NCBI RefSeq assembly: GCF_002944315.1
Contig: NZ_CP024311.1
Location: 1,774,501-1,838,500, forward strand
From: Rhizobium sp. NXC24
GTDB taxonomy: Bacteria > Pseudomonadota > Alphaproteobacteria > Rhizobiales > Rhizobiaceae
Length of the DNA: 64,000 nt
Direction of reading: 5' to 3'
Notes under the pieces: generated by a model
The model's input: the letters and a program-made list of their open reading frames with translations, nothing else
The model's database searches: none
Told to the model about the DNA's origin: nothing
Position numbers and translations under genes: made by a program
Part shown: in pieces, positions 1 through 64,000 of the stretch
How positions within the stretch are numbered: position 1 is the first letter of the stretch
Layout of the letters: each line of letters begins with the position of its first letter

Positions 1-2
1 AC

Positions 3-347
3 ATCGACCCCACCAATCCGGCGACGACGTCGCGCAAGGTCATCGACGAGATCATTCGCGGCCATATTGGCTTCCAGGGGCTGCTGCTTTCCGACGATAC
101 CTCGATGAACGCTCTAGCCGGCACAATCGGCGAGCGGGCGGCGAATATTGTTGCGGGCGGATGCGATATCGTGCTGCACTGCAATGGCGTCATGGATGAG
201 ATGCAGCAGGTGGTGCGTAATGTTCCGGTGCTGGCCGGAGCTTCTCTGGCGCGTGCGAAAGCGGTCGAGGCAGCCTTCGGCCGCAACGACGGTGCCGACG
301 AGGCTTCGATCCGCGCTGAATTCGACGCGATATTTGCGGTGGCGTAA
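3..347 (+). CDS. nagZ: NagZ, beta-N-acetylhexosaminidase, C-terminal part
   Basis: The reading frame is open from the left edge of the window and ends at a TAA at 345-347, so only about the last 114 residues are present. Glycoside hydrolase family 3 NagZ removes N-acetylglucosamine from anhydro-muropeptides in the cytoplasm during cell-wall recycling. The visible part has the family's C-terminal features: the GFQGLLLSDD stretch with the aspartates of the late barrel strand, followed by a cysteine-containing DIVLHCNG segment. It lies directly upstream of scpA, its usual place in Rhizobiales. The N-terminus and catalytic nucleophile region lie outside the window. Confidence 0.85.
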   Translation: MDPTNPATTSRKVIDEIIRGHIGFQGLLLSDDTSMNALAGTIGERAANIVAGGCDIVLHCNGVMDEMQQVVRNVPVLAGASLARAKAVEAAFGRNDGADEASIRAEFDAIFAVA

Positions 348-412
348 GACCGAACTCTACAGCGCCGCGCGTCTTTTAAGACGCGCTAAGGACGCTGTAG
401 CGCTTTGAAATG

Positions 413-456
413 CTGCATAATTCCTTAAATCGGTACCGATTTAAGGAATTATGCAG
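413..456. repeat. Perfect 44-bp palindrome in the nagZ-scpA gap
   Basis: The two 22-nt arms are exactly complementary around the centre GGTACC at 432-437. The element follows a short inverted segment (GCGCGTCTTTTAAGACGCGC, about 366-385) and a GACGCTGTAGCGCTTTGAAA stretch. From general knowledge this composite resembles interspersed intergenic repeats found many times in Rhizobium and Sinorhizobium genomes. As RNA it could fold into a long hairpin just before scpA. Confidence 0.8.
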
Positions 457-470
457 TAGGGATCTGAAAG

Positions 471-1316
471 GTGAACAAGGTGGACGGCACGGAAAACAGC
501 CTGCAGGCGGCGGCGCCGATGGACAAGCTGTGGCAGGACAATAGTGCCGAGCGCGGCATGCATGAGCCTGCCCTGGTCGTCGATATCGCCGGTTTCGAAG
601 GCCCGCTCGACCTTCTGCTGCATCTTGCCCGCAACCAGAAGGTCGATCTGTCGCGTATCTCCGTGCTGGCGCTCGCCGAGCAATATCTGTTGTTCATCGA
701 GCGTGCCCGCCGGATCCGTATCGAGCTTGCCGCCGATTACCTAGTCATGGCCGCCTGGCTCGCCTATCTCAAGTCGAAGCTGCTCATTCCGCAGCAGAGC
801 AAGGAAGACGGTCCGACCGGCGAGGAAATGGCCGCAACGCTTGCCTTCCGGCTGAAGCGTCTGGAGGCGATGCGGGATGCGGCAACCGGCCTCGTCAACC
901 GCAATCGTCTCGGCCGCGACGTCTTCGTCCGCGGCGCGCCCGAACATATTCCCGACCGGCGCCAATCGGCCTATGACGCAAGCCTCTATGATCTCTTGAC
1001 TGCCTATGCCGGCCTGCGTCAGCGCCAGGCGATCACGCAGGTAACGATCGAGCGTCGCCGCGTTTGGTCGCTGGTCGACGCCCGGACGATCCTCAACCGC
1101 ATGATCGGCGAGATCACCGACTGGACTGCCTTGGAACACTATCTGCTGCGCTATATGACCAGCGCGAGCGAGCGTGTCACCGCCATCGCCAGCGCCTTTG
1201 CCGCCTCGCTGGAACTCGTGCGCGAGGGCAAGCTGGAAATCCGCCAGGAGGGCGCGTTTCAGCCGCTCTATATGCGTCGCGGGCCGAACCATATAGAACT
1301 CGAAGCGGCGGAATAG
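471..1316 (+). CDS. scpA: ScpA, segregation and condensation protein A
   Basis: ScpA is the kleisin that bridges the heads of the SMC dimer and, with ScpB, helps condense and segregate the chromosome. At 281 residues it has the usual length. The N-terminal kleisin helix region (DIAGFEGPLDLLLHLARNQK, about residues 38-57) is a clear family signature, and the C-terminal winged-helix region closes near residue 270. The start is GTG with a GATCTGAAAG stretch before it. A later in-frame start is possible because the first 30 residues are poorly conserved in type. The gap to scpB is 13 bases, so the two are almost certainly cotranscribed. Confidence 0.95.
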   Translation: MNKVDGTENSLQAAAPMDKLWQDNSAERGMHEPALVVDIAGFEGPLDLLLHLARNQKVDLSRISVLALAEQYLLFIERARRIRIELAADYLVMAAWLAYLKSKLLIPQQSKEDGPTGEEMAATLAFRLKRLEAMRDAATGLVNRNRLGRDVFVRGAPEHIPDRRQSAYDASLYDLLTAYAGLRQRQAITQVTIERRRVWSLVDARTILNRMIGEITDWTALEHYLLRYMTSASERVTAIASAFAASLELVREGKLEIRQEGAFQPLYMRRGPNHIELEAAE

Positions 1317-1329
1317 AGCAGGAGCGAGC

Positions 1330-2055
1330 GTGACCGGCCCGGACGACGACCACCATATGGACGATGAAGCGGCTGCGCCGACAGAGCCGGCCGTCGACGA
1401 ACACCTCATCCGCGAGGCCGAACGCATCGCCGAGGCCTTGGTCTTCGCCTCCGCTCAGCCGGTGTCCGAAGGTTTTATCGCCGATCGCGTTCCCCGCGGC
1501 ATCGATGTGCGCTCCATCATGCAGCGTCTGAAGGCCGATTATGCGACGCGTGGCGTCAATCTGATACAGGTCGACGGCGCCTGGGCTTTTCGCACGGCCG
1601 CCGATCTTTCCTTCGTAATTCGCCGCGATGACAACGAGGTGCGAAAACTGTCGCGTGCAGCACTCGAAGTCCTGGCCATCATTGCCTATCACCAGCCGGT
1701 GACGCGCGCCGAGATTGAAGATATCAGAGGCGTGCAGACCTCCAAGGGGACGTTGGACGTCCTGATGGAATCCGGCTGGGTTCGGTTTCGCGGTCGCCGG
1801 CGCACCCCCGGCCGTCCGGTGACGCTGGGTACGACGCGGGATTTTCTCGATCATTTCGGGCTGGAAGAGCTGCGAGACCTTCCCGGTCTCGAGGAATTGA
1901 AGGGGGCAGGGCTGCTTTCGGGCCGTATTCCCGCCAACTTCAACATTCCGTCGCCATTGATGAGCGACGAATTGACCGAGGACGAAGATCCGATCACGCA
2001 ACTGGATCTGGAGGAACTCGGCCTTCTGGCGCCAGGCGGCGCTTCGGACGAATAA
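1330..2055 (+). CDS. scpB: ScpB, segregation and condensation protein B
   Basis: ScpB is the winged-helix partner of ScpA in the bacterial condensin complex. The 241-residue product contains the two winged-helix regions, with typical sequence such as RAALEVLAIIAYHQPVTRAE around residues 112-131 and the IRGVQTSKGTLDVL segment that follows. The N- and C-terminal tails are acidic and probably disordered. The start is GTG, 13 bases after the scpA stop. The next gene, tatA, is 235 bases away, so tatABC may have its own promoter. Confidence 0.95.
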   Translation: MTGPDDDHHMDDEAAAPTEPAVDEHLIREAERIAEALVFASAQPVSEGFIADRVPRGIDVRSIMQRLKADYATRGVNLIQVDGAWAFRTAADLSFVIRRDDNEVRKLSRAALEVLAIIAYHQPVTRAEIEDIRGVQTSKGTLDVLMESGWVRFRGRRRTPGRPVTLGTTRDFLDHFGLEELRDLPGLEELKGAGLLSGRIPANFNIPSPLMSDELTEDEDPITQLDLEELGLLAPGGASDE

Positions 2056-2290
2056 GCGGGTCGTTGCAGGCCGATTGGCCGCGCAAAGCTTTTTTCCAGA
2101 CAGTGACAGCAAGTCTCGGTTTTGCCATTAGCGGCTTCTAATATGTGGGCCGTTCTCCTCATTTGGAGATGTTCGACTGCGGCTTTGGCGCTCGCTATCC
2201 CCAAGTGCGCCGGTGCAGCACATTTTGGTGTTTGAAAAACGTCCGTAAACGTCTTACATCGGGAAGACGTTGAAATTGGGAGTTATCGCA

Positions 2291-2494
2291 ATGGGTTCTC
2301 TAAGCATATGGCACTGGCTTATCGTCCTGGCCATCGCGCTGTTGTTGTTCGGCCGTGGAAAGATCCCGGAGCTGATGGGTGACGTTGCCAAGGGCATCAA
2401 GAGCTTCAAAAAAGGCATGAGCGACGAGGATGAGACGCCGTCTCAGACGACAGCGTCCCGCACGGTTGAACACAAGGCCGACGAATCGAAATAA
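2291..2494 (+). CDS. tatA: TatA, twin-arginine translocase pore subunit
   Basis: TatA oligomers form the passage for folded proteins in the Tat pathway. The 67-residue protein has one N-terminal membrane helix (residues about 4-20), the FGRGKIPEL hinge and an amphipathic helix with [15 protein letters not shown] chose ATG 2291 because MGSLSIWHW is the normal TatA N-terminus. An upstream TTG at 2270 in the same frame would add seven residues. It is first in the tatABC cluster. Confidence 0.95.
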
Positions 2495-2549
2495 TCATGT
2501 CGGGTGCGCAGGGAGTTGAGACGCTCGCTGTCGGCCCAGGAGCCTTTTC

Positions 2550-3239
2550 ATGTTCGACGTAGGCTGGTCTGAGCTGCTGGTTATCGCCGTCGTGGCGCTT
2601 GTGGTCATTGGCCCTAAGGAACTGCCGGCAACGTTGCGGACAATCGGCAAAATGACGGCGCGGGCCCGAAAAGTGGCGGGCGAGTTCCGCGCGCAATTCG
2701 ATGAGGCCATGCGCGAGGCGGAGCTGGACGATGTGCGCCAGACGATCTCCGATGCGCAAAAGCTCAATCCGGTCAATTCATTGCGGGAAGCAATGAACCC
2801 GCTGCGGCAGATGGGCAACGAGATCAAGGCCGACTTGCAGCGTTCGACGACCGCCGATCAGCCCGTCGCGGCAACATCGACACCGGCCGAACCTGTGTCC
2901 GAGCCGTCCATGGGGCTGCCGGAAATGCCTCCAATCGTTCCGGCAGCTAACGAGGCCGCACCGGCCGTATCGTCCGCGCCGCTTATGCCGCAGCCGGCCG
3001 CCGTTGCTGGGGAAGCGCCTGCTAAGCCGAAAGCTGTTCGCAAGCCTCGGGCAAAAGCACCGGGCAAGACGGACGAGGTCGCTGCTGCGCTGGTCGACAC
3101 ATCGGTTGTCGCGGAAAAGCCGAAGCGGGCGCCTCGCAAGGTTGCAGCGGCCACGGCCGATGCTCCAGCCGCCGCGGCCTCTCCCAGGAAGCGCCCTGCA
3201 GCGAGCAAAACAACGCCTAAGAAGAAGGACGAGGCATGA
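2550..3239 (+). CDS. tatB: TatB, twin-arginine translocase receptor subunit
   Basis: TatB works with TatC to bind twin-arginine signal peptides. The N-terminus [20 protein letters not shown] with the following GPKELP is diagnostic: one membrane helix, the conserved Glu, then the Gly-Pro hinge and amphipathic helix. The protein is 229 residues, longer than the 171 of E. coli TatB. The extra length is an Ala/Pro/Lys-rich, low-complexity tail from about residue 105 onward, common in alphaproteobacterial TatB. Its stop overlaps the tatC start by four bases (ATGA), which implies translational coupling. Confidence 0.95.
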
Positions 3240-4063
3240 CGGGTGACATCGACGATAAGCCGCAGCCGCTTATCGAACACCTCATGGAATTGCGCACGCG
3301 GCTGATCTGGTCGCTGGTGGCGTTTTTCATTGCCTTCATCGGCTGTTTCGCCTTTGCCAAGCACCTCTTCAACTATCTGGTCTACCCATACAAATGGGCT
3401 GTCGTCTGGGCGCATCTCGATGTTACCAAGGCCGAGCTGATCTATACCGCACCGCAGGAGTTTTTCTTCACGCAGGTGAAGGTCGCCATGTTCGGTGCGC
3501 TGGTGATCTCTTTCCCGATCATCGCTGCACAGGTCTATAAATTCGTCGCGCCCGGGCTCTACAAGAACGAGCGTTCTGCTTTCCTGCCGTTCCTGATCGC
3601 ATCGCCGATTCTGTTTTTGATGGGCGCCGCACTCGTCTACTTCTTCTTCACGCCCATGGTGATGTGGTTCTTCCTGAAGATGCAGCAGGCACCGGCCGAT
3701 GGTCAGGTGGGCATTGCGCTGCTGCCGAAGGTCTCGGAATATCTCAGCCTCATCATGACGCTGGTCTTCTCCTTCGGTCTCGTCTTCCAGCTTCCGGTCA
3801 TCACTACGCTGCTGGCGCGCGTCGGCCTGCTGACATCGGCTTGGCTGGCGCAAAAGCGCAAGTTCGCGATCGTCTTCGCCTTCATCGTCGCCGCCGTGCT
3901 GACGCCGCCGGATCCGATGTCCCAGATCGGCCTTGCACTGCCGACGATCCTTCTCTACGAGATTTCCATCTACGCGGCGCGACTCGTGGAACGCCAGCGT
4001 GCCCGGCAAGCGCTCGAGGAGAGTGACGAGACGTCCGATGTCGCCAAGACGGATAGCGTCTGA
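3236..4063 (+). CDS. tatC: TatC, Sec-independent translocase core subunit
   Basis: TatC is the six-helix membrane protein that recognises the twin-arginine motif. The 275-residue sequence begins with the cytoplasmic [13 protein letters not shown] segment that is highly conserved in TatC and contains the [15 protein letters not shown] region before the last helices. It overlaps tatB by four bases. A ten-pair stem-loop without a T-run lies at 4109-4132, in the gap to serS. Confidence 0.97.
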
Positions 4064-4108
4064 GCGGCAGGTCCGCATCGTCTTTCCATAAGGTTCTGCC
4101 GGTTTAAT

Positions 4109-4132
4109 CTCCGTCCGAAATCTCGGGCGGAG
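4109..4132 (+). other. Stem-loop between tatC and serS
   Basis: A ten-pair stem (one G-U pair) closes on a four-base loop. There is no T-run after it, so it is not a convincing intrinsic terminator. It could protect the end of the tat mRNA or sit in the serS leader. No T-box features (specifier loop, T-box sequence) were seen. Confidence 0.35.
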
Positions 4133-4163
4133 TCATCATCTTGTGCAACGACCTGGAACGACG

Positions 4164-5447
4164 ATGCTTGATATCAGATGGATTCGTGAGAATGCCGAGG
4201 CTTTGGATGCAGCGCTTGCTAAGCGCGGAGCCGAGCCTTTGTCGCAAAGCCTCATTGCGCTCGACGAGAAGCGCCGCTCCGTCATCCAATCCGTCCAGGA
4301 TATGCAGTCTCGCCGCAACGCCGCTTCGAAGGAAATCGGCGCGGCCATGGCGCAGAAGAACACCGAGCTTGCCGAGAAGCTGAAGGCGGAGGTCGCCGAG
4401 ATCAAAACGTCGCTGCCGGCCGCGGAAGAAGAGGAGCGCGTGCTGACGGCCGAGCTCAACGACGCCCTGTCGCGCATTCCCAATATTCCGCTCGACGACG
4501 TGCCGGTTGGCAAGGATGAGCACGATAATGTCGTCAAGCATGCCTGGGGCGCCAAGCCGACCTGGAACCATCCGCCGAAGGAACATTACGAGATCGGCGA
4601 AGCGCTCGGCTACATGGATTTCGAGCGCGCTGCCAAGCTCTCCGGCTCGCGTTTCACCGTGCTGACCTCGCAGCTTGCGCGCCTGGAACGGGCGCTCGGC
4701 CAATTCATGCTGGACCTTCATACAGGTGAACACGGCTATACCGAAGTCAGCTCTCCGTTGATGGTGCGCGACGAGGCCATGTTCGGCACCGGCCAATTGC
4801 CGAAATTCGCCGAGGACCTGTTCAAGACCACGGATGGCCGTTGGCTGATCCCGACTGCCGAAGTAACGCTGACCAACCTCGTCTCCGGTGAAATCCTCGA
4901 TCAGGAGAAGCTGCCGCTGCGCTTCACGGCGCTGACGCCGTCTTTCCGGTCGGAAGCAGGTTCGGCCGGTCGCGATACGCGCGGCATGCTGCGCCAGCAC
5001 CAGTTCTGGAAATGCGAACTCGTTTCCATCACCGACGCAGAAAGCTCGATTGTCGAGCACGAGCGGATGACCGCCTGCGCCGAGGAAGTGCTGAAGCGTC
5101 TTGGCCTGCATTATCGTGTCATGACGCTGTCGACCGGCGACATGGGCTTCGGCGCCCGCAAGACCTACGACCTGGAAGTATGGCTGCCGGGGCAGGACAC
5201 CTATCGCGAAATCTCCTCCTGCTCGGTCTGTGGCGATTTCCAGGCGCGGCGCATGAATGCCCGCTATCGCGGCAAGGACGACAAGGCTACGAAATTCGTC
5301 CACACGCTGAACGGCTCCGGCACTGCCGTTGGCCGCTGCCTGATCGCCGTTGTCGAGAATTATCTGAATGACGACGGCTCAGTCACTGTTCCGGACGCAC
5401 TGCTGCCATATATGGGTGGTCTGAAGAGAATCGAGCGGGCAGCCTGA
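4164..5447 (+). CDS. serS: Seryl-tRNA synthetase
   Basis: SerRS charges tRNA-Ser (and tRNA-Sec where present) with serine. The 427-residue protein shows the N-terminal antiparallel coiled-coil arm (about residues 30-100), class II motif 2 ([20 protein letters not shown]) and motif 3 ([15 protein letters not shown]). I chose ATG 4164 because [15 protein letters not shown] is the standard N-terminus. An upstream GTG at 4143 would add seven unconserved residues. It lies between the tat and surE genes, the usual rhizobial order. Confidence 0.97.
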
Positions 5448-5457
5448 TTTGACGGGA

Positions 5458-5500
5458 CATGATTTTGTCCGAAAACCGCTTCGCGCTATTCGGGATCATG
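5458..5500. repeat. Short interspersed inverted repeat before surE
   Basis: CATGAT and ATCATG bracket a segment with TTTGTCCGAAAACCG. From general knowledge this wording recurs between genes in Rhizobium genomes. It sits just upstream of the surE ribosome-binding region. Confidence 0.4.
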
Positions 5501-5519
5501 TTTTTGAGCGGTGGGGGCA

Positions 5520-6293
5520 ATGCGGATACTTCTGACCAATGACGACGGCATTCATGCCGAAGGACTGGCCGTGTTGGAGCGCATCGCCCGCACCATGTCC
5601 GATGACGTCTGGATCGTGGCGCCGGAGACGGATCAAAGCGGCCTTGCCCATTCGCTGAGCCTTTCCGAACCGTTGCGTCTGCGCAAGGTCTCCGACAAGC
5701 ATTATGCGCTGCGCGGTACGCCGACGGATTGCGTCATCATGGGCATCCGCCAGGTCATGGACATCAAGCCGGACTTGGTGCTCTCAGGCGTCAATTCCGG
5801 CTCCAACGTTGCCGACGATGTCACCTATTCGGGCACGATTGCCGGCGCGATCGAGGGTACGCTGCAGGGCGTGCGCTCCATCGCGCTGAGCCAAGCCTAT
5901 GTGCATGAGAACGGGACACGGGTCGTTCCCTGGGAGGTGGTGGAGGCGCATGCGCCCGCGCTTCTCAGCAAGCTTATCGATGTCGACATGCCCGACGGCA
6001 CCTTTCTCAACTTGAACTTCCCGAACTGCCAACCGGACGAAGTTTCGGGCACAGAAGTCACCGCGCAGGGCAATCTCGCCTTCAATCTCCAGGTCGAGGA
6101 ACGGGCCGATGGCCGTGGTTTCCCGTATTACTGGTTGCGCTTCGGCGAACGCAGCGGCATCTTTCGCCCCGGCACCGATATCCATGCCTTGAAACAAAAT
6201 CGTATTTCGGTAACTCCTTTGAAACTCGATTTAACGGATTATTCGGCGCAAGACCGCGTGGCGCGGGCGCTCGGGTACGGAGTAGCGGATTGA
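5520..6293 (+). CDS. surE: SurE, 5'/3'-nucleotidase
   Basis: SurE dephosphorylates nucleoside monophosphates and exopolyphosphate and is associated with stationary-phase survival. The N-terminal [11 protein letters not shown] holds the paired aspartates that bind the divalent metal, and [18 protein letters not shown] supplies further metal and phosphate ligands. Length is 257 residues, normal for the family. I start at ATG 5520, preceded by a GGGGG stretch, rather than at the in-frame GTG 5511, which would place MGA ahead of the conserved MRILLTND. The stop overlaps the pcm start (TTGA). Confidence 0.96.
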
Positions 6294-6943
6294 CATCTCG
6301 TCTGGTCGAGAAGGAAGGCTTTGCAGCCGTCGTGCTGCGGCTGCGGGCCGAAGGCATATTGGACATCGATCTGATGACGGCCGTCGAACAGACGCCGCGC
6401 CTACCCTTCGTGCCGCTGCAATTTGCCGATGATGCCTATTCCAGCCGAACGATCCCGATCGAATGCGGTGCCTTCATGGAAGGCATCGATCTCGTCGTCC
6501 GCATTCTGCATAGCCTGAAGATCAAGCCAGGCCATCGCGTTCTCGAAATCGGAACCGGCAGCGGCTTCACTGCTGCCGTCATGGGCCGCATTGTCGAGCG
6601 GGTGCTGACGGTCGATCGCTACAAGACGCTGACGACGGCAGCGCAGCAGCGCATGGATACGCTCGGCCTGCGCAATGTCATCATCCGCCAGGCTGACGGC
6701 AGCGTCGGTTTGCCGGGCGAGGGGACTTTCGATCGCATCCTGGTGACCTCCGCCTTCACCACCATGCCGCGCTTCTTTGCCGAGCAATTGGTTTCCGGCG
6801 GGTCGATGATTGCGCCGTTGATACTTTCAGACAATGTCTGCCGCATGGTGCGTCTCACCAAGACCGGCAGTCGCTTCGAGCGCGAGGAACTCTTCGATGT
6901 TCCTTATCAGCCGATCGTGCCGATGCTCGCCTCTTATCTTTGA
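6290..6943 (+). CDS. pcm: Protein-L-isoaspartate O-methyltransferase
   Basis: Pcm methylates isoaspartyl residues that arise by protein ageing and starts their repair. The 217-residue sequence has the SAM-binding motif I ([13 protein letters not shown], about residues 83-95) and the [10 protein letters not shown] segment typical of the substrate side. The TTG start overlaps the surE stop by four bases, so the genes are translationally coupled. The order surE-pcm-LytM lipoprotein mirrors surE-pcm-nlpD of enterobacteria. Confidence 0.93.
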
Positions 6944-7113
6944 GGCCTAATTTAGATTGAAATCCTTGGAAGTATCCCGCGAACGCGGGGTTTCATCTTC
7001 TATGGTTAGCAATTCCTCAAAAAAACACATGTGACGCCAGTGCTTTAACCGCATGGTAAGATTAACGCGCTTTAATCGACCCATAATCGGTTGCGTCTCA
7101 AGTGGGTCGAGTC

Positions 7114-8889
7114 ATGGGTTTCAGTCTTTCGTCAAACTTCGGTAAATCGGCAGGGAAAGTCTTGGTGGCCGTTCTCCTGGCGAGTACCGCGACAGCTTGT
7201 AGTTCGGACACGACGCGCTTCGGCGGGCTCTTTGCGGGCTCTCCGGATCAGACGACGACCGGCTCGATCAATCGTCGCGGCTTGAATGGGGCAGATGGCG
7301 ATCCCGTGCCGCGTGCCGATCTCGCCCAGGGCGGCGGTTATCAGCAGCAGGATTATTCGCAGCAGAACGCACCGGTGACGAGGCCATATCCGAATTCTCC
7401 GGCCCGTTATAATCCATCCTATTCGAGTGCTCGCGTATCAAGCGCTCCCGTCGCGATCCAGCGGACCGAGCTTGCAGCGCCGACTGCTTCCGCAGCGCCG
7501 GTTCGCTCGCATGTCGCCTCCAAGGGAGAAAGCGAAGCGCTTGCCCAGCCGTTCCCCGCATCGCGTGGCAAAGCTGCGGTATCCCGCGCAGAACCGGCTC
7601 TGGCTCCGGATACGATGTCGACCGGCACGATCAAGGCGCCGACTGCCGCAGCACCTTCATCCGGCTGGACGGCAGTCAACGCGCCAAGCGTCACGCTGCG
7701 TCCCGGCGAAAACATAAGCCTGCTGTCGCGCCGCTACGGCGTTCCGGAAAAAGAAATCCTGCGCGCCAACGGCTTGAAGAACAGCGCCAGCGCTCAGCCC
7801 GGCCAGCAGATCATCATCCCGACCATGAACGGTGCCGGTGCTCCGAGCCCGGCCAAAGTGGCCTCGGAAGCGACCGACCTTTCCAAGGGTGGCAAGATGC
7901 CCGCGCCGGTCAAGGCTCCGGAGCAGGATGCCGTGGTGCTGCCATCCAACGGTCAGATGCGTGGCAAGTCGCAGGCCGGCCTCGCCGATCCCAGCAAGCT
8001 CGCTGCCGGTAACGGCAAGGGTCCGCAGCCGAAGGGCGATGGCACCTATGTCGTCAAGCCGGGTGACTCGCTTGCCAGGATCGCGAAAAACGCCGGCGTC
8101 AGCGTCGATGCGCTCAAGCAGGCAAACCACATACAGTCGGGCGGCGGCGTCCGTATCGGCCAGACGCTGAAGCTGCCGCACGGTGCAGTTGCCGAGGCCG
8201 AACCGGTGAAACCCGATCCGGTAAAAACCGCCTCGATCGAGCCGCAAAAGTCCGCCGTGAAGTCTGTTGCAGTGCCGGCCATGGAGCCGAAGCAGGCGGC
8301 TGCTGAGCCGACCGTAAAACCGGCTGCGAAAGCCGCCGCGACTAAGACTGCCGCCGCAGAGCCGGCAGCAAAGGCAGCGCCCAAGGCCGTCGCCGCAGCG
8401 CCGGCCGCCGATGCCGCCAAGCCCCAGGCGGTCGCGGCCGCAGCGCCGACCCAGTCCGTCGGCGACGCCGCCGCCAAGGCCGACGTGCAGGCGGATGCTC
8501 CGGAAGCGACGGGGATCGGCAAATACCGCTGGCCAGTCCGCGGCGCGGTCATTGCCGGCTATGGCTCCAACGTCAACGGCAGCCGCAACGACGGTATCGA
8601 CATCTCGGTTCCGGAAGGCACCCCGATCAAGGCCGCTGAAAACGGTGTCGTCATCTATGCCGGCAACGGCCTGAAGGAACTCGGAAACACCGTCCTCGTC
8701 CGTCACGACGACGGCACGGTCACGGTCTACGGCCATGCCGATGCACTTAGCGTCGCCCGTGGCCAGAAGGTTCAGCGCGGCCAGACGCTGGCCACGTCCG
8801 GCATGAGCGGTGACGTCAAGCAGCCGCAGCTTCACTTCGAAGTCCGCAAGAATTCGGCCCCGGTCAACCCAATGACGTTCCTTGAATAG
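7114..8889 (+). CDS. NlpD/DipM-like LysM and LytM-domain lipoprotein
   Basis: This is an envelope protein that probably activates cell-wall amidases during division. It begins with a hydrophobic signal ending TATAC (candidate lipidated cysteine), followed by a long Ala/Pro/Lys-rich linker. LysM domains lie at about residues 193-236 and 310-355, and a C-terminal M23/LytM domain at about 470-591. Two of the residues that bind zinc in active M23 enzymes are replaced: the first His of the H-x(n)-D pair is Asn (NDGID), and HxH reads QLHFE. That pattern fits the catalytically inactive activators EnvC, NlpD and DipM. ATG 7114 is preferred over GTG 7102. A strong terminator follows. Confidence 0.88.
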   Translation: MGFSLSSNFGKSAGKVLVAVLLASTATACSSDTTRFGGLFAGSPDQTTTGSINRRGLNGADGDPVPRADLAQGGGYQQQDYSQQNAPVTRPYPNSPARYNPSYSSARVSSAPVAIQRTELAAPTASAAPVRSHVASKGESEALAQPFPASRGKAAVSRAEPALAPDTMSTGTIKAPTAAAPSSGWTAVNAPSVTLRPGENISLLSRRYGVPEKEILRANGLKNSASAQPGQQIIIPTMNGAGAPSPAKVASEATDLSKGGKMPAPVKAPEQDAVVLPSNGQMRGKSQAGLADPSKLAAGNGKGPQPKGDGTYVVKPGDSLARIAKNAGVSVDALKQANHIQSGGGVRIGQTLKLPHGAVAEAEPVKPDPVKTASIEPQKSAVKSVAVPAMEPKQAAAEPTVKPAAKAAATKTAAAEPAAKAAPKAVAAAPAADAAKPQAVAAAAPTQSVGDAAAKADVQADAPEATGIGKYRWPVRGAVIAGYGSNVNGSRNDGIDISVPEGTPIKAAENGVVIYAGNGLKELGNTVLVRHDDGTVTVYGHADALSVARGQKVQRGQTLATSGMSGDVKQPQLHFEVRKNSAPVNPMTFLE

Positions 8890-8912
8890 GTAGTGCGTCT
8901 CAAGGAGTCTGC

Positions 8913-8940
8913 AAAAAGCCCGGCTACCACCGGGCTTTTT
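8913..8940 (+). terminator. Intrinsic terminator after the LytM lipoprotein gene
   Basis: AAAAAGCCCGG and CCGGGCTTTTT form an 11-pair stem around a six-base loop, ending in a T-run on the plus strand. The A-run on the other side makes it potentially bidirectional, though no minus-strand gene ends nearby except the ATPase gene at 9055. Confidence 0.9.
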
Positions 8941-9054
8941 GTCGTTCTAAAGCGCATCGCGATCTCTGGGATCCGCTCTTTGCGCATTAGGTTCTTAATT
9001 TTGCGCATGTCGTTGTCGCACGGCCGCTGCGCGACATGATTTGGAAGGCGATGG

Positions 9055-9927
9055 TCAATCCCGCTCCAGCACGATCCGCTGCCGACCGGCAAGATCCTGG
9101 ATATATTGCCACGCCACGCGCCCGGAGCGGGCGCCGCGTGTCGTTGCCCATTCCAGCGCCTCGTGATGCATCTGGGCGCGATCAAGCGTGAGCTTGAAAT
9201 AATCGGCATAGCCGTCGATCATCTGCAGATAATCTTCCTGACTGCACTTGTGGAAGCCGAGCCAGAGACCGAAACGGTCGGAGAGCGATACCTTTTCCTC
9301 CACCGCTTCCGAAGGGTTGATGGCCGTCGATTGCTCGTTTTCCATCATATGCCGCGGCAGCAGGTGGCGGCGGTTCGATGTGGCGTAGAACAGCACATTG
9401 TCCGGCCGGCCTTCGACACCGCCGTCCAGCGCCGCCTTCAGCGATTTGTAGGCGGTGTCGTCGTGATCGAAGGAAAGGTCGTCGCAGAAGACGATGACCC
9501 GATGCGGCGTGGCTTTCAGGATATCGAGCAGTACCGGCAAGGAGGAAATATCCTCTCGATGCACTTCGACCAGCTTCAGCGAGACGCCGGTGGCGCGGCG
9601 CACATCCTCATGCACGGCCTTGACGAGCGACGACTTGCCCATGCCGCGCGCACCCCAGAGCAAGACATTGTTGGCGGCGAAGCCTTCGGTGAAGCGCAGC
9701 GTATTTTCGTGTAAAATGTCGCGCACATGGTCGACGCCCCGGATGAGGGTCAGCGCCACGCGGTTCGGCCGGGCAACGGGCTGCAGATAGAGCCGGGTAG
9801 GGGCCCAGACGAAGCAATCGGCAGCGTCCCAATCGTTGACGGCCGGTGCCGGGCCGGCGAGGCGTTCAAGCGCGTCGGCGAGGCGGCGGACTTCCGCAAG
9901 GATCAGCGTGTTTTGATCTTCGGTCAC
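9055..9927 (-). CDS. DUF815-family AAA ATPase
   Basis: An AAA-type ATPase of the DUF815 family; its cellular job is not established. The 290-residue product has a Walker A loop GARGMGKSSLVK at about residues 93-104, a Walker B-like VIVFCDDLSF around 144-153 and a sensor-1-like FYATSNRRHL near 180-189. It is transcribed away from yajC across a 206-base gap that probably holds promoters for both. No neighbour points to a specific partner. Confidence 0.88.
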   Translation of the reverse strand: MTEDQNTLILAEVRRLADALERLAGPAPAVNDWDAADCFVWAPTRLYLQPVARPNRVALTLIRGVDHVRDILHENTLRFTEGFAANNVLLWGARGMGKSSLVKAVHEDVRRATGVSLKLVEVHREDISSLPVLLDILKATPHRVIVFCDDLSFDHDDTAYKSLKAALDGGVEGRPDNVLFYATSNRRHLLPRHMMENEQSTAINPSEAVEEKVSLSDRFGLWLGFHKCSQEDYLQMIDGYADYFKLTLDRAQMHHEALEWATTRGARSGRVAWQYIQDLAGRQRIVLERD

Positions 9928-10133
9928 CGTTTTTCCTCCAGAACGTTAGTCGGGAAAGGAGTAAAATGCTCCCTGTCTTGGCGGGTACCATGCTCCTTTC
10001 GGGCCCGAAAGGCTAAGAGGCCTGGAAAACAGTACGGTCCGCGGCTGTTTTTGTTGCATTCGCGATGATCACAACTATATTCCGGCCACCTGACGCGGGG
10101 CCCGTTCCCGCAAGGAGTTCAAGGGAGTTCTCG

Positions 10134-10481
10134 ATGTTTATCACCAACGCATATGCGCAGAGCGCGACAGATTCAGCCGCAAGCGCCTTTGGCGGTTCCG
10201 GCTTTGAAATGATCATCCTGTTTGTGCCGCTGATGGTGGTTTGGTATTTCCTTCTTATCCGCCCGCAACGCGCACAGGCGAAGAAGCGTGAGGAAGTCCT
10301 GAAGAATATCCGCCGCGGCGACCAGATCGTCACGAGCGGCATCGTCGGCAAGGTCACCAAGGTCGTCGACGACAAGGAACTGGAAGTCGAAATCGCCGAA
10401 GGCGTCCGCATCCGCGTTGTGCGCAGCGCCATCACGGAAGTCCGCGTCAAGGGCGAGCCGGTCAAGGCTGACGCTGCGTAA
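10134..10481 (+). CDS. yajC: YajC, Sec translocon accessory subunit
   Basis: YajC associates with SecD and SecF at the SecYEG translocon. The 115-residue protein has a short N-terminal segment, one membrane helix (MIILFVPLMVVWYFLLIRPQ) and the classic RPQRAQAKKR stretch followed by a small cytoplasmic domain (LKNIRRGDQIVTSGGIVG-like). ATG 10134 is chosen because an AAGGGAG sequence lies just upstream and MFITNAYAQ is a plausible N-terminus. It precedes secDF by 166 bases. Confidence 0.95.
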   Translation: MFITNAYAQSATDSAASAFGGSGFEMIILFVPLMVVWYFLLIRPQRAQAKKREEVLKNIRRGDQIVTSGIVGKVTKVVDDKELEVEIAEGVRIRVVRSAITEVRVKGEPVKADAA

Positions 10482-10647
10482 GGTTTGACGGGCAGGTGGG
10501 GCCGAGCAGCTTGCCACGCCAGCGTGCAGTTTCGAAAATCGGATTCGACTTTCGAAGAGAACTGTGCGCAAATTCAAAGTGTTACTGCGCCTTTGTGTGT
10601 CCCGGTGATTGTGGGGGCGCAGTGAGAAGCCAAAACTCGAGAGAGCG

Positions 10648-13185
10648 ATGCTGCACGTCTCCTGGTGGAAGACCGTCCTGATCTGGTTCGCCGTTCTCTT
10701 GAGCGTTCTCCTTGCCGTGCCCAATCTGCTCAGCGATCAGCAGCTCTCCTCTTTTCCGGCCTGGTTTGCGCGAAGCAAAGTCGGACTCGGGCTCGATCTT
10801 GAGGGCGGTTCACATATCATGCTCAAAATCGAGCGTGGCGATGTCGTCCGGGATCGGCTGGAGACTGTTGTTGGCGATATCAGCGCCAGGCTGCGCACGG
10901 TCAATATCAGCTATTCCGGTCTTACCGGCACTGGCCAGAAGATCCAGCTCCGCATCAACGATCCCGCGCAGGTGCAGGCTGCTGTAACTGCCTTGAAGCC
11001 GATCACCAGCGGCAAGACGGGAGTGGTCTTATCGCAGGGCGACAATGGTGCCCTGACCGTCGATATTACCGATGCCGGCATCGATGAGCGTGTCTCTGCA
11101 TCGATGACGCGCTCGCTGAAAGTCATCCGCAATCGTATCGCTCAGTTGGACGTCGGTGAGCCACTGATCCGCCGGCAAGGCGCGGATCGTGTCGTCATTC
11201 AGGTGCCGGGCCTTGCCGATCCGCAGCGCCTGAAGAACCTCCTGAACCAGCCAGCCCAGCTCAGCTTCCGTCTGATCGATCAATCCATGTCGGTGCAGGA
11301 TGCCATCAATGGCCGCCCGCCCGCCGGTTCGGAAGTGCTGTTTTCCGAAGATGACCCTCCAGTTGGCTATCTCGTCCAGAAGCAGCCTCTCCTCTCGAAT
11401 ATCGACTTTGCCGATGCTGTGGCGGTGTCCAACACCCAGAACAATAACGGCAATATCTCCGTCAAACTGACGGCCGAAGCGACCACCCGTTTTGCACAGA
11501 CGACGGCTGCCAATCTCGGCAAGAATGTCGTGGTCGTGCTTGACGACCAGGTCATCTCGGCGGCCGCCTTGAAGACCGCAATCACCACCGGCGATATCGA
11601 TATACCCGGTGATTTCACGGCGCAGGGCGCGCAGGATCTCGCCGTCATGCTGAAGTCCGGGCCATTGCCCGCGACGCTGACGACGGTCGAAGAGCGAACC
11701 ATCAAGCCCGGTTTGGGCAATGAAACGATGCGCTCCGGCATAACCGCTTGCATTGTTGCCGCCATTTTCGTTGCCGCGCTGATGATCGGCTTCTACGGAC
11801 TGCTCGGCGTCGCCGCGACGATTGCACTTGTCATCAACATCATCATGGTTCTGGCAATCATGGGGCTGTTCGGCATCACGCTGACCTTGCCCGGGATTGC
11901 CGCCATCGTTCTCATCATTGGTATCGCGCTCGATGCCAATGTGTTGATCTACGAACGCGTCCGGGAAGAAGAAAAGAAGACCCATCTTCTCGTCGACGCG
12001 TTGCGCCACGGCTTCAACCGAGCCGCTGCCACCGTAGCCGATGCCAACCTCACGCTGCTCATCGTCGCGGCCATCCTCTTTTATGTCAGCAGCGGCGCGG
12101 TGCGCGGCTTTGCCGCGACCTTGATAGCAGGCGTTTTCACCACCTTCTTTACCGCTTGCTTCGTGACGCGTTCGCTCGTCGACGCCTGGATTTCGCATCG
12201 CAAGCCGCGCGTGCTGCTGGCGGGTGTGCGAAGCGGCATCTTCGACGGCGCCAATATTCGCTTCATGGGTATCCGCCGCTATTCGTTTACGGTGTCGGCG
12301 GCGCTGTCGGTCGCAACCCTGCTTGCCTTCGCAACGATCGGCATGCATCTCGGTATCGATTTTACCGGCGGGTCGATCATCGAAGTTCGCGCCAAGCAGG
12401 GCGTTGTCGATCCGGCCAATATTCAATCGCGTCTGCAGGACGTCGTTCCGGGCGATGTACAGGTCGAGCGGCTCGACGATCGGCTAAGTGCGGTGATCCG
12501 AGTGCATGCGCAGCAGGGCGGCGAGAACGCCGAACAATCCGCCGTGACCCTCGTGCGCGACGAACTAGGCAGGGAATACGACTTCTCCCGTGTCGAGGTC
12601 GTCGGCCCTGCCGTTTCCGGCGAAATCAGCGCGACGGCGTCGCTTGCGGTTCTCGCGGCGCTGGCTGCGATCCTCATCTATATCTGGCTGCGTTTCGAGT
12701 GGCAGTTTGCCGTTGGCGCGATTGTCGCCACGCTGCATGACGTCATCCTGACGCTGGGCCTCTTCGTGCTGACCGGCATGGAATTCAACATGACGGGCAT
12801 TGCGGCACTTTTGACCATCGTCGGCTATTCGCTGAACGATACCGTCGTCGTCTATGACCGGATGCGCGAGAATCTCAGACGCTATTCGCAGATGCCGTTG
12901 CCGATTCTGATTGATGCCTCCATCAATCAGACGCTGTCGCGCACGGTTCTGACCTCGGCGACGACTTTGCTGGCGCTGCTCGCGCTCTGTATATTCGGCG
13001 GCGAGGTGATCCGCTCCTTCACCTTCGTCTTGCTCTTCGGCGTCGCGGTCGGCACCTTCTCTTCGATCTATATTGCGGCCCCGGTCCTGATCGTCTTCAA
13101 GCTACGCCCGGATAGATTCCAGGCTGGCGGCGAAAACAAGGGACAGGCAGGCGGCGACGTTCAATCAGGCAAACCAGCGGTGTGA
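10648..13185 (+). CDS. secDF: SecDF, fused protein translocase subunit
   Basis: SecDF uses the proton gradient to pull exported proteins through the Sec channel from the periplasmic side. Here SecD and SecF are one 845-residue chain, as in Rhizobiaceae. The N-terminal half has the SecD signature GLDLEGGSHIML and the LDANVLIYERVREE helix motif; the C-terminal half has the SecF signature GIDFTGGS and YSLNDTVVVYDRMREN. About 12 membrane helices are expected. I start at ATG 10648 (MLHVSWWKT); GTG 10609 would add 13 unlikely residues. Only four bases separate it from the next gene. Confidence 0.96.
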   Translation: MLHVSWWKTVLIWFAVLLSVLLAVPNLLSDQQLSSFPAWFARSKVGLGLDLEGGSHIMLKIERGDVVRDRLETVVGDISARLRTVNISYSGLTGTGQKIQLRINDPAQVQAAVTALKPITSGKTGVVLSQGDNGALTVDITDAGIDERVSASMTRSLKVIRNRIAQLDVGEPLIRRQGADRVVIQVPGLADPQRLKNLLNQPAQLSFRLIDQSMSVQDAINGRPPAGSEVLFSEDDPPVGYLVQKQPLLSNIDFADAVAVSNTQNNNGNISVKLTAEATTRFAQTTAANLGKNVVVVLDDQVISAAALKTAITTGDIDIPGDFTAQGAQDLAVMLKSGPLPATLTTVEERTIKPGLGNETMRSGITACIVAAIFVAALMIGFYGLLGVAATIALVINIIMVLAIMGLFGITLTLPGIAAIVLIIGIALDANVLIYERVREEEKKTHLLVDALRHGFNRAAATVADANLTLLIVAAILFYVSSGAVRGFAATLIAGVFTTFFTACFVTRSLVDAWISHRKPRVLLAGVRSGIFDGANIRFMGIRRYSFTVSAALSVATLLAFATIGMHLGIDFTGGSIIEVRAKQGVVDPANIQSRLQDVVPGDVQVERLDDRLSAVIRVHAQQGGENAEQSAVTLVRDELGREYDFSRVEVVGPAVSGEISATASLAVLAALAAILIYIWLRFEWQFAVGAIVATLHDVILTLGLFVLTGMEFNMTGIAALLTIVGYSLNDTVVVYDRMRENLRRYSQMPLPILIDASINQTLSRTVLTSATTLLALLALCIFGGEVIRSFTFVLLFGVAVGTFSSIYIAAPVLIVFKLRPDRFQAGGENKGQAGGDVQSGKPAV

Positions 13186-13189
13186 CAAA

Positions 13190-13576
13190 GTGGCAAAAGG
13201 CATAGAAATACGGAACGCGCATTTTCCCGGCCGCGCACCGATCGACGCTTATGGCAATGGCGGTTTTCGATTTGCCGACATGTCGCATCGCGGCTCGCTG
13301 CTCTGCCTGCCCTCCGGCATTTACGGCTGGGACATGACGCTGGAGGATGCGTTGACGCCGGCGCATTTCCAGAAAGTGCTCGATGAGGCTGCCGAGATCG
13401 AGGTGTTGTTGGTCGGCACCGGCCTGGAACTGCGGCCTTTGCCATCGGAGCTGAGGGCGGCTTTCCGCGCCAGGCAGATTTCTTCCGATTCGATGAATAC
13501 GGGAGCGGCGGTGCGCACATTCAACATCATGCTGGCCGAGTCGCGCGCCGTTGCCGCGGCGCTGATCGCCGTTTGA
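13190..13576 (+). CDS. Mth938-family protein (NDUFAF3-like)
   Basis: A 128-residue Mth938/DUF498-family protein. The animal member NDUFAF3 assists assembly of respiratory complex I; the bacterial role is inferred. Typical sequence includes the YGNGGFRF segment near residue 21, the LVGTGLELRPLP turn and the later SMNTGAAVRTFNIMLAESR helix. It starts at GTG only four bases after the secDF stop and is followed 17 bases later by another gene related to a complex I assembly factor, so the three probably form one transcript. Confidence 0.88.
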   Translation: MAKGIEIRNAHFPGRAPIDAYGNGGFRFADMSHRGSLLCLPSGIYGWDMTLEDALTPAHFQKVLDEAAEIEVLLVGTGLELRPLPSELRAAFRARQISSDSMNTGAAVRTFNIMLAESRAVAAALIAV

Positions 13577-13593
13577 CGAGGATCAGGCAGGGC

Positions 13594-14454
13594 ATGACGA
13601 CATTAGCTGCGCCCCGTAGCAACCAGGATCTTTGCCTGGCGACGCTTCGCGACACCGATCGCGACCGCTATCTTGCCTGTCTGCTGGCGCCGGAGGATAA
13701 GCGCGGCGCTCTCGCCGCACTCTACGCCTTCAATGCGGAGCTGGCGCGCATCCGCGATTTGGTCCACGAGCCATTGCCGGGCGAAGTGCGCATGCAATAT
13801 TGGCGCGATCTGCTCGAGGGACAGGCGCATGGGTCGAGCGCGGCCAATCCCGTGGCTGCCGAGCTGCTCGCCGCGATCGAGCTGCATCGCCTGCCGCGTC
13901 AAACGCTGATCGATATGATCGATGCGCGCATCTTCGATCTCTACGACGACCCGATGGAAACGCGCGGTACGCTGGAAGGCTATGCCGGCGAGACGGCGTC
14001 GGCGCTGATCCAGCTTGCGAGCCTCGTGCTGTCGCCGGAGGATGCCCGCCGCTCGGCCGACGCTGCCGGCCATGCCGGCGTGGCACAGGCGATTGCCGGG
14101 CTGCTGTTGCTGATGCCGATGCACCGCCATCGCGGACAGCTCTATCTACCGTTGGAAATCTTGACGGCAACCGGTCTCGATCGAGATGCTTTTCTCGCTG
14201 GCGAGGACAAGGCACGCATTTCTGCCGCCATCGAAGCTTTCGCCGGCCTCGGCCGTGAGCATCTCGCGAAGGCGAGAGCTGCCGGCAATATTTCGCCGGC
14301 GGTATTTCCGGCTTTCCTGCCGGTGGTTCTGGCAGAGCCGGTGCTGAAACGCGCGCAGGCGCTGGGCGCCGACCTGTTCGATCGATCGTTCCTGCAGCCA
14401 CAATGGCGCCGGCAGATGCGCATGGCTCTGGCCTCGGTGACCAGGAAAATCTGA
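13594..14454 (+). CDS. Squalene/phytoene synthase-family protein (NDUFAF6-like)
   Basis: This protein has the fold of squalene/phytoene synthases but looks more like NDUFAF6, the complex I assembly factor, than like a carotenoid enzyme. The first Asp-rich prenyl-diphosphate site is degenerate: the region reads IRDLVHEPLPGEVRMQYWRD in place of a DxxxD motif. The second site region reads LYDDPMETRGTLEGYAGETA, again NDUFAF6-like. Length is 286 residues from ATG 13594, which has GGCAGGG upstream; TTG 13573 is an alternative. No carotenoid or hopanoid genes are nearby, and it directly follows the NDUFAF3-like gene. Confidence 0.85.
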   Translation: MTTLAAPRSNQDLCLATLRDTDRDRYLACLLAPEDKRGALAALYAFNAELARIRDLVHEPLPGEVRMQYWRDLLEGQAHGSSAANPVAAELLAAIELHRLPRQTLIDMIDARIFDLYDDPMETRGTLEGYAGETASALIQLASLVLSPEDARRSADAAGHAGVAQAIAGLLLLMPMHRHRGQLYLPLEILTATGLDRDAFLAGEDKARISAAIEAFAGLGREHLAKARAAGNISPAVFPAFLPVVLAEPVLKRAQALGADLFDRSFLQPQWRRQMRMALASVTRKI

Positions 14455-14529
14455 AACTGACCACGTTCGCGCAAGTCTCAGAGCTTATAGAGATTGCCGA
14501 ATATTTGCCCGCATCCCAGGAGAGCCGCT

Positions 14530-14991
14530 ATGGGCATCATCGTCTGGTGCATACTCTTTGCGATCGTCGTTTTCTTTGCCTTCTTCGCAACGCGCATGGC
14601 GTCGCAGAACAAGGAAGATGGTCTGCACGATACCGGTCTTGCCATTCTGGAGTTCGGCCGCGCTTTTCCGACGGAAGCCATCCGGCAATTGCAGACCACG
14701 GCCAATGGCCAAGCGGTTTTCGTGCGCTTGCATGATGACAAGGCCGGCTTCATGCGGAGCCTGCGCAATCACTTTGCCGTTCATCTGATCGAGCCGGGCA
14801 GGGCACATGCCAAGGATTCGGGAAGCGGTCGCGGCTTGACCATCGATTTCCTGGACGCCCCGCACCATAACGGCACATTCGAATTCGCGACGCCCGCGGA
14901 GGCAGCAGAGGTCTCACTCTGGCTGCTCGGCAATTATGTTGCGAGCGATGATTCCAAGTCCTCGGCTACCAAGCCAGCGGCAAAGGCCTAA
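14530..14991 (+). CDS. Membrane-anchored hypothetical protein
   Basis: I do not recognise this family. The 153-residue protein has one N-terminal membrane helix (MGIIVWCILFAIVVFFAFFA) and a soluble domain with an LHDDKAGFMRSLRNHFAVHL segment and an FEFATPAEAAEVSLWLLGNY stretch near the end, then a short Ala/Lys tail. ATG 14530 follows a CAGGAGAG ribosome-binding site. It is the last plus-strand gene after the secDF group and converges on trmFO with only six bases between stops. Confidence 0.7.
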   Translation: MGIIVWCILFAIVVFFAFFATRMASQNKEDGLHDTGLAILEFGRAFPTEAIRQLQTTANGQAVFVRLHDDKAGFMRSLRNHFAVHLIEPGRAHAKDSGSGRGLTIDFLDAPHHNGTFEFATPAEAAEVSLWLLGNYVASDDSKSSATKPAAKA

Positions 14992-14997
14992 AGAGGC

Positions 14998-16434
14998 TCA
15001 GGCGCTTTTGATGATCGCGGGTGCCTGAACCCCCAGCCACGCAGCGCAATCCGCCAGTGCCCGCTTGGCGATCAGTTGCCGTTTCATGATCGTCTTGTCC
15101 TTGCCGCGGAAGCGCTTGACGCCCTCCGGCTTGACGATCGAACCCGGTTCCAATTCCGGAAACAGCCCGAAATTGATGTTCATCGGCTGGAAGGAGCGCT
15201 TGCCCGGCTCTTCATCGGAAACGATATGGCCGCCGGTAATGTGGTTGAGCAGCGAGCCCAGCGCCGTCGTGTCTGGCGGCAGGGACGGCGACTCGCCCCT
15301 GTGCTCGGCTGCCGCGAAGCGACCGGCCAGCAGACCGATGCTGGCGCTTTCGACATAACCTTCACAACCGGTGATCTGGCCGGCAAAACGCAGGCCCCGC
15401 CGCGATTTCAGCGAGAGCGAGCGGTCGAGCAGCGTCGGCGAATTGATATAGGTGTTGCGATGCAGGCCGCCGAGCCGTGCGAATTCGGCATTCTCCAGGC
15501 CTGGGATCAGCCGGAAAATCTCGGCCTGCGCGCCATATTTCAGTTTCGTCTGAAAGCCGACTATGTTGTAGAGCGTGCCGAGCGCATTGTCCTGGCGTAG
15601 CTGTACGACCGCATAGGCCTTGACGCCGGGGTTATGGGCATTTGTCAGGCCCATCGGCTTCATCGGCCCGTGGCGCAACGTCTCGCGCCCGCGCTCGGCC
15701 ATGACCTCGATCGGCAGGCAGCCGTCGAAATAGGGCGTGCCTTCCCATTCCTTGAAACCAACGGCGTCGCCGGCGATCAGCGCGTCGACGAAGGCGTTAT
15801 ATTGGGCTTCGTCCATCGGGCAGTTGATGTAGTCCTTGCCCGTGCCGCCCGGTCCCACCTTGTCGTAGCGGGATTGGTGCCAGCAAATGTCCATGTTGAT
15901 GCTGTCGCGGTAGACGATCGGCGCGATGGCGTCGAAAAAGGCAAGTGCGTCCGCGCCCGTCTCTGCCTGGATGGCACTGGCAAGCCCCGGCGCGGTCAGA
16001 GGCCCGGTGGCGATGATCGCCCGACCCCACTCCGTCGGGGGCAGGCCCTGGACTTCCTCGCGAACGACCGTGATCAGAGGGTGGTTTTCGATCGCCTGCG
16101 TTACCGCCTCCGAAAATCCGTCGCGATCTACCGCCAACGCGCCGCCGGCGGGAACCTGATGCTTATCGGCGCAAGCCATGATCAGCGAGCCGGCCAGGCG
16201 CATTTCCGCATGGATGACGCCGACCGCATTGCTGGTCGCATCGTCTGAGCGGAAGGAGTTGGAACAGACGAGTTCGGCCAGACCGTCGGTCTTGTGCGCC
16301 TCGGTGCCACGCACGCCACGCATTTCATGCAGGATGACGGGCACGCCGGCGCTGGCGATCTGCCAAGCGGCTTCGGAGCCGGCAAGGCCGCCGCCGATGA
16401 CATGGATGGGAGAAATGGAGTTGGTATTTGTCAT
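14998..16434 (-). CDS. trmFO: TrmFO, folate-dependent tRNA U54 methyltransferase
   Basis: TrmFO uses methylenetetrahydrofolate and FADH2 to make ribothymidine at tRNA position 54. The 478-residue protein opens with the FAD-binding loop [18 protein letters not shown] and has the family's [18 protein letters not shown] segment, whose Cys is a catalytic candidate, and the [12 protein letters not shown] region. I use ATG 16434 (MTNTNSISP); the frame extends upstream to 16533 without conserved sequence. A terminator hairpin at 16496-16521 separates it from the DUF1127 gene upstream. Confidence 0.95.
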
Positions 16435-16495
16435 GCGCGCGTCATTACCACGGGCAGGCCGGCGATCCAATTGCTTTACGCGGAAGCCGGAATCA

Positions 16496-16521
16496 AAAAC
16501 GGCGCCGAAGAGCGCCGTTTT
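16496..16521 (-). terminator. Terminator after the first DUF1127 gene
   Basis: AAAACGGCGC and GCGCCGTTTT form a ten-pair stem with a six-base loop; the minus strand continues with a T-run. It lies 27 bases beyond the DUF1127 stop and upstream of trmFO. Confidence 0.8.
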
Positions 16522-16547
16522 GAAGCAGTCCACTCAGTCCGTTGCGA

Positions 16548-16691
16548 TTAACGGAAAGAGCGGGAAGCGATGTTGCGGATTTCGTAGCGGCTAACGCCGA
16601 TATCCGACAGGGTCTGGCTGGAGAGGTTGCCGAGCTCGTTCAGGGTGCGGCGATAGCTAATCCAGTTCTTGGCAATACGAAGCGGGTTCAT
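16548..16691 (-). CDS. DUF1127 microprotein, copy 1
   Basis: A 47-residue protein starting MNPLRIAKNWISYRRTLNEL. DUF1127 proteins are short Arg-rich helices; the Rhodobacter relative CcaF1 is an RNA-binding protein, and other alphaproteobacteria use such proteins in stress or nutrient responses. Here the N-terminal half has the R-x(n)-W-x(2)-YRRTLNEL pattern and the C-terminal half the LSDIGVSRYEIRNIASRSFR pattern typical of the domain. An AGGACAAGAAA ribosome-binding region precedes the ATG. A terminator follows, so it is probably transcribed alone. It shares upstream sequence with the second copy and with the hairpin RNA at 17.6-17.8 kb. Confidence 0.93.
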   Translation of the reverse strand: MNPLRIAKNWISYRRTLNELGNLSSQTLSDIGVSRYEIRNIASRSFR

Positions 16692-16772
16692 TTTCTTGTC
16701 CTCAGTCATCTAGTTGCGAGCGGCACGATTGCCGCCTCAGCGCTTGATATTCATATAGGCGCGAGAACGAAT

Positions 16773-16790
16773 ATTTTGCAGTGCAAATAA
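16773..16790 (-). promoter_or_regulatory. TGCA-N-TGCA motif upstream of DUF1127 copy 1
   Basis: TTGCAGTGCAA, centred at 16781, lies 90 bases upstream of the start codon. On the gene's strand it is part of TTTGCACTGCAAAATATTCG, similar to the block at the same distance from the second DUF1127 gene. Its role as operator or promoter element is inferred. Confidence 0.5.
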
Positions 16791-16930
16791 AAAGCGTCTG
16801 CTATGCATTTGTGCAATATGACGCCCAAAAAGCCATCACTGCCCAAATTTTATATGACATGTTAGAGCGTATGACTTGAAGCGTGGCAGTGATTGCTTGC
16901 GAGGGCAAACGGCGTGCACAAATGACGCGC

Positions 16931-16970
16931 AAAAAAGAACGCCCGCCGCGGTTGTCCGCAACGGGCGTTG
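16931..16970 (-). terminator. Terminator after the second DUF1127 gene
   Basis: On the minus strand AACGCCCGTTGCGG pairs with CCGCGGCGGGCGTT (minor mismatch) and is followed by CTTTTTTG. It begins about 40 bases after the stop of the gene at 17009-17155. Confidence 0.85.
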
Positions 16971-17008
16971 TGTAGGCTGTCGCTATTTTAGCGAAGCCAA
17001 TCCGGCAG

Positions 17009-17155
17009 TTAGCGGCCGGTGGCTTCGCGAGCTACGCGATGGATGTCCGAACGGTCGATGCCGAGGTCGTGCAGTTCGCGAGTGCTCATGCGGCCGAGTT
17101 CGGTAACGGTCTGACGGTACTTGCGCCAGTTGTTGAAAGAGCGGGTCAGGTTCAT
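17009..17155 (-). CDS. DUF1127 microprotein, copy 2
   Basis: A 48-residue protein starting MNLTRSFNNWRKYRQTVTEL and ending in RSDIHRVAREATGR, the standard DUF1127 pattern with many Arg residues. I chose ATG 17155, preceded by GAAAGGGAT; the frame is open further upstream but the added residues do not look conserved. It is similar in layout to copy 1 but not a recent duplicate, as many positions differ. It lies 467 bases downstream of the tandem hairpin RNA on the same strand, and has its own terminator. The likely function is RNA-linked regulation or stress adaptation, by analogy only. Confidence 0.93.
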   Translation of the reverse strand: MNLTRSFNNWRKYRQTVTELGRMSTRELHDLGIDRSDIHRVAREATGR

Positions 17156-17622
17156 TTTATATCCCTTTCGAGGATTTGGAGATCTCGTCGGTTCCGCGAT
17201 TGGTTCCGTCCTCGATCTGATGAATGCGAATATATGCTGCACTGCGAAAATCAAAAAGAGCGATTGCTACATGCCACCTATGCGCAAGATGCAATCCAAT
17301 AGGGGGGTTGGTTAACGCGGTGACCGCTTTTTGTGCATAACGGAGTTGCGCGAAAGCAGCCATTTGGCATGCAATTGGTTGAATTTGCGAACTTTAGCTC
17401 AAATCATGAGCAATTGATCGGGCGCCGCCCATCCGCGGTCGGATCCATATCATCCTGCGAGCCCGTAACGGATTGTAGATCGCTAGAGATTGAGCGCACG
17501 AGAAAATTCCCGTTGCCGCATGCTTTGCGCTCTTCCAAATCCTTGAGCCGCCTAAAAGGGGCGCGCAAACGATCTCCGCCGATTCGTAGGGCAATAACCG
17601 ATTTAATGGGAGATAAAAAATA
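17156..17622. other. Spacer between DUF1127 copy 2 and the hairpin RNA
   Basis: This 467-base gap contains the DUF1127 leader and upstream motif in its first 100 bases. The remainder is moderate in GC and I see no convincing ORF, RNA gene or repeat in it. The open frames across it have no ribosome-binding site or recognisable product. Confidence 0.6.
17234..17252 (-). promoter_or_regulatory. TGCA-N-TGCA-like motif upstream of DUF1127 copy 2
   Basis: On the gene's strand the block reads TTTTCGCAGTGCAGCATATA, centred 87 bases upstream of the start. It aligns with the block upstream of copy 1, including the following ATATTCG. The LysR-type regulator VtlR/LsrB is known to activate DUF1127 genes in relatives, but I cannot tell whether this is its site. 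Confidence 0.45.
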
Positions 17623-17655
17623 ACGCCCACCGCGGGAGGAGGATGCGGTGGGCGT
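17623..17655 (-). terminator. Terminator hairpin of the cuckoo-type RNA
   Basis: ACGCCCACCGC and GCGGTGGGCGT form an 11-pair stem around an 11-base loop with the CCTCCTCCC motif (minus strand); a T-rich run follows on the minus strand at about 17611-17622. Confidence 0.85.
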
Positions 17656-17735
17656 CATTTGTGGTGATTGACGACTGGGAGGAGGAGTGTCGTCAATCCA
17701 TCGGAGCGCACTGGGAGGAGGAGTGTGCGGCTCCG
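17623..17735 (-). ncRNA. Tandem anti-Shine-Dalgarno hairpin RNA (cuckoo/CcsR type)
   Basis: Three hairpins lie in tandem. Plus-strand coordinates are 17623-17655 (11-pair stem), 17666-17698 (10-pair perfect stem) and 17702-17735 (10-pair stem, one bulge). Every loop, read on the minus strand, contains the nonamer CCTCCTCCC; the last two loops are identical over 13 bases. The hairpin that comes last on the minus strand (17623-17655) is followed by TTATTTTTTATC, so it doubles as the terminator. This is the architecture of the alphaproteobacterial cuckoo RNAs, including CcsR1-4 of Rhodobacter sphaeroides, which accompany a DUF1127 gene. The stems differ completely while the loops are conserved, which argues for selection on the loop sequence. 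The 5' end is unknown. Confidence 0.85.
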
Positions 17736-17758
17736 AATTCTATATGAGGAATTCATCC

Positions 17759-17815
17759 TCAGGCTCTTTCCGGCTTTCGCCGAAGCGGCGCGCCACGCCG
17801 TCCTTCGATGCTCAT
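17759..17815 (-). CDS. Possible 18-residue Arg-rich small ORF upstream of the hairpins
   Basis: ATG at 17815 opens an 18-codon frame (MSIEGRRGAPLRRKPERA) ending just before the hairpin array on the same strand. Seven of 18 residues are Arg or Lys. No Shine-Dalgarno sequence precedes the ATG, so it would have to be leaderless or poorly translated. Its stop overlaps a small hairpin at 17745-17761. In Rhodobacter a DUF1127 ORF precedes the equivalent RNAs; this peptide is much shorter and cannot be assigned to that family. Confidence 0.25.
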   Translation of the reverse strand: MSIEGRRGAPLRRKPERA

Positions 17816-17837
17816 AAAATAGTATGACTTTTGATTT

Positions 17838-17856
17838 TTGTGCAGCGCAATAATTT
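17838..17856 (-). promoter_or_regulatory. TGCA-like motif upstream of the hairpin RNA
   Basis: TGCAGCGCA at 17841-17849, read on the minus strand as ATTATTGCGCTGCACAAAAA, resembles the blocks upstream of both DUF1127 genes. It lies about 106 bases before the first hairpin on the minus strand. The significance is inferred from the three-way similarity. Confidence 0.4.
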
Positions 17857-18059
17857 CATAGGAGGTATGCTTCATATGCATACGTTGACGCGCATCAATA
17901 CCGCAAACGACCATTATGCGAAGTAAGCCTTAACTCTGCATTAACACGGTGCGGCCTTGCGCGAAGCTCGGCCTGTTTTGAAACGCGAAAGAGCGACCTC
18001 GATCGCACCCATTTTGTGATAAGACACTCAGGGATGTTGGAATCGCTGTCAGGGGCGCG

Positions 18060-19214
18060 ATGTACCGGGCTAGGCTGGAGCGTGATCTTAAGGTCTGGGT
18101 GAATAAGGGGTTGGTCGATGGGCCGGCAGCGGCAGCGATTCTCAATGAATATGACAGCCGCCCGGCAAGCTTCAGCCTTGGCCGCGTGCTCGCCGTCATG
18201 GCGGCGCTGTTAGTCGGCGCCGCGATCCTGTTGTTCGTCGCCTCGAATTGGGAGGCGATTCCAAGGATCGTCAGGCTCTTAGGGCTTATAGCGCTGATCT
18301 GGGCCTTTTATCTTGGCGGCGCCTATTCATTCGCGCGCGGCCACCCGGTTCTCGGCTCGGCGGTGCTGATTCTCGGTACGATGAGTTTCGGCGGCGCCAT
18401 GTCGCTTGTCGGCCAGATGTATAATCTATCCGGCGACGAGCTGACGATGATGATCGTCTGGTTCGCGGTTGCCGCCGTCGCTGCCGTATTGTTTCGCTCG
18501 AGCGGGCAGGTGGCACTTGCCGGCTTCCTCGCTTGGGGCTTTTGCGGCTTCTATCTTTGGGATCATTTCGACGTTTGGTACGGCATCATGCCCTGGGCGC
18601 CGCCGGTTATGGCGGCCGTGCTGATCGCCCTTGTCCGATACGTCGATGCGCCAAGATCCCGGCATCTTGCCTATCTGATGCTTGTTGGCTGGCTGACTTG
18701 GATTTTCGCACAGTATGAGAGCCTGCATGCGGCTATCCTGCTTGCTACTGCCGGCATGATTGCCTTCCTGGCCGCCAGCCTCCAGATCTCGCCATTGACG
18801 CGGATCGCACGCACTGCCGGGGCAGCGCCGGCCTTCTACAGCTTCCTCATCGCTGCCATCGGTCTCTTCGCAATTCATGGAGAGATCAGCGACGGCGTTT
18901 TTGAGAATAATATATGGGTTGCAAACAAGCTGCCTCTCATCGTGATCGCTTTCGCGACGCTCGCAAGTGCGATCGTTGCCATCATTCTGAGCGGCCGCGA
19001 TAACGGTGCTGTGCGCTATCTCGCTTATGTCGTCTTTGCCGGTGAAATCCTCTATCTCGCCGGCGAGACGGTCGGTTCGATCATAGGCACATCGGGATTC
19101 TTCCTGATCTGCGGTGTATTGGTCGCGATCGCCGCCTGGCTGGTCATCCGGTTGGAGCGGCGATTTTCCCATCATGACGGCGCTGAGAGTGACAGGCAGG
19201 GGGCGCGGGCATGA
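18060..19214 (+). CDS. DUF2157 membrane protein
   Basis: A 384-residue integral membrane protein with a short soluble N-terminus (RLERDLKVWVNKGLVDGPAA) that is typical of the DUF2157 family, followed by about ten hydrophobic helices. The function is unknown. The gene overlaps the next one by four bases (ATGA), and DUF2157 and GDYXXLXY genes are commonly paired, so the two products probably act together in the membrane. Confidence 0.85.
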   Translation: MYRARLERDLKVWVNKGLVDGPAAAAILNEYDSRPASFSLGRVLAVMAALLVGAAILLFVASNWEAIPRIVRLLGLIALIWAFYLGGAYSFARGHPVLGSAVLILGTMSFGGAMSLVGQMYNLSGDELTMMIVWFAVAAVAAVLFRSSGQVALAGFLAWGFCGFYLWDHFDVWYGIMPWAPPVMAAVLIALVRYVDAPRSRHLAYLMLVGWLTWIFAQYESLHAAILLATAGMIAFLAASLQISPLTRIARTAGAAPAFYSFLIAAIGLFAIHGEISDGVFENNIWVANKLPLIVIAFATLASAIVAIILSGRDNGAVRYLAYVVFAGEILYLAGETVGSIIGTSGFFLICGVLVAIAAWLVIRLERRFSHHDGAESDRQGARA

Positions 19215-19828
19215 CGATGACAGCCGAGCCGGGCACCGTTGTACGCAATGTCAGCCGCCGCATGTGGATTGCCGCTATGATCGTCGCAGCGCTGCAGACG
19301 GCCATCCTCGGCTATATGGTTGGCGAGCGGGCTTGGGGCCTGCGGAGCGGCGTCGAGGTTCTGTTGAAAACCGCCCCGATCGATCCGCGCGATTTGCTGC
19401 GCGGCGACTATGTGACGCTGAACTACGATATTTCGCGAGTGCCGGTGTCGACCGTGATCGGCGGAGTGCCGACGGAAAATCGGAAAAACCAGATTTTGTC
19501 CGTCCGCCTGAAGAAGCAGGATGACGACTATTGGGGCATCATCGAATCGTCCTTCGGGGCACTGGAGCCGAAACCGGACACGGTCGTTCTCAAAAGCCTG
19601 CCTTTCGACTATTTTTCTTACAGCGATAGCGCGCCGTCGCACGCGACGATCTGGGTCACCTACGGTATCGAACGCTATTATGTGCCTGAAGGCGACGGTC
19701 GTACCATCGAGGATGCGCGCAATCACGACCGCGTCGCGATTGCCGCCCGCGTTTCGTCCGATGGCGCGGCGCATATCAGAAGCCTGCTTCTCGATGGCAA
19801 AGCCGTCTACGAAGAGCCGCTTTACTGA
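19211..19828 (+). CDS. GDYXXLXY-domain membrane protein
   Basis: A 205-residue protein with one N-terminal membrane helix (about residues 19-38) and the eponymous motif GDYVTLNY near residue 65, within DPRDLLRGDYVTLNYDIS. The rest is predicted periplasmic. The biochemical function is unknown. Its start overlaps the DUF2157 stop by four bases, so the pair is translationally coupled. Confidence 0.88.
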   Translation: MTMTAEPGTVVRNVSRRMWIAAMIVAALQTAILGYMVGERAWGLRSGVEVLLKTAPIDPRDLLRGDYVTLNYDISRVPVSTVIGGVPTENRKNQILSVRLKKQDDDYWGIIESSFGALEPKPDTVVLKSLPFDYFSYSDSAPSHATIWVTYGIERYYVPEGDGRTIEDARNHDRVAIAARVSSDGAAHIRSLLLDGKAVYEEPLY

Positions 19829-19972
19829 CAGCGTTTCCCTATAAAACCAAACAAGGTTCATGGACGGTCGTAGAACCGTCATTTTTCCTTTGCGTGGTTG
19901 AAAACGGGTGATATAGAGACGCCGCGCTCCGGAAGGCCCCATGGGCAGGCATTGCCGTGCGGTTTTGGGAAC

Positions 19973-20057
<85 letters not shown>

Positions 20058-20125
20058 AGGCTGCCTTGTGGACGGGAGAGGCTTAACGGTCTGTCTCCTG
20101 ACCCGCGGTGGACGCGCCATTTTGC

Positions 20126-20170
20126 CTAGAGCATCCCGCTTTCTGATGGAAAGTGGACAAGATGCCCTAG
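20126..20170. repeat. Interspersed inverted repeat upstream of tig
   Basis: CTAGAGCATC and GATGCCCTAG form near-perfect 10-base inverted ends (one mismatch) around a 25-base centre. This wording is common between genes in Rhizobium, as judged from memory. It lies in the 274-base gap between tRNA-Leu and tig, where I see no gene. Confidence 0.5.
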
Positions 20171-20331
20171 ATTCCGAGAGGAAGAGCGACCTTTGCGCAT
20201 TCGTTCGAACGCGCGGCGCTCTAGCAAAATGATGAGGAATTGCATCCAAGCCACGCTCGGGATTTTCCGGCGTCGTGCTCATCGAAACGAACGGCTGTCT
20301 GGGCACGGCCGCCATGAATGAAGGTAGGACA

Positions 20332-21831
20332 ATGCAGGTTATCGAAACGCTCGCTGAAGGGCTGAAGCGCGAAATCAAGGTGGTCATCCCGGCCAAGGAC
20401 ATGGAAGTTCGCATGAACGAGCGCCTGGCCGAGGTCAAGGACAAGGTCCGTATCAACGGTTTCCGTCCGGGCAAAGTGCCGGTTGCGCATCTGAAGAAGG
20501 TCTATGGCAAGTCGATCATGGCCGACCTCGTCAACGAGATCGTTCGTGACCAGCCGCCGGCAATCCTGACCGAGCGCGGCGAAAAGTCGGCAACCCAGCC
20601 GGAAATCGCCATGACCGAGGACAAGGACGAGGCTGAAAAGATCCTCGCCGCTCAGGCCGATTTCGAATTCACGCTCTCTTATGAAGTCATCCCGGCAATC
20701 GAGCTGAAGTCGGTCAAGGGCATCAAGGTTACCCGCGAAGTTGCCGAAATCGGCGAGGACGAAGTCACCGAGCAGATCCTCAAGATCGCTGAAAGCGCCC
20801 GCAGCTACGAGACGAAGAAGGGCAAGGCCGCCAACGGCGACCGCGTCACCATAGACTACCTCGGCAAGGTTGACGGCGAAGCCTTCGACGGCGGCAAGGA
20901 CGAAGACGCTCAGCTCGTCCTCGGCTCCAACCGCTTCATCCCGGGCTTCGAAGAGCAGCTCGTCGGCGTCAAGGCGGACGATGAAAAGACCATTACCGTG
21001 ACGTTCCCGGCCGACTACCCGGCCAAGAACCTTGCCGGCAAGGAAGCCACCTTCGACATCAAGGTGAAGGAAGTCGCAGCTCCCGGCGATATCGAAATCA
21101 ACGACGAACTCGCCTCCAAGCTCGGCATCGAATCCGCCGACCGCCTGAAGGAAATCGTCCGCGGCCAGATCGAAAGCCAGTACGGCTCCGTCACCCGCCA
21201 GAAGGTCAAGCGTCAGCTCCTCGACCAGCTCGACGAGATGTACCAGTTCGACACCCCTCAGAAGCTGGTTGAAGCAGAATTCGCCAGCATCTGGCGTCAG
21301 ATCCAGACCGATCTCGATGAATCGGGCAAGACCTTCGAAGACGAAGACACGACCGAAGAAAAGGCACGCGAAGAATATCGCAAGCTTGCCGAGCGCCGTG
21401 TCCGCCTTGGCCTCGTTCTCTCCGAAATCGGCGAAAAGGCCGGCGTCGAAGTGAGCGAAGACGAAATGCAGCGTGCGCTCTATGCGCAGCTCCAGCAGTT
21501 CCCGGGCCAGGAAAAGGAAATCCTGAACTTCTTCCGCAACACCCCCGGCGCTTCCGCCAACCTGCGCGCGCCGATCTTCGAAGAAAAGGTCATCGACCAC
21601 CTGCTAACCGAAGTCGACGTCACCGACAAGACCGTTTCCAAGGAAGCGCTGCTGGCTGACGACGAAGCTGAAACGGAAGACAAGCCGGCCGCCAAGAAGG
21701 CTGCTCCGAAGAAGAAGGCTGCTGCCAAGGCTGAAGCAATCGAAGTCGCCACCGAAGGCGAAGAAGCTGCCGCCGCTCCGAAGAAGAAGGCCGCTCCGAA
21801 GAAGAAGGCTGCTGAAGACAGCGCCGAATAA
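20332..21831 (+). CDS. tig: Trigger factor
   Basis: Trigger factor is the ribosome-associated chaperone and peptidyl-prolyl isomerase that first meets nascent chains. The 499-residue protein has the ribosome-binding domain with the signature GFRPGKVP (about residues 43-50), the FKBP-type domain starting near [11 protein letters not shown], and the C-terminal substrate-binding domain. It is longer than E. coli TF (432) because of a tail of about 60 residues with repeated PKKKA blocks. I start at ATG 20332 after GAAGGTAGGAC. A strong terminator follows. Confidence 0.97.
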
Positions 21832-21858
21832 TTCGGATTTGCTCCGGAACTGATCAGA

Positions 21859-21888
21859 GCCCTGCCGTTCGCGGCGGGGCTTTTTTTT
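21859..21888 (+). terminator. Intrinsic terminator of tig
   Basis: GCCCTGCCG pairs with CGGCGGGGC around a TTCG loop and is followed by eight Ts. Confidence 0.93.
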
Positions 21889-21906
21889 GTGCAGATCAGG
21901 GAAAAA

Positions 21907-22150
21907 CTCCCTCTCCCCGTCAAAACGGGAGAGGGGCTGGGGTGCGGGGCAACAAACTATCCGCGAAGACTGAAATCTAGGATTTGGGAGCAGGCGCGAA
22001 GCGCAGGTCAGACGCTTCAGCGTCATTGTCCGATTGGCGCAGAACACGGGCACGTTGGGTTATCTCAGATTTCGGGCCACGCAATTGACGGTCCCCGCGG
22101 AAAGCCTCTCACCCTAACCCTCTCCTCGCAGGCGGGGAGAGGGACTCCCC
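21907..22150. repeat. Element bounded by inverted GC-rich palindromic arms
   Basis: The left arm (21907-21945) is itself a hairpin, CCCTCTCCCCGT...ACGGGAGAGGG, followed by GCTGGGGTG. The right arm (22104-22150) is a near inverted copy, CACCCTAACCCTCTCC...GGGGAGAGGG. About 160 bases lie between them without an ORF. Pairs of such arms around short spacers recall rhizobial intergenic repeats or miniature elements. It fills the gap between tig and sthA. Confidence 0.6.
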
Positions 22151-22180
22151 CTCGATCCGTCGCGCTTGCACAGCCTCTAC

Positions 22181-23584
22181 TCAAAGCTCCGACTTGATAT
22201 CGCCCATGCGGTTCCATGCATCCAGGCCGGCGATTTTGTAGGCTTCGGCGAGCGTCGGGTAGTTGAAGGTGTTTTCGACGAAATATTCCACCGTGCCTTT
22301 GAGGTTCAATACCGCCTGGCCGATATGGACGAGTTCGGTCGCGCCTTCGCCGACGATGTGGACGCCGAGAAGGCGGCGGGTCTTCAGCGAGAAGATCATC
22401 TTCAGGAGGCCGGTGTCGAGGCCCATGATATGGCCGCGCGACGTCTCGCGGAAACGGGCGATGCCGCACTCGTAGGGAATGTGACGTTCCTTGACCTCTT
22501 CTTCGGAAAGACCGCAGGTGGAGATTTCCGGCACGGCATAGATGCCGTAGGGGAAGTATTTCGGTGGCTCCTTGGCGATGGCACCGACGGCGACGCGGGC
22601 GGCGATGCGGCCTTGTTCCATCGAGGTTGAAGCAAGGCTCGGAAAGCCGACGACGTCGCCAGCCGCAAAGATATGCGGGACGTTGGTGGCAAAGGTTTCG
22701 GGATTGACGCTGAGGCGGCCGCGATTGTCCGCCTCGAGGCCGGCAGCAGCCAGATTGAGCGTGTCGGTGGCACCCATGCGGCCGGCGGCAAACAGCACCA
22801 TGTCGGTGATGATGCGGCGACCATTGTCCAGCAACAGTTCCACCTTGCCGTCCTGGCGGGTGACCTTTTCGGCCTTTTGCCCCAGCAGCAGCTTCATGTT
22901 GCGGTCGCGTAGCTGATAGATGAAATCCTCGACGATTTCCTTGTCGATGAAGTCGAGCATCGTCGATTTCGGATCGATCAGCGTCACCTGCGTGTCGAGC
23001 GCGCTGAAGATCGTCGCATATTCGATTCCGATGACGCCGGCGCCGATGACGACCATCGAACGCGGCAAATCCTCGATCTCCAGCAATTCGTCGCTGTCGA
23101 GAACGGTCTTGCCATCGAAGGGCATATAGTCGGGACGGAAGGGCTTGGTGCCGACCGCGAGCAGAATGCTGGCGCCCGTGACATGGACGACTTCGCCGTC
23201 GTCCTTGACCACCTGCATGGTCTGCGGATCGACGAAGCTCGCCTTGCCGCGTATATGCTGTACCCGGTTGCGAGCGAATTGATGCTCCAGAACTTCGACT
23301 TCATGGTCGAGAGTGATCAACAGGCGGCGACGCAGGTCCGCGGCGCTGATTTCCTGCTTCACGCGATAGGCGCGGCCGTAGAAGCCGCGTTCGCGCCAGC
23401 CGGAGAGATTGAGCGCGGTCTCGCGCAGCGTCTTCGACGGAATGGTGCCGGTATGGACGGAGACACCCCCGACACGCTTGCCCTGTTCGATCACCAGCAC
23501 CCTCTTGCCGAGCTTGGCGGCCTGAATGGCGCCTCTGCGGCCTGCGGGGCCGCTGCCCACGACTATGAGATCGAATTGGTCCAT
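22181..23584 (-). CDS. sthA: SthA, soluble NAD(P)+ transhydrogenase
   Basis: SthA transfers hydride between NADPH and NAD+ in the cytoplasm and balances the two pools. The 467-residue flavoprotein has the FAD-binding VVGSGPAGRRGAIQAAKLGK at the N-terminus, a second dinucleotide loop GAGVIGIEYATIF near residue 180, and the dimerisation domain at the end. The disulfide Cys pair of lipoamide dehydrogenases is absent: the region reads GGVSVHTGTIPSKTLRE with no Cys, consistent with a transhydrogenase rather than a disulfide reductase. Confidence 0.93.
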   Translation of the reverse strand: MDQFDLIVVGSGPAGRRGAIQAAKLGKRVLVIEQGKRVGGVSVHTGTIPSKTLRETALNLSGWRERGFYGRAYRVKQEISAADLRRRLLITLDHEVEVLEHQFARNRVQHIRGKASFVDPQTMQVVKDDGEVVHVTGASILLAVGTKPFRPDYMPFDGKTVLDSDELLEIEDLPRSMVVIGAGVIGIEYATIFSALDTQVTLIDPKSTMLDFIDKEIVEDFIYQLRDRNMKLLLGQKAEKVTRQDGKVELLLDNGRRIITDMVLFAAGRMGATDTLNLAAAGLEADNRGRLSVNPETFATNVPHIFAAGDVVGFPSLASTSMEQGRIAARVAVGAIAKEPPKYFPYGIYAVPEISTCGLSEEEVKERHIPYECGIARFRETSRGHIMGLDTGLLKMIFSLKTRRLLGVHIVGEGATELVHIGQAVLNLKGTVEYFVENTFNYPTLAEAYKIAGLDAWNRMGDIKSEL

Positions 23585-23688
23585 CGGAAGCCTCGGGTGA
23601 TTGGATTTATGGAATCAATGTCGCAACGCAACATGCTGTCCGTCAACCGGTAGCGGCTCAATGTTACAGATTATCTAACAGGAAATGA

Positions 23689-24285
23689 TCAGGAGCTGGA
23701 AAGGCCGAGCCAAGGCTCCAGCTTTTCGAAAGTCCGGTCCATGGCATAGGCATGGGTGAAGGAAAGCGGCAGATGTCCGTAGATGATCGACATCTGATCT
23801 TCCGCGGCCGCTTCGCCGGCTTTGGCGATAGCAGCGAGATAGAGGGCCGAGGCAAGCCCCGTGCGATCTGCGCCGGCCTGGCAATGGATCAACAACGGCT
23901 TCGGCGCATCGCGCATGATCTCAACAAGCCGCGCTGCCTGCTCCTGGGTCAGCTCGTGGCCGGAGGACATGCGAAAATCAATATGATTGATATTGAGTTC
24001 CTTCGCCTGGGCGACTTCGTTGTCGTACCAGGTGCGGCCGCTATTGTCGCCGCGCAAGTTGATGATGGTCTTGATACCATATTGCTTCTGCAGTTCCGCG
24101 ATCGTCGCCGGCGATGGCTGAGAAGAGCGGTAGACCTCGCCTGCGATGACGGGATGGAAATTCGTCGTCCACAGCATATGGGCGTAGAAGCCGCCGGCAA
24201 TCAGCGCAAAAGGAGAAAATGCAAGAAGGACACCACGACCGATGCGGCGCAGACGACCAGAAAGCAGCAATGACGTCTTCGGCAT
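23689..24285 (-). CDS. Membrane-anchored tyrosine/dual-specificity phosphatase
   Basis: A 198-residue protein with an N-terminal membrane helix (about residues 18-37) and a cysteine phosphatase domain. The CX5R active site is intact (HCQAGADRTG, about residues 135-144), and the YRSSQPSPATIAELQKQYGI opening is typical of bacterial protein phosphatases of this type. The general acid is likely in the FRMSSGHEL segment or nearby. The substrate is unknown. It lies between sthA and radC on the same strand, with gaps of 104 and 260 bases, so it may be transcribed alone. Confidence 0.85.
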   Translation of the reverse strand: MPKTSLLLSGRLRRIGRGVLLAFSPFALIAGGFYAHMLWTTNFHPVIAGEVYRSSQPSPATIAELQKQYGIKTIINLRGDNSGRTWYDNEVAQAKELNINHIDFRMSSGHELTQEQAARLVEIMRDAPKPLLIHCQAGADRTGLASALYLAAIAKAGEAAAEDQMSIIYGHLPLSFTHAYAMDRTFEKLEPWLGLSSS

Positions 24286-24545
24286 GTAGTCTCCGGGGTA
24301 CGCCGCAGCTCGAGCGGATAAGGCGCAAACAAAACAATCGCTTCCGTGTGCAAACGCACCGATCTGGAGGCGTTATCCTTGTGTCAGAACATCCTGACAA
24401 ATACCTGAAAAGCGCAAGGGGAGGTGCTGAGGCAGGAAACTATCGATAGGTCAGAATTCAACGGTATTGCTTATGTCGTAAAGTATAATAAAAACAAATT
24501 ATTATGCGGGTATTCTGATGTTGCAATCTATCCAGAGGTGTCGAT

Positions 24546-25397
24546 TCAGACTAGCCGCAACGCCCTGAAGCTGACATGGCCGTTCTTGCCGATGATAATA
24601 TGATCGTGAACGGTGATACCCAAAGGGCCGGCCGTGTCGATGATCGTCTTTGTCATGTCGATATCGGCGCGCGAGGGTGTAGGGTCGCCGGAAGGATGGT
24701 TGTGCACGAGAATCACGGCCGTGGCCGAGAGTTCGAGCGCACGTCTGACCACCTCGCGCGGATAGACCGGCGTATGGTCGATCGTTCCCAAACCCTGCAC
24801 CTCATCCGCGATCAGGGCATTGCGCTTGTCGAGAAACAGGATTCGAAATTGTTCGCGCGTCTCATGCGCCATTGCGGTGTGGCAATAGTCGATCAGAGCC
24901 TTCCAGGAGGAGAGCACCGGCTTGCCCGTCAGCTCGCTTTTCAGCATGCGCTGCGCCACGCTTGCCACCAGCTTCAGATCGAGCGCCACGGCTTCGCCGA
25001 CGCCGCTGATTTCCTGCAGCAGATTGGCCGGCGCGCCGAAGACGCCGCCGAGCGTGCCGAAGCGAGCAAGCAGCGCCTTGGCGATCGGCTTGGTGTCGCG
25101 GCGCGGAATCAGCCGAAACAGCAGGAGTTCGAGGATTTCGTAATCGGCAAGCGCCGCATTGCCCCCATCGCGATAGCGATTGCGCAGGCGTTCCCGGTGA
25201 CCGTGATAATGAGCCTCGGCATTGGCCGGCACGCTCGGCGGCTTCGCCGGTTTGTCGCGCAGCGCGGTTTTGGTGGATTGATGGGCGAAAAACAGCCGCT
25301 CGTCGAAAAGCGGAGCTTCTTCAAGGCTATCCGTCGCGCCGCCGCTATCGATGGGCATGTCGCCATGTCCGGAGGAAGAAGCGGGGCGCTTCGCCAT
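24546..25397 (-). CDS. radC: RadC-family JAB/MPN protein
   Basis: RadC proteins carry an N-terminal helix-hairpin-helix region and a C-terminal JAB/MPN metalloprotease-like domain; the role in DNA repair is doubtful in E. coli. The 283-residue sequence has the metal motif [14 protein letters not shown] (about residues 235-248) and the [20 protein letters not shown] lead-in. The first 60 residues are low in conservation and probably disordered. It follows map with three bases between, so it is part of the sfsA-map-radC transcript. Confidence 0.93.
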
Positions 25398-25400
25398 GCA

Positions 25401-26237
25401 TTACCCCTGCAGCGGTGGCAGGCCGGGACGGTCGAGGCCGCCGGGCGACAGGGTGAAGATCTCGCAGCCGGTGGCAGTGACACCGACGGTGTGCTCATAC
25501 TGCGCAGATAGCGAGCGATCTCGGGTGACTGCCGTCCAGCCGTCGCCAAGCACTTTCACATGCGGTCGTCCGAGATTGATCATCGGCTCGATGGTGAAAA
25601 TCATGCCTTCACGCAGTTCCGGGCCCTCGCTGGCGCGGCCGTAATGCAGGATGTTCGGGGAATCATGGAAGAGGCTGCCGACGCCGTGGCCGCAGAAATC
25701 GCGCACGACGGAGCAGCGCTCCGCTTCGGCATAGGCCTGGATCGCTTCGCCGATTGCGCCGGTGCGAGCACCGGGACGCACGGCGGCGATGCCGCGCATT
25801 AGCGATTCGTAGGTCACTTCCAGCAGCCGCTCCGCCGAGCGCTTGATCTCGCCGACGGGATACATGCGGCTGGAATCGCCGTGCCAGCCGTCGAGCACGT
25901 AGGTCACGTCGATATTGACGATATCGCCGTCGCGCAGCGGCTTGTCGTTGGGAATGCCGTGGCAGACGACGTGATTGATCGACGTGCAGGAGGATTTCAT
26001 ATAACCGCGATAATTCAATGTCGCCGGGTAGGCGCCATGATCCATGCCGAATTCGAAGACGAAGCGATCGATGACATCAGTCGGTACGCCAGGCCCGACG
26101 ATGGCGGCCAGTTCGTCGAGGCAACGAGCGGTCAACTGGCATGCCTTGCGCATTCCTGCGAAAGCGTCGGGGCCGTAGAGGCGGATGGCGCCTGTGTTTT
26201 TCGACGGCGCCGTTGCCGCTTCGATGTAATTCACCAT
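25401..26237 (-). CDS. map: Methionine aminopeptidase type I
   Basis: Map removes the initiator methionine from new proteins. The 278-residue protein has the five metal ligands of the pita-bread fold: Asp in NIDVTY, Asp in HGDSSRM, His in GHGVGSLFH, Glu in FTIEPMI and Glu in QYEHTV, plus the substrate His in CHGIPN. The N-terminal 20 residues form a short extension. It lies two bases downstream of sfsA and three bases upstream of radC. Confidence 0.97.
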   Translation of the reverse strand: MVNYIEAATAPSKNTGAIRLYGPDAFAGMRKACQLTARCLDELAAIVGPGVPTDVIDRFVFEFGMDHGAYPATLNYRGYMKSSCTSINHVVCHGIPNDKPLRDGDIVNIDVTYVLDGWHGDSSRMYPVGEIKRSAERLLEVTYESLMRGIAAVRPGARTGAIGEAIQAYAEAERCSVVRDFCGHGVGSLFHDSPNILHYGRASEGPELREGMIFTIEPMINLGRPHVKVLGDGWTAVTRDRSLSAQYEHTVGVTATGCEIFTLSPGGLDRPGLPPLQG

Positions 26238-26239
26238 GA

Positions 26240-26989
26240 TCAGCCTTCAGCAGAAATCTTTATACTGGTATTTAATGCAGCTATGCCGGGTTCGTCTATC
26301 GGGATCAACCCTGCGGGCGTTATTTCCGTCGGCGAGACCTTGCATTTGACAGCATAGACTTCGACGCCGCGCTTCAAAGCTCGCTCAAACGCCGCGGCGT
26401 AGACGGTATCGAGATCGCCACAGACGCGAAAGCGCCGGCAGTCGTGCCGCTGGATCACGAATAGCATGACGGCGCGGTATCCCGCTTGCGCCATATCGCC
26501 GAGTTCTTCGAGATGCTTGGCGCCACGGGCTGTCACCGTATCGGGAAATTCGGCAAGGCCCGGCTGGCGCATGAAATGCACATTCTTGACTTCGACATAG
26601 GTGGTTGTCCTCAAGGGATCGTTCAAGAGCAGGTCGATGCGGGAATTGCGGCCGTAATTTTGCTCACGCCGAACGGTCGTGTAGTCGCCGAGATCGGAAA
26701 TCTGCCTGAGCGCGATTGCCTCCGCCGCCAACCGGTTCGGCATGGCGGTGTTGACGCCGACCGTGGTGCCATCTGCTTCGATCAATTCGAAAACGTGCCG
26801 ATATTTACGCTTCGGACTGTCGTGTTCTGAAAGCCAGATGCGCGAACCGGGTGTTGTCAGGCCCTGCATCGAGCCGGTGTTTGGGCAGGAGCCGGTGATG
26901 ATCTCGCCGCTCTCCAGTTCGGCATCGAAAAGGAAGCGTTTATAGCGGGCGATCAGCCGTGCGGGGACGAGGGGCGGGTCGAACAGCAT
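26240..26989 (-). CDS. sfsA: SfsA family protein
   Basis: SfsA was named as a stimulator of sugar fermentation in E. coli; its fold suggests nucleic-acid binding or nuclease activity and the true role is unsettled. The 249-residue protein has the family signature sequences [10 protein letters not shown] near residue 35 and [19 protein letters not shown] in the C-terminal half, with nuclease-like acidic residues. I start at ATG 26989 ([19 protein letters not shown]), the typical N-terminus; the frame extends to 27043 without conservation. It is the first gene of a tight sfsA-map-radC group. Confidence 0.93.
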
Positions 26990-27002
26990 GAATGGTCGCC
27001 GC

Positions 27003-28844
27003 TTAGGCGCGTTCCATGACGAAGCTGCCGGGTGCTTCCTCAATGGCGTTCAGCGCCGCGCCACCTGGCTTGCGGGCGGGAACCATGCGGCTGTCGTTGC
27101 CTTTGATCCATTCAAGCCAATGCGGCCACCAGGAGCCCGGCGTCTCCTTGGCTTCGCCCAGCCAATGATCGTAATCGCCCTTGACCGGGCCGCCGGTCCA
27201 GAACTGATATTTGTGCTTGTCCGGCGGATTGACGACGCCGGCGATATGACCGGAGCCAGTCACCACGAATTCCACTGGCCCGCCGAAGAACTGACTGCCG
27301 ATGAAGACGGATTTCGCCGGTGCGATGTGATCCTCACGTGTTGCCAGATTATAGACGGGTATCTTGACGTCCTTCAGCGACAGCTTTTTGCCGTCGAGCA
27401 CCATCTTGCCCTGGCTCAAAGCATTGTCGAGATAGCAATTGCGCAGATAAAATGAATGGTTGGCGGCCGCCATTCGCGTGGAATCGGCGTTCCAGAACAG
27501 AAGATCGAAGGGTAGGGGTTCCTGGCCCTTCAGATAGCTGTTGACGAAATAGGGCCAGATCAGCTCCGAGGCGCGCAGCATGTTGAAGGCTGTCGCCATT
27601 TTCGAGCCCTCGAGATAGCCGACCGCCTTCATCTGCTCTTCCAGCGCCGAGATCTGCTCTTCATCGACGAAAACCTTGAGATCGCCGGCAAAGGTGAAAT
27701 CGACCTGCGTGGTCAGGAAGGTGACGGTGCGGATGCGTTTGTTCTTTTCCTTGGCATGCAAAGCAAGCGTTGCCGCCAGCAGCGTACCGCCGACGCAATA
27801 ACCGACGGCATTGACCTCTTTCTCGCCGGTTGCCTTCTCAATCTTATCGAGCGCGAAATCGATGCCTTCGCGCGCATAGGACGTCCAGTCCTTCGCCGCG
27901 TGGCGCTTATCCGGGTTCACCCAGGAGATGACGAAGACCGTGTGCCCCTGTTCGACACACCATTTGATGAAGGATTTCTGCGGGTTGAGATCGAGAATGT
28001 AGAATTTGTTGATCCAGGGCGGGCAGATCAGCAGCGGCCGCTTCAACACTTTATCCGTTGCCGCTTCATATTGAATGACCTGGCAGACATCGCTCTGCGC
28101 AATCACCTTGCCGGGCGTCAATGCCATGTCTCGGCCAACAGCGAATTTCGTCATGTCGGTCTGGCGCAACCGCAATTCGCCGCGACCGGCGCTGATATCC
28201 TCGGCAAACATTTTCATGCCGCGCACGAGGTTTTCAGCGTTGGAAGCGACAGTCTCGCGATAAAGCTGCGGATTGGTGGCGACGAAATTGGCCGGCGATA
28301 GCGCCGCGGTGATCTGCTTGGTGTAGAAGGAGGCCTTGTGGCGTGTGTGTTCGTCCAGCCCTTCGGCGTCGGTGACCATCTTGTCCGCCCAACCGGCGGT
28401 CAACAGATAGGTTTGACGCAGGAAATCGAAGAAGGGATTTTTCTGCCAATCCTCGTCGGCGAAGCGCCTGTCTTTGACCGGTTCAGGCTCGGGTGCCGAA
28501 TCACCGCTGAGGCGCTGCATGGTTTTCGTCCATAGGCCGAAATAGCCGGATAGCAGATAGGTCTGTGCCTCCAATGTCCGGCGCGGATCGGAAAGCCAGT
28601 ATTCGCTGACCTTGGAAAGCGTCTTGACGATATCGGTCATCGGATCGGCGACGGTGTCGACCTTCTCGCCGCGCTCGCGCGGCGCAAGCCATGCGGAAGC
28701 GGCCTTGCCGAGATTTTCCAACGCGCGGGCAAAGTTGACGGCCATCGCCTCGGGATCCCTAACGATGTAAGGCTCGACTGACTTAGGGTCGAAGCCGGCA
28801 AAGGCGCCGTTGCCTTCACTATGGTCCCGCTTGCTGTCGGTCAC
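27003..28844 (-). CDS. phaC: PhaC, class I polyhydroxyalkanoate synthase
   Basis: PhaC polymerises 3-hydroxyacyl-CoA, mainly 3-hydroxybutyryl-CoA, into storage granules. The 613-residue length fits class I. The lipase-like box is [10 protein letters not shown] with the nucleophilic Cys (about residue 349), and the other triad members are visible as Asp in [10 protein letters not shown] and His in [14 protein letters not shown]. The N-terminal domain has [10 protein letters not shown], also typical. No phaA or phaB lies next to it, while a phasin gene lies at 54.7 kb. sfsA follows after 13 bases on the same strand. Confidence 0.97.
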
Positions 28845-29003
28845 GCATCATCCTCCCGGCGGCAGCTCTCTTTGTTTTCCATTTGTACATCTTGCGGGAA
28901 AAGGAATACAAGTCGAATGAAACGCAACCCTGCTCTTGCTTTGCTGCTGCGACAAATTTAACAGTCGCAACCCACGGCAAGGCAATAGGGCAGGACGGAC
29001 AAT

Positions 29004-29465
29004 ATGGGCGGCGGCATGGTGGCAAGACTCAACCGGTATTCCGTACTCTGCGGTGCTTTGTGCGCCTGTCTCGCGCTGGCGCTTGCCGGCTGCTCGACGC
29101 CTGCGGAAAAGGCAGCCTTTGCCAAGAGCAAGCAGGCGCCGCAAGCTGTGGTCGTCAAGTCCGCTGAAGGCAAGCCGGTCGATGAAGGCAACACGCAGCA
29201 GCACTACAAGGACGGTTACCCCTCCTTCAACGCTCCTCCGACGGCGGCGAATGTGCAGATCAACGACCAGCAGGCGGCCGATATCGGCAAGCAATTGACG
29301 GCGCTCGGTGCGCAGCGCAAGGCCGGCACGATTTCGGAAGCGGAATATCAGAAACGTGTCGCCGAGATGCGCAAGCTCGCGGCCGAACACGGCCAGGATA
29401 CGCTGTCGCAAATCCAGCAGCAGAGCGCCGAGCCCAGCCAGACGCCCGCGCCGACGCAGAATTAG
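29004..29465 (+). CDS. Small lipoprotein with SHOCT-like C-terminus
   Basis: A 153-residue predicted lipoprotein. The signal peptide (about residues 5-28) ends with the lipobox LAGC, with lipidated Cys near residue 29. The C-terminal part, LTALGAQRKAGTISEAEYQK, resembles the SHOCT helical motif found at the end of many small bacterial proteins, then a Gln/Pro-rich tail. ATG 29004 follows AGGACGG; ATG 29016 is an alternative. The function is unknown. It is divergent from phaC across 159 bases. Confidence 0.75.
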   Translation: MGGGMVARLNRYSVLCGALCACLALALAGCSTPAEKAAFAKSKQAPQAVVVKSAEGKPVDEGNTQQHYKDGYPSFNAPPTAANVQINDQQAADIGKQLTALGAQRKAGTISEAEYQKRVAEMRKLAAEHGQDTLSQIQQQSAEPSQTPAPTQN

Positions 29466-29688
29466 CCTTGCGTTTCAGGCGATTTGGACGCAAAGCGTTC
29501 AGCTAGGCTGAATTTCGATGTTTCTTCCTGGGTTGATAGTGCATTGCGTCTATAACCGCCAAAGATTCACCGTATCCTTCGCGTCAGTATAGTTGCGGCG
29601 CCGCGATTCCGGAGTTCGTATCGCGGCTCACCGGGAGATTGACGAACTTCATTGCGGTTGTGAGGGCCGCTGTCCCATGGGGAAAGAA

Positions 29689-30909
29689 ATGGAAGAGTTT
29701 CATAAAGTCCGGCGCTTGCCGCCCTACGTCTTCGAACAGGTCAACCGTTTGAAGGCCAGCGCGCGAGCGGGCGGGGCCGACATCATCGACCTCGGCATGG
29801 GCAATCCGGACCTTCCGACCCCCAAGGCCATCGTCGATAAGCTGTGCGAAGTGGTCCAGGACCCGCGCACGCATCGCTATTCCTCGTCCAAGGGCATTCC
29901 GGGACTGCGCCGTGCGCAGGCCGCCTATTATGCCCGTCGCTTCGGCGTCAAGCTCAATCCGGATACGCAGGTGGTCGCCACCCTCGGCTCCAAGGAAGGC
30001 TTCGCCAACATGGCGCAGGCGATTACGGCGCCGGGTGATGTAATCCTTTGCCCGAACCCGACCTATCCGATCCATGCCTTCGGCTTCCTGATGGCAGGCG
30101 GCGTCATCCGCTCGATGCAGGTCGAGCCGGACGACAGCTTCTTCCCGCCGCTGGAACGGGCCGTGCGCCACTCTATCCCGAAGCCGCTGGCCTTGATCCT
30201 CAACTATCCGTCGAACCCGACGGCCTATGTCGCGACGCTCGATTTCTACAAGGAAGTCATCGCTTTCGCCAAGAAGCACGACATCATCGTGCTCTCGGAT
30301 CTGGCCTATTCGGAAATCTATTTCAACGACGATCCGCCGCCGTCCGTTCTGGAAGTTCCGGGCGCGATGGATGTCACCGTCGAGTTCACCTCGATGTCGA
30401 AGACCTTCTCCATGCCTGGCTGGCGCATGGGCTTTGCAGTCGGCAACGAGCGCCTGATCGCGGCGCTGACACGCGTGAAGTCCTACCTCGATTACGGTGC
30501 CTTCACGCCGATCCAGGTGGCGGCAACGCATGCGCTGAACGGTGACGGCTCCGATATTGCGGAAGTTCGCAACATCTACAAGCGCCGCCGTGACGTGCTG
30601 GTCGACAGCTTCGGCAAGGCCGGCTTCGACGTGCCGCCGCCGGCAGCGACGATGTTTGCCTGGGCGAAAATCCCGGAAAAATTCCGTCATCTCGGCTCGC
30701 TGGAGTTCTCGAAGCTTCTCGTCGAGAAGGCCGACATCGCGGTGGCGCCCGGCATCGGCTTCGGCGAGCAGGGCGACGACTACGTCCGCATCGCGCTGGT
30801 CGAGAACGAGCATCGCATCCGCCAGGCAGCGCGCAATCTGAAGCGCTTCCTCTCCACAGCGGATGAGACCATGCATAACGTGATTTCACTGAACGCTCAC
30901 CGCTCTTAA
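29689..30909 (+). CDS. Class I/II aminotransferase (AlaC-like)
   Basis: A PLP-dependent fold type I aminotransferase of 406 residues. It has the NYPSNPTAY substrate motif, the DLAYSEIYF segment, the PLP lysine in SMSKTFSMPGWRMGF and the C-terminal Arg in YVRIALVEN. Overall it most resembles the AlaC/YfdZ alanine aminotransferase group; LL-diaminopimelate aminotransferase is a related alternative. I chose ATG 29689 (MEEFHKVRRLPPYVF) with GGGGAAAG upstream; ATG 29677 adds four residues. It lies 60 bases before hom, and a stem-loop separates the two. Confidence 0.88.
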   Translation: MEEFHKVRRLPPYVFEQVNRLKASARAGGADIIDLGMGNPDLPTPKAIVDKLCEVVQDPRTHRYSSSKGIPGLRRAQAAYYARRFGVKLNPDTQVVATLGSKEGFANMAQAITAPGDVILCPNPTYPIHAFGFLMAGGVIRSMQVEPDDSFFPPLERAVRHSIPKPLALILNYPSNPTAYVATLDFYKEVIAFAKKHDIIVLSDLAYSEIYFNDDPPPSVLEVPGAMDVTVEFTSMSKTFSMPGWRMGFAVGNERLIAALTRVKSYLDYGAFTPIQVAATHALNGDGSDIAEVRNIYKRRRDVLVDSFGKAGFDVPPPAATMFAWAKIPEKFRHLGSLEFSKLLVEKADIAVAPGIGFGEQGDDYVRIALVENEHRIRQAARNLKRFLSTADETMHNVISLNAHRS

Positions 30910-30914
30910 TTTCT

Positions 30915-30942
30915 CACGGCAGCCGTTCCCGCGGCTGCCGTG
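30915..30942 (+). other. Intercistronic stem-loop between the aminotransferase and hom
   Basis: CACGGCAGCCG and CGGCTGCCGTG form an 11-pair perfect stem around a six-base loop. No T-run follows, so it may stabilise the upstream mRNA or act as a weak terminator. Confidence 0.6.
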
Positions 30943-30969
30943 TCCCAAGACATTGATCAGGAATTGTTC

Positions 30970-32289
30970 ATGGCAGATGCCCTCAAAATCGGCATTGCGG
31001 GCTTGGGCACCGTTGGTGCCTCGCTCGTCCGTATCATTCAGAGCCGCGCCAACGAGCTTGCCGTCACCTGCGGCCGCCCCGTCAAGATCGTCGCCGTAAC
31101 CGCCCGCGATCGCACCAAGGATCGTGGCATCGACCTCACCGGCATCGAATGGTTCGGCGGCCCGGTCGACCTGGCGCAGAAGGCCGACATCGACGTCTTT
31201 GTCGAGCTGATCGGCGGTGCCGAAGGCGCGGCCAACGCCGCCGTGCGTGCGGCTCTTGCCCGTGGTCTGCATGTCGTCACCGCCAATAAGGCGCTGCTCG
31301 CCTATCACGGCGTCGAACTTGCCGAGATTGCCGAGGAGAAAGGCGCACTGCTCAACTTCGAAGCGGCCGTCGCCGGTGGCATTCCCGTCATCAAGGCATT
31401 GCGTGAATCCCTGACCGGCAACACGATCTCGCGCGTCTACGGCATCATGAACGGCACCTGCAACTACATCCTGACCCGGATGGAGAAGGAGGGCCTGTCC
31501 TTTACCGATTGCCTGAAGGAAGCCCAGCGTCTCGGCTATGCCGAAGCTGATCCGGCCTTCGACATCGAGGGCAACGACACGGCACACAAGCTCGCCATCC
31601 TGACGACGCTTGCCTTCGGCAACCGCATCGCGGCCGATGATATCTATCTCGAGGGGATCACCAATATCTCCATCGAGGACATCCGCGCCGCAGCCGACCT
31701 TGGCTACCGCATCAAGCTGCTCGGCGTCGCCCAGCGCACCGAAACAGGCATCGAACAGCGCGTTCACCCGACCATGGTGCCGCTCGAATCGGTCATCGCC
31801 CAGGTCGATGGCGTCACCAATGCCGTCGCGATCGAATCGGACATTCTCGGCGAACTGCTGATGGTCGGCCCCGGCGCCGGCGGCAACGCGACGGCTTCCT
31901 CCGTACTCGGCGATATTGCCGACATCGCCAAGAGCCAGCCGGGTGCGCAGCGCGTGCCGGTGCTCGGTCACCCTGCCAAGGCGCTGGAACCCTATCGCAA
32001 GGCGCAGATGCAGAGCCACGAAGGCGGCTATTTCATCCGCCTGACCGTTCTCGACCGCACCGGCGTTTTCGCCAGCGTCGCGACCCGCATGGCGGAAAAC
32101 CACATTTCGCTGGAATCGATCGTGCAGCGCGCGACGCAGCATCTGGCGCCGGCCCATCATCAGACGATCATCCTCGTCACCCATGCGACGACGGAGGATT
32201 CGGTGCGCAAGGCTGTCGCCGCGATCAAGACCGAGGGCTATCTTGTCGGCGAGCCGCAGGTCATCCGCATCGAGCGGCCGAAGGAATAA
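30970..32289 (+). CDS. hom: Homoserine dehydrogenase
   Basis: Hom reduces aspartate semialdehyde to homoserine, the branch point to threonine and methionine. The 439-residue protein has the nucleotide-binding loop IGIAGLGTVGASLV, the conserved TANKALLA segment, the catalytic region GIMNGTCNYILTRM and the GYAEADPAFDIEG stretch, followed by a C-terminal ACT domain (about residues 355-430) that usually mediates threonine feedback inhibition. ATG 30970 is used; an ORF extension to 30940 includes MSQDIDQELF and is less likely because it falls inside the stem-loop. Confidence 0.96.
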   Translation: MADALKIGIAGLGTVGASLVRIIQSRANELAVTCGRPVKIVAVTARDRTKDRGIDLTGIEWFGGPVDLAQKADIDVFVELIGGAEGAANAAVRAALARGLHVVTANKALLAYHGVELAEIAEEKGALLNFEAAVAGGIPVIKALRESLTGNTISRVYGIMNGTCNYILTRMEKEGLSFTDCLKEAQRLGYAEADPAFDIEGNDTAHKLAILTTLAFGNRIAADDIYLEGITNISIEDIRAAADLGYRIKLLGVAQRTETGIEQRVHPTMVPLESVIAQVDGVTNAVAIESDILGELLMVGPGAGGNATASSVLGDIADIAKSQPGAQRVPVLGHPAKALEPYRKAQMQSHEGGYFIRLTVLDRTGVFASVATRMAENHISLESIVQRATQHLAPAHHQTIILVTHATTEDSVRKAVAAIKTEGYLVGEPQVIRIERPKE

Positions 32290-32303
32290 TTCCGACGACT
32301 AAG

Positions 32304-32329
32304 GCCCGCTCCGGTAAATCGGAACGGGT
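32304..32329 (+). terminator. Possible terminator after hom
   Basis: GCCCGCTCCG pairs with CGGAACGGGT (two wobble pairs) around GTAAAT, followed by a weak CTTCC run. It lies 14 bases after the hom stop and 18 bases before recJ. Confidence 0.4.
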
Positions 32330-32347
32330 CTTCCAATTCTGGGAGAG

Positions 32348-34153
32348 ATGGTGGAACAGCCGGCAGATCCTGTGCAGCGGGCATTTCTGGGCGTCGAACG
32401 CTCCGTCTCCGGCAATCGCTGGATTTCCCGGCTCGACCAGGCCGGCCAGAATCGGGCGCTGGCCATCGCGCAAACGCACGGGCTGCCGGATCTGATTGCC
32501 CGCGTTCTCGCCGGCCGCGGCGTCGGCCTCGAAGAGGCCATGGCCTTCCTCGACCCCACGATCCGCAGCCTGATGCCAGACCCCCATCTGCTGACCGACT
32601 GCGAGAAGGCAGCACAACGTCTCCTGCGCGCCGTTAAGGCGGGCGAGACGGTTGCGATCTTTGGTGACTACGACGTCGACGGCGCGGCATCCTCGGCGCT
32701 GCTCTACCGCTTTCTCACCCATTTCGGCGTGCCGGCCAGCATCTATATCCCAGACCGCATCTTCGAAGGCTACGGCCCGAATCCCACTGCCATCAACCAG
32801 CTCATCGATAATGGCGCAACGCTGATCGTTACCGTCGATTGCGGTTCCACCAGCTTCGAATCGCTGGAAGCGGCGAAGGCCCGCAATATCGACGTCGTCG
32901 TCATCGATCATCACCAGGTTGCGCATGAGCTGCCGCCTTGCCATGCGCTGGTCAATCCGAATCGAGAGGACGATCTATCGGGGCAGGGACATCTCTGTGC
33001 TGCCGGCGTTGTCTTTATGGTTCTGGTCGCGGCCCTGCGGCAGTTGCGCGAGGCTGGCGATGCCCGTGTGCGCTCCATCGACCTGCTTGCCTGGCTCGAT
33101 ATCGTCGCGCTGGCAACTGTCTGCGATGTCGTGCCGCTGAAAGGGCTGAATCGTGCTTACGTCGTCAAGGGCCTGATCGCCGCGCGCCATCAGGGCAATC
33201 CCGGCCTGGCCGCCCTATTTCGAAAAGCTGGGCTCGGCGGCCCTGTGAGCCCGTATCACTTTGGTTTCATGATCGGCCCGCGCATCAACGCCGGCGGGCG
33301 TATCGGTGATGCCGCGCTTGGCGCCCGGCTGCTGACGCTCGACGTTGCCTCCGAGGCCGAGACGATCGCGGAGAGGCTGGACGAGCTCAACCGCGAACGC
33401 CAGGCGATGGAAGCCGCCATGTTGCAGGAGGCTGAAGCTGAAGCGCTGGCCGAATACGGCAACGGCGACGGAGCCTCCGTTATCGTCACGGCACGGGAAA
33501 GCTGGCATCCCGGCATCGTTGGCCTGATTGCCTCTCGGCTGAAGGATAAGTTCCGCCGCCCCGCCTTTGCCATTGCCTTTGATTCGATGGGGCGAGGCAC
33601 TGGCTCCGGTCGCTCGATCAACGGTTTCGACATGGGCCGCATGGTGCGCGCTGCCGTCGATGCTGGCCTGCTCGTCAAGGGCGGCGGTCATGCCATGGCG
33701 GCGGGTCTGACGGTCGAGCGCGCCAATCTCGGCAAACTCCGGGCCTTCTTCACGGAGAAGGCGGAGAGACAAGTCGCCGGCCTCGTCGCCAACGAAACGC
33801 TGAAGATAGACGGTGCTCTCGGTGCTGGCGGCGCGACGGTGGAGCTGGTCGATCAGCTTGAAACTGCCGGCCCCTACGGTTCCGGCCATCCGCAGCCGAT
33901 CTTCGCTCTTCCGAGCCACCGCCTGCGCGATTCGCGCTTGGTCGGCCAATCCCATATCAAGATCACCCTGGAGGCCCAGGACGGTGGCCGCCTCGACGGC
34001 ATCGCCTTCCGCGCCGTTGAAACGCCCCTTGGCGAGCTGCTGCTCTCCTCCCGCGGATCCCAGATCCACATCGCCGGCACCCTCGGCGCCGACCATTGGC
34101 AGGGCGCAAGGCGTGTCCAGTTGCGTGTCATGGATGCCGCCAAGGCGCCATGA
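32348..34153 (+). CDS. recJ: RecJ, single-strand-specific 5'-3' exonuclease
   Basis: RecJ degrades single-stranded DNA from the 5' end in recombination and mismatch or base-excision repair. The 601-residue protein shows the DHH-family motifs: FGDYDVDGAASSALL near residue 108, VTVDCGST, VIDHHQV with the DHH triad near residue 188, and DHHA1-type GGGHAMAAG near residue 446. An OB-like domain lies in between and at the end. ATG 32348 follows GGGAGAG. Confidence 0.96.
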   Translation: MVEQPADPVQRAFLGVERSVSGNRWISRLDQAGQNRALAIAQTHGLPDLIARVLAGRGVGLEEAMAFLDPTIRSLMPDPHLLTDCEKAAQRLLRAVKAGETVAIFGDYDVDGAASSALLYRFLTHFGVPASIYIPDRIFEGYGPNPTAINQLIDNGATLIVTVDCGSTSFESLEAAKARNIDVVVIDHHQVAHELPPCHALVNPNREDDLSGQGHLCAAGVVFMVLVAALRQLREAGDARVRSIDLLAWLDIVALATVCDVVPLKGLNRAYVVKGLIAARHQGNPGLAALFRKAGLGGPVSPYHFGFMIGPRINAGGRIGDAALGARLLTLDVASEAETIAERLDELNRERQAMEAAMLQEAEAEALAEYGNGDGASVIVTARESWHPGIVGLIASRLKDKFRRPAFAIAFDSMGRGTGSGRSINGFDMGRMVRAAVDAGLLVKGGGHAMAAGLTVERANLGKLRAFFTEKAERQVAGLVANETLKIDGALGAGGATVELVDQLETAGPYGSGHPQPIFALPSHRLRDSRLVGQSHIKITLEAQDGGRLDGIAFRAVETPLGELLLSSRGSQIHIAGTLGADHWQGARRVQLRVMDAAKAP

Positions 34154-34214
34154 GCTGCGCACGGAAACTGTCGCGTTAATGATGAAGAATCAGAGCTTTA
34201 GGGAAGGGAAACAG

Positions 34215-34289
34215 TGGCACGCCCTAGGGGAGTCGAACCCCTCTTTACAGAATGAAAATCTGTCGTCCTAACCGATAGACGAAGGGCGC
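34215..34289 (-). tRNA. tRNA-Glu (anticodon TTC), copy 1
   Basis: A 75-nt cloverleaf with encoded CCA on the minus strand. The anticodon stem ACAGA/TCTGT encloses TTTTCAT (anticodon TTC). The T arm GAGGGGTTCGACTCCCC is perfect. It is base-for-base the same as copy 3 over the tRNA body. Confidence 0.96.
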
Positions 34290-34408
34290 GTGCTGTGGCG
34301 CCCTTATAGTCAGCACCTTTTGTTCCCGCAAGCGGAAAATCGAGAAAAATCTACGGGTAAGGGCGAATTTTTCGAGGTACTTGTGGAAAAGTTCGTGGTG
34401 GGTCCGAT

Positions 34409-34483
34409 TGGTACGCCCTAGGGGAGTCGAACCCCTCTTTACAGAATGAGAATCTGTCGTCCTAACCGATAGACGAAGGGCGC
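34409..34483 (-). tRNA. tRNA-Glu (anticodon CTC)
   Basis: Same body as the flanking copies but the anticodon loop reads TTCTCAT (anticodon CTC, for GAG). The discriminator base also differs: A here, G in the neighbours. It lies 120 bases from copy 1 and 84 bases from copy 3. Confidence 0.96.
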
Positions 34484-34566
34484 AGGCTGCGCTTGCGACC
34501 ATATAGGAATAGCGCAAAGCCACCGCAAGCGGAAGGTAGCTCATTGTTGTAGGAGAGGAAGAACAG

Positions 34567-34641
34567 TGGCACGCCCTAGGGGAGTCGAACCCCTCTTTAC
34601 AGAATGAAAATCTGTCGTCCTAACCGATAGACGAAGGGCGC
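34567..34641 (-). tRNA. tRNA-Glu (anticodon TTC), copy 3
   Basis: Identical to the copy at 34215-34289 in the tRNA body, with anticodon TTC. The cluster is a tandem TTC-CTC-TTC array on the minus strand. Confidence 0.96.
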
Positions 34642-34798
34642 GTGCTGTTGTGTGGCGCGCTTATAGCGGGGTGATTTCATTCCCGCAAGCGTCTATTTCG
34701 CTTTTTCTTGGAAAAAATGACAGAAGCGTAACGGCGCATCGAAGCTTGAATAAGCTCGCCTTAACAGCATGTTGCGGGAGTTTGCAGATGGGACCGGT

Positions 34799-35602
34799 TT
34801 AGAACCCCGATCCGCTCTGCGGCTGGGTTATCAGCGGCTTGCCATCCTGGCCCTGGCCCTTCGACGCAACGATATGCGCCAGCATCAGTGCTTCCTTGCT
34901 GTCGATTCTGCGGGCACTGGAGCCGCGGGCGGGCAAAATTTTCGAGGGCGTGGCGTCCGCTGTCGGCCTCATCGGGCTTCCCGACGCGTTGGCGGCGTTG
35001 CGGATGACGGGCGGAGGGATGACCGCCTCGGATGTCTGGTCGACGGGCATGCCGCCATTGCCCTGTTGTGGCGTGACATTCTGCGTCGCACTGGGCGGCA
35101 TACTGTAGACGCTGCGCATGATCGGACTAGGTCCCTGCGGCTGTCCGCCACCCGGCTGGGTGGCCAGCGTTCCATCCGGATTGACGGCAATCGGCGCGGG
35201 CGTCGAATAGATGCTGCTTCTATTGGCATTGACCGCGGTCGGCTGCGTCACCAGGCCGGCCATGCCGGCCGGCGCGTCTGTTGCCACAGGCGCTGCCCCG
35301 GCGGGTGCCGGCGGGAAAAAGGATTGATTGCCCGTGGCTTCAGCTACCATCTGCGGATGCGCGCCGTGAACGCTGTGTACCAGCGGATCGCGATAGGCGT
35401 CGCCCTTTTGCCGTTTCGCGTCGGCTTTGGTGTTGAGAGCGTCGGCGAGCTCTTCGGCAGCATTGGGCTTCGGCTCGACCTCGGCTGCCTGTTTCGGCTT
35501 GCTGCCTGTCGTCGCGCAGCCGGCGAGCATCAAAAATGACATGGCGATGGCAATAGTGCTTGCGAGCTTTTTATTGCCGGATAGAATCTGCCGATCGCAC
35601 AA
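34799..35602 (-). CDS. Pro/Ala-rich lipoprotein of unknown function
   Basis: I do not recognise this family. From the TTG at 35602 the product is 267 residues: a basic N-terminus, a hydrophobic stretch (ASTIAIAMSFLMLAGC) with lipobox LAGC, then a long low-complexity Pro/Ala/Gln/Asn-rich region to the end. The last 30 residues (DSKEALMLAHIVASKGQGQD) look more structured. I chose TTG 35602 because GGGGA lies seven bases upstream; the frame remains open to an ATG at 35731 but the added residues do not look like a signal peptide. It lies just upstream of the tRNA-Glu array on the same strand. Confidence 0.65.
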   Translation of the reverse strand: MCDRQILSGNKKLASTIAIAMSFLMLAGCATTGSKPKQAAEVEPKPNAAEELADALNTKADAKRQKGDAYRDPLVHSVHGAHPQMVAEATGNQSFFPPAPAGAAPVATDAPAGMAGLVTQPTAVNANRSSIYSTPAPIAVNPDGTLATQPGGGQPQGPSPIMRSVYSMPPSATQNVTPQQGNGGMPVDQTSEAVIPPPVIRNAANASGSPMRPTADATPSKILPARGSSARRIDSKEALMLAHIVASKGQGQDGKPLITQPQSGSGF

Positions 35603-35808
35603 AGGACGTTCCCCGCTTAAAAGTTGGCACCGGAACGGCCTCTTGCGAGGGACGATGATGTCGAGCGGCTTCCTACTGGGAACGATGACCGCGCGAAATC
35701 CGATGCATGATGCTTCGAGTCGTCCAAGCATGCCGGAGAGCGGGTGCGGCCGGCAAGCGCGAAACCGGTGGCTCCGCGCGCGCCGTAAGCCTCGCGAAAG
35801 CTAGCGCC

Positions 35809-36249
35809 TCACCAGGCGCCGGTATTGGGCATCGAAGCCCAGGGCTCGGCCGAAGCAAGGTCGGCACCCTTCTGCAGGATCTCGATGGAAATGCCGTCCG
35901 GAGACCGCACGAAAGCCATGTGACCATCGCGGGGCGGCCGGTTGATAGTAATGCCATTGTCCATAAGTTTCTGGCAGATTGCGTAGATGTCATCGACCTC
36001 ATAGGCGAGGTGACCGAAGTTCCGTCCTCCGGTATACTCTTCAGGGTCCCAGTTGTAGGTGAGTTCCAGACTGGGCGCGCCGCTGCTTCGGGATGCGTCT
36101 ACATCCTCGCTGGCAGCAAGGAAAACGAGAGTGAAACGGCCTTTCTCGTTTTCGTAGCGACGGGTTTCGGTGAGGCCGAAGAGAGTGCTATAAAAGTGTA
36201 GTGAGGCGTCGAGATCGGTAACGCGGACCATGGTGTGAAGATAACGCAT
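35809..36249 (-). CDS. gloA: Glyoxalase I (lactoylglutathione lyase)
   Basis: Glyoxalase I converts the hemithioacetal of methylglyoxal and glutathione to S-lactoylglutathione. At 146 residues it is the usual two-module single-domain enzyme. The four metal ligands are visible as His5 (YLHTMVRV), Glu in LELTYNWD, His in FGHLAYEV and Glu in SIEILQKG. It stands alone, with about 200 bases on each side. Confidence 0.95.
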
Positions 36250-36445
36250 TCTGTTTCCTCTCTAATGTTTGTGCTGAGACGATCTGAAACGAGACACCAG
36301 CTTCAGGCAAGACTCGGCGCGCTAATCTACGGATGGGAATAAACGAAAACTAGGACTTGCGCTTTTCCGTTACCAAGATGTTAATCTTGATTTCAAGGAA
36401 TCAGTTAACTGTAACAGTGTGACGCGTAATCGAGGGTTGGCTAAG

Positions 36446-37024
36446 ATGGGTGACAGAATTTCATCGAAGGGTATCGTCGACTTCGGAGAGATGTCGGGCG
36501 AAGCCGTCGAGCTCATCGAAATCTCCGGCGTCGTCAAATGGTTCGATGTCGCCAAGGGTTTTGGCTTCATCGTTCCGGATAACGGCATGCAGGACGTTTT
36601 GTTGCATGTGACATGCCTGCGCCGCGACGGTTATCAGACCATTCTCGAGGGCACGCGCATCGTCGCGCTGATTCAGCGCCGTGAACGTGGCTATCAGGCT
36701 TTCAAAATCCTCTCGATGGACCAGTCGACCGCCGTGCACCCGTCGCAGATGCCGCCGGTGCGCACCCATGTCCAGGTCACTGCGACAAGCGGCCTCGAGC
36801 GCGCCTTGGTCAAGTGGTTCAACCGCACCAAGGGCTTTGGTTTCCTGACGCGCGGTGAGGGCACAGAGGACATCTTCGTGCACATGGAAACGCTGCGTCG
36901 TTTCGGTCTGGCGGAGTTGCGGCCGGGACAGGTAGTCCTTGTCCGTTTCGGGCCGGGTGAGAAGGGCCTGATGGCGGCAGAGATCCATCCGGATGCGCCA
37001 AGCCCGGTGACGCGGCCGCATTGA
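36446..37024 (+). CDS. Double cold-shock-domain protein
   Basis: A 192-residue protein with two cold-shock domains, at about residues 27-90 and 121-183. Each has the RNA-binding signature: [15 protein letters not shown] in the first and [15 protein letters not shown] in the second. Such tandem CSD proteins are common in alphaproteobacteria and bind single-stranded nucleic acids, often as stress- or stationary-phase-related regulators. I start at ATG 36446; GTG 36419 is in frame and would add nine residues. DUF192 follows with only one base between. Confidence 0.93.
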
Positions 37025-37025
37025 T

Positions 37026-37538
37026 ATGACCACCAGAGTTATGTTTTCTGCTGTTTTGAAGAGCGCCATCGTGGCGCTTTTTCTTGTCGGGGCATCCGCT
37101 CCCGCCTTTGCCGCGCAAGCGGCCAGCGAAAAATCGATGGCGTTCGATTCGGAGCCGCTATCGATCAAAACGGCCAAGGGCGTAACGCACAAGTTCACCG
37201 TGGAATTGGCATTGACCGAGCCGCAGCTCGAGTTCGGCCTGATGTATCGCAAGAGCATGCCGGACGATCACGGCATGCTTTTCGATTTCGGTGCGCCGCG
37301 CCCGGTCATGATGTGGATGAAGAATACCGTGCTACCGCTCGATATGCTTTTCCTGGACAGGAGTGGCGTCGTCACGCACATTCAGGAAAACGCCGTACCC
37401 TATTCTGAAACGATCATCAGCTCCGGCGGGTCAGTGCTTTACGTCATCGAGCTGAACGGCGGCATCGCAAGAAAACTCGGCCTTGCCGTCGGCGACAAGG
37501 TGACGAGCGCTACGATTTCCGCAAAACTCGGCAAGTAG
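37026..37538 (+). CDS. DUF192 exported protein
   Basis: A 170-residue protein with a cleavable signal peptide (MTTRVMFSAVLKSAIVALFL, cleavage near AFA-AQA) and a DUF192 domain containing LTEPQLEFGLMYRKSMP and MLFDFGAPRPVMMWMKNT. The function is unknown and the product is probably periplasmic. It follows the cold-shock gene after one base and is probably cotranscribed. tRNA-Pro follows after 129 bases. Confidence 0.9.
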   Translation: MTTRVMFSAVLKSAIVALFLVGASAPAFAAQAASEKSMAFDSEPLSIKTAKGVTHKFTVELALTEPQLEFGLMYRKSMPDDHGMLFDFGAPRPVMMWMKNTVLPLDMLFLDRSGVVTHIQENAVPYSETIISSGGSVLYVIELNGGIARKLGLAVGDKVTSATISAKLGK

Positions 37539-37667
37539 ATTTTCCCCGGGGATCGGAGCTTCAACGCCATTTTAGCTGTTGCAGCACGAGGATGAACCGT
37601 GTATCTCCGCACTCGTTCTGCAAAGCGGGACGACGCGGTCTCCTCAAAGAGATTATGCGTGAGGGTA

Positions 37668-37744
<77 letters not shown>

Positions 37745-38306
37745 TGTTTTCCCTGTGAAATACCTGTGCCTCTTTGTTTGGCGAGCCGCAGCGGTTCGAA
37801 TTCGATTCCGTTGTGATGCAAGATCTCATGCCTGTTGCGGATGAGAGTACAAGGACGAAATGCGCACTTTCTACGCGACATTCTTTGTATGTCGACCCGT
37901 GTGCATCGGCGCGCCGTCCAGATTTGCGTCCCTTCTTAATGAGCGCTGACGCGAATCCTTGAAAATCATTTTCCTGCATTTCTTGTAGGTAAATGCCAAA
38001 TGATAACAGCTTTCCACATAGCGTGCTCGAATGAGTTATCTTCGCAGAAGATATGATGCCAACCGAGAAAATTAAAAACTCTGGGTTGTCAAATAGCTAA
38101 TTAGTATTATGTTGTATTCGCATTGCTAATGAATAGTGCTTATCAGGCGTGTTTTTGAATGCTCGGCCTCGGTCGAGATGATGATTCCAACCATTCAATC
38201 AGGAGAGAGAAGGAAGCGCTCAGTCGCCAGGGATGGCGCGTGAGTGCGGCCAAAATTGAACGCGTTGGTGCATTCCTCACTCGCGCATCTAAAGGAGGAT
38301 ATTTCG
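37745..38306. other. Noncoding stretch between tRNA-Pro and the lectin gene
   Basis: This 562-base region becomes clearly AT-rich from about 37960 to 38160, unlike most of the window. I see no convincing gene: open frames on both strands lack ribosome-binding sites and recognisable products. GATAAC and GTTATC at about 38000-38040 form a loose inverted pair, and AT-rich sequence before 38160 could hold the lectin promoter. The composition fits acquired DNA beginning behind the tRNA. Confidence 0.55.
38291..38298 (+). promoter_or_regulatory. Strong ribosome-binding site of the lectin gene
   Basis: AAAGGAGG lies eight bases before ATG 38307. It sets the start of the lectin ORF and rules out the in-frame upstream ATG at 38244. 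Confidence 0.85.
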
Positions 38307-39245
38307 ATGAACGCAGTGACTGTTCCAGTCGCGGGTCAGATCGCGGCTCCCAATGGTGAGATACCTGCCGGCACCACCATGCAATTGAACCAATGGGCGA
38401 TAAGCCCAAATAATCTGTACGTGTTGATAATGCAGACCGACGGCAATCTGGTGCTTTACCAGGTCGATGGCGCGCCGCCGAAGCCAAATTCAACTTTCCA
38501 GGGCTACGCGATATGGTCGTCGAATACAGACGATGACATCCCATTTGTCTTCGCTATTCAGACCGACGGCAATCTCGTGATCTACAACGAATCCGTTAAT
38601 CCGCGCCAAGTGATGTGGAGTCCAAACACGCAGAGCTCCTCACCAGCGTACCTTGCGGTGCAGGCCGACGCTAACCTCGTTTACTATGACACGTCCAAGG
38701 GCGTGATCTGGACGTCAAACACCCAAGTCTACATGCCGCCGATGGTGCCGACGTTAGCGAACGGCGCTACCGGCCGGTTCGACTGGAGGGACGTTGCCTG
38801 GCACAGTCTCAACAACGAAGGTGACAATGGATCGATCCCAACAGTTTCGCTAAGCAGCGATACCTTGACATTCTCGGGCGGCTTTCAGTGGGAAGCCCCC
38901 GTTATCGGGTCTGGAACGGGCGACATTTACATCCAGATCTCGTTAACGCCAGTAACTTGCTCGGTCACGATAAAGATGACCGGGTATCCACTTGACGGCA
39001 ATAACATGTCTCAGTCGGGAACTTGGCAACTGACCCCGGGGGACGAACCCGTCTTGACGTGCAATCTCGATAATGGGGGAACTCTAATCATAAGCACCTT
39101 TGACGGCGGTGGAATCTGGTGGCCTGGGGTCGAGATCGAATACATGTATGGTTTTGATCTCTGCTTCGAGAACATGTCCGGCGCTTCGGCTTCCGCAATC
39201 GCTACACAGCAGACGCGTGAATCTCCGCTGAGAAACGCGGTTTGA
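38307..39245 (+). CDS. B-type (GNA-like) mannose-binding lectin protein
   Basis: A 312-residue protein whose N-terminal 145 residues form a bulb-type lectin domain. All three mannose-binding motifs QxDxNxVxY are intact: QTDGNLVLY (43-51), QTDGNLVIY (85-93) and QADANLVYY (119-127). Bacterial proteins with this fold include lectin-like bacteriocins such as putidacin L1, which usually have two tandem domains. Here the C-terminal half (about 150-312) lacks the motif and matches nothing I know; it looks beta-rich and has three cysteines. No signal peptide is visible. GC content is lower than in the neighbours. A 32-base palindrome follows the gene. No immunity gene was recognised. Confidence 0.82.
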   Translation: MNAVTVPVAGQIAAPNGEIPAGTTMQLNQWAISPNNLYVLIMQTDGNLVLYQVDGAPPKPNSTFQGYAIWSSNTDDDIPFVFAIQTDGNLVIYNESVNPRQVMWSPNTQSSSPAYLAVQADANLVYYDTSKGVIWTSNTQVYMPPMVPTLANGATGRFDWRDVAWHSLNNEGDNGSIPTVSLSSDTLTFSGGFQWEAPVIGSGTGDIYIQISLTPVTCSVTIKMTGYPLDGNNMSQSGTWQLTPGDEPVLTCNLDNGGTLIISTFDGGGIWWPGVEIEYMYGFDLCFENMSGASASAIATQQTRESPLRNAV

Positions 39246-39263
39246 TCAGATCTGTAGAGACTG

Positions 39264-39295
39264 GGATCGGCATGCTGATATCAGCATGCCGATCC
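39264..39295. repeat. Perfect 32-bp palindrome after the lectin gene
   Basis: GGATCGGCATGCTGAT is followed by its exact reverse complement. It lies 19 bases after the lectin stop. There is no T-run, so it may be a terminator of a different kind or a protein-binding site. Confidence 0.7.
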
Positions 39296-39501
39296 ATCTC
39301 CGATTCCAAGCAGGATTGTCCGCGGTCACAAGTCGAACGCGACGGTGTCGCCTAAGTGAAGCTTGGGCAGCCCGCCTTTTTGCTTGAAAACAAAGGGATT
39401 CGCGGCTAAGCAAATCCCACAATGCTCAGCCTTCATGGGGCCGGGCGAAGACGAGAGAAGCAAAGGCGGGACTGTCCCGCTTATCCGGAGGCGCTGCAGC
39501 G

Positions 39502-39807
39502 ATGCCTGCCAAGATTTACCGTCCCGCAAAAACCGCCATGCAATCCGGCAAGGCCAAGACCCATCTGTGGGTTCTGGAATTCGACCAGGAAATCCCGCGC
39601 AAGATCGATCCGATCATGGGCTATACATCGTCGGCCGATACGCGCCAGCAGCTCAAGCTGACTTTCGAGACGCAGGAGCAGGCCGAGGCCTATGCCCAGC
39701 GCAACAGCATCGAATACCGCGTTCTCGCTCCCAAGGACGCCAACCGCCAGGTGGTTTCCTATACCGATAACTTCCGTTTCAATCGCATCCAGCCCTGGAC
39801 CCATTGA
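39502..39807 (+). CDS. NDUFS4-like ETC complex I subunit
   Basis: A 101-residue protein of the NDUFS4/ETC complex I subunit family, an accessory subunit of NADH:ubiquinone oxidoreductase in alphaproteobacteria and mitochondria. It has the opening AKIYRPAKTAMQSGKAKTHL, the core WVLEFDQEIPRKIDPIMGY and the ending SYTDNFRFNRIQPWTH, which match the family closely. The nuo operon is not in this window. It lies between the lectin gene and tRNA-Arg; the 256-base gap upstream holds only the palindrome noted. Confidence 0.93.
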   Translation: MPAKIYRPAKTAMQSGKAKTHLWVLEFDQEIPRKIDPIMGYTSSADTRQQLKLTFETQEQAEAYAQRNSIEYRVLAPKDANRQVVSYTDNFRFNRIQPWTH

Positions 39808-39901
39808 TCCGGCACACGTCGAATTCGCTGCCTATTGAGTTTGACGGAAGTTTCAGGCATGTGTTGCCAGCCGCGGGCAGTTCGCGGCGGCTTGGCTTTC
39901 A

Positions 39902-39978
<77 letters not shown>

Positions 39979-39988
39979 AAAACCTTCT

Positions 39989-40040
39989 TGTCCATACCGA
40001 AGAGATAGGTAACAGTTTGTCCCTAAGAGATGGGTGACAA
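39989..40040. repeat. Left inverted repeat of the IS481-type element
   Basis: It aligns with the reverse complement of 41236-41285 across about 50 bases with roughly 12 differences and one gap. Strongest shared blocks are AGAGATAGGT and ATGGGTGACA. Confidence 0.8.
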
Positions 40041-41216
40041 CCTCGTGCCGAACGGGTTGTCGATGGTTTGCAAGGTCCTCTGTTCCAGGTCGATATATCC
40101 CAGATCATAATGCATGAAGCTGACGAGCCAAATGCCGTCGTCGACTTCTTTGATGCCGAGTTTTTGTCCTGCCATAACGGTCGAGATATTGATCTTCTTG
40201 CGGTGCATGCAGATGCGGCCGCAGTTGGTGACGAGCGCATCCCTGTCGTGGAAGGGGTAATTGATCTCCGGCAGGCCCTCATAGGATCTCGATGATGAGA
40301 CATAGAGGCTGCCCGGCGTTCTCATGTTCAGTGCCTCGTGCGGCCGTTCGGTATTGAATTCGCTGACGAATGCATCGAAGCGGGCCTGCTGCTGCAGGAT
40401 GTTTCTGCCGGGCGGACGGGTAGCCTCTTTCTTCAGCGTCAGGTGCATACGCTCGTGCCGGCCGTTGTCTTGCGGATGGCCTGGCCTGATGCGTTCGAGC
40501 ACGATGCCGAGTCTCAGCCACCAAACGGACAGCTTGGACAGATTGTAGAGGCCGTTGGGCGAGGCAAACGGCAAGCCGTTGTCGCTGCGGATGGCGAGCG
40601 GCAGGCCGCGCTCGGCAAACAGCCGGCAGAAGGCCTCGAACACGCCCTGCTCGCGCGTTGATTCAAAGGCTTCGCAGGCAAGAAGGAAACGCGAGGCCTG
40701 GTCGGTCACCGTCAGCGGGTAACAGTATCCGCCATTGCCAAGTTTGAACTCGCCCTTGAAGTCGGCGCACCACAGATCGTTCGGCATGAGCGCCTGGGAT
40801 AAGGCCGTTCCCTCGGCTCGATGGCGTTGCCGCTTGCGGGCATGAGCGACCAGCCCGTGCCGGTCGAGAATGGCATGCACCGTGCTTTTGGCGGGCACAC
40901 GTATATCGCCGGCAAGCTTCCTGACCAATAACTCGCGGATCTTACGCGCACCCCAATGCGGCTTGTCCTTCTTGAGCCGCACGATCATCGCCTCGACCGG
41001 CTCGGGCAACTGATTGGCATAGCGCACCGGCCGACGTGACCGATCCGTCAGTGCCTCCAACCCCTCGTCCTTGTAACGGTTGAAGATCTTGTAACCGGTC
41101 TTGCGCGAGATGCCGAACGCACGGCACACATCGCTCATGCCTTCGCCCTCAAGCAGACGGGCGACAAATCGAAGACGTTCCTCCATAACCGAAGTCTCTC
41201 TCCACGGCATCAACAC
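40023..41216 (-). CDS. IS481-family transposase
   Basis: A 397-residue DDE transposase. It has an N-terminal helix-turn-helix (about residues 10-60: MSDVCRAFGISRKTGYKIFN), then an rve-type catalytic core with Asp in DLWCADFKGEF, Asp in AIRSDNGLPF and Glu in NGRHERMHLTLK. The frame is uninterrupted, so the element may be active. A C-terminal region of about 80 residues follows the catalytic core (from SSSRSYEGLPEINYPFH). The family is close to IS481 and related to IS3 and retroviral integrases. Confidence 0.92.
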   Translation of the reverse strand: MLMPWRETSVMEERLRFVARLLEGEGMSDVCRAFGISRKTGYKIFNRYKDEGLEALTDRSRRPVRYANQLPEPVEAMIVRLKKDKPHWGARKIRELLVRKLAGDIRVPAKSTVHAILDRHGLVAHARKRQRHRAEGTALSQALMPNDLWCADFKGEFKLGNGGYCYPLTVTDQASRFLLACEAFESTREQGVFEAFCRLFAERGLPLAIRSDNGLPFASPNGLYNLSKLSVWWLRLGIVLERIRPGHPQDNGRHERMHLTLKKEATRPPGRNILQQQARFDAFVSEFNTERPHEALNMRTPGSLYVSSSRSYEGLPEINYPFHDRDALVTNCGRICMHRKKINISTVMAGQKLGIKEVDDGIWLVSFMHYDLGYIDLEQRTLQTIDNPFGTRLSPIS

Positions 41217-41235
41217 CTCCCGCCAAAGCGAAAAG

Positions 41236-41285
41236 TGTCACCCATGTCTCCGGTACAAAACGTCACCTATCTCTCAGGTCGGGCA
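41236..41285. repeat. Right inverted repeat of the IS481-type element
   Basis: It reads on the minus strand TGCCCGACCTGAGAGATAGG followed by GTTTTGTACCGG and ATGGGTGACA, matching the left end. Confidence 0.8.
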
Positions 41286-41363
41286 TTCATTAAACAATGC
41301 GTTATGTGATTTTTGGTGGGTTTCAACCTATTTTACGACGCTGTGTGCGACGATATGGCACGG

Positions 41364-43166
41364 CTACTGAATGGCTAATCCCGCGCGAAATGCACCATTT
41401 CTGATTGCTGCAAGCGCCGGAGGATTGGTGACCGGATATCCCTCTATGAATATCTCGGCAGAAAAGCCGGGAGCGCTGTCATGCAGACAGGCGGAAAACC
41501 TTGCCGATTCAGATTTCTGCTCTAACATCGCGAAGGCCATAGACAAAAACAGGAGTGTGGCAGGCGCTTGTGGTGGAGCGTGATGGAGTGCCGCCACACT
41601 CTCTCTGTAGAATCCGGCGATAAAGCAGCAGCGGCCGAGCATACCGTAATACCAGGGAATGTGGGGGTTCAAGCGGATGGCTCTCCGCGAGAGTTCGCAG
41701 GCCTGCTCCGGACTACCGGCCACTAGGGCTAAGTTTCCGGCCAGCAGCGCAAGGGTGTCGGCATCATTTGGGTATGCCTGTAAGACGAGGCTATGCTCGT
41801 CCAACGCGGCTTCGAAGTTCCCTTGCAAAGCTCGGAAGCTGGCGCGGCAAAGCCGAGCCGCGGTGTCATCCGGATCGAGCGCCAAGGCTTGTTCGATGCA
41901 GCTTTCAAAGCGTTGTATCCAGGCTGAATTATCTCTAGCAAAACCGTTATAGACCCCTGAGGAATATGCGAGCCCCAAGATGGTCCAGGCTCTTGCGAGT
42001 GTTGGATCGAGTTCGACTGCGCGGGACAGAAAACGGATTGCTTCAGCGTTAGACGCGCGCGTGAACAGGTCGTGTTGTTCGTGGCCGAGGAGGTAGCAAT
42101 CATATGCTTGCAGGCTGGCTGGTTTCTTACGCCGGACAACATCCCGTCGAAATCCCAGAAGTTTACCGCAACAGGTACCAAGAACGTTGACCACGTTCTC
42201 GGTGACCATGTCCTGCATCGTAAACAGGTCATCGGCCGATTGATCGTATCGAGCCGTCCAGAGGCTAGCTCCACTGCAGGCATCGACAAGCTGTACTGAA
42301 ATCCGGACGTGCTGTCCGGCTGCTTGCAGGTTTCCCTCAAGAACGTAGTCAGCTTTCAGGTCGCACCTGATTGATCGGAAGTCGTTCTGTCCCCCTTTGT
42401 ACAAAGCCATGGTTTGACGGGAAATCACCGCAAGGTCGGGATATCGCGCGAGGTCGGCAATGATGTCAGCGGATATTCCGGCGGCAAGCCGTTCCCATCG
42501 GTCGTCTGCACTCAGATTGTCGAACGGGAGCACGGCGATAATCGGTGGCCCAGAGATATCTTTGGCGACCGACGACCGAGACGGAATGCCACTCCTTGCC
42601 AACCCCGCCGTATCCCAATTCACCTGAAAAACGGGAATGGCCTTGGGAAGGTTCTTCAAAGCATACTTGCCGAGGCTAGTCAGCCTAAACGGCACCTTGC
42701 CGTCAATATGCTCTCGGACTGATCCGGAAATGTATATCCCTGACGCGACTGCGATCCCTTGCAATCGCGCAGCCACATTGACGCCGTCACCCAGCAGATC
42801 GTCTCCCGCTACCACGACATCGCCGAGATTGATGCCAATACGGAATTCCAGCGGGCGGTCATCTACAACATCGTTAGTTCGATCTGCGAGGTTGCGTTGA
42901 ATTTCCACCGAACAGCGAACCGCCTGAACGGCACTTGGAAACTCGGCCATGATACCGTCACCGGCCAAGCCGAAAATGCGGCCGCCGTGTTCTTTCACAA
43001 GGCTGTCGATCTTTTCGCGACACTTGTCCAGCGCCCGTATCGTCCCCTCTTCGTCAAACGCCATCATACGGCTGAAGCCGACAACGTCAGCCGAAAGGAT
43101 GGCTGCAAGCTTTCTATCCACAGTACGCCCCCGCGACAGATCACTTTCATGACCAATATGCGCCAA
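41364..43166 (-). CDS. Class III adenylate cyclase with TolB-like and TPR regions
   Basis: A 600-residue soluble cyclase of a type that is multi-copy in rhizobia. The N-terminal class III catalytic domain (about residues 15-185) has the metal-binding Asp in LSADVVGFSRM, the LAGDGIMAEF segment with the second metal Asp, and GVNVAARLQ. A TolB-like region (about 205-330) and TPR-type helices (about 370-580) follow. It should make cAMP, with unknown input. The C-terminal region probably mediates protein contacts. It starts 1.9 kb downstream of the IS right end in the opposite sense; the local GC content is lower than average. Confidence 0.9.
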   Translation of the reverse strand: MAHIGHESDLSRGRTVDRKLAAILSADVVGFSRMMAFDEEGTIRALDKCREKIDSLVKEHGGRIFGLAGDGIMAEFPSAVQAVRCSVEIQRNLADRTNDVVDDRPLEFRIGINLGDVVVAGDDLLGDGVNVAARLQGIAVASGIYISGSVREHIDGKVPFRLTSLGKYALKNLPKAIPVFQVNWDTAGLARSGIPSRSSVAKDISGPPIIAVLPFDNLSADDRWERLAAGISADIIADLARYPDLAVISRQTMALYKGGQNDFRSIRCDLKADYVLEGNLQAAGQHVRISVQLVDACSGASLWTARYDQSADDLFTMQDMVTENVVNVLGTCCGKLLGFRRDVVRRKKPASLQAYDCYLLGHEQHDLFTRASNAEAIRFLSRAVELDPTLARAWTILGLAYSSGVYNGFARDNSAWIQRFESCIEQALALDPDDTAARLCRASFRALQGNFEAALDEHSLVLQAYPNDADTLALLAGNLALVAGSPEQACELSRRAIRLNPHIPWYYGMLGRCCFIAGFYRESVAALHHAPPQAPATLLFLSMAFAMLEQKSESARFSACLHDSAPGFSAEIFIEGYPVTNPPALAAIRNGAFRAGLAIQ

Positions 43167-43298
43167 TCCGTAATCAAACGACAGGGTTGCTATTGGAGTG
43201 AATGCTAAAATATGTCGGGCGGCGAGCTAAGACGAGTAACAATCTGTTCTGTAAGGCACACGGTAGATAAAGATTAACAGTGGTCTGCCAGGTCGTGA

Positions 43299-43505
43299 TT
43301 AGAAACGCGTCTCCATTGGCCAACCGCCAGCATCCGCCGGTCTGGTTGCATTCACTGCCATGTCGATGAGGTCATAACCGGCCACTGCACCGATCACTCT
43401 TACGACGATGATTGCCGCGCCGAGAAACGCCAGCGCAGCGATTATCCTGTCGCTTTTCTTCACGTCCCGTCTCGTCCCCCCAATGACTACAAACTGCATC
43501 CCCAC
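43299..43505 (-). CDS. Small hypothetical protein with one membrane helix
   Basis: A 68-residue frame with a single hydrophobic helix (RIIAALAFLGAAIIVVRVIG), a basic segment before it and a polar tail. I do not recognise it. The ATG lacks a strong ribosome-binding site, so whether it is translated is uncertain. It lies in a 450-base stretch otherwise without genes. Confidence 0.4.
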   Translation of the reverse strand: MGMQFVVIGGTRRDVKKSDRIIAALAFLGAAIIVVRVIGAVAGYDLIDMAVNATRPADAGGWPMETRF

Positions 43506-43616
43506 GCAGCCGGCGGCAGTATATCGGGTTTATAGTGGGGCGCTACGGCTATATTTAGGTCGCCGACCTTTGCATTAAGCGCGCTTGAGACAGGACGCCT
43601 TCGGGCGATGATTCGG

Positions 43617-43856
43617 TCAGGCGGCGTTCAAGTCGGCGATCTCGCCGTGCCGTGCCAGGAGGCGAGGGGACGTCATGTCGCCGGTCTCTTCGTCGACCAT
43701 GACCGCATAGGCGGCAACGCCGACGAAACGCGCGGCCATGGAAAGGGCGATCTTTTCGGCGCTGGCGGCGCTTGACGCCTGCCGCATCTCTCCCGGCACC
43801 AGATTTCCGCGGTTCTTCTTATAGGGAAGGATAATAAACTTTTCGCCGGATGCCAT
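43617..43856 (-). CDS. Small hypothetical protein
   Basis: A 79-residue protein from ATG 43856 (MASGEKFIILPYKKNRGNLV). It has a basic N-terminal half, a central helix (ASAEKIALSMAARFVGVAA) and an acidic stretch, VMVDEETGDMTSP. I do not recognise a named family. AGGGCGAG lies just before the ATG, which supports this start over ATG 43883. Confidence 0.6.
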   Translation of the reverse strand: MASGEKFIILPYKKNRGNLVPGEMRQASSAASAEKIALSMAARFVGVAAYAVMVDEETGDMTSPRLLARHGEIADLNAA

Positions 43857-43952
43857 TGTGCTCGCCCTGATTTGTTCACACAATGTTCTGGTTTGCGTGG
43901 AGTGTCAATATGGTTAATCGTAACCGCCGTCGCAATTCCGACCCACATATTG

Positions 43953-43989
43953 AAAAACCCGCCGGCTGCGTCACAGCCGACGGGTTTTT
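43953..43989 (-). terminator. Terminator of the aap operon
   Basis: AAAAACCCG(C)CGGCTG pairs with CAGCCG(A)CGGGTTTTT. On the minus strand it lies 20 bases after the aapP stop and ends with a T-run. The A-run and T-run on either side make it usable in both directions. Confidence 0.88.
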
Positions 43990-44008
43990 GATCATCGGCA
44001 TGGTCCGC

Positions 44009-44782
44009 TTAGTGCAGGATCTGGCTCAGGAACAGCTTGGTGCGTTCGTGCTGCGGGTTTTCGAAGAATTCCTTCGGTGAGTTCTGTTCGACGATCTGGC
44101 CTTGGTCCATGAAGATCACGCGGTTCGCAACCTGGCGGGCGAAGCCCATTTCGTGGGTGACGCAGAGCATGGTCATGCCTTCTTCGGCCAGACCCACCAT
44201 GGTATCCAGCACTTCCTTGATCATTTCCGGGTCGAGCGCCGAGGTCGGCTCGTCAAACAGCATGATCTTCGGGTTCATGCAGAGCGAACGGGCAATCGCG
44301 ACACGCTGCTGCTGACCCCCGGAAAGCTGGCCAGGATATTTCTTCGCCTGCTCCGGGATCTTGACGCGGGTGAGGAAGTGCATCGCGATTTCTTCCGCCT
44401 GCTTCTTCGGCATCTTGCGCACCCAGATCGGCGCCAGCGTGCAGTTTTCCAGGATCGTTAGATGCGGAAAGAGGTTGAAGTGCTGGAACACCATGCCGAC
44501 TTCGCGGCGCACTTCGTCGATCTTCTTCAGATCGTTGGTGAGTTCCACGCCATCGACGATGATCTGGCCCTTCTGATGCTCCTCAAGGCGGTTGATGCAG
44601 CGGATCATCGTCGACTTGCCCGAGCCGGAAGGCCCGGCAATAACGATGCGCTCGCCGCGCATGACCTTCAGGTTGATGTCGCGCAGTACGTGGAAATCGC
44701 CGTACCACTTGTTCATGTTGATCATTTCAACCGCGACTTCCGTGTCGGAAATGGTCAGTTTTTTTGGTTGGGCGTCAGCCAT
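44009..44782 (-). CDS. aapP: AapP, amino-acid ABC transporter ATPase
   Basis: AapP is the ATPase of the general L-amino acid permease of rhizobia. The 257-residue protein has Walker [14 protein letters not shown], the Q-loop in [15 protein letters not shown], the signature [15 protein letters not shown] and Walker [16 protein letters not shown], with the H-loop in CVTHEMGF. I start at ATG 44782 ([11 protein letters not shown]). The frame remains open upstream through aapM, but that extension is antisense-like noise in the wrong frame of aapM. Confidence 0.97.
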
Positions 44783-44799
44783 ATTTTTTCCCTCGGTTT

Positions 44800-45954
44800 T
44801 TATCGTTTGTGGCCAGTATCGAGATGGCGTTCCATGAAGCCTGAATAGCGCGACATGCTGAAGCAGAACAGCCAAAATATGAAACCGGCAAACACCAGTC
44901 CCGTAATCGGCGTCACGGCGCTTGCCCAGTTCGGGTCGGAAAAGTTCTGACGAACGATACCGAGCAGATCGAACATGCTGATGATCGACACCAGCGACGT
45001 GTCCTTGAACATGCCGATGTAGGTGTTGACGATCCCGGGTATCACCAGCTTGATCGCCTGCGGCAGAACAATCAAGCGCATCTTCTGCCAGTAGCCGAGA
45101 CCAAGCGAATCGGCACCTTCGAATTGGCCCTTCGGCACAGCCTGAAGACCGCCGCGGATAACTTCGGCGATGTAGGCCGAGGTAAACATCGAGACACCGA
45201 CCACGGCGCGCAGCAATTTGTCCACCGTCCAGCCCTGCGGAAGGAAGAGCGGCAGCATGACGCTGGCCATGAACAATACCGTGATCAGCGGAATGCCACG
45301 GATGATTTCGATGTAGAGCACTGACAGCATGCGGATGACGGGCATTTTCGAACGCCGTCCGAGTGCAAGCATAATGCCGAGCGGAAAGGAGACCACGATC
45401 GCGACAAAGGAAAGGACCAGCGTCACCATGAGGCCGCCCCATTTCTGCGTTTCCACGACCTCCAGGCCAAAGCCACCGTAAAGCAGGAAAAATGCGACGA
45501 TCGGCAGCACGATGAATGCCAGGATGGCATTCAATCCTTTTCTCGGCACCGACGGTATCAGCATCGGCACAAACAGGATGATGGTGATAATCGCAACGAG
45601 AGCCGGCCGCCAACGTTCTTCCGGCGGGTAAAGACCGACCATGAAGATGGTGAACTTCGCCCGGACGAACGCCCAGCAAGCGCCGCTCCAGCCATCCGGT
45701 TGTGTTCCGCCTTGCACGGTGGTCGCACAGAAGGTGCGATCGGCACCGCTCCAGGCGGCTTGGATGAACAGCCAGTTGACAATATGCGGAACGGCCCAAG
45801 CGAGGAAGGCTATCGCAAGGATGGTCAGAACCACGTCTTTCGGCGTCGCCAGCAGATTTTTTCTGAGCCAGTGAACGACGCCTTTTTCGCTCGATGGAGC
45901 CGGCAGTTGCGGAAGGATTGTTTTGCTTACAAAGCTTTGGCTTCCGTTGGACAT
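44800..45954 (-). CDS. aapM: AapM, amino-acid ABC transporter permease
   Basis: A 384-residue permease with several membrane helices and the HisM-type binding-protein-dependent transport signature, including the EAA loop ([19 protein letters not shown]). It forms the membrane channel of the general L-amino acid transporter together with AapQ. It lies 17 bases upstream of aapP and one base after aapQ. Confidence 0.95.
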
Positions 45955-45955
45955 C

Positions 45956-47146
45956 TTATCTCTCCACCAAAGCCATCTTGGCGTTGAACCAATTCATGAA
46001 CAGGGAGGTCGCTATGCTCAGCGCAAGGTAGATGACCATCCAGATCACAAAGACTTCGATCGCGCGGCCGGACTGGTTGAGAATGACGCCGCCGACGGCG
46101 ACCAGATCGGCATAGCCGATCGCAATCGCGAGCGAGGAGTTCTTCGTCAGGTTGAGATACTGGCTCGTCAACGGCGGAATGATGATGCGCATTGCCTGCG
46201 GAATGACGATGAGCCGGGTGATGGCTGGGGCGCGAAGCCCTAGCGCGCCGGCCGCTTCCGATTGCCCCTTGGCCACGGCGCGAATGCCGCCGCGAACGAT
46301 TTCGGCGATGTAGGAGGCGGTGTAGAAGGAAAGCGCGAGGAACAGCGAGATGAATTCCGGCCCAATGACAGAGCCGCCGGTCAGATTGAACTTGCCAGCG
46401 ACCGGATAGTCAAAGGACAGCGGCATGCCGGCTGCGAAGAAGGTCAGGAGCGGCAAGGCGATGAATATGGCCACAGACACCCAGATGGTGTGAAACTGTT
46501 GACCGGTCGCCGCCTGGCGCTTGTGCGCCCAGCGGGCCATGAAGAATATGGCCACGATGGCGACCACAATCGCGATGCCGACAGCCCACATGCCGCTTGC
46601 GAAAATCGGGCTCGGAAAGGCAAGGCCGCGATTGCTGAGATAGCTGGAGAACGGCAGATGCACGGCCTCACGCGCCTGCGGCAGCAGCACCAGAACGCCG
46701 CTATACCAGAAGAAGATGACGAGCAGCGGCGGGATATTGCGGAACAGCTCGACATAGGCCTGGCAAAGCTTCGCGATCAGCCAGTTGTGCGAAAGCCGGC
46801 CGATGCCGACGATGAAGCCGATGATTGTCGCCGCAATGATACCTGATACTGCGATGAGAACGGTATTGAGCAGGCCGACGATGAGCGCTTGGATGTTGGT
46901 GGAATCGCTCGAAAATGGAATCAGCGCTTGGCCGAGATTGAAACCGGCGCGTCCGCCGAGAAAAGCAAATCCAAAAGGCTGGTTCGACGCACGCAGATTT
47001 TCGACGGTGTTGTGAATAATGAATCCGACGAGCGCCAACAGAATGATGACGGTAAGAACCTGGTAAACCAGACCTCGGACTTTGGGATTATTGATCGCTG
47101 ATCCGGACGAGCGTTCGCCTTCGGGCGAATTTATTGTAATTGCCAT
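45956..47146 (-). CDS. aapQ: AapQ, amino-acid ABC transporter permease
   Basis: A 396-residue permease with about eight hydrophobic segments. The EAA loop [20 protein letters not shown] is typical of the HisQM family. With AapM it makes the heterodimeric channel for amino acids. It follows aapJ after a 93-base gap with a stem-loop, and its stop lies one base before the aapM start. Confidence 0.95.
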
Positions 47147-47195
47147 GCAGACTTTTTCCCCTCTATGCCCGTTTCGGGCTTGTTTTCTTAAGGGA

Positions 47196-47219
47196 GGAAA
47201 GGCGGCGAGCCGCCTTTCC
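47196..47219 (-). other. Stem-loop between aapJ and aapQ
   Basis: GGAAAGGCGG and CCGCCTTTCC form a ten-pair perfect stem with a four-base loop. No T-run long enough for strict termination follows on the minus strand. Such hairpins after binding-protein genes usually keep that mRNA more abundant than the downstream permease mRNA. Confidence 0.75.
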
Positions 47220-47239
47220 CAATGTCATACGATCACGGT

Positions 47240-48265
47240 TCAGCGAATCGGCGGTGCGTACTGAATGCCGCCCTTGTTCCAGAGGGCGTTCAGGCCACGC
47301 TGAATCTTCAGCGGGCTGCCGGCGCCGATGTTGCGGTCGAAGACTTCGCCATAGTTGCCGACGCCCTTGATGACGTTGTAGGCCCAGTCGTTGGTCAGGC
47401 CGAGGTCGGTGCCGATGGTCGAGCCCTGCTCGACGCCGAGGAAGCGCTTGATATCCGGATTGGCCGAACTCTTCATCTCGTCGACGTTCTTCTGCGTAAT
47501 GCCGAATTCCTCGGCATTGATCAGAGCATAAGCGGTCCAGCTTACGATATCGAACCACTGGTCGTCGCCCTGGCGAACGGCCGGTCCAAGCGGCTCCTTG
47601 GAAATGATTTCCGGCAGAACGACGTTGTCGTCAGGGTTCTTCAGGGTCAGGCGCAGGGCATAGAGGCCGGACTGGTCGGTGGTGTAAACGTCGCAACGGC
47701 CGGAGTCGTAAGCGGCGTTGACTTCTTCGAGCTTGTCGAAGACCACCGGATTGTACTGAAGATTGTTGGTCTTGAAGTAGTCGGCGAGGTTGAGCTCGGT
47801 CGTCGTACCGGATTGAACGCAAACGGCCGCGCCGGAGAGTTCCAGAGCCGACTTCACGTTAAGTTCCTTACGAACCATGAAGCCCTGGCCGTCATAGTAG
47901 GTAACCGGACGGAAGTTGAGGCCGAGCGCGGTATCGCGGTTGATCGTCCAGGTGGTGTTGCGAGAAAGCAGGTCGATTTCACCGGACTGCAGTGCAGTGA
48001 AGCGGTCTTTCGCGCTAAGAGGGGTGTATTTTACCTTGGTTACGTCGCCAAAGACAGCCGCAGCGACGGCCTTGCAAAGATCGACGTCGAAACCGGCATA
48101 GTTGCCAGAGGCATCGGGCTGCGAGAAGCCAAGAAGGGCGCTATTCACGCCGCATTGAACAAAGCCCTTGGCCTTCACATCGCTGAGCGTCGAAGCCGAC
48201 GCGCCAGAAGCGGTGTATGCCAAGGCTGCCGCTCCGAGGAATACGGACAGAGCAATCTTTTTCAT
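47240..48265 (-). CDS. aapJ: AapJ, amino-acid-binding periplasmic protein
   Basis: AapJ is the broad-specificity solute-binding protein of the Aap system. The 341-residue precursor begins MKKIALSVFLGAAALAYTAS with a Sec signal peptide cleaved near GASA-STL, then SDVKAKGFVQCGVNSALLGF, the family's binding-domain opening. I chose ATG 48265; the frame is open to 48340, but that adds 25 residues that do not fit a signal peptide. It is the first gene of aapJQMP. Confidence 0.97.
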   Translation of the reverse strand: MKKIALSVFLGAAALAYTASGASASTLSDVKAKGFVQCGVNSALLGFSQPDASGNYAGFDVDLCKAVAAAVFGDVTKVKYTPLSAKDRFTALQSGEIDLLSRNTTWTINRDTALGLNFRPVTYYDGQGFMVRKELNVKSALELSGAAVCVQSGTTTELNLADYFKTNNLQYNPVVFDKLEEVNAAYDSGRCDVYTTDQSGLYALRLTLKNPDDNVVLPEIISKEPLGPAVRQGDDQWFDIVSWTAYALINAEEFGITQKNVDEMKSSANPDIKRFLGVEQGSTIGTDLGLTNDWAYNVIKGVGNYGEVFDRNIGAGSPLKIQRGLNALWNKGGIQYAPPIR

Positions 48266-48635
48266 CTTTCCCAACCTTTGTCTATTATAGTTAAAGCGTA
48301 TCGCTCCCGAAGCAGGCTCTCGGAGAACCGTGTTCCTCACTCTCCCGGTGCGAGTGGTTCTATCACAGTCGCAAATGCATTTCCGGTCAAGACGCCGCCT
48401 AAATTATTGAGAAATAATTCGGAGTTTTCATCTGTTTCGGCTCGAAAGCGAGCGGTTGGCTTCTATTTGGGCAGCATTTTGCCAAAAAACTGCGCGGAAA
48501 TGACGTATTTATTCCGCCATTCCGGTATTTTAGCTAATACCTAATATTAGGATTCGCTGGATCGCTCGGGGTTGACCCCGCCGGGCTTGGCAGCCACTAA
48601 TCGAAGTCCCCACAGCGCCAAAGGCATACCCAGAC
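48266..48635. other. Divergent promoter region of aapJ and metC
   Basis: This 370-base gap separates the minus-strand aap operon from metC. The last 110 bases before metC are AT-rich and hold GGTATTTTAGCTAATACC (inverted GGTATT/AATACC, 48524-48541) and the perfect palindrome CCTAATATTAGG (48540-48551). I see no gene in it. Nitrogen-control sites for aap are expected from knowledge of rhizobia but none was clear. Confidence 0.55.
48524..48551. promoter_or_regulatory. Overlapping palindromes upstream of metC
   Basis: GGTATT-N6-AATACC and CCTAATATTAGG overlap by two bases about 85-110 bases before the metC start. Together they could be an operator for a dimeric repressor; no regulator is identified. 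Confidence 0.4.
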
Positions 48636-49826
48636 ATGAAAGACAAAGACACATTGCTGCAAAACGCCGGCATCAACACGCGTTTGTCCCACATCGGCAA
48701 TTCGCCCTCCGATTTCCATGGTTTCGTCAATCCGCCGGTCGTGCATGCCTCGACGGTACTGTTTCCGAATGCGCGAACCATGGAGACGCGCGATCAGAAA
48801 TATACCTATGGCACGCGCGGCACGCCGACGACCGATGCGCTTTGCGACGCTATCGATGCGCTGGAGGGATCAGCGGGAACGATCCTGGTGCCCTCCGGGC
48901 TTGCGGCGATCACCGTGCCTTTCCTTGGCTTTCTCTCCGCAGGCGACCACGCCCTGATCGTCGATTCGGTTTATGGGCCGACGCGTATCTTCTGCGATAC
49001 CATGCTGAAGCGTCTCGGCGTCGAGGTCCAATATTACGACCCGTTGGTCGGCGCCGGCATCGAGCAACTGATCAAGCCGAACACCAGGCTGGTGCACACC
49101 GAAGCGCCGGGCTCCAATACCTTTGAAATGCAGGATATTCCCGCGATCTCGGCCGTCGCTCATCGCCATGGCTGCGTCGTCACCATGGACAATACCTGGG
49201 CAACGCCCCTTTATTTCAAGCCGCTGGATCATGGGGTCGATATCTCCATTCATGCGGCAACGAAATATCCGGCTGGGCACTCCGATATTCTGCTGGGAAC
49301 GGTATCCGCCAATGCGGCCCATTGGGACCAGTTGAGGGAAGCCAATATCCAGCTCGGCATCTGCGGCGCGCCGGACGATGCCTATCAAGTGCTGCGGGGC
49401 CTGCGCACCATGGGCGTGCGCCTGGAACGGCATCAGGAAAGCGCGCTCGCCATAGCGCAGTGGCTCGAGAGCCGCGAGGACATCGCGCGCGTGCTGCATC
49501 CGGCATTGCCAAGCTTCCCAAGTCATGAACTTTGGAAGCGCGACTTCAAGGGATCGAGCGGCATCTTCTCCTTTGTGTTGGCCGTCGACCGTCCGGAGAA
49601 ATTCAGGGCCAAGGCGCACGCCTTCCTCGACGCGCTGCGGATTTTCGGTCTGGGTTATTCCTGGGGCGGCTTCGAGAGCCTCGCACTGCACGTCAATCTC
49701 AACGACCGGCGCATTAGCAAGGCGCCGCCGGAAGGGCCGGTCCTGCGCCTGCAGATCGGTCTTGAGGATGTCGCCGATATCAAGGCCGATATCGAAAAGG
49801 GTCTCGCTGCAGCGAAAGAGGCCTGA
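48636..49826 (+). CDS. metC: Cystathionine beta-lyase
   Basis: A 396-residue PLP enzyme of the Cys/Met metabolism family that cleaves cystathionine to homocysteine, pyruvate and ammonia. The PLP lysine lies in IHAATKYPAGHSDILLG, with Asp in VVTMDNTWATPLYF and the Tyr-containing QKYTYGTRGTPT segment near residue 50. Overall the sequence fits MetC rather than MetB or MetZ. It ends one base before the convergent monooxygenase gene's stop. Confidence 0.9.
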   Translation: MKDKDTLLQNAGINTRLSHIGNSPSDFHGFVNPPVVHASTVLFPNARTMETRDQKYTYGTRGTPTTDALCDAIDALEGSAGTILVPSGLAAITVPFLGFLSAGDHALIVDSVYGPTRIFCDTMLKRLGVEVQYYDPLVGAGIEQLIKPNTRLVHTEAPGSNTFEMQDIPAISAVAHRHGCVVTMDNTWATPLYFKPLDHGVDISIHAATKYPAGHSDILLGTVSANAAHWDQLREANIQLGICGAPDDAYQVLRGLRTMGVRLERHQESALAIAQWLESREDIARVLHPALPSFPSHELWKRDFKGSSGIFSFVLAVDRPEKFRAKAHAFLDALRIFGLGYSWGGFESLALHVNLNDRRISKAPPEGPVLRLQIGLEDVADIKADIEKGLAAAKEA

Positions 49827-50990
49827 TCAGCCGATAGCGCGATAGCCGTAGATCCAATCCAGGTCCGCCGCGAGACTTTGCGGCGGACGCATGGAGAGAA
49901 CAAAATCACGGGCTAGTCGCACCGGTCCGCGAGCATGATAGGCAAATTGGTTGAAGGCGGCGCGCTGGCGCAGGCGCGCAATGCGCGGCATACGGTGCTT
50001 TTCGAAAAGATCGAGCGCTTCGGCGAGGGGGCGTGAGGCCACCATGCCGGCAAGTTCGAAGGCATCCTCGATTGCCATGGCGGCACCTTGGGCCGCAAAG
50101 GGCATCATCGCATGCGCCGCATCGCCGATTAATATGACATCCTTGCCATTGTGCCAGCGGCCGACGCTCGCTTCGTAGAGCGGCCAAAAGGTGGCTTGCT
50201 CCTGGCGTTCGAGCATTGCCGTGATGGCATCGTTCCAGCCTGAGAAGCGCTGCAGAAGATGCTCGCGTTGCGCCTTGGTGCCGGCGGCGCTCCAATCATG
50301 GCCCGAAGTGCTTCCGGAGATGTTCGCCACGATATTGAAGGCGGCATGTTCCTTGATCGGATAGCAGACGAGGTGTGCCGAAGGACCGAGAAACGCCGTC
50401 ACGCTCGATCTGTCGAGTACGCTTGGGGCGGATGCCTCGGGGATGATGAAACGCCAGGCGATATTACCGGAGAAATGCGGCGAAGGGCCACCGGGCACCA
50501 ATGCGCGCGTCTTCGACCAGACGCCATCGGCACCGACGATCAGATCCACGTCCATGCCACCGATCTCGTTCAATCCGTTTTCGTCTATCCTATCGATATC
50601 GTGGCCGAGATGCAGCGTGCAAAGCGGATTGGCTGTCACCGCATCGAGAAGCGCCTTTTGCAGCGTCGCGCGATGAACGGCGCCATAGGGAGAGCCCCAG
50701 CGCTTCCTGGCGAAGGTGCCGCAGGGTACGGATGCGATCAGCCGCAAGGATGAGCCGGAGACCAGCCGCACTTCCGTCGGTTCCAGCCAGACAGGCTGGA
50801 GAGTATCGAGCACGCCGAGCGTGTCGAGGATGCGGGATGCATTGGGAGAAATTTGCAGGCCGGCGCCGACCTCGGTCAGTGCTTCGGCCTGTTCGAAAAT
50901 AGCGGCACGAATGCCGTGCCTCGCCAGCGCCAGCGCCGCGGTAAGGCCGGCTATTCCGGCACCGATGATCGCGGCGGTCTTGATCGGCAT
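49827..50990 (-). CDS. FAD-dependent monooxygenase (salicylate hydroxylase-like)
   Basis: A 387-residue class A flavin monooxygenase. The FAD motif AAIIGAGIAGLTAALALARH is at the N-terminus, the DG motif DLIVGADGVWSKTR lies near residue 153 and the GD motif VILIGDAAHAMMPFAAQGA near residue 285. Such enzymes hydroxylate aromatic acids; the substrate here cannot be told. It is tail-to-tail with metC with no gap between stops. Confidence 0.85.
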   Translation of the reverse strand: MPIKTAAIIGAGIAGLTAALALARHGIRAAIFEQAEALTEVGAGLQISPNASRILDTLGVLDTLQPVWLEPTEVRLVSGSSLRLIASVPCGTFARKRWGSPYGAVHRATLQKALLDAVTANPLCTLHLGHDIDRIDENGLNEIGGMDVDLIVGADGVWSKTRALVPGGPSPHFSGNIAWRFIIPEASAPSVLDRSSVTAFLGPSAHLVCYPIKEHAAFNIVANISGSTSGHDWSAAGTKAQREHLLQRFSGWNDAITAMLERQEQATFWPLYEASVGRWHNGKDVILIGDAAHAMMPFAAQGAAMAIEDAFELAGMVASRPLAEALDLFEKHRMPRIARLRQRAAFNQFAYHARGPVRLARDFVLSMRPPQSLAADLDWIYGYRAIG

Positions 50991-51019
50991 TCAGCTATGT
51001 CCGATCCGCTCTCGGGATA

Positions 51020-51265
51020 TCAAGCGGCCTTGAAGTGGAAGACGCAGCCGGCCGGATTGGTTTCGTCCGCTTTCAGCGACGGATTGTAGCGATAGAGCGT
51101 CGAGCAGTAGGAGCAGACCTTCTCGCTTTCATCGCCCATGTCGATGAAGATATGCGGATGGTCGTAGGGGACCGAGGCGCCGGTGCACATGAATTCCTTC
51201 ACGCCGATCTCGATAACGCGGTGTCCGCCGTCGTTCTGGAAGTGGGGAATATTGTGGCCGGCCAT
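51020..51265 (-). CDS. NDUFS6-like zinc-finger protein
   Basis: An 81-residue zf-CHCC protein, related to the 13-kDa subunit (NDUFS6) of complex I. The zinc ligands are visible as Cys27, His36 or His38, Cys51 and Cys54 (CSYC). The C-terminal NPAGCVFHFKAA segment is also typical. I use ATG 51265 (MAGHNIPHF). It lies 29 bases downstream of the monooxygenase's start, on the same strand. Association with complex I in bacteria is inferred from the family. Confidence 0.88.
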   Translation of the reverse strand: MAGHNIPHFQNDGGHRVIEIGVKEFMCTGASVPYDHPHIFIDMGDESEKVCSYCSTLYRYNPSLKADETNPAGCVFHFKAA

Positions 51266-51464
51266 GATGATCTCCGAATGCGTCTTGCCTAGATGGCATG
51301 AATGTTGCGCCAGACTTGATTGCCCCTCTTTATAATCCTTCTCGCCGATTGTGTAGTGCGAAAGTCCGGCTCGGCGCACAGATTTTCGCAAGCGCGGGGT
51401 TCACCTGATATTGTCGATAAAATAAGGTCCGCAGCAAAGAGACGATGTTCACGAAGATCTTGCC

Positions 51465-52247
51465 ATGAATTTGAATAGTCCTGCCTTTTCCTATTTCACC
51501 AATGACGGGCTCAAGCTGGCCTATTTCGACGAGGGCGATCCGAATGGCGCGCCGGTCTTGTTGATTCATGGTTTTGCCTCGACCGCGATTGCCAATTGGG
51601 TCAATCCGGGCTGGCTGAAATCGCTGGGCGAGGCTGGTTACCGCGTCATCGCCATCGACAACAGGGGCCACGGCTTGAGCGACAAAGCCTATGATGCCGA
51701 GGCCTATCGTCCTTGGGTCATGGCGGAAGACGCGGTTGCGCTGCTCGATCATCTCGGCATCCCGCAGGCCCATATCATGGGATATTCCATGGGCGCGCGC
51801 ATCTCGGCTTTCCTGGCGATGGCCCATCCCGATCGTGTCCGCTCGCTCGTATTCGGCGGGTTGGGCATCGGCATGATCGATGGTGTCGGTGATTGGGATC
51901 CGATCGCCGATGCGCTATTGGCGCCATCGGTTGACGATGTCACGCATCTGCGCGGCCGCATGTTCCGCGCCTTCGCCGATCAGAACAAGAGCGACCGTGA
52001 GGCGCTTGCCGCCTGTATCAGAGGCTCGCGTGATCTGGTCGCCAAGGAAGATGCGGCAAAGATTAAGGCGCCGACCCTAATCGGCGTCGGCACCAAAGAT
52101 GACATTGCCGGTTCGCCGCAGGAACTCGCGGCGCTGATGCCGCATGCCGAGGCGCTGGATATCCCGAACCGGGACCACATGCTCGCCGTCGGCGACAAGG
52201 TATTCAAACAGGCTGTCCTGGAATTCTACCAACGCCTGGCGAATTGA
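51465..52247 (+). CDS. Alpha/beta hydrolase
   Basis: A 260-residue alpha/beta-hydrolase. The oxyanion loop HGFASTAIANW follows the first strands, the nucleophile elbow is GYSMGARIS (Ser near residue 108), the acid is probably Asp in GTKDDIAGS and the His is in NRDHMLAVGD. The substrate is unknown. It stands alone between the NDUFS6-like gene and the crotonase gene, converging with the latter by ten bases. Confidence 0.88.
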   Translation: MNLNSPAFSYFTNDGLKLAYFDEGDPNGAPVLLIHGFASTAIANWVNPGWLKSLGEAGYRVIAIDNRGHGLSDKAYDAEAYRPWVMAEDAVALLDHLGIPQAHIMGYSMGARISAFLAMAHPDRVRSLVFGGLGIGMIDGVGDWDPIADALLAPSVDDVTHLRGRMFRAFADQNKSDREALAACIRGSRDLVAKEDAAKIKAPTLIGVGTKDDIAGSPQELAALMPHAEALDIPNRDHMLAVGDKVFKQAVLEFYQRLAN

Positions 52248-52256
52248 TGGATTAAG

Positions 52257-53057
52257 TCACTTCCCGGTGAAATGCGGTTTTCGCCGCGCGGCAAAGGCTG
52301 CGCGGCCCTCGGCATAGTCGGCGCTGTCGAAGGTCTCGGCACCGATCACCTCCGCCTCGCGCAGCAGGTCGCTATCCTGTTCGAGCACGGCACGAACCGC
52401 GAGCTTCGAGGCATGCAGTGCGATCGGCGCATTGGCGGCAATCGCGCGGGCGAGAGCCGAAACTTCGCCGTCGAATGCGTCGACTGCGATCTCTTCCAAC
52501 AGAAAGCCGGCCGCGACCATCTTGCCGGCCGACATCGGTGCGCCGGTGAAAAGCGTGACCTTGGCCATCTGCGGTCCGAGCGCGTTGACGATGTCTTGCA
52601 CCGCGTCCGCAGGGTAGGCGATGCCGAGGCGCACGGCTGGCACCGAGAAACGCGCGCCTTCCTCGGCGACACGCAGATCGCAGGCGGCGGCAATGCCAAA
52701 GCCGCCGCCGTAACAGATGCCGCGGATCGCCGCGATCGTCGGTACTCGGCAATGGCGGATCGCGGTGAAGGCGGCGCTGTTCAGCGCCTCGTAGGCGACA
52801 GCAGTTTCGGCATCCTTGCGCAGGCTGTCGAATTCGCTGATATCGGCGCCGGTCGAAAAATCCTGCGCCGCGCCGCGGATGACGATCACATGCGCATGTG
52901 CCTTGTCGGTCAAAAGGCGAATGGCCTGGGGTATGGCGCGCCACATCGCCGCAGTGAGGGCGTTCTTGCGGTCGGGATTATCGATGGTGAGAGTGCCAAT
53001 GGCGTCGCTGCACGTAGCGCGCAGGAAACCGCCAGCAAAATCATGCTCAAAACTCAT
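52257..53057 (-). CDS. Crotonase-family protein (enoyl-CoA hydratase-like)
   Basis: A 266-residue crotonase-fold protein with the oxyanion-hole sequences DFSTGADISEF and IRGICYGGGFGIAAACDLRV. At the first catalytic Glu position of enoyl-CoA hydratases the sequence is FSVPAVRLG, with Ala where Glu is normal, so hydratase activity is doubtful and another crotonase reaction is possible. I start at ATG 53057 (MSFEHDF); ATG 53072 adds five residues and cannot be excluded. It is divergent from cysE. Confidence 0.8.
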   Translation of the reverse strand: MSFEHDFAGGFLRATCSDAIGTLTIDNPDRKNALTAAMWRAIPQAIRLLTDKAHAHVIVIRGAAQDFSTGADISEFDSLRKDAETAVAYEALNSAAFTAIRHCRVPTIAAIRGICYGGGFGIAAACDLRVAEEGARFSVPAVRLGIAYPADAVQDIVNALGPQMAKVTLFTGAPMSAGKMVAAGFLLEEIAVDAFDGEVSALARAIAANAPIALHASKLAVRAVLEQDSDLLREAEVIGAETFDSADYAEGRAAFAARRKPHFTGK

Positions 53058-53133
53058 GCGCGCCGAACCCATTTATGTTGCCGGAGTTTTACTCTATATA
53101 ATGTTTCACCGACAGGAAATCAGGAGACCGTCA

Positions 53134-53991
53134 ATGGTCGCAGCAACGGACATTCGCCAGGTTGAAGGCGTGGGGCCGGTAAAGGTCGTCGATCCCATCT
53201 GGGGCAGCGTGCGCGAGGAAGCACGCGCGGCCGCCGAGCGGGATCCGCTTCTGGCCGCCTTCCTCTATTCCACGATCATCAATCACCGGTCGCTTGAAGA
53301 ATGCGTCATCTATCGCATCTGCGAACGTCTCGACCATCCGGACATGCAGGGCATCCTGCTGCGCCAGACCTTTGAGGAAATGCTGGCCGATTGGCCGGAA
53401 TGGGGCTCGATCCTGCGCGTCGATATTCAGGCCGTCTACGACCGCGATCCGGCTTGCCTGCGCTTCATGGAGCCGGTCCTCTATTTCAAGGGCTTCCACG
53501 CCCTGCAGACGCATCGTCTGGCCCATTGGCTGCTCAATCGCGGTCGCCGGGATTTTGCGCTCTATCTGCAGAGCCGCTCCTCCAGCGTTTTCCAGACCGA
53601 TATCAACCCGGCTGCGCGCATCGGCAAGGGCATCTTCCTTGATCATGCGACCGGCCTGGTGGTCGGCGAAACGGCCGTTATCGGCGATAACGTCTCGATC
53701 CTGCACGGCGTCACTCTCGGTGGCACCGGCAAGGAAGGCAGCGACCGTCATCCGAAGATCGCTCATGGAGTGCTGATCGGCGCCGGCGCCAAGATCCTCG
53801 GCAATATCCAGATCGGCCATTGCTCACGCATCGCTGCCGGCTCGGTGGTGCTGAAGGAAGTGCCGCCGAAGACGACGGTGGCCGGCGTGCCGGCCAAGGT
53901 GGTCGGTGAAGCCGGCTGTTCGGAGCCATCCCGCTCTATGGATCAACTCCTAGCCGAGCAGGTCGACCAAATCATGGGTGCCGGAATCTAA
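53134..53991 (+). CDS. cysE: Serine acetyltransferase
   Basis: CysE makes O-acetylserine, the carbon skeleton for cysteine. The 285-residue protein has the helical N-terminal domain and, from about residue 160, the left-handed beta-helix hexapeptides. The catalytic region includes GIFLDHATGLVVGETAVIGD and LHGVTLGGTGK. ATG 53134 is preceded by CAGGAGACC. It is divergent from the crotonase gene, with a 76-base gap. Confidence 0.96.
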   Translation: MVAATDIRQVEGVGPVKVVDPIWGSVREEARAAAERDPLLAAFLYSTIINHRSLEECVIYRICERLDHPDMQGILLRQTFEEMLADWPEWGSILRVDIQAVYDRDPACLRFMEPVLYFKGFHALQTHRLAHWLLNRGRRDFALYLQSRSSSVFQTDINPAARIGKGIFLDHATGLVVGETAVIGDNVSILHGVTLGGTGKEGSDRHPKIAHGVLIGAGAKILGNIQIGHCSRIAAGSVVLKEVPPKTTVAGVPAKVVGEAGCSEPSRSMDQLLAEQVDQIMGAGI

Positions 53992-54119
53992 CGGAAATCC
54001 CACCTGAATGTCAGGGTTTTGCGCTGCCGGCAAAGGCTGAAGGCGCGCTTCCGGTCTTTACACCGCCGCTTTTCCTATGCAAGAAGCGGCCAAGCTGAGA
54101 ATCCTCACGGAGATGAATT

Positions 54120-54323
54120 GTGAAGCCTGACGAAATCAAGAAGCTCGACACCTACTTCAAACGCACGTTCAATCCGCAGATGGTGGTCAAAGCCCGCCCG
54201 CGCAAGAACGATTCCGCAGAAGTCTATCTTGGCGAAGAGTTCTTGGGCGTTGTCTACATCGACGACGAAGACGGCGACCGTTCCTACAATTTTTCCATGG
54301 CCATCCTGGACGTCGATCTCTAA
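54120..54323 (+). CDS. DUF3126 family protein
   Basis: A 67-residue protein (MKPDEIKKLDTYFKRTFNPQ...) with the DUF3126 core KARPRKNDSAEVYLGEEFLG and DEDGDRSYNFSMAILDVDL. The function is unknown; the family is common in Rhizobiales. The GTG start follows CGGAGATGA. A strong terminator is 70 bases downstream. Confidence 0.88.
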   Translation: MKPDEIKKLDTYFKRTFNPQMVVKARPRKNDSAEVYLGEEFLGVVYIDDEDGDRSYNFSMAILDVDL

Positions 54324-54736
54324 TCGACAGCGTGGCCGTTTGGCGCGCTCGACCTCTGGTCGATCCCGCGGTTTCCAACAAAGCTGGTATCAGAGAACCG
54401 CATTTCACTGAAATGCGGTTCTTTTTTTGAAAAAAACCCTGCAGTAGGCTAAACGCTACTCATTTGCGATCGAATTTAGTCGATTGCCTGCCGAAATTCT
54501 TTTTTTCATCGAAATCGAATATTTCTGCCTAAGCCTTAAGTTGTAGCTCGTTTGATATATATTAGCAAAAACAGAAGGATGCCTTCCACGCGCTCCTACG
54601 GTCATTGCTTTGTCATTGGAAATGCAATCTTGAGTCGATATTGCGCCGCACAAGACTACTTGACTATTTGTGCGTCGCATTTAGATTTTTTCCCGTAACC
54701 CGGCCGTCGGCCAAACCAACAAAGGGACGGAGAAGT
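54324..54736. other. Gap between DUF3126 and the phasin gene
   Basis: This 413-base stretch begins with the DUF3126 terminator. The middle (about 54425-54600) is AT-rich and contains TTTGATATATATTAGC; the end has TTGACT about 75 bases before the phasin start, a possible -35 element with a weak -10. No gene is seen. Confidence 0.55.
54394..54428 (+). terminator. Terminator after the DUF3126 gene
   Basis: AGAACCGCATTTC pairs with GAAATGCGGTTCT around a three-base loop and is followed by seven Ts. Confidence 0.93.
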
Positions 54737-55105
54737 ATGTTCAATTTCGATGAAGCGAACAAGAAGGGCAAGGAAGCCATGGACACGGCGCTGAAGAGCT
54801 ATTCCGATGTCACCAAGGGTTTCCAGGCGATTGCTGCTGAAGCCGCCGAATACTCCAAGAAGTCCTTCCAGGACGGCGTTGCGCATTTCGAAACGCTGGC
54901 CGGCGTCAAGAGCTTCGAGGCTGCTTTCGAACTGCAGACCGGCTTCGTAAAGTCTTCCTATGAAAACTTCGTTGCCGAAGCGACCAAGCTGGGCGAAATG
55001 TACGCCGATCTCGCCAAGACCGTGTACAAGCCGTACGAAGCTCCGGTTGCCGCCGCCACCAAGGCTGCCGGCAAAACCCCCGCTTCGGTTGCACCTGCTG
55101 CATAA
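54737..55105 (+). CDS. Phasin family protein
   Basis: A 122-residue phasin, a small amphipathic protein that coats polyhydroxyalkanoate granules. The sequence MFNFDEANKKGKEAMDTALK, the heptad-like helices and AELQTGFVKSSYENFVAEAT-like segment (ELQTGFVKSSYENFVAEATK) fit the family; the tail is Ala/Pro-rich. ATG 54737 is preceded by GGGACGGAGAAG. The host has a PHA synthase gene in the same window (27.0-28.8 kb). Confidence 0.9.
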   Translation: MFNFDEANKKGKEAMDTALKSYSDVTKGFQAIAAEAAEYSKKSFQDGVAHFETLAGVKSFEAAFELQTGFVKSSYENFVAEATKLGEMYADLAKTVYKPYEAPVAAATKAAGKTPASVAPAA

Positions 55106-55134
55106 GCACCTCGCTTAAGCACAGTGAATTTACG

Positions 55135-55168
55135 AAAGACCGGCTGCGCAACCCGCGGCCGGTCTTTT
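55135..55168 (+). terminator. Terminator after the phasin gene
   Basis: AAAGACCGGC and GCCGGTCTTT form a ten-pair stem with a 13-base loop, ending in TTTT. Confidence 0.85.
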
Positions 55169-55394
55169 GCGTTGCCGATTTCCGATCTTGGCCCGATCGT
55201 CGCCGCGACTTTTTTGATCATGACCCACTTTGGCAACGAATTCTGATTGCAGTGTCCGGTAGGGGGCTTAAAATCGCACCAATATGAACTAAGTTAGGGG
55301 TTCGGATATCCGGCCCGACAGAGTCAGTTACCCAATCCAGTTTGCCAAGTCGGAATGCGATAGCTTCTGCCGGATGATTTGAGGAATGAATGAA

Positions 55395-55748
55395 ATGATC
55401 GCTGAGCCGATCCGGATGCAAAACGACAGCGAAAGGAACGGGGACAACGGAAATCGCGGGACCTCGGTGATCACGCGCACCAAGCCCAAAACCAAGAAAC
55501 CCAACCTGTACCGCGTGCTGCTTCTGAACGACGACTACACGCCCATGGAATTTGTGATCCATATCCTGGAGCGTTTCTTCCAAAAGGATCGAGAGAGTGC
55601 CACCCGCATCATGCTTCATGTCCACAATCACGGCGTCGGCGAATGCGGGATATATACATATGAAGTAGCTGAAACGAAGGTGAGCCAGGTGATGGATTTT
55701 GCCCGGCAGCACCAGCATCCGCTGCAATGTGTTATGGAAAAGAAGTGA
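55395..55748 (+). CDS. clpS: ClpS, ClpAP adaptor for N-degron substrates
   Basis: ClpS hands proteins with destabilising N-terminal residues to ClpAP. The 117-residue product has the flexible N-terminus and the conserved core [28 protein letters not shown] and the C-terminal helix, which contact ClpA and the N-degron. I chose ATG 55395: GAGG at 55381-55384 is ten bases ahead of it but only one base from ATG 55386. clpA follows after ten bases. Confidence 0.95.
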
Positions 55749-55758
55749 GGATCTGAAC

Positions 55759-58287
55759 GTGCCAACATTTTCGCCTAGTCTTGAGAAGGCGCTGCATCAG
55801 GCACTGACCTACGCGAACGAGCGGCATCACGAATATGCCACGCTGGAACATCTGCTTTTGGCTTTGGTGGACGACGCCGATGCCGCGGCTGTCATGGGCG
55901 CGTGCAATGTTGATCTCGACGCGCTCCGTAAGACGCTGACTGAATACGTCGATAATGAACTTTCAAATTTGATCACCGGTTATGACGAGGATTCGAAGCC
56001 GACGTCCGGTTTCCAGCGCGTCATCCAGCGCGCCGTCATCCATGTTCAATCCTCGGGCCGCGAGGAAGTAACGGGTGCCAACGTTCTCGTCGCGATCTTT
56101 GCGGAACGGGAAAGCCATGCGGCCTTCTTCCTGCAGGAGCAGGAAATGACCCGCTACGATGCGGTCAACTACATCTCCCACGGCATCGGCAAGCGGCCGG
56201 GGTCCTCCCAGACCCGGACACCGCGCGGCGCCGAGGATACCGAGTCCGAAAGCAAGCCGACCTCCCGCGGCGAGCAGGAGGAAGGTAACAACAAGAAGCA
56301 GCAGGATGCTCTGAAGGCCTATTGCGTCAATCTCAACGAGAAGGCGAAAAGCGGCAAGATCGACCCGCTGATCGGCCGCAACTCCGAAGTCAGCCGCACC
56401 ATCCAGGTGCTGTGCCGCCGTTCGAAGAACAACCCGCTCTACGTCGGCGACCCCGGCGTCGGCAAGACCGCCATCGCCGAAGGTCTTGCCAAGCGGATTG
56501 TCGAGGGCAAGGTGCCCGAAGCTTTGGCCGACGCCACCATCTTCTCGCTCGACATGGGCACGTTGCTTGCCGGTACCCGCTATCGCGGTGACTTCGAAGA
56601 GCGCCTGAAGCAGGTGGTCAAGGAGCTGGAAGAATATCCGGGCGCCGTGCTGTTCATCGATGAGATCCATACCGTCATCGGCGCCGGTGCTACCTCCGGC
56701 GGCGCTATGGATGCATCGAACCTGCTGAAGCCGGCCCTGTCTTCCGGTGCGATCCGCTGCATCGGTTCGACCACCTATAAGGAATACCGTCAGTTCTTCG
56801 AAAAGGACCGGGCACTCGTCCGCCGCTTCCAGAAGATCGACGTCAACGAGCCGACCATTGAGGATGCTATCGAAATCATGAAGGGCCTGAAGCCCTATTT
56901 CGAAGAGTATCATCACCTTCGCTACTCGAACGACGCCATCAAGACGGCGGTCGAGCTGTCGGCTCGCTATATCTCCGACCGCAAGCTGCCGGACAAGGCG
57001 ATCGACGTGATCGACGAAACGGGTGCTGCGCAAATGCTGCTGCCGCCGTCGAAGCGCCGCAAGCTGATCACCGAAAAGGAGATCGAAGCGACGATCGCGA
57101 CCATGGCCCGCATTCCGCCGAAGACGGTTTCAAAGGATGACGAGATGGTTCTCGCCAACCTCGAGCAGGAACTGCGTTCGGTCGTCTACGGTCAGGATAC
57201 GGCAATCGAAGCGCTTTCGACCTCGATCAAGCTCGCCCGTGCCGGCTTGCGCGAACCGAACAAGCCGATCGGCTGCTACGTCTTCTCTGGCCCCACCGGT
57301 GTCGGCAAGACGGAAGTCGCCAAGCAGCTTGCTTCCTCGCTCGGCGTCGAGCTGCTGCGCTTCGACATGTCGGAATATATGGAGCGTCACACGGTTTCCC
57401 GTCTGCTCGGCGCACCTCCCGGCTATGTCGGCTTTGATCAGGGTGGTCTGCTGACCGACGGCGTCGACCAGCATCCTCACAGCGTCGTCCTGCTCGACGA
57501 AATCGAGAAGGCGCATCCGGATATTTTCAATATCCTGCTGCAGGTCATGGACCATGGCGCGCTGACCGACCACAATGGCAAGAAGATCGACTTCCGCAAC
57601 GTCATCCTGATCATGACGACCAATGCGGGCGCATCGGAAATGGCCAAGTCCGCCATCGGTTTCGGTTCGTCCAAGCGTACGGGCGAGGATGAAGAGGCTC
57701 TCAACCGGCTCTTCACCCCGGAATTCCGCAACCGTCTGGATGCGACCATTCCGTTTGCAGCGCTGCCGACCACGGTCATCCACAAGGTCGTGCAGAAGTT
57801 CATCATGCAGCTCGAGGCTCAGCTTTCCGAACGGAACGTTACCTTCGATCTGCACGAGGACGCGATCGCCTGGCTGTCCGAGAAGGGTTACGACGACAAG
57901 ATGGGTGCCCGCCCGCTGGCACGCGTCATCCAGGAACACATCAAGAAGCCGCTGGCGAACGAAATCCTCTTCGGCAAGCTGAAGAAGGGCGGCGTCGTCA
58001 AGGTCACCGTCGGTAAGAAGGAAGACGGTACGACCGGCATCCTGCTCGACTCCATCGCAGATACCGCGCCGATCCGGCCGAAGCCGGAAGCCGAAGTGGT
58101 CGACTCCGTGGTCGATGTGGAAGAGGATGACGGAGACACCGTCAAGACCAGAAGCCGCGTCGGCAAGGCTGGCAGCGCTTCCGACGCTCGCCGCTCGCCG
58201 AAGACGCCGTCCTCTGCCAGCGATGGCGAGTCGGATAACAAGTCGTTGCGCAAGGGCAGCACGGTGCCGAAGGTGCCGCGCAAGTAA
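55759..58287 (+). CDS. clpA: ClpA, ATPase subunit of ClpAP
   Basis: ClpA unfolds substrates and feeds them to ClpP. The 842-residue protein has the N domain, D1 Walker A GDPGVGKTAIAEGLA (about residues 229-243), D2 Walker A GPTGVGKTEVAKQLA (about 510-524) and the arginine-finger-bearing DNLTRLLR-type regions. It is longer than E. coli ClpA (758) because of a charged, low-complexity tail of about 75 residues after the D2 small domain. The start is GTG 55759, after GTGAGGA, rather than the ATG at 55699 inside clpS. A terminator follows. Confidence 0.96.
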   Translation: MPTFSPSLEKALHQALTYANERHHEYATLEHLLLALVDDADAAAVMGACNVDLDALRKTLTEYVDNELSNLITGYDEDSKPTSGFQRVIQRAVIHVQSSGREEVTGANVLVAIFAERESHAAFFLQEQEMTRYDAVNYISHGIGKRPGSSQTRTPRGAEDTESESKPTSRGEQEEGNNKKQQDALKAYCVNLNEKAKSGKIDPLIGRNSEVSRTIQVLCRRSKNNPLYVGDPGVGKTAIAEGLAKRIVEGKVPEALADATIFSLDMGTLLAGTRYRGDFEERLKQVVKELEEYPGAVLFIDEIHTVIGAGATSGGAMDASNLLKPALSSGAIRCIGSTTYKEYRQFFEKDRALVRRFQKIDVNEPTIEDAIEIMKGLKPYFEEYHHLRYSNDAIKTAVELSARYISDRKLPDKAIDVIDETGAAQMLLPPSKRRKLITEKEIEATIATMARIPPKTVSKDDEMVLANLEQELRSVVYGQDTAIEALSTSIKLARAGLREPNKPIGCYVFSGPTGVGKTEVAKQLASSLGVELLRFDMSEYMERHTVSRLLGAPPGYVGFDQGGLLTDGVDQHPHSVVLLDEIEKAHPDIFNILLQVMDHGALTDHNGKKIDFRNVILIMTTNAGASEMAKSAIGFGSSKRTGEDEEALNRLFTPEFRNRLDATIPFAALPTTVIHKVVQKFIMQLEAQLSERNVTFDLHEDAIAWLSEKGYDDKMGARPLARVIQEHIKKPLANEILFGKLKKGGVVKVTVGKKEDGTTGILLDSIADTAPIRPKPEAEVVDSVVDVEEDDGDTVKTRSRVGKAGSASDARRSPKTPSSASDGESDNKSLRKGSTVPKVPRK

Positions 58288-58314
58288 CCGGCGATTGGTC
58301 GACCGAAAAAATAG

Positions 58315-58347
58315 AATGGCTGCATTGGCGACAATGCAGCCATTTTC
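58315..58347 (+). terminator. Terminator after clpA
   Basis: AATGGCTGCATTG and CAATGCAGCCATT form a 13-pair stem with a four-base loop followed by TTTC. Confidence 0.85.
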
Positions 58348-58402
58348 ATATGTTTATAAACTATATCTCATAAAAAGATTTAAGAAGATCGGCGCCTTTC
58401 GA

Positions 58403-58831
58403 TCAGTGCAGGAGTTCGATGATCTTCTTGGCATTCTCCGCTAGAACCGCACCATCTTCCATTTTGCCCGAATGCGGCTTCAGGGCGATGCCCTCATGGC
58501 GCGGGATGATGTGGAAATGCAGGTGGAACACCGTCTGACCGGCGGCCGGCTCGTTGAACTGGGCGATATAGACGCCATCCGCATCGAAAGCCTCCTGAAT
58601 CGCGATGGCGACTTTCTGGACCGTGGTTATCAGATGAGGCAGGGTGCTCGGATCGGCGTCGAGAAGATTGCGCGAAGGGGACTTCGGCAGCACCAGCGTA
58701 TGGCCGGGCGCCTGTGGCATGACATCCATAAAGGCGACCGTGTGTTCATCCTCGTAGACACGATAGGACGGGATCTCGTCTTTCAGGATCTTCGCGAAAA
58801 TATTGTTGGCGTCATAGGCGGGGCTGGTCAT
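58403..58831 (-). CDS. HIT family protein
   Basis: A 142-residue histidine-triad hydrolase/transferase. The catalytic triad motif HLHFHIIP is at about residues 103-110. It likely hydrolyses adenosine phosphoramidates or related nucleotides, by family. It stands between clpA (convergent) and a COG3146 gene upstream on the same strand (41-base gap). Confidence 0.93.
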   Translation of the reverse strand: MTSPAYDANNIFAKILKDEIPSYRVYEDEHTVAFMDVMPQAPGHTLVLPKSPSRNLLDADPSTLPHLITTVQKVAIAIQEAFDADGVYIAQFNEPAAGQTVFHLHFHIIPRHEGIALKPHSGKMEDGAVLAENAKKIIELLH

Positions 58832-58872
58832 CCAGGGTCTCCTCGTCTTCCGATTACAATTGTCCAGAGCAG

Positions 58873-60063
58873 CTAGATATCTTGCCGCTCGCCTTTGCGG
58901 AAGGGGCTGTGCTCGGCCAGAATTTCACTCATCTCCTCCACTTGCTCGCGCTCGTGCTTGAGATAGTCGGCAACCGCGCGGCGCAAGCCCTGATGGCCGA
59001 TATAATGCGCCGAATGCGTAATGACCGGCAGATAGCCGCGGGCGAGCTTGTGTTCGCCCTGTGCGCCGGCTTCGACGCGCTTCAGCCCCTTAGCCAGCGC
59101 GAAATCGATCGCCTGATGATAGCAGACTTCAAAGTGCAGGAAGGGATGATCTTCGATGCAGCCCCAATGCCGCCCATAGAGCGTTTCGCCGCCGATGAAA
59201 TTGATCGCCCCGGCGATATAGCGGCCCTCGCGTTTGGCCATCACCAGCAGGATATCGTCGGCCATCCGCTCGCCGATCAGCGAGTAGAACTTGCGGGTGA
59301 GATAGGGCCGGCCCCATTTGCGGCTGCCGGTATCCATATAGAAAGTGAAGAACTGGTCCCAGATCCGCTCGGTGAGATCGCTGCCGGTCAGCCACTCGAT
59401 GCTGATGCCGCCTTCAAGGGCGGTGCGACGCTCCTTTTTCAGCGCCTTGCGCTTGCGCGACGCCAGCGTTTCCAGGAAGGCGTCGTGATCGGCATAGCCA
59501 TCGTTGATGAAGTGGAACTGCTGGTCGGTACGATGCAGATAGCCATCGCCTTCGAAGACGGAAATCTCTTCTTCCGGCAGGAAGGTAATGTGGGCGGAGG
59601 AAACGCCAAGCTGCCGGGTTACCTCCTTCAGGCTTTCGGCGAGTGCCGGCTGGATCACAGTGCGATCCTGCCCCTCGGCAACAAGCAGGCGCGGACCGGT
59701 TGCCGGCGTGAAGGGAATGGAGCACTGCAGCTTCGGGTAATAACGACCGCCCGCGCGCTCAAAGGCATCAGCCCAGCCGTGATCGAAGACATATTCACCC
59801 TGGCTGTGATTCTTGAGGTAGCCGGGCACGGCGCCGATCAACTCGCCGCTATCGGTTTCGAGCAGCAGGTGATTGCCGAGCCAGCCGGTTTTATCAGTGG
59901 CGGAGCCTGACTCCTCCAGTGAGGACAGAAAAGCATGCGAGACAAACGGATTATACGGCAGCACCGTACCCGCTCTCGATGCCCCGGCGAGCTTGGACCA
60001 GCCCTCCGGAGCAATGTTTTTGAAGGAACGCTCGACTCGAATGGATAATTCGTCTGTCATCAA
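58873..60063 (-). CDS. COG3146 GNAT-like protein
   Basis: A 396-residue protein of the COG3146/DUF482 family, which has a GNAT-type fold related to peptidoglycan-acting FemX proteins. Segments such as VFDHGWADAFERAGGRYYPK, SRKRKALKKERR and HPFLHFEVCYHQAIDFALAK are typical. Substrates are unknown. ATG 60060 (MTDELSIRV) is an equally likely start. The GDPD gene begins upstream on the same strand with nine bases between the two. Confidence 0.88.
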   Translation of the reverse strand: MMTDELSIRVERSFKNIAPEGWSKLAGASRAGTVLPYNPFVSHAFLSSLEESGSATDKTGWLGNHLLLETDSGELIGAVPGYLKNHSQGEYVFDHGWADAFERAGGRYYPKLQCSIPFTPATGPRLLVAEGQDRTVIQPALAESLKEVTRQLGVSSAHITFLPEEEISVFEGDGYLHRTDQQFHFINDGYADHDAFLETLASRKRKALKKERRTALEGGISIEWLTGSDLTERIWDQFFTFYMDTGSRKWGRPYLTRKFYSLIGERMADDILLVMAKREGRYIAGAINFIGGETLYGRHWGCIEDHPFLHFEVCYHQAIDFALAKGLKRVEAGAQGEHKLARGYLPVITHSAHYIGHQGLRRAVADYLKHEREQVEEMSEILAEHSPFRKGERQDI

Positions 60064-60072
60064 ATTCGTCTG

Positions 60073-60804
60073 TTACGAAGAAAGGGCAGGGCTCTCCCTT
60101 GGGTCGAACCCTTCGAAGGTCATTTGGTCTGCGTTGGCGAATGTGTGTTTACGGGCCGCTTCGTCGCGCACGGTCCAGGTGATGACCGGGATGCCGCGCT
60201 GGCGCTGCGCCGTGATGAAGGGGTTCGGCAGGTGGCCATAGAAATATGAGATGAAGTCTAGCCCAAGCTGCATGGCTTCGTCATGCTTAAAAAATGTCTC
60301 GGGCTCGTTTCCATCCGCCGTCAGGCCGACAGGGTAGGGTGCGTTGAGCGCCTTCAGATCCTTGAGCAGCCAATGGTCGAAGCTCATCAGCGCGACATGA
60401 CCCTTGTAGCCTTCCAGCACCTCCAGCACGGATTCCGCAAAGCCCTCATCGTCGCCTTCGCGGCCCTTAAGCTCCAGCACCAAAGGCACCTTGCCGTCGC
60501 AGAGCCTGAGGAGCTGTTTCAGCGTCGGGATCTTGTCGTTGGTGCCGCCGACCGAAAGCAGGCCGAGTTCGGCAGAGGTACGGTCGCGAAGCTGGCCGGG
60601 GAGATTGCAGACGCGCTGCAGGTCGTCGTCATGAAAGACGACCGGAACGCCGTCGGCTGCATAGTGCAGATCGCATTCAATGGAAAAATCCGCCTCGATT
60701 GCCCGGCCAAAGGCCGACAGCGTGTTTTCCCAAACCTGCTTGTTCATGTCGTGATAGCCGCGATGGGCGACAGGACGTTCGGTAAGCCAGGCAATCTTGC
60801 TCAT
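60073..60804 (-). CDS. Glycerophosphodiester phosphodiesterase
   Basis: A 243-residue GDPD. The catalytic residues are visible in PVAHRGYHDM (His-Arg) and IECDLHYAADGVPVVFHDDD (Glu, Asp and the second His). It hydrolyses glycerophosphodiesters such as those from phospholipid turnover. I start at ATG 60804 (MSKIAW); the start overlaps the RidA stop by one base (TAATG), so the two are coupled. Confidence 0.92.
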   Translation of the reverse strand: MSKIAWLTERPVAHRGYHDMNKQVWENTLSAFGRAIEADFSIECDLHYAADGVPVVFHDDDLQRVCNLPGQLRDRTSAELGLLSVGGTNDKIPTLKQLLRLCDGKVPLVLELKGREGDDEGFAESVLEVLEGYKGHVALMSFDHWLLKDLKALNAPYPVGLTADGNEPETFFKHDEAMQLGLDFISYFYGHLPNPFITAQRQRGIPVITWTVRDEAARKHTFANADQMTFEGFDPRESPALSS

Positions 60805-61277
60805 TATGCGATTTCCATGATGGCATCGATCTCGACGGCGGCGTTCAGCGGCAGCGCCGCCATGCCGACCGCGGCGCGCGCATGCTTGCCAGCGTCGCCA
60901 AGTACATTTGCCAGAAGATTGGACGCGCCGTTGATCACAAGATGTTGTTCGACGAATTCGGGTACCGAAGCGACGAAACCGTTCAGCTTGATGATGCGCT
61001 TGATGCGGCCGAGATCGCCATCCAAGGCCGCCTTCGCCTGGGCGAGGATATTGATGGCGCAAAGCTCGGCAGCGCGTTGGCCGCCGGCAACGTCGACATC
61101 CTTGCCGAGAAGGCCGGTGACGCCGAGCTTGCCGTTTTCCATCGGCAACTGCCCGGACAAATAAAGAAGATTGCCGCTGATGACATAGGGTACATAGTTT
61201 GCGGCCGGCGCAGCGGCCTGAGGCAGGACGATGCCAAGCTCCTTCAGACGGCTCTCGATAGCGTCGGACATTTTCAT
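60804..61277 (-). CDS. RidA family enamine/imine deaminase
   Basis: A 157-residue protein of the YjgF/RidA family. The substrate-binding Arg is in KHARAAVGMAALPLNAAVEI, and the final acidic residue in that segment is also conserved. RidA clears reactive 2-aminoacrylate; the length and N-terminal part place this one among the longer RidA-like subgroups, so the substrate is uncertain. ATG 61277 (MKMSDAI) is used; ATG 61271 is equally possible. It is coupled to the GDPD gene. Confidence 0.88.
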   Translation of the reverse strand: MKMSDAIESRLKELGIVLPQAAAPAANYVPYVISGNLLYLSGQLPMENGKLGVTGLLGKDVDVAGGQRAAELCAINILAQAKAALDGDLGRIKRIIKLNGFVASVPEFVEQHLVINGASNLLANVLGDAGKHARAAVGMAALPLNAAVEIDAIMEIA

Positions 61278-61468
61278 CTCCCGTTTTGTTGTAAAATCTT
61301 CAAAAATCCGGCATCAAGCTTAGATTCCCTTTGCCGGGCGCGAGGCGATCTTGGACGAGATAACGCCAAATCAAAAGGCAGAGCGAGATGACGAATTGAT
61401 GACGGGCCGCCTCACTCTAGCCGAAGCGTTCTTATAGCATCGCGTGCGAGTCCAACAGGAGATAATGA

Positions 61469-62293
61469 ATGTTCCGCTCGAGTCTTGCCGCCGTTATCGT
61501 TTCGAGTTTAGGCGTCGCGTCTCTGGGCGTGTCCGCCGCCGCGGCGGGTCCGACTGGGTTGATCGCGCATCGCGCCGTCTACGATCTCGAACTGAAGGAC
61601 GCATCAGACCGATCGGGCATCGCCGGCATGTTCGGCCGTATGGTCTATGAGTTCGACGGCTCCGATTGCACCGGTTTCACTACCAATTTCCGTTTCGTCA
61701 CACAGATCGACACGGGTGATTCAACGCGCGTCAGCGACCAGCAGACGACCACATTCGAGGATCTCGTCAAGCGCACTTTCCGCTTCGAGACCAAATCCTA
61801 TACGGACGATCAACTCGACAAGGACGTGCGCGGCGCGGCGGCCGACGATCAGAAGGGGATTAAGGTCGATCTGACCCAGCCAAAAGCGAAGCAGATCGAA
61901 CTCATCCAGAGCCGCTTTCCGACAGAGCATATGCTCGACATCATCCATAATGCCAAGCTGGGCAGGAATTTCTTCGAGGCCGAGGTTTTCGACGGCTCCG
62001 ATGATGGGGATAAGTCGTTGATCGCAACAACCGTCGTCGGTAAGCAGGCGACTCCTGCAACCGATGACCCCGATGCCGAAAAGGCCGGCATCTTCGCCAA
62101 AACGCCGTTCTGGCCGGTTACCGTCGCCTATTTCAACGACAAATCCAAGGGCGACGCCATTCCGGTCTATCGCATGTCGTTCAAGCTCTATGAAAACGGC
62201 ATCACCCGCGACCTCACCATGGACTATGGTGATTTCGTTCTGACCGGCAAGCTCTCCAAGCTTGAAGTGCTCGACACCAAGGCCTGCCAATAG
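61469..62293 (+). CDS. eipB: EipB family periplasmic envelope protein (DUF1849)
   Basis: EipB maintains the cell envelope in Brucella and relatives. The 274-residue precursor has a signal peptide (MFRSSLAAVIVSSLGVASLG), cleaved near VSAAAA, and then the beta-spiral domain with GLIAHRAVYDLELKDASDRS. The two cysteines that form the disulfide linking the core to the C-terminus in the family are present as Cys67 (GSDCTG) and Cys273 (KACQ). It stands alone with about 190 bases on both sides. Confidence 0.9.
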   Translation: MFRSSLAAVIVSSLGVASLGVSAAAAGPTGLIAHRAVYDLELKDASDRSGIAGMFGRMVYEFDGSDCTGFTTNFRFVTQIDTGDSTRVSDQQTTTFEDLVKRTFRFETKSYTDDQLDKDVRGAAADDQKGIKVDLTQPKAKQIELIQSRFPTEHMLDIIHNAKLGRNFFEAEVFDGSDDGDKSLIATTVVGKQATPATDDPDAEKAGIFAKTPFWPVTVAYFNDKSKGDAIPVYRMSFKLYENGITRDLTMDYGDFVLTGKLSKLEVLDTKACQ

Positions 62294-62512
62294 GCTTTGC
62301 GAGGCGCAGGCCACAAGGCAAATCTTCGTCATAAAACTGTGTCCGAAGCTTCACTATTCTGGGAAGCATTCGGCACGCCCTTGAGTGAGTCTCAGTTCCG
62401 CAGTGCCGATCTGAAATTGTAGCGGGCCATGCGGGCCGAGCCGGTTATTGAAGAATGATCGGCAGATGTTCCGTAGTCCAGGTCCGTGTTGATAGACGAG
62501 AAAGCACGAGCT

Positions 62513-63592
62513 ATGGCCAATACTGATCTCGCCCCGACCGCAAGTACCACTTTGCCGGTCGTTGCCGCCGATCCGGCGGAAATCGCCCGCATCGGCGACA
62601 CCATCGATCTGACCGACCGCGCCGGCATTTCTGTTTATGGCGACCGCGCCCAGCAGTCTGTCTCCGACTATTCTGACCGGATTCTCCGCGAGGTCCGCAA
62701 TCGGGATCTCGGCGAAGTTGGCAAGTTGCTGACCGATATCATCATCAAGTCGAAGAAGCTCGACCCGGCATCGCTGAAGGATGAGGGCTTTCTTTCCAAA
62801 ATATTCTCGTCGTTCAAGGCCCGCCTGGAGCGCTTCAAGGAGGAATTCGAGGATGTGGCCGGCCAGATCGACCGCATTGGCCTCGAGCTCGACCGGCATA
62901 AGGATACGCTGCGCCGCGACATCGCACTTCTCGACGATCTTCACGAGGAGACGAAGCAGTCCATCCTGCAGCTCGACGCCTATGTGCAGGCTGGCAAGAC
63001 TTTCGCAGAGCGTTTTCGCAGTGTCGAACTGCCGAAGTTGAAAAGTGCCGCCGAGGCCGCGGCTGCCAATCCCGGCGGCGGTATGCTGGAGGCTCAGACC
63101 TATCAGGACAGCTTGCAGGCCCTCGACCGATTGGAGAAGCGGGTGTTCTACCTGCAGCAGGCGCGCCAGCTCGGCATTCAGCAATTGCCGCAGATCCGCA
63201 TCGTGCAGGCCGGTGACGAGACGCTGATCGAGAACCTGCAGGCGACGTCGGCGCTGACGGTGCCGGCCTGGAAGCAGAAGATGGTGATCCTGCTTGGGCT
63301 GTCGAGGCAGAAATCAGCGCTTGAGCTGCAGAAGACCGTGACCGACGCCACCAACGACATGATCCGACAGGCGTCCGAGATGATGAAGGACCAGGCGATT
63401 GCCATCGAACAGCAGTCGCAGCGCGGTATCGTCGATATCGATACGCTCGCTGCCGCCAACCGTGACCTGATCGATACGATCAACGGTGTCCTGAAGGTGC
63501 AGGAAGAAGGCCGCAGGAAGCGCGCTCAGGCTGAGCAGCAGATGGAGAAAATGACCATCGATCTCAAGAAAGCGATGATCGAGGCGCGATGA
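62513..63592 (+). CDS. TelA/KlaA-like toxic-anion-resistance family protein
   Basis: A 359-residue TelA-family protein. It is mostly helical with coiled-coil segments (about residues 90-150 and 320-359). Typical family stretches include VWRD-like AWKQKMVILLGLSRQKSALE and NDMIRQASEMMKDQAIAIEQ. The family was linked to tellurite resistance on plasmids, but in chromosomal settings the role is unclear. I start at ATG 62513 (MANTDLAPT); TTG 62486 is an alternative. The stop overlaps the next start (ATGA), so the two are coupled. Confidence 0.88.
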   Translation: MANTDLAPTASTTLPVVAADPAEIARIGDTIDLTDRAGISVYGDRAQQSVSDYSDRILREVRNRDLGEVGKLLTDIIIKSKKLDPASLKDEGFLSKIFSSFKARLERFKEEFEDVAGQIDRIGLELDRHKDTLRRDIALLDDLHEETKQSILQLDAYVQAGKTFAERFRSVELPKLKSAAEAAAANPGGGMLEAQTYQDSLQALDRLEKRVFYLQQARQLGIQQLPQIRIVQAGDETLIENLQATSALTVPAWKQKMVILLGLSRQKSALELQKTVTDATNDMIRQASEMMKDQAIAIEQQSQRGIVDIDTLAAANRDLIDTINGVLKVQEEGRRKRAQAEQQMEKMTIDLKKAMIEAR

Positions 63593-64000
63593 GCGGCATG
63601 ATGATCCGCACACTCCTCACCGGCCTGGCGCTGACGGCAGCTCTAGCCCTGACGGGCTGCAATTCCGGCGCAGGACCGAAGTTCTCGATCGTCTCCGGCT
63701 CGGAAAACACCGTTATCCAGCCGATCGTCGAAGAATTCTGCAAGCAGAAGAGCGCGACCTGCAGCTTCACCTACGAAGGCACGCTGGATATCGGCCTTGC
63801 GCTGCAAAGCAATGAGGGTGTCGAGCAGGACGCGGTCTGGCCGGCATCGAGCGTCTGGGTTGACATGTTCGACACCAAACGCCGGGTGAAGTCCCTGACC
63901 TCGGTGGCGCAGACACCGGTCATCCTCGGCGTGCGCAAATCCAAGGCGCAGGCGCTCGGCTGGATCGGCAAGCCGGTCTTTATGAAGGACATATTGGCGG
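63589..64000 (+). CDS. Lipoprotein with solute-binding-like domain, partial
   Basis: The frame starts at ATG 63589, overlapping the TelA-like stop by four bases, and runs off the right edge. The first 137 residues show a lipoprotein signal ending LTGC (Cys near residue 24) and an SBP_bac_11-type domain opening: SIVSGSENTVIQPIVEEFCK, then PVILGVRKSKAQALG. In other genomes such proteins next to TelA-like genes often also carry a VWA domain; that part would lie beyond the window. Confidence 0.75.
   Translation, partial: MSGMMIRTLLTGLALTAALALTGCNSGAGPKFSIVSGSENTVIQPIVEEFCKQKSATCSFTYEGTLDIGLALQSNEGVEQDAVWPASSVWVDMFDTKRRVKSLTSVAQTPVILGVRKSKAQALGWIGKPVFMKDILA

Follow-up and report, generated by a model that had tools for sequence, protein, structure and literature searches.

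The cuckoo RNA of Reinkensmeier and Giegerich (2015) reportedly consists of 2 to 4 adjacent hairpins. Under a definition drawn partly from PMC10253847 and PMC10746234 (both in part, a phrase used here where a statement rests on part of a paper's text), the loops carry CCUCCUCCC and the stems are variable. Alpha-r14 (ar14) RNAs are defined by three hairpins with an anti-Shine-Dalgarno (aSD) motif in the loops and variable stems (PMC10746234, in part). An association with DUF1127 genes is in print for the CIN1 locus (PMC10253847, in part). In NfeR1 of Sinorhizobium meliloti, three loops silence mRNAs redundantly, and silencing needs the loops (PMC10746234, PMC7143759, both in part); the targets are two ABC transporter proteins and ntrB. 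NfeR1 is activated by LsrB (PMC10746234, in part). AbcR1/2 interact with Hfq, whereas NfeR1 does not (PMC8844928). Of the six copies in S. meliloti, only one is detected dependably by Northern blotting (PMC7143759, in part).

The locus analysed here lies on the minus strand of a 64-kb stretch of Rhizobium DNA, which as a whole we call the window. The minimum free energy (MFE) fold of 17590-17780 (-) reached -78.3 kcal/mol, compared with -44.3 ± 3.8 kcal/mol for shuffled sequences (z -8.89; 0 of 200 as good). It contains three hairpins: the first has 11 pairs and one bulge, the second 10 pairs, and the third 16 pairs including an A-U extension, 11 of them in its core (17623-17655). The stems are unlike one another in sequence and the loops are alike, as the original prediction had described them. 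Hairpins 1 and 2 share an identical 13-nt loop, and the 11-nt loop of hairpin 3 has nine bases in common with it. The aSD character of the loops was likewise borne out: the motif CCTCCTCCC occurs three times in the window, every time on the minus strand and at one of the three loop sites (Table 1), against a dinucleotide-shuffle mean of 0.47; three occurrences were reached in 1 of 100 shuffles. The 3′ arm of hairpin 3 continues into UUAUUUUUUAU, and the U-run that follows makes this hairpin terminator-like in sequence. It is probably the terminator of the RNA, the role first proposed for it.

An Rfam search, one of the checks originally suggested, returned a match to RF02344 (ar14) over the whole model, positions 1-123, at 113.9 bits against a gathering score of 58.8. 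Each of the three loops carries the aSD motif and the stems vary, in line with the alpha-r14 definition. The traits of cuckoo RNA and CIN1 are present as well, with adjacent hairpins, CCUCCUCCC in each loop, variable stems, and short DUF1127 genes adjoining on the same strand, 472 and 939 nt away. The locus had been called a cuckoo or CcsR-type RNA; a cuckoo-kind aSD RNA beside DUF1127 genes is what we found, but the CcsR label has to be replaced by ar14. The CcsR1 model (RF02791) scored 29.1 bits on hairpins 1 and 2 and 16.2 bits on hairpin 3, both under its cut-off of 65.3 bits, and the CcsR1 trait of co-transcription downstream of a DUF1127 gene is absent, judged by gene order only. Membership of the 6C RNA family (RF01066) was also rejected (29.4 bits against a gathering score of 47).

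The hairpins are members of an already described family of rhizobial aSD small RNAs. The observation is genuine, yet with the family known and a corresponding RNA already sequenced from a relative it is for the most part unremarkable; what is out of the ordinary here is a likely extra folded 5′ leader. A previously uncharacterised Rhizobium RNA is now placed in a family of known mechanism. The features of the locus are collected in Table 1.

Table 1. Features of the alpha-r14 locus in the window, by position, strand and basis of assignment.
Feature	Position	Strand	Basis or remark
Alpha-r14 (ar14) RNA core, three CCUCCUCCC-loop hairpins	17618..17741	-	Rfam RF02344, model 1-123 complete
Hairpin 1, loop motif 17713-17721	17701..17736	-	MFE fold; 4/11 pairs changed on both sides, 22 orthologues
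Hairpin 2, loop motif 17677-17685	17666..17698	-	MFE fold; 4/10 pairs changed on both sides; pairing in 100% of cells
Hairpin 3, probably the intrinsic terminator; loop motif 17634-17642	17618..17660	-	MFE fold, then U-run
-10 element CTATTT	17817..17822	-	Conserved class A block AGTCATACTATT
LysR-type box TGCA-N6-GCAT, NfeR1 kind	17867..17880	-	NfeR1 box in PMC10746234 (in part)
Full transcript as predicted, about 194 nt; start placed to within a few nt	17616..17809	-	Inferred from conserved -10 and terminator hairpin
Predicted 5′ leader, three small hairpins, outside Rfam ar14 model	17742..17809	-	Covariation in two stems; single folds; SmelC398 length
LysR-type box TGCATCTTGCGCAT of first DUF1127 gene, ATATAT at 17230-17235	17280..17293	-	Box in 24/24 loci
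First DUF1127 small protein, 48 aa	17009..17155	-	PF06568, 59.4 bits
Second DUF1127 small protein, 53 aa	16548..16709	-	PF06568, 45.9 bits

We looked for ar14 in 41 genomes, the window's own and 40 relatives. It was present at E ≤ 0.001 in 33 of them and over the cut-off in 26; in the window's genus, all 25 genomes of the sample had a match at E ≤ 0.001. The 7.3-Mb genome of the window itself holds four ar14 copies and six DUF1127 genes over the family cut-off. To measure linkage we compared the 125 listed genus matches over the cut-off with the best 86 DUF1127 matches (E to 7.4e-11). A DUF1127 gene lies within 1.5 kb of 47 of the 125, on the same strand in 47 of 47, which is a lower bound because only those best 86 matches were used. 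In 22 of the 47 linked copies the RNA is upstream of two DUF1127 genes (class A); in the other 25 it is downstream of one (class B). The window belongs to class A, and its two downstream genes on the same strand, already noted in the original prediction, both match PF06568 (Table 1). This layout recurs in 24 of the 25 genus genomes, two weaker matches included; the one genome in which we found no class A copy (G003) is an assembly 82% complete, in 1320 contigs. For comparison we fetched 16 of the 25 class B loci and 20 of the 78 copies without DUF1127, one of which (L092) was unplaceable in the box counts given below.

Two alignments were made from the 24 class A rows, A1 without loci L060, L063 and L064 and A2 without the degenerate L063 and L064. 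In 22 of the 24 loci, 98.9% of cells pair across the 30 stem pairs, and 9 of the 30 pairs have changed on both sides. The covariation score was reached by 0 of 500 shuffles, and when the partner was shifted by 1 to 3 columns pairing fell to 23-54%. One of five covariation measures, that of further pair types, was not above the shuffles (17 vs 17.5) in these 22 loci. Hairpin 3 has changed least, with 8 invariant core pairs and 1 of 9 changed on both sides. Loops 1 and 2 remain whole in 22 of the 24 orthologues. Full nine-base loops number three in 9 loci, two in 13 and fewer in 2; loop 3 is shortened in 13. Loops varying freely over fixed stems would have spoken against the original prediction; by these counts loops 1 and 2 stay constant on stems that change on both sides, while loop 3 is partly free. 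In the two degenerate orthologues (L063 of genome G021, L064 of G015), two of three aSD loops and the -10 are gone, and the hairpin outlines remain. The RNA structure with its compensatory changes, the family membership, the orthology of the locus and the conserved promoter block are established.

By eye, a fourth hairpin with a CCTCCTCCC or similar loop stands before the Rfam three in L073 and most other class B loci (L065-L079); the same was seen by eye in L091, L092, L097 and L100. Elsewhere in the window, three tandem tRNA-Glu genes lie at 34215-34641 on the minus strand, with anticodons TTC, CTC and TTC.

A pattern built on the first hairpin of class A matched at least 119 stretches in named genomes, 80 of which we took as loci. 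Among the 80 loci listed are those of S. meliloti 4H41, S. medicae, Ensifer, Shinella, Hoeflea, Martelella and many Rhizobium species. Within stretches of up to 8 kb each, their neighbours are DUF1127 genes (68 of 80), trigger factor (57 of 80) and trmFO (50 of 80). A second ar14-like unit follows the first in 24 of these listed loci, its first loop 279-331 nt past the start of hairpin 1. When 151 genomes were drawn evenly across the family, 11 of them, from 8 out of 109 genera, had the pattern, once each (control 0); this exact branch is therefore not family-wide.

Upstream of hairpin 1, a block ending in AGTCATACTATT is common to most class A loci, with L060-L064 departing from it. We recognised the upstream element in 72 of the 80 listed named loci; of the 8 in which it was missed, three (L108, L149 and L168) have only 17-40 nt of upstream sequence, and the box was missed in 8 more. 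At a fixed 30-nt offset, 68 of the 72 have a hexamer that starts [CT]TAT. A box TGC[AG]-N6-[AG]CA precedes the hexamer by 44 nt in 64 of the 72 and by other distances in 0. Set against the alpha-r14 sigma-70 promoter CTTAGAC-N17-CTATAT, which lies directly upstream of the RNA, the window has the -10 CTATTT and a -35 that is only loosely similar by eye; this promoter is about 70 nt further upstream than that of NfeR1, whose own box is at -72 to -60 (PMC10746234, in part). Given this NfeR1-like layout and a promoter about 70 nt upstream of hairpin 1, the start would fall near 17809 and the RNA would measure about 194 nt, some 70 nt of it leader. The original prediction covered the hairpins; the probable promoter and leader lie outside its bounds. 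Over the 72 listed loci the leader measures 6-207 nt (median 72.5). In support of this placement, S. medicae and S. kostiense have just 6 and 10 nt between the same promoter and the hairpin block. The 207 nt belong to Hoeflea, where a DUF1127 frame fills the space.

Within the genus, two stems of the leader pair in 94.7% of cells over 21 rows, with 18 cells changed on both sides, a value matched by 0 of 500 shuffles. The number of leader pairs with double changes was not exceptional in these rows (84 of 500 shuffles), and single folds of six sequences were not strikingly stable (z -0.32 to -1.98). A third hairpin, c, appears in single folds and is absent from the consensus fold; the alignment shifts it by one column. 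A leader model (R1), run on 70 sources, matched the window and 7 of 8 class A loci, two of them weakly (E 0.0014 and 0.0045), and missed L060; it gave 0 matches in 36 loci of other classes and 0 in 25 named loci. We rejected a conserved upstream reading frame in the leader: in the 24-row alignment, by eye, indels whose lengths are not multiples of three put the rows in different frames, and for that reason we claim no leader peptide. The open-licence literature, searched by the names alpha-r14, NfeR1 and SmelC rather than by leader, gave no passage on the leader. From sequence comparison we predict that the window RNA is a 194-nt transcript with a 5′ leader, in two stems of which the changes across the genus are compensatory. 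If the leader is real, the Rfam model, or a probe or deletion built on it, misses about a third of the RNA.

The first DUF1127 gene resembles the RNA in its promoter layout. In all 24 class A loci a LysR-type box lies 135-139 nt before its start and is followed by ATATAT; the second gene has a box in 4 of 24, which we take as chance. The arrangement box-45 nt-TATAT has three matches in the 7.3-Mb genome (control 0), two of them just upstream of DUF1127 genes. The third (G000:C1:2490727-2490790) precedes a short unassigned frame, perhaps that of a further small protein in this regulon. In the 80 listed named loci, the pattern of box plus spacing gave 129 matches inside the locus, in 71 of the 80, and 0 elsewhere in 639 kb on both strands; the combined pattern was not found in 9 of the 80. 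In the window's own genome the box stands before 2 of 4 ar14 copies and 3 of 6 DUF1127 genes. The similar layout makes co-regulation of the RNA with a possible protein partner directly testable.

LsrB (VtlR) is reported to activate three DUF1127 genes in Brucella (PMC12595884, in part) and, in Agrobacterium, atu1667, which encodes a small protein and is described as orthologous to two of the Brucella genes (PMC7486931). Reports on AbcR1 of S. meliloti conflict: it is LsrB-dependent in PMC8844928 but unchanged in an lsrB mutant in PMC7486931. We searched for the LsrB consensus GCAT-N3-TG-N3-T with R at the first base. Of the class A loci, 22 of 24 have it in the 330 nt searched ahead of the DUF1127 gene, but 0 of 24 have it before the window-type RNA, which speaks against LsrB control of this copy. 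It precedes 14 of 16 copies in class B and all 19 placed copies without DUF1127; the background is 61 of 1200 random 170-nt pieces. The NfeR1-type box, by contrast, precedes 21 of 24 class A copies and 2 of 16 in class B; among the others it precedes 16 of 19, with a background of 43 in 1200. The two descriptions of the box thus disagree across copies. Judged by its sequence, the window copy may respond weakly to LsrB or to another LysR protein. In the parts available to us of open-licence papers that pair LsrB with DUF1127, we found no mention of the window RNA.

The window copy could be a decaying paralogue of little function, with NfeR1-type copies elsewhere doing the work; the LsrB consensus missing in 24 of 24 class A loci, the shortened third loop, the two degenerate orthologues and the weak expression of most S. 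meliloti copies (PMC7143759, in part) would all suit that. Against decay speak the retention in 22 of 24 loci of loops 1 and 2 and of stems that still pair and have changed in compensation, the conserved promoter block, and the sequencing of SmelC398 as an RNA (PMC2873474, in part), and we consider it unlikely.

Very probably, the window RNA is instead the alpha-r14 RNA of the trmFO-DUF1127 (CIN1) locus, the counterpart of SmelC398, acting as a separate trans-acting RNA in the manner of NfeR1. It would be about 194 nt long, start from a promoter of its own that combines a LysR-type box with a sigma-70-like -10, and end with hairpin 3. By homology, the single-stranded CCUCCUCCC loops would then pair with GGAGG-type ribosome-binding sites of a set of mRNAs and block their translation, the three loops serving as redundant seeds on stable stems. 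We infer that the window copy is transcribed, acts like NfeR1 and carries a leader that functions. Loops that stay invariant while their stems change agree with such pairing and would agree equally well with an RNA whose main task is to bind protein, a sponge collecting a DUF1127 RNA-binding protein or another regulator, as with CcaF1 and CcsR in Rhodobacter. CcaF1 does bind RNA and matures CcsR (PMC10253847, in part), and at least 47 of the 125 copies lie no more than 1.5 kb from a DUF1127 gene and share its strand in 47 of 47 cases. Yet NfeR1 silencing requires the loops (PMC10746234, in part), DUF1127 proteins act through protein contacts in other work (PMC12501420, in part), and 78 of the 125 copies have no nearby DUF1127 gene among the best 86 genes counted; we regard a sponge as quite improbable. 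That the RNA is a leader or attenuator of the DUF1127 genes, its terminator controlling read-through, has in its favour the same strand, the position about 470 nt upstream and a S. meliloti DUF1127 gene under attenuation (PMC12218461, in part), but is highly implausible given the first DUF1127 gene's own conserved box and ATATAT in 24 of 24 loci, the translated uORF used by the published attenuator (PMC12218461, in part) and the second ar14 unit in between in S. meliloti 4H41.

In a distant relative of the same order (L037:600-2560), four DUF1127 genes stand in a row beside trmFO; by eye, a TGCA-N6-[AG]CA box precedes each of the four, and cuckoo-type RNAs of two hairpins with CCTCC-type loops follow the last three. 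In Hoeflea alexandrii (L125:4923-4949 and upstream), a DUF1127 frame separates the ar14 hairpins from a promoter-like CTATAT element; the order resembles that of CcsR, and the box was not recognised there. At the place of that frame, Rhizobium has the folded leader, about 70 nt long, whose UGGCG loop is mostly constant. We offer it as a tentative possibility that the alpha-r14 RNAs of the trmFO locus form a branch of their own, in which an RNA that now stands alone arose from a DUF1127 mRNA. The leader would then be a functional module, the remnant or replacement of the DUF1127 frame, and copies of one LysR-type promoter would co-regulate the RNA and the first DUF1127 gene.

The S. meliloti counterpart can be placed by synteny. 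In strain 4H41, two tandem ar14 units start 30.6 and 30.8 kb from the AbcR1/2 pair, and a published table puts the NfeR1 start 31.3 kb from AbcR1 (PMC7143759, in part). Deep sequencing of strain 1021 found SmelC398, an RNA of 217 nt, 152 nt upstream of SmelC397 (NfeR1, 124 nt) on the same strand (PMC2873474, in part); sm7′, of 214 nt, had been predicted earlier and was then awaiting detection (PMC2573895). For 4H41, assuming a leader, we predict 221 nt and a spacing of 143 nt from NfeR1; the corresponding values of 217 and 152 in strain 1021 support the leader. Because the window RNA shares its promoter block and first hairpin with the upstream unit, and by synteny, the counterpart of the window RNA is sm7′/SmelC398 and not NfeR1 itself. 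A motif count found no second ar14 unit in the 64-kb window. No ar14 copy was found near the three ar15 matches of the window's own genome (G000), and the AbcR synteny was therefore settled in S. meliloti 4H41.

The window RNA thus has three known systems to be measured against. With CcsR1-4 of Rhodobacter sphaeroides (RF02791) it shares CCUCCUCCC loops and DUF1127 linkage. Those RNAs are co-transcribed with ccaF1 from an RpoHI/RpoHII promoter (PMC10253847, in part); unlike that operon, the window has its RNA upstream of the DUF1127 genes, with its own terminator-like hairpin and a separate promoter-like block for DUF1127. NfeR1 (SmelC397, SmrC14) is like it in having three CCUCCUCCC hairpins, a CTAT-type -10 and a LysR-type box about 72-57 nt before the start. 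The two differ in that NfeR1 is given as 115-124 nt, without a leader, whereas the window copy has a predicted one, and in that NfeR1, in the 4H41 sequence and by eye, fits GCAT-N3-TG-N3-T while the window copy does not. SmelC398 (sra38) differs in that the Rhizobium leader model finds no leader there, and S. meliloti in having a second copy, NfeR1, after it where the window has a single copy. Otherwise the likeness extends to the locus, with tig, two DUF1127 genes and trmFO within 8 kb in 4H41, to the same first-hairpin signature, promoter block and leader before the hairpins in that strain, and to the 217-nt RNA at the matching place in strain 1021 (PMC2873474, in part). The S. meliloti counterpart of the Rhizobium RNA can now be named: SmelC398.
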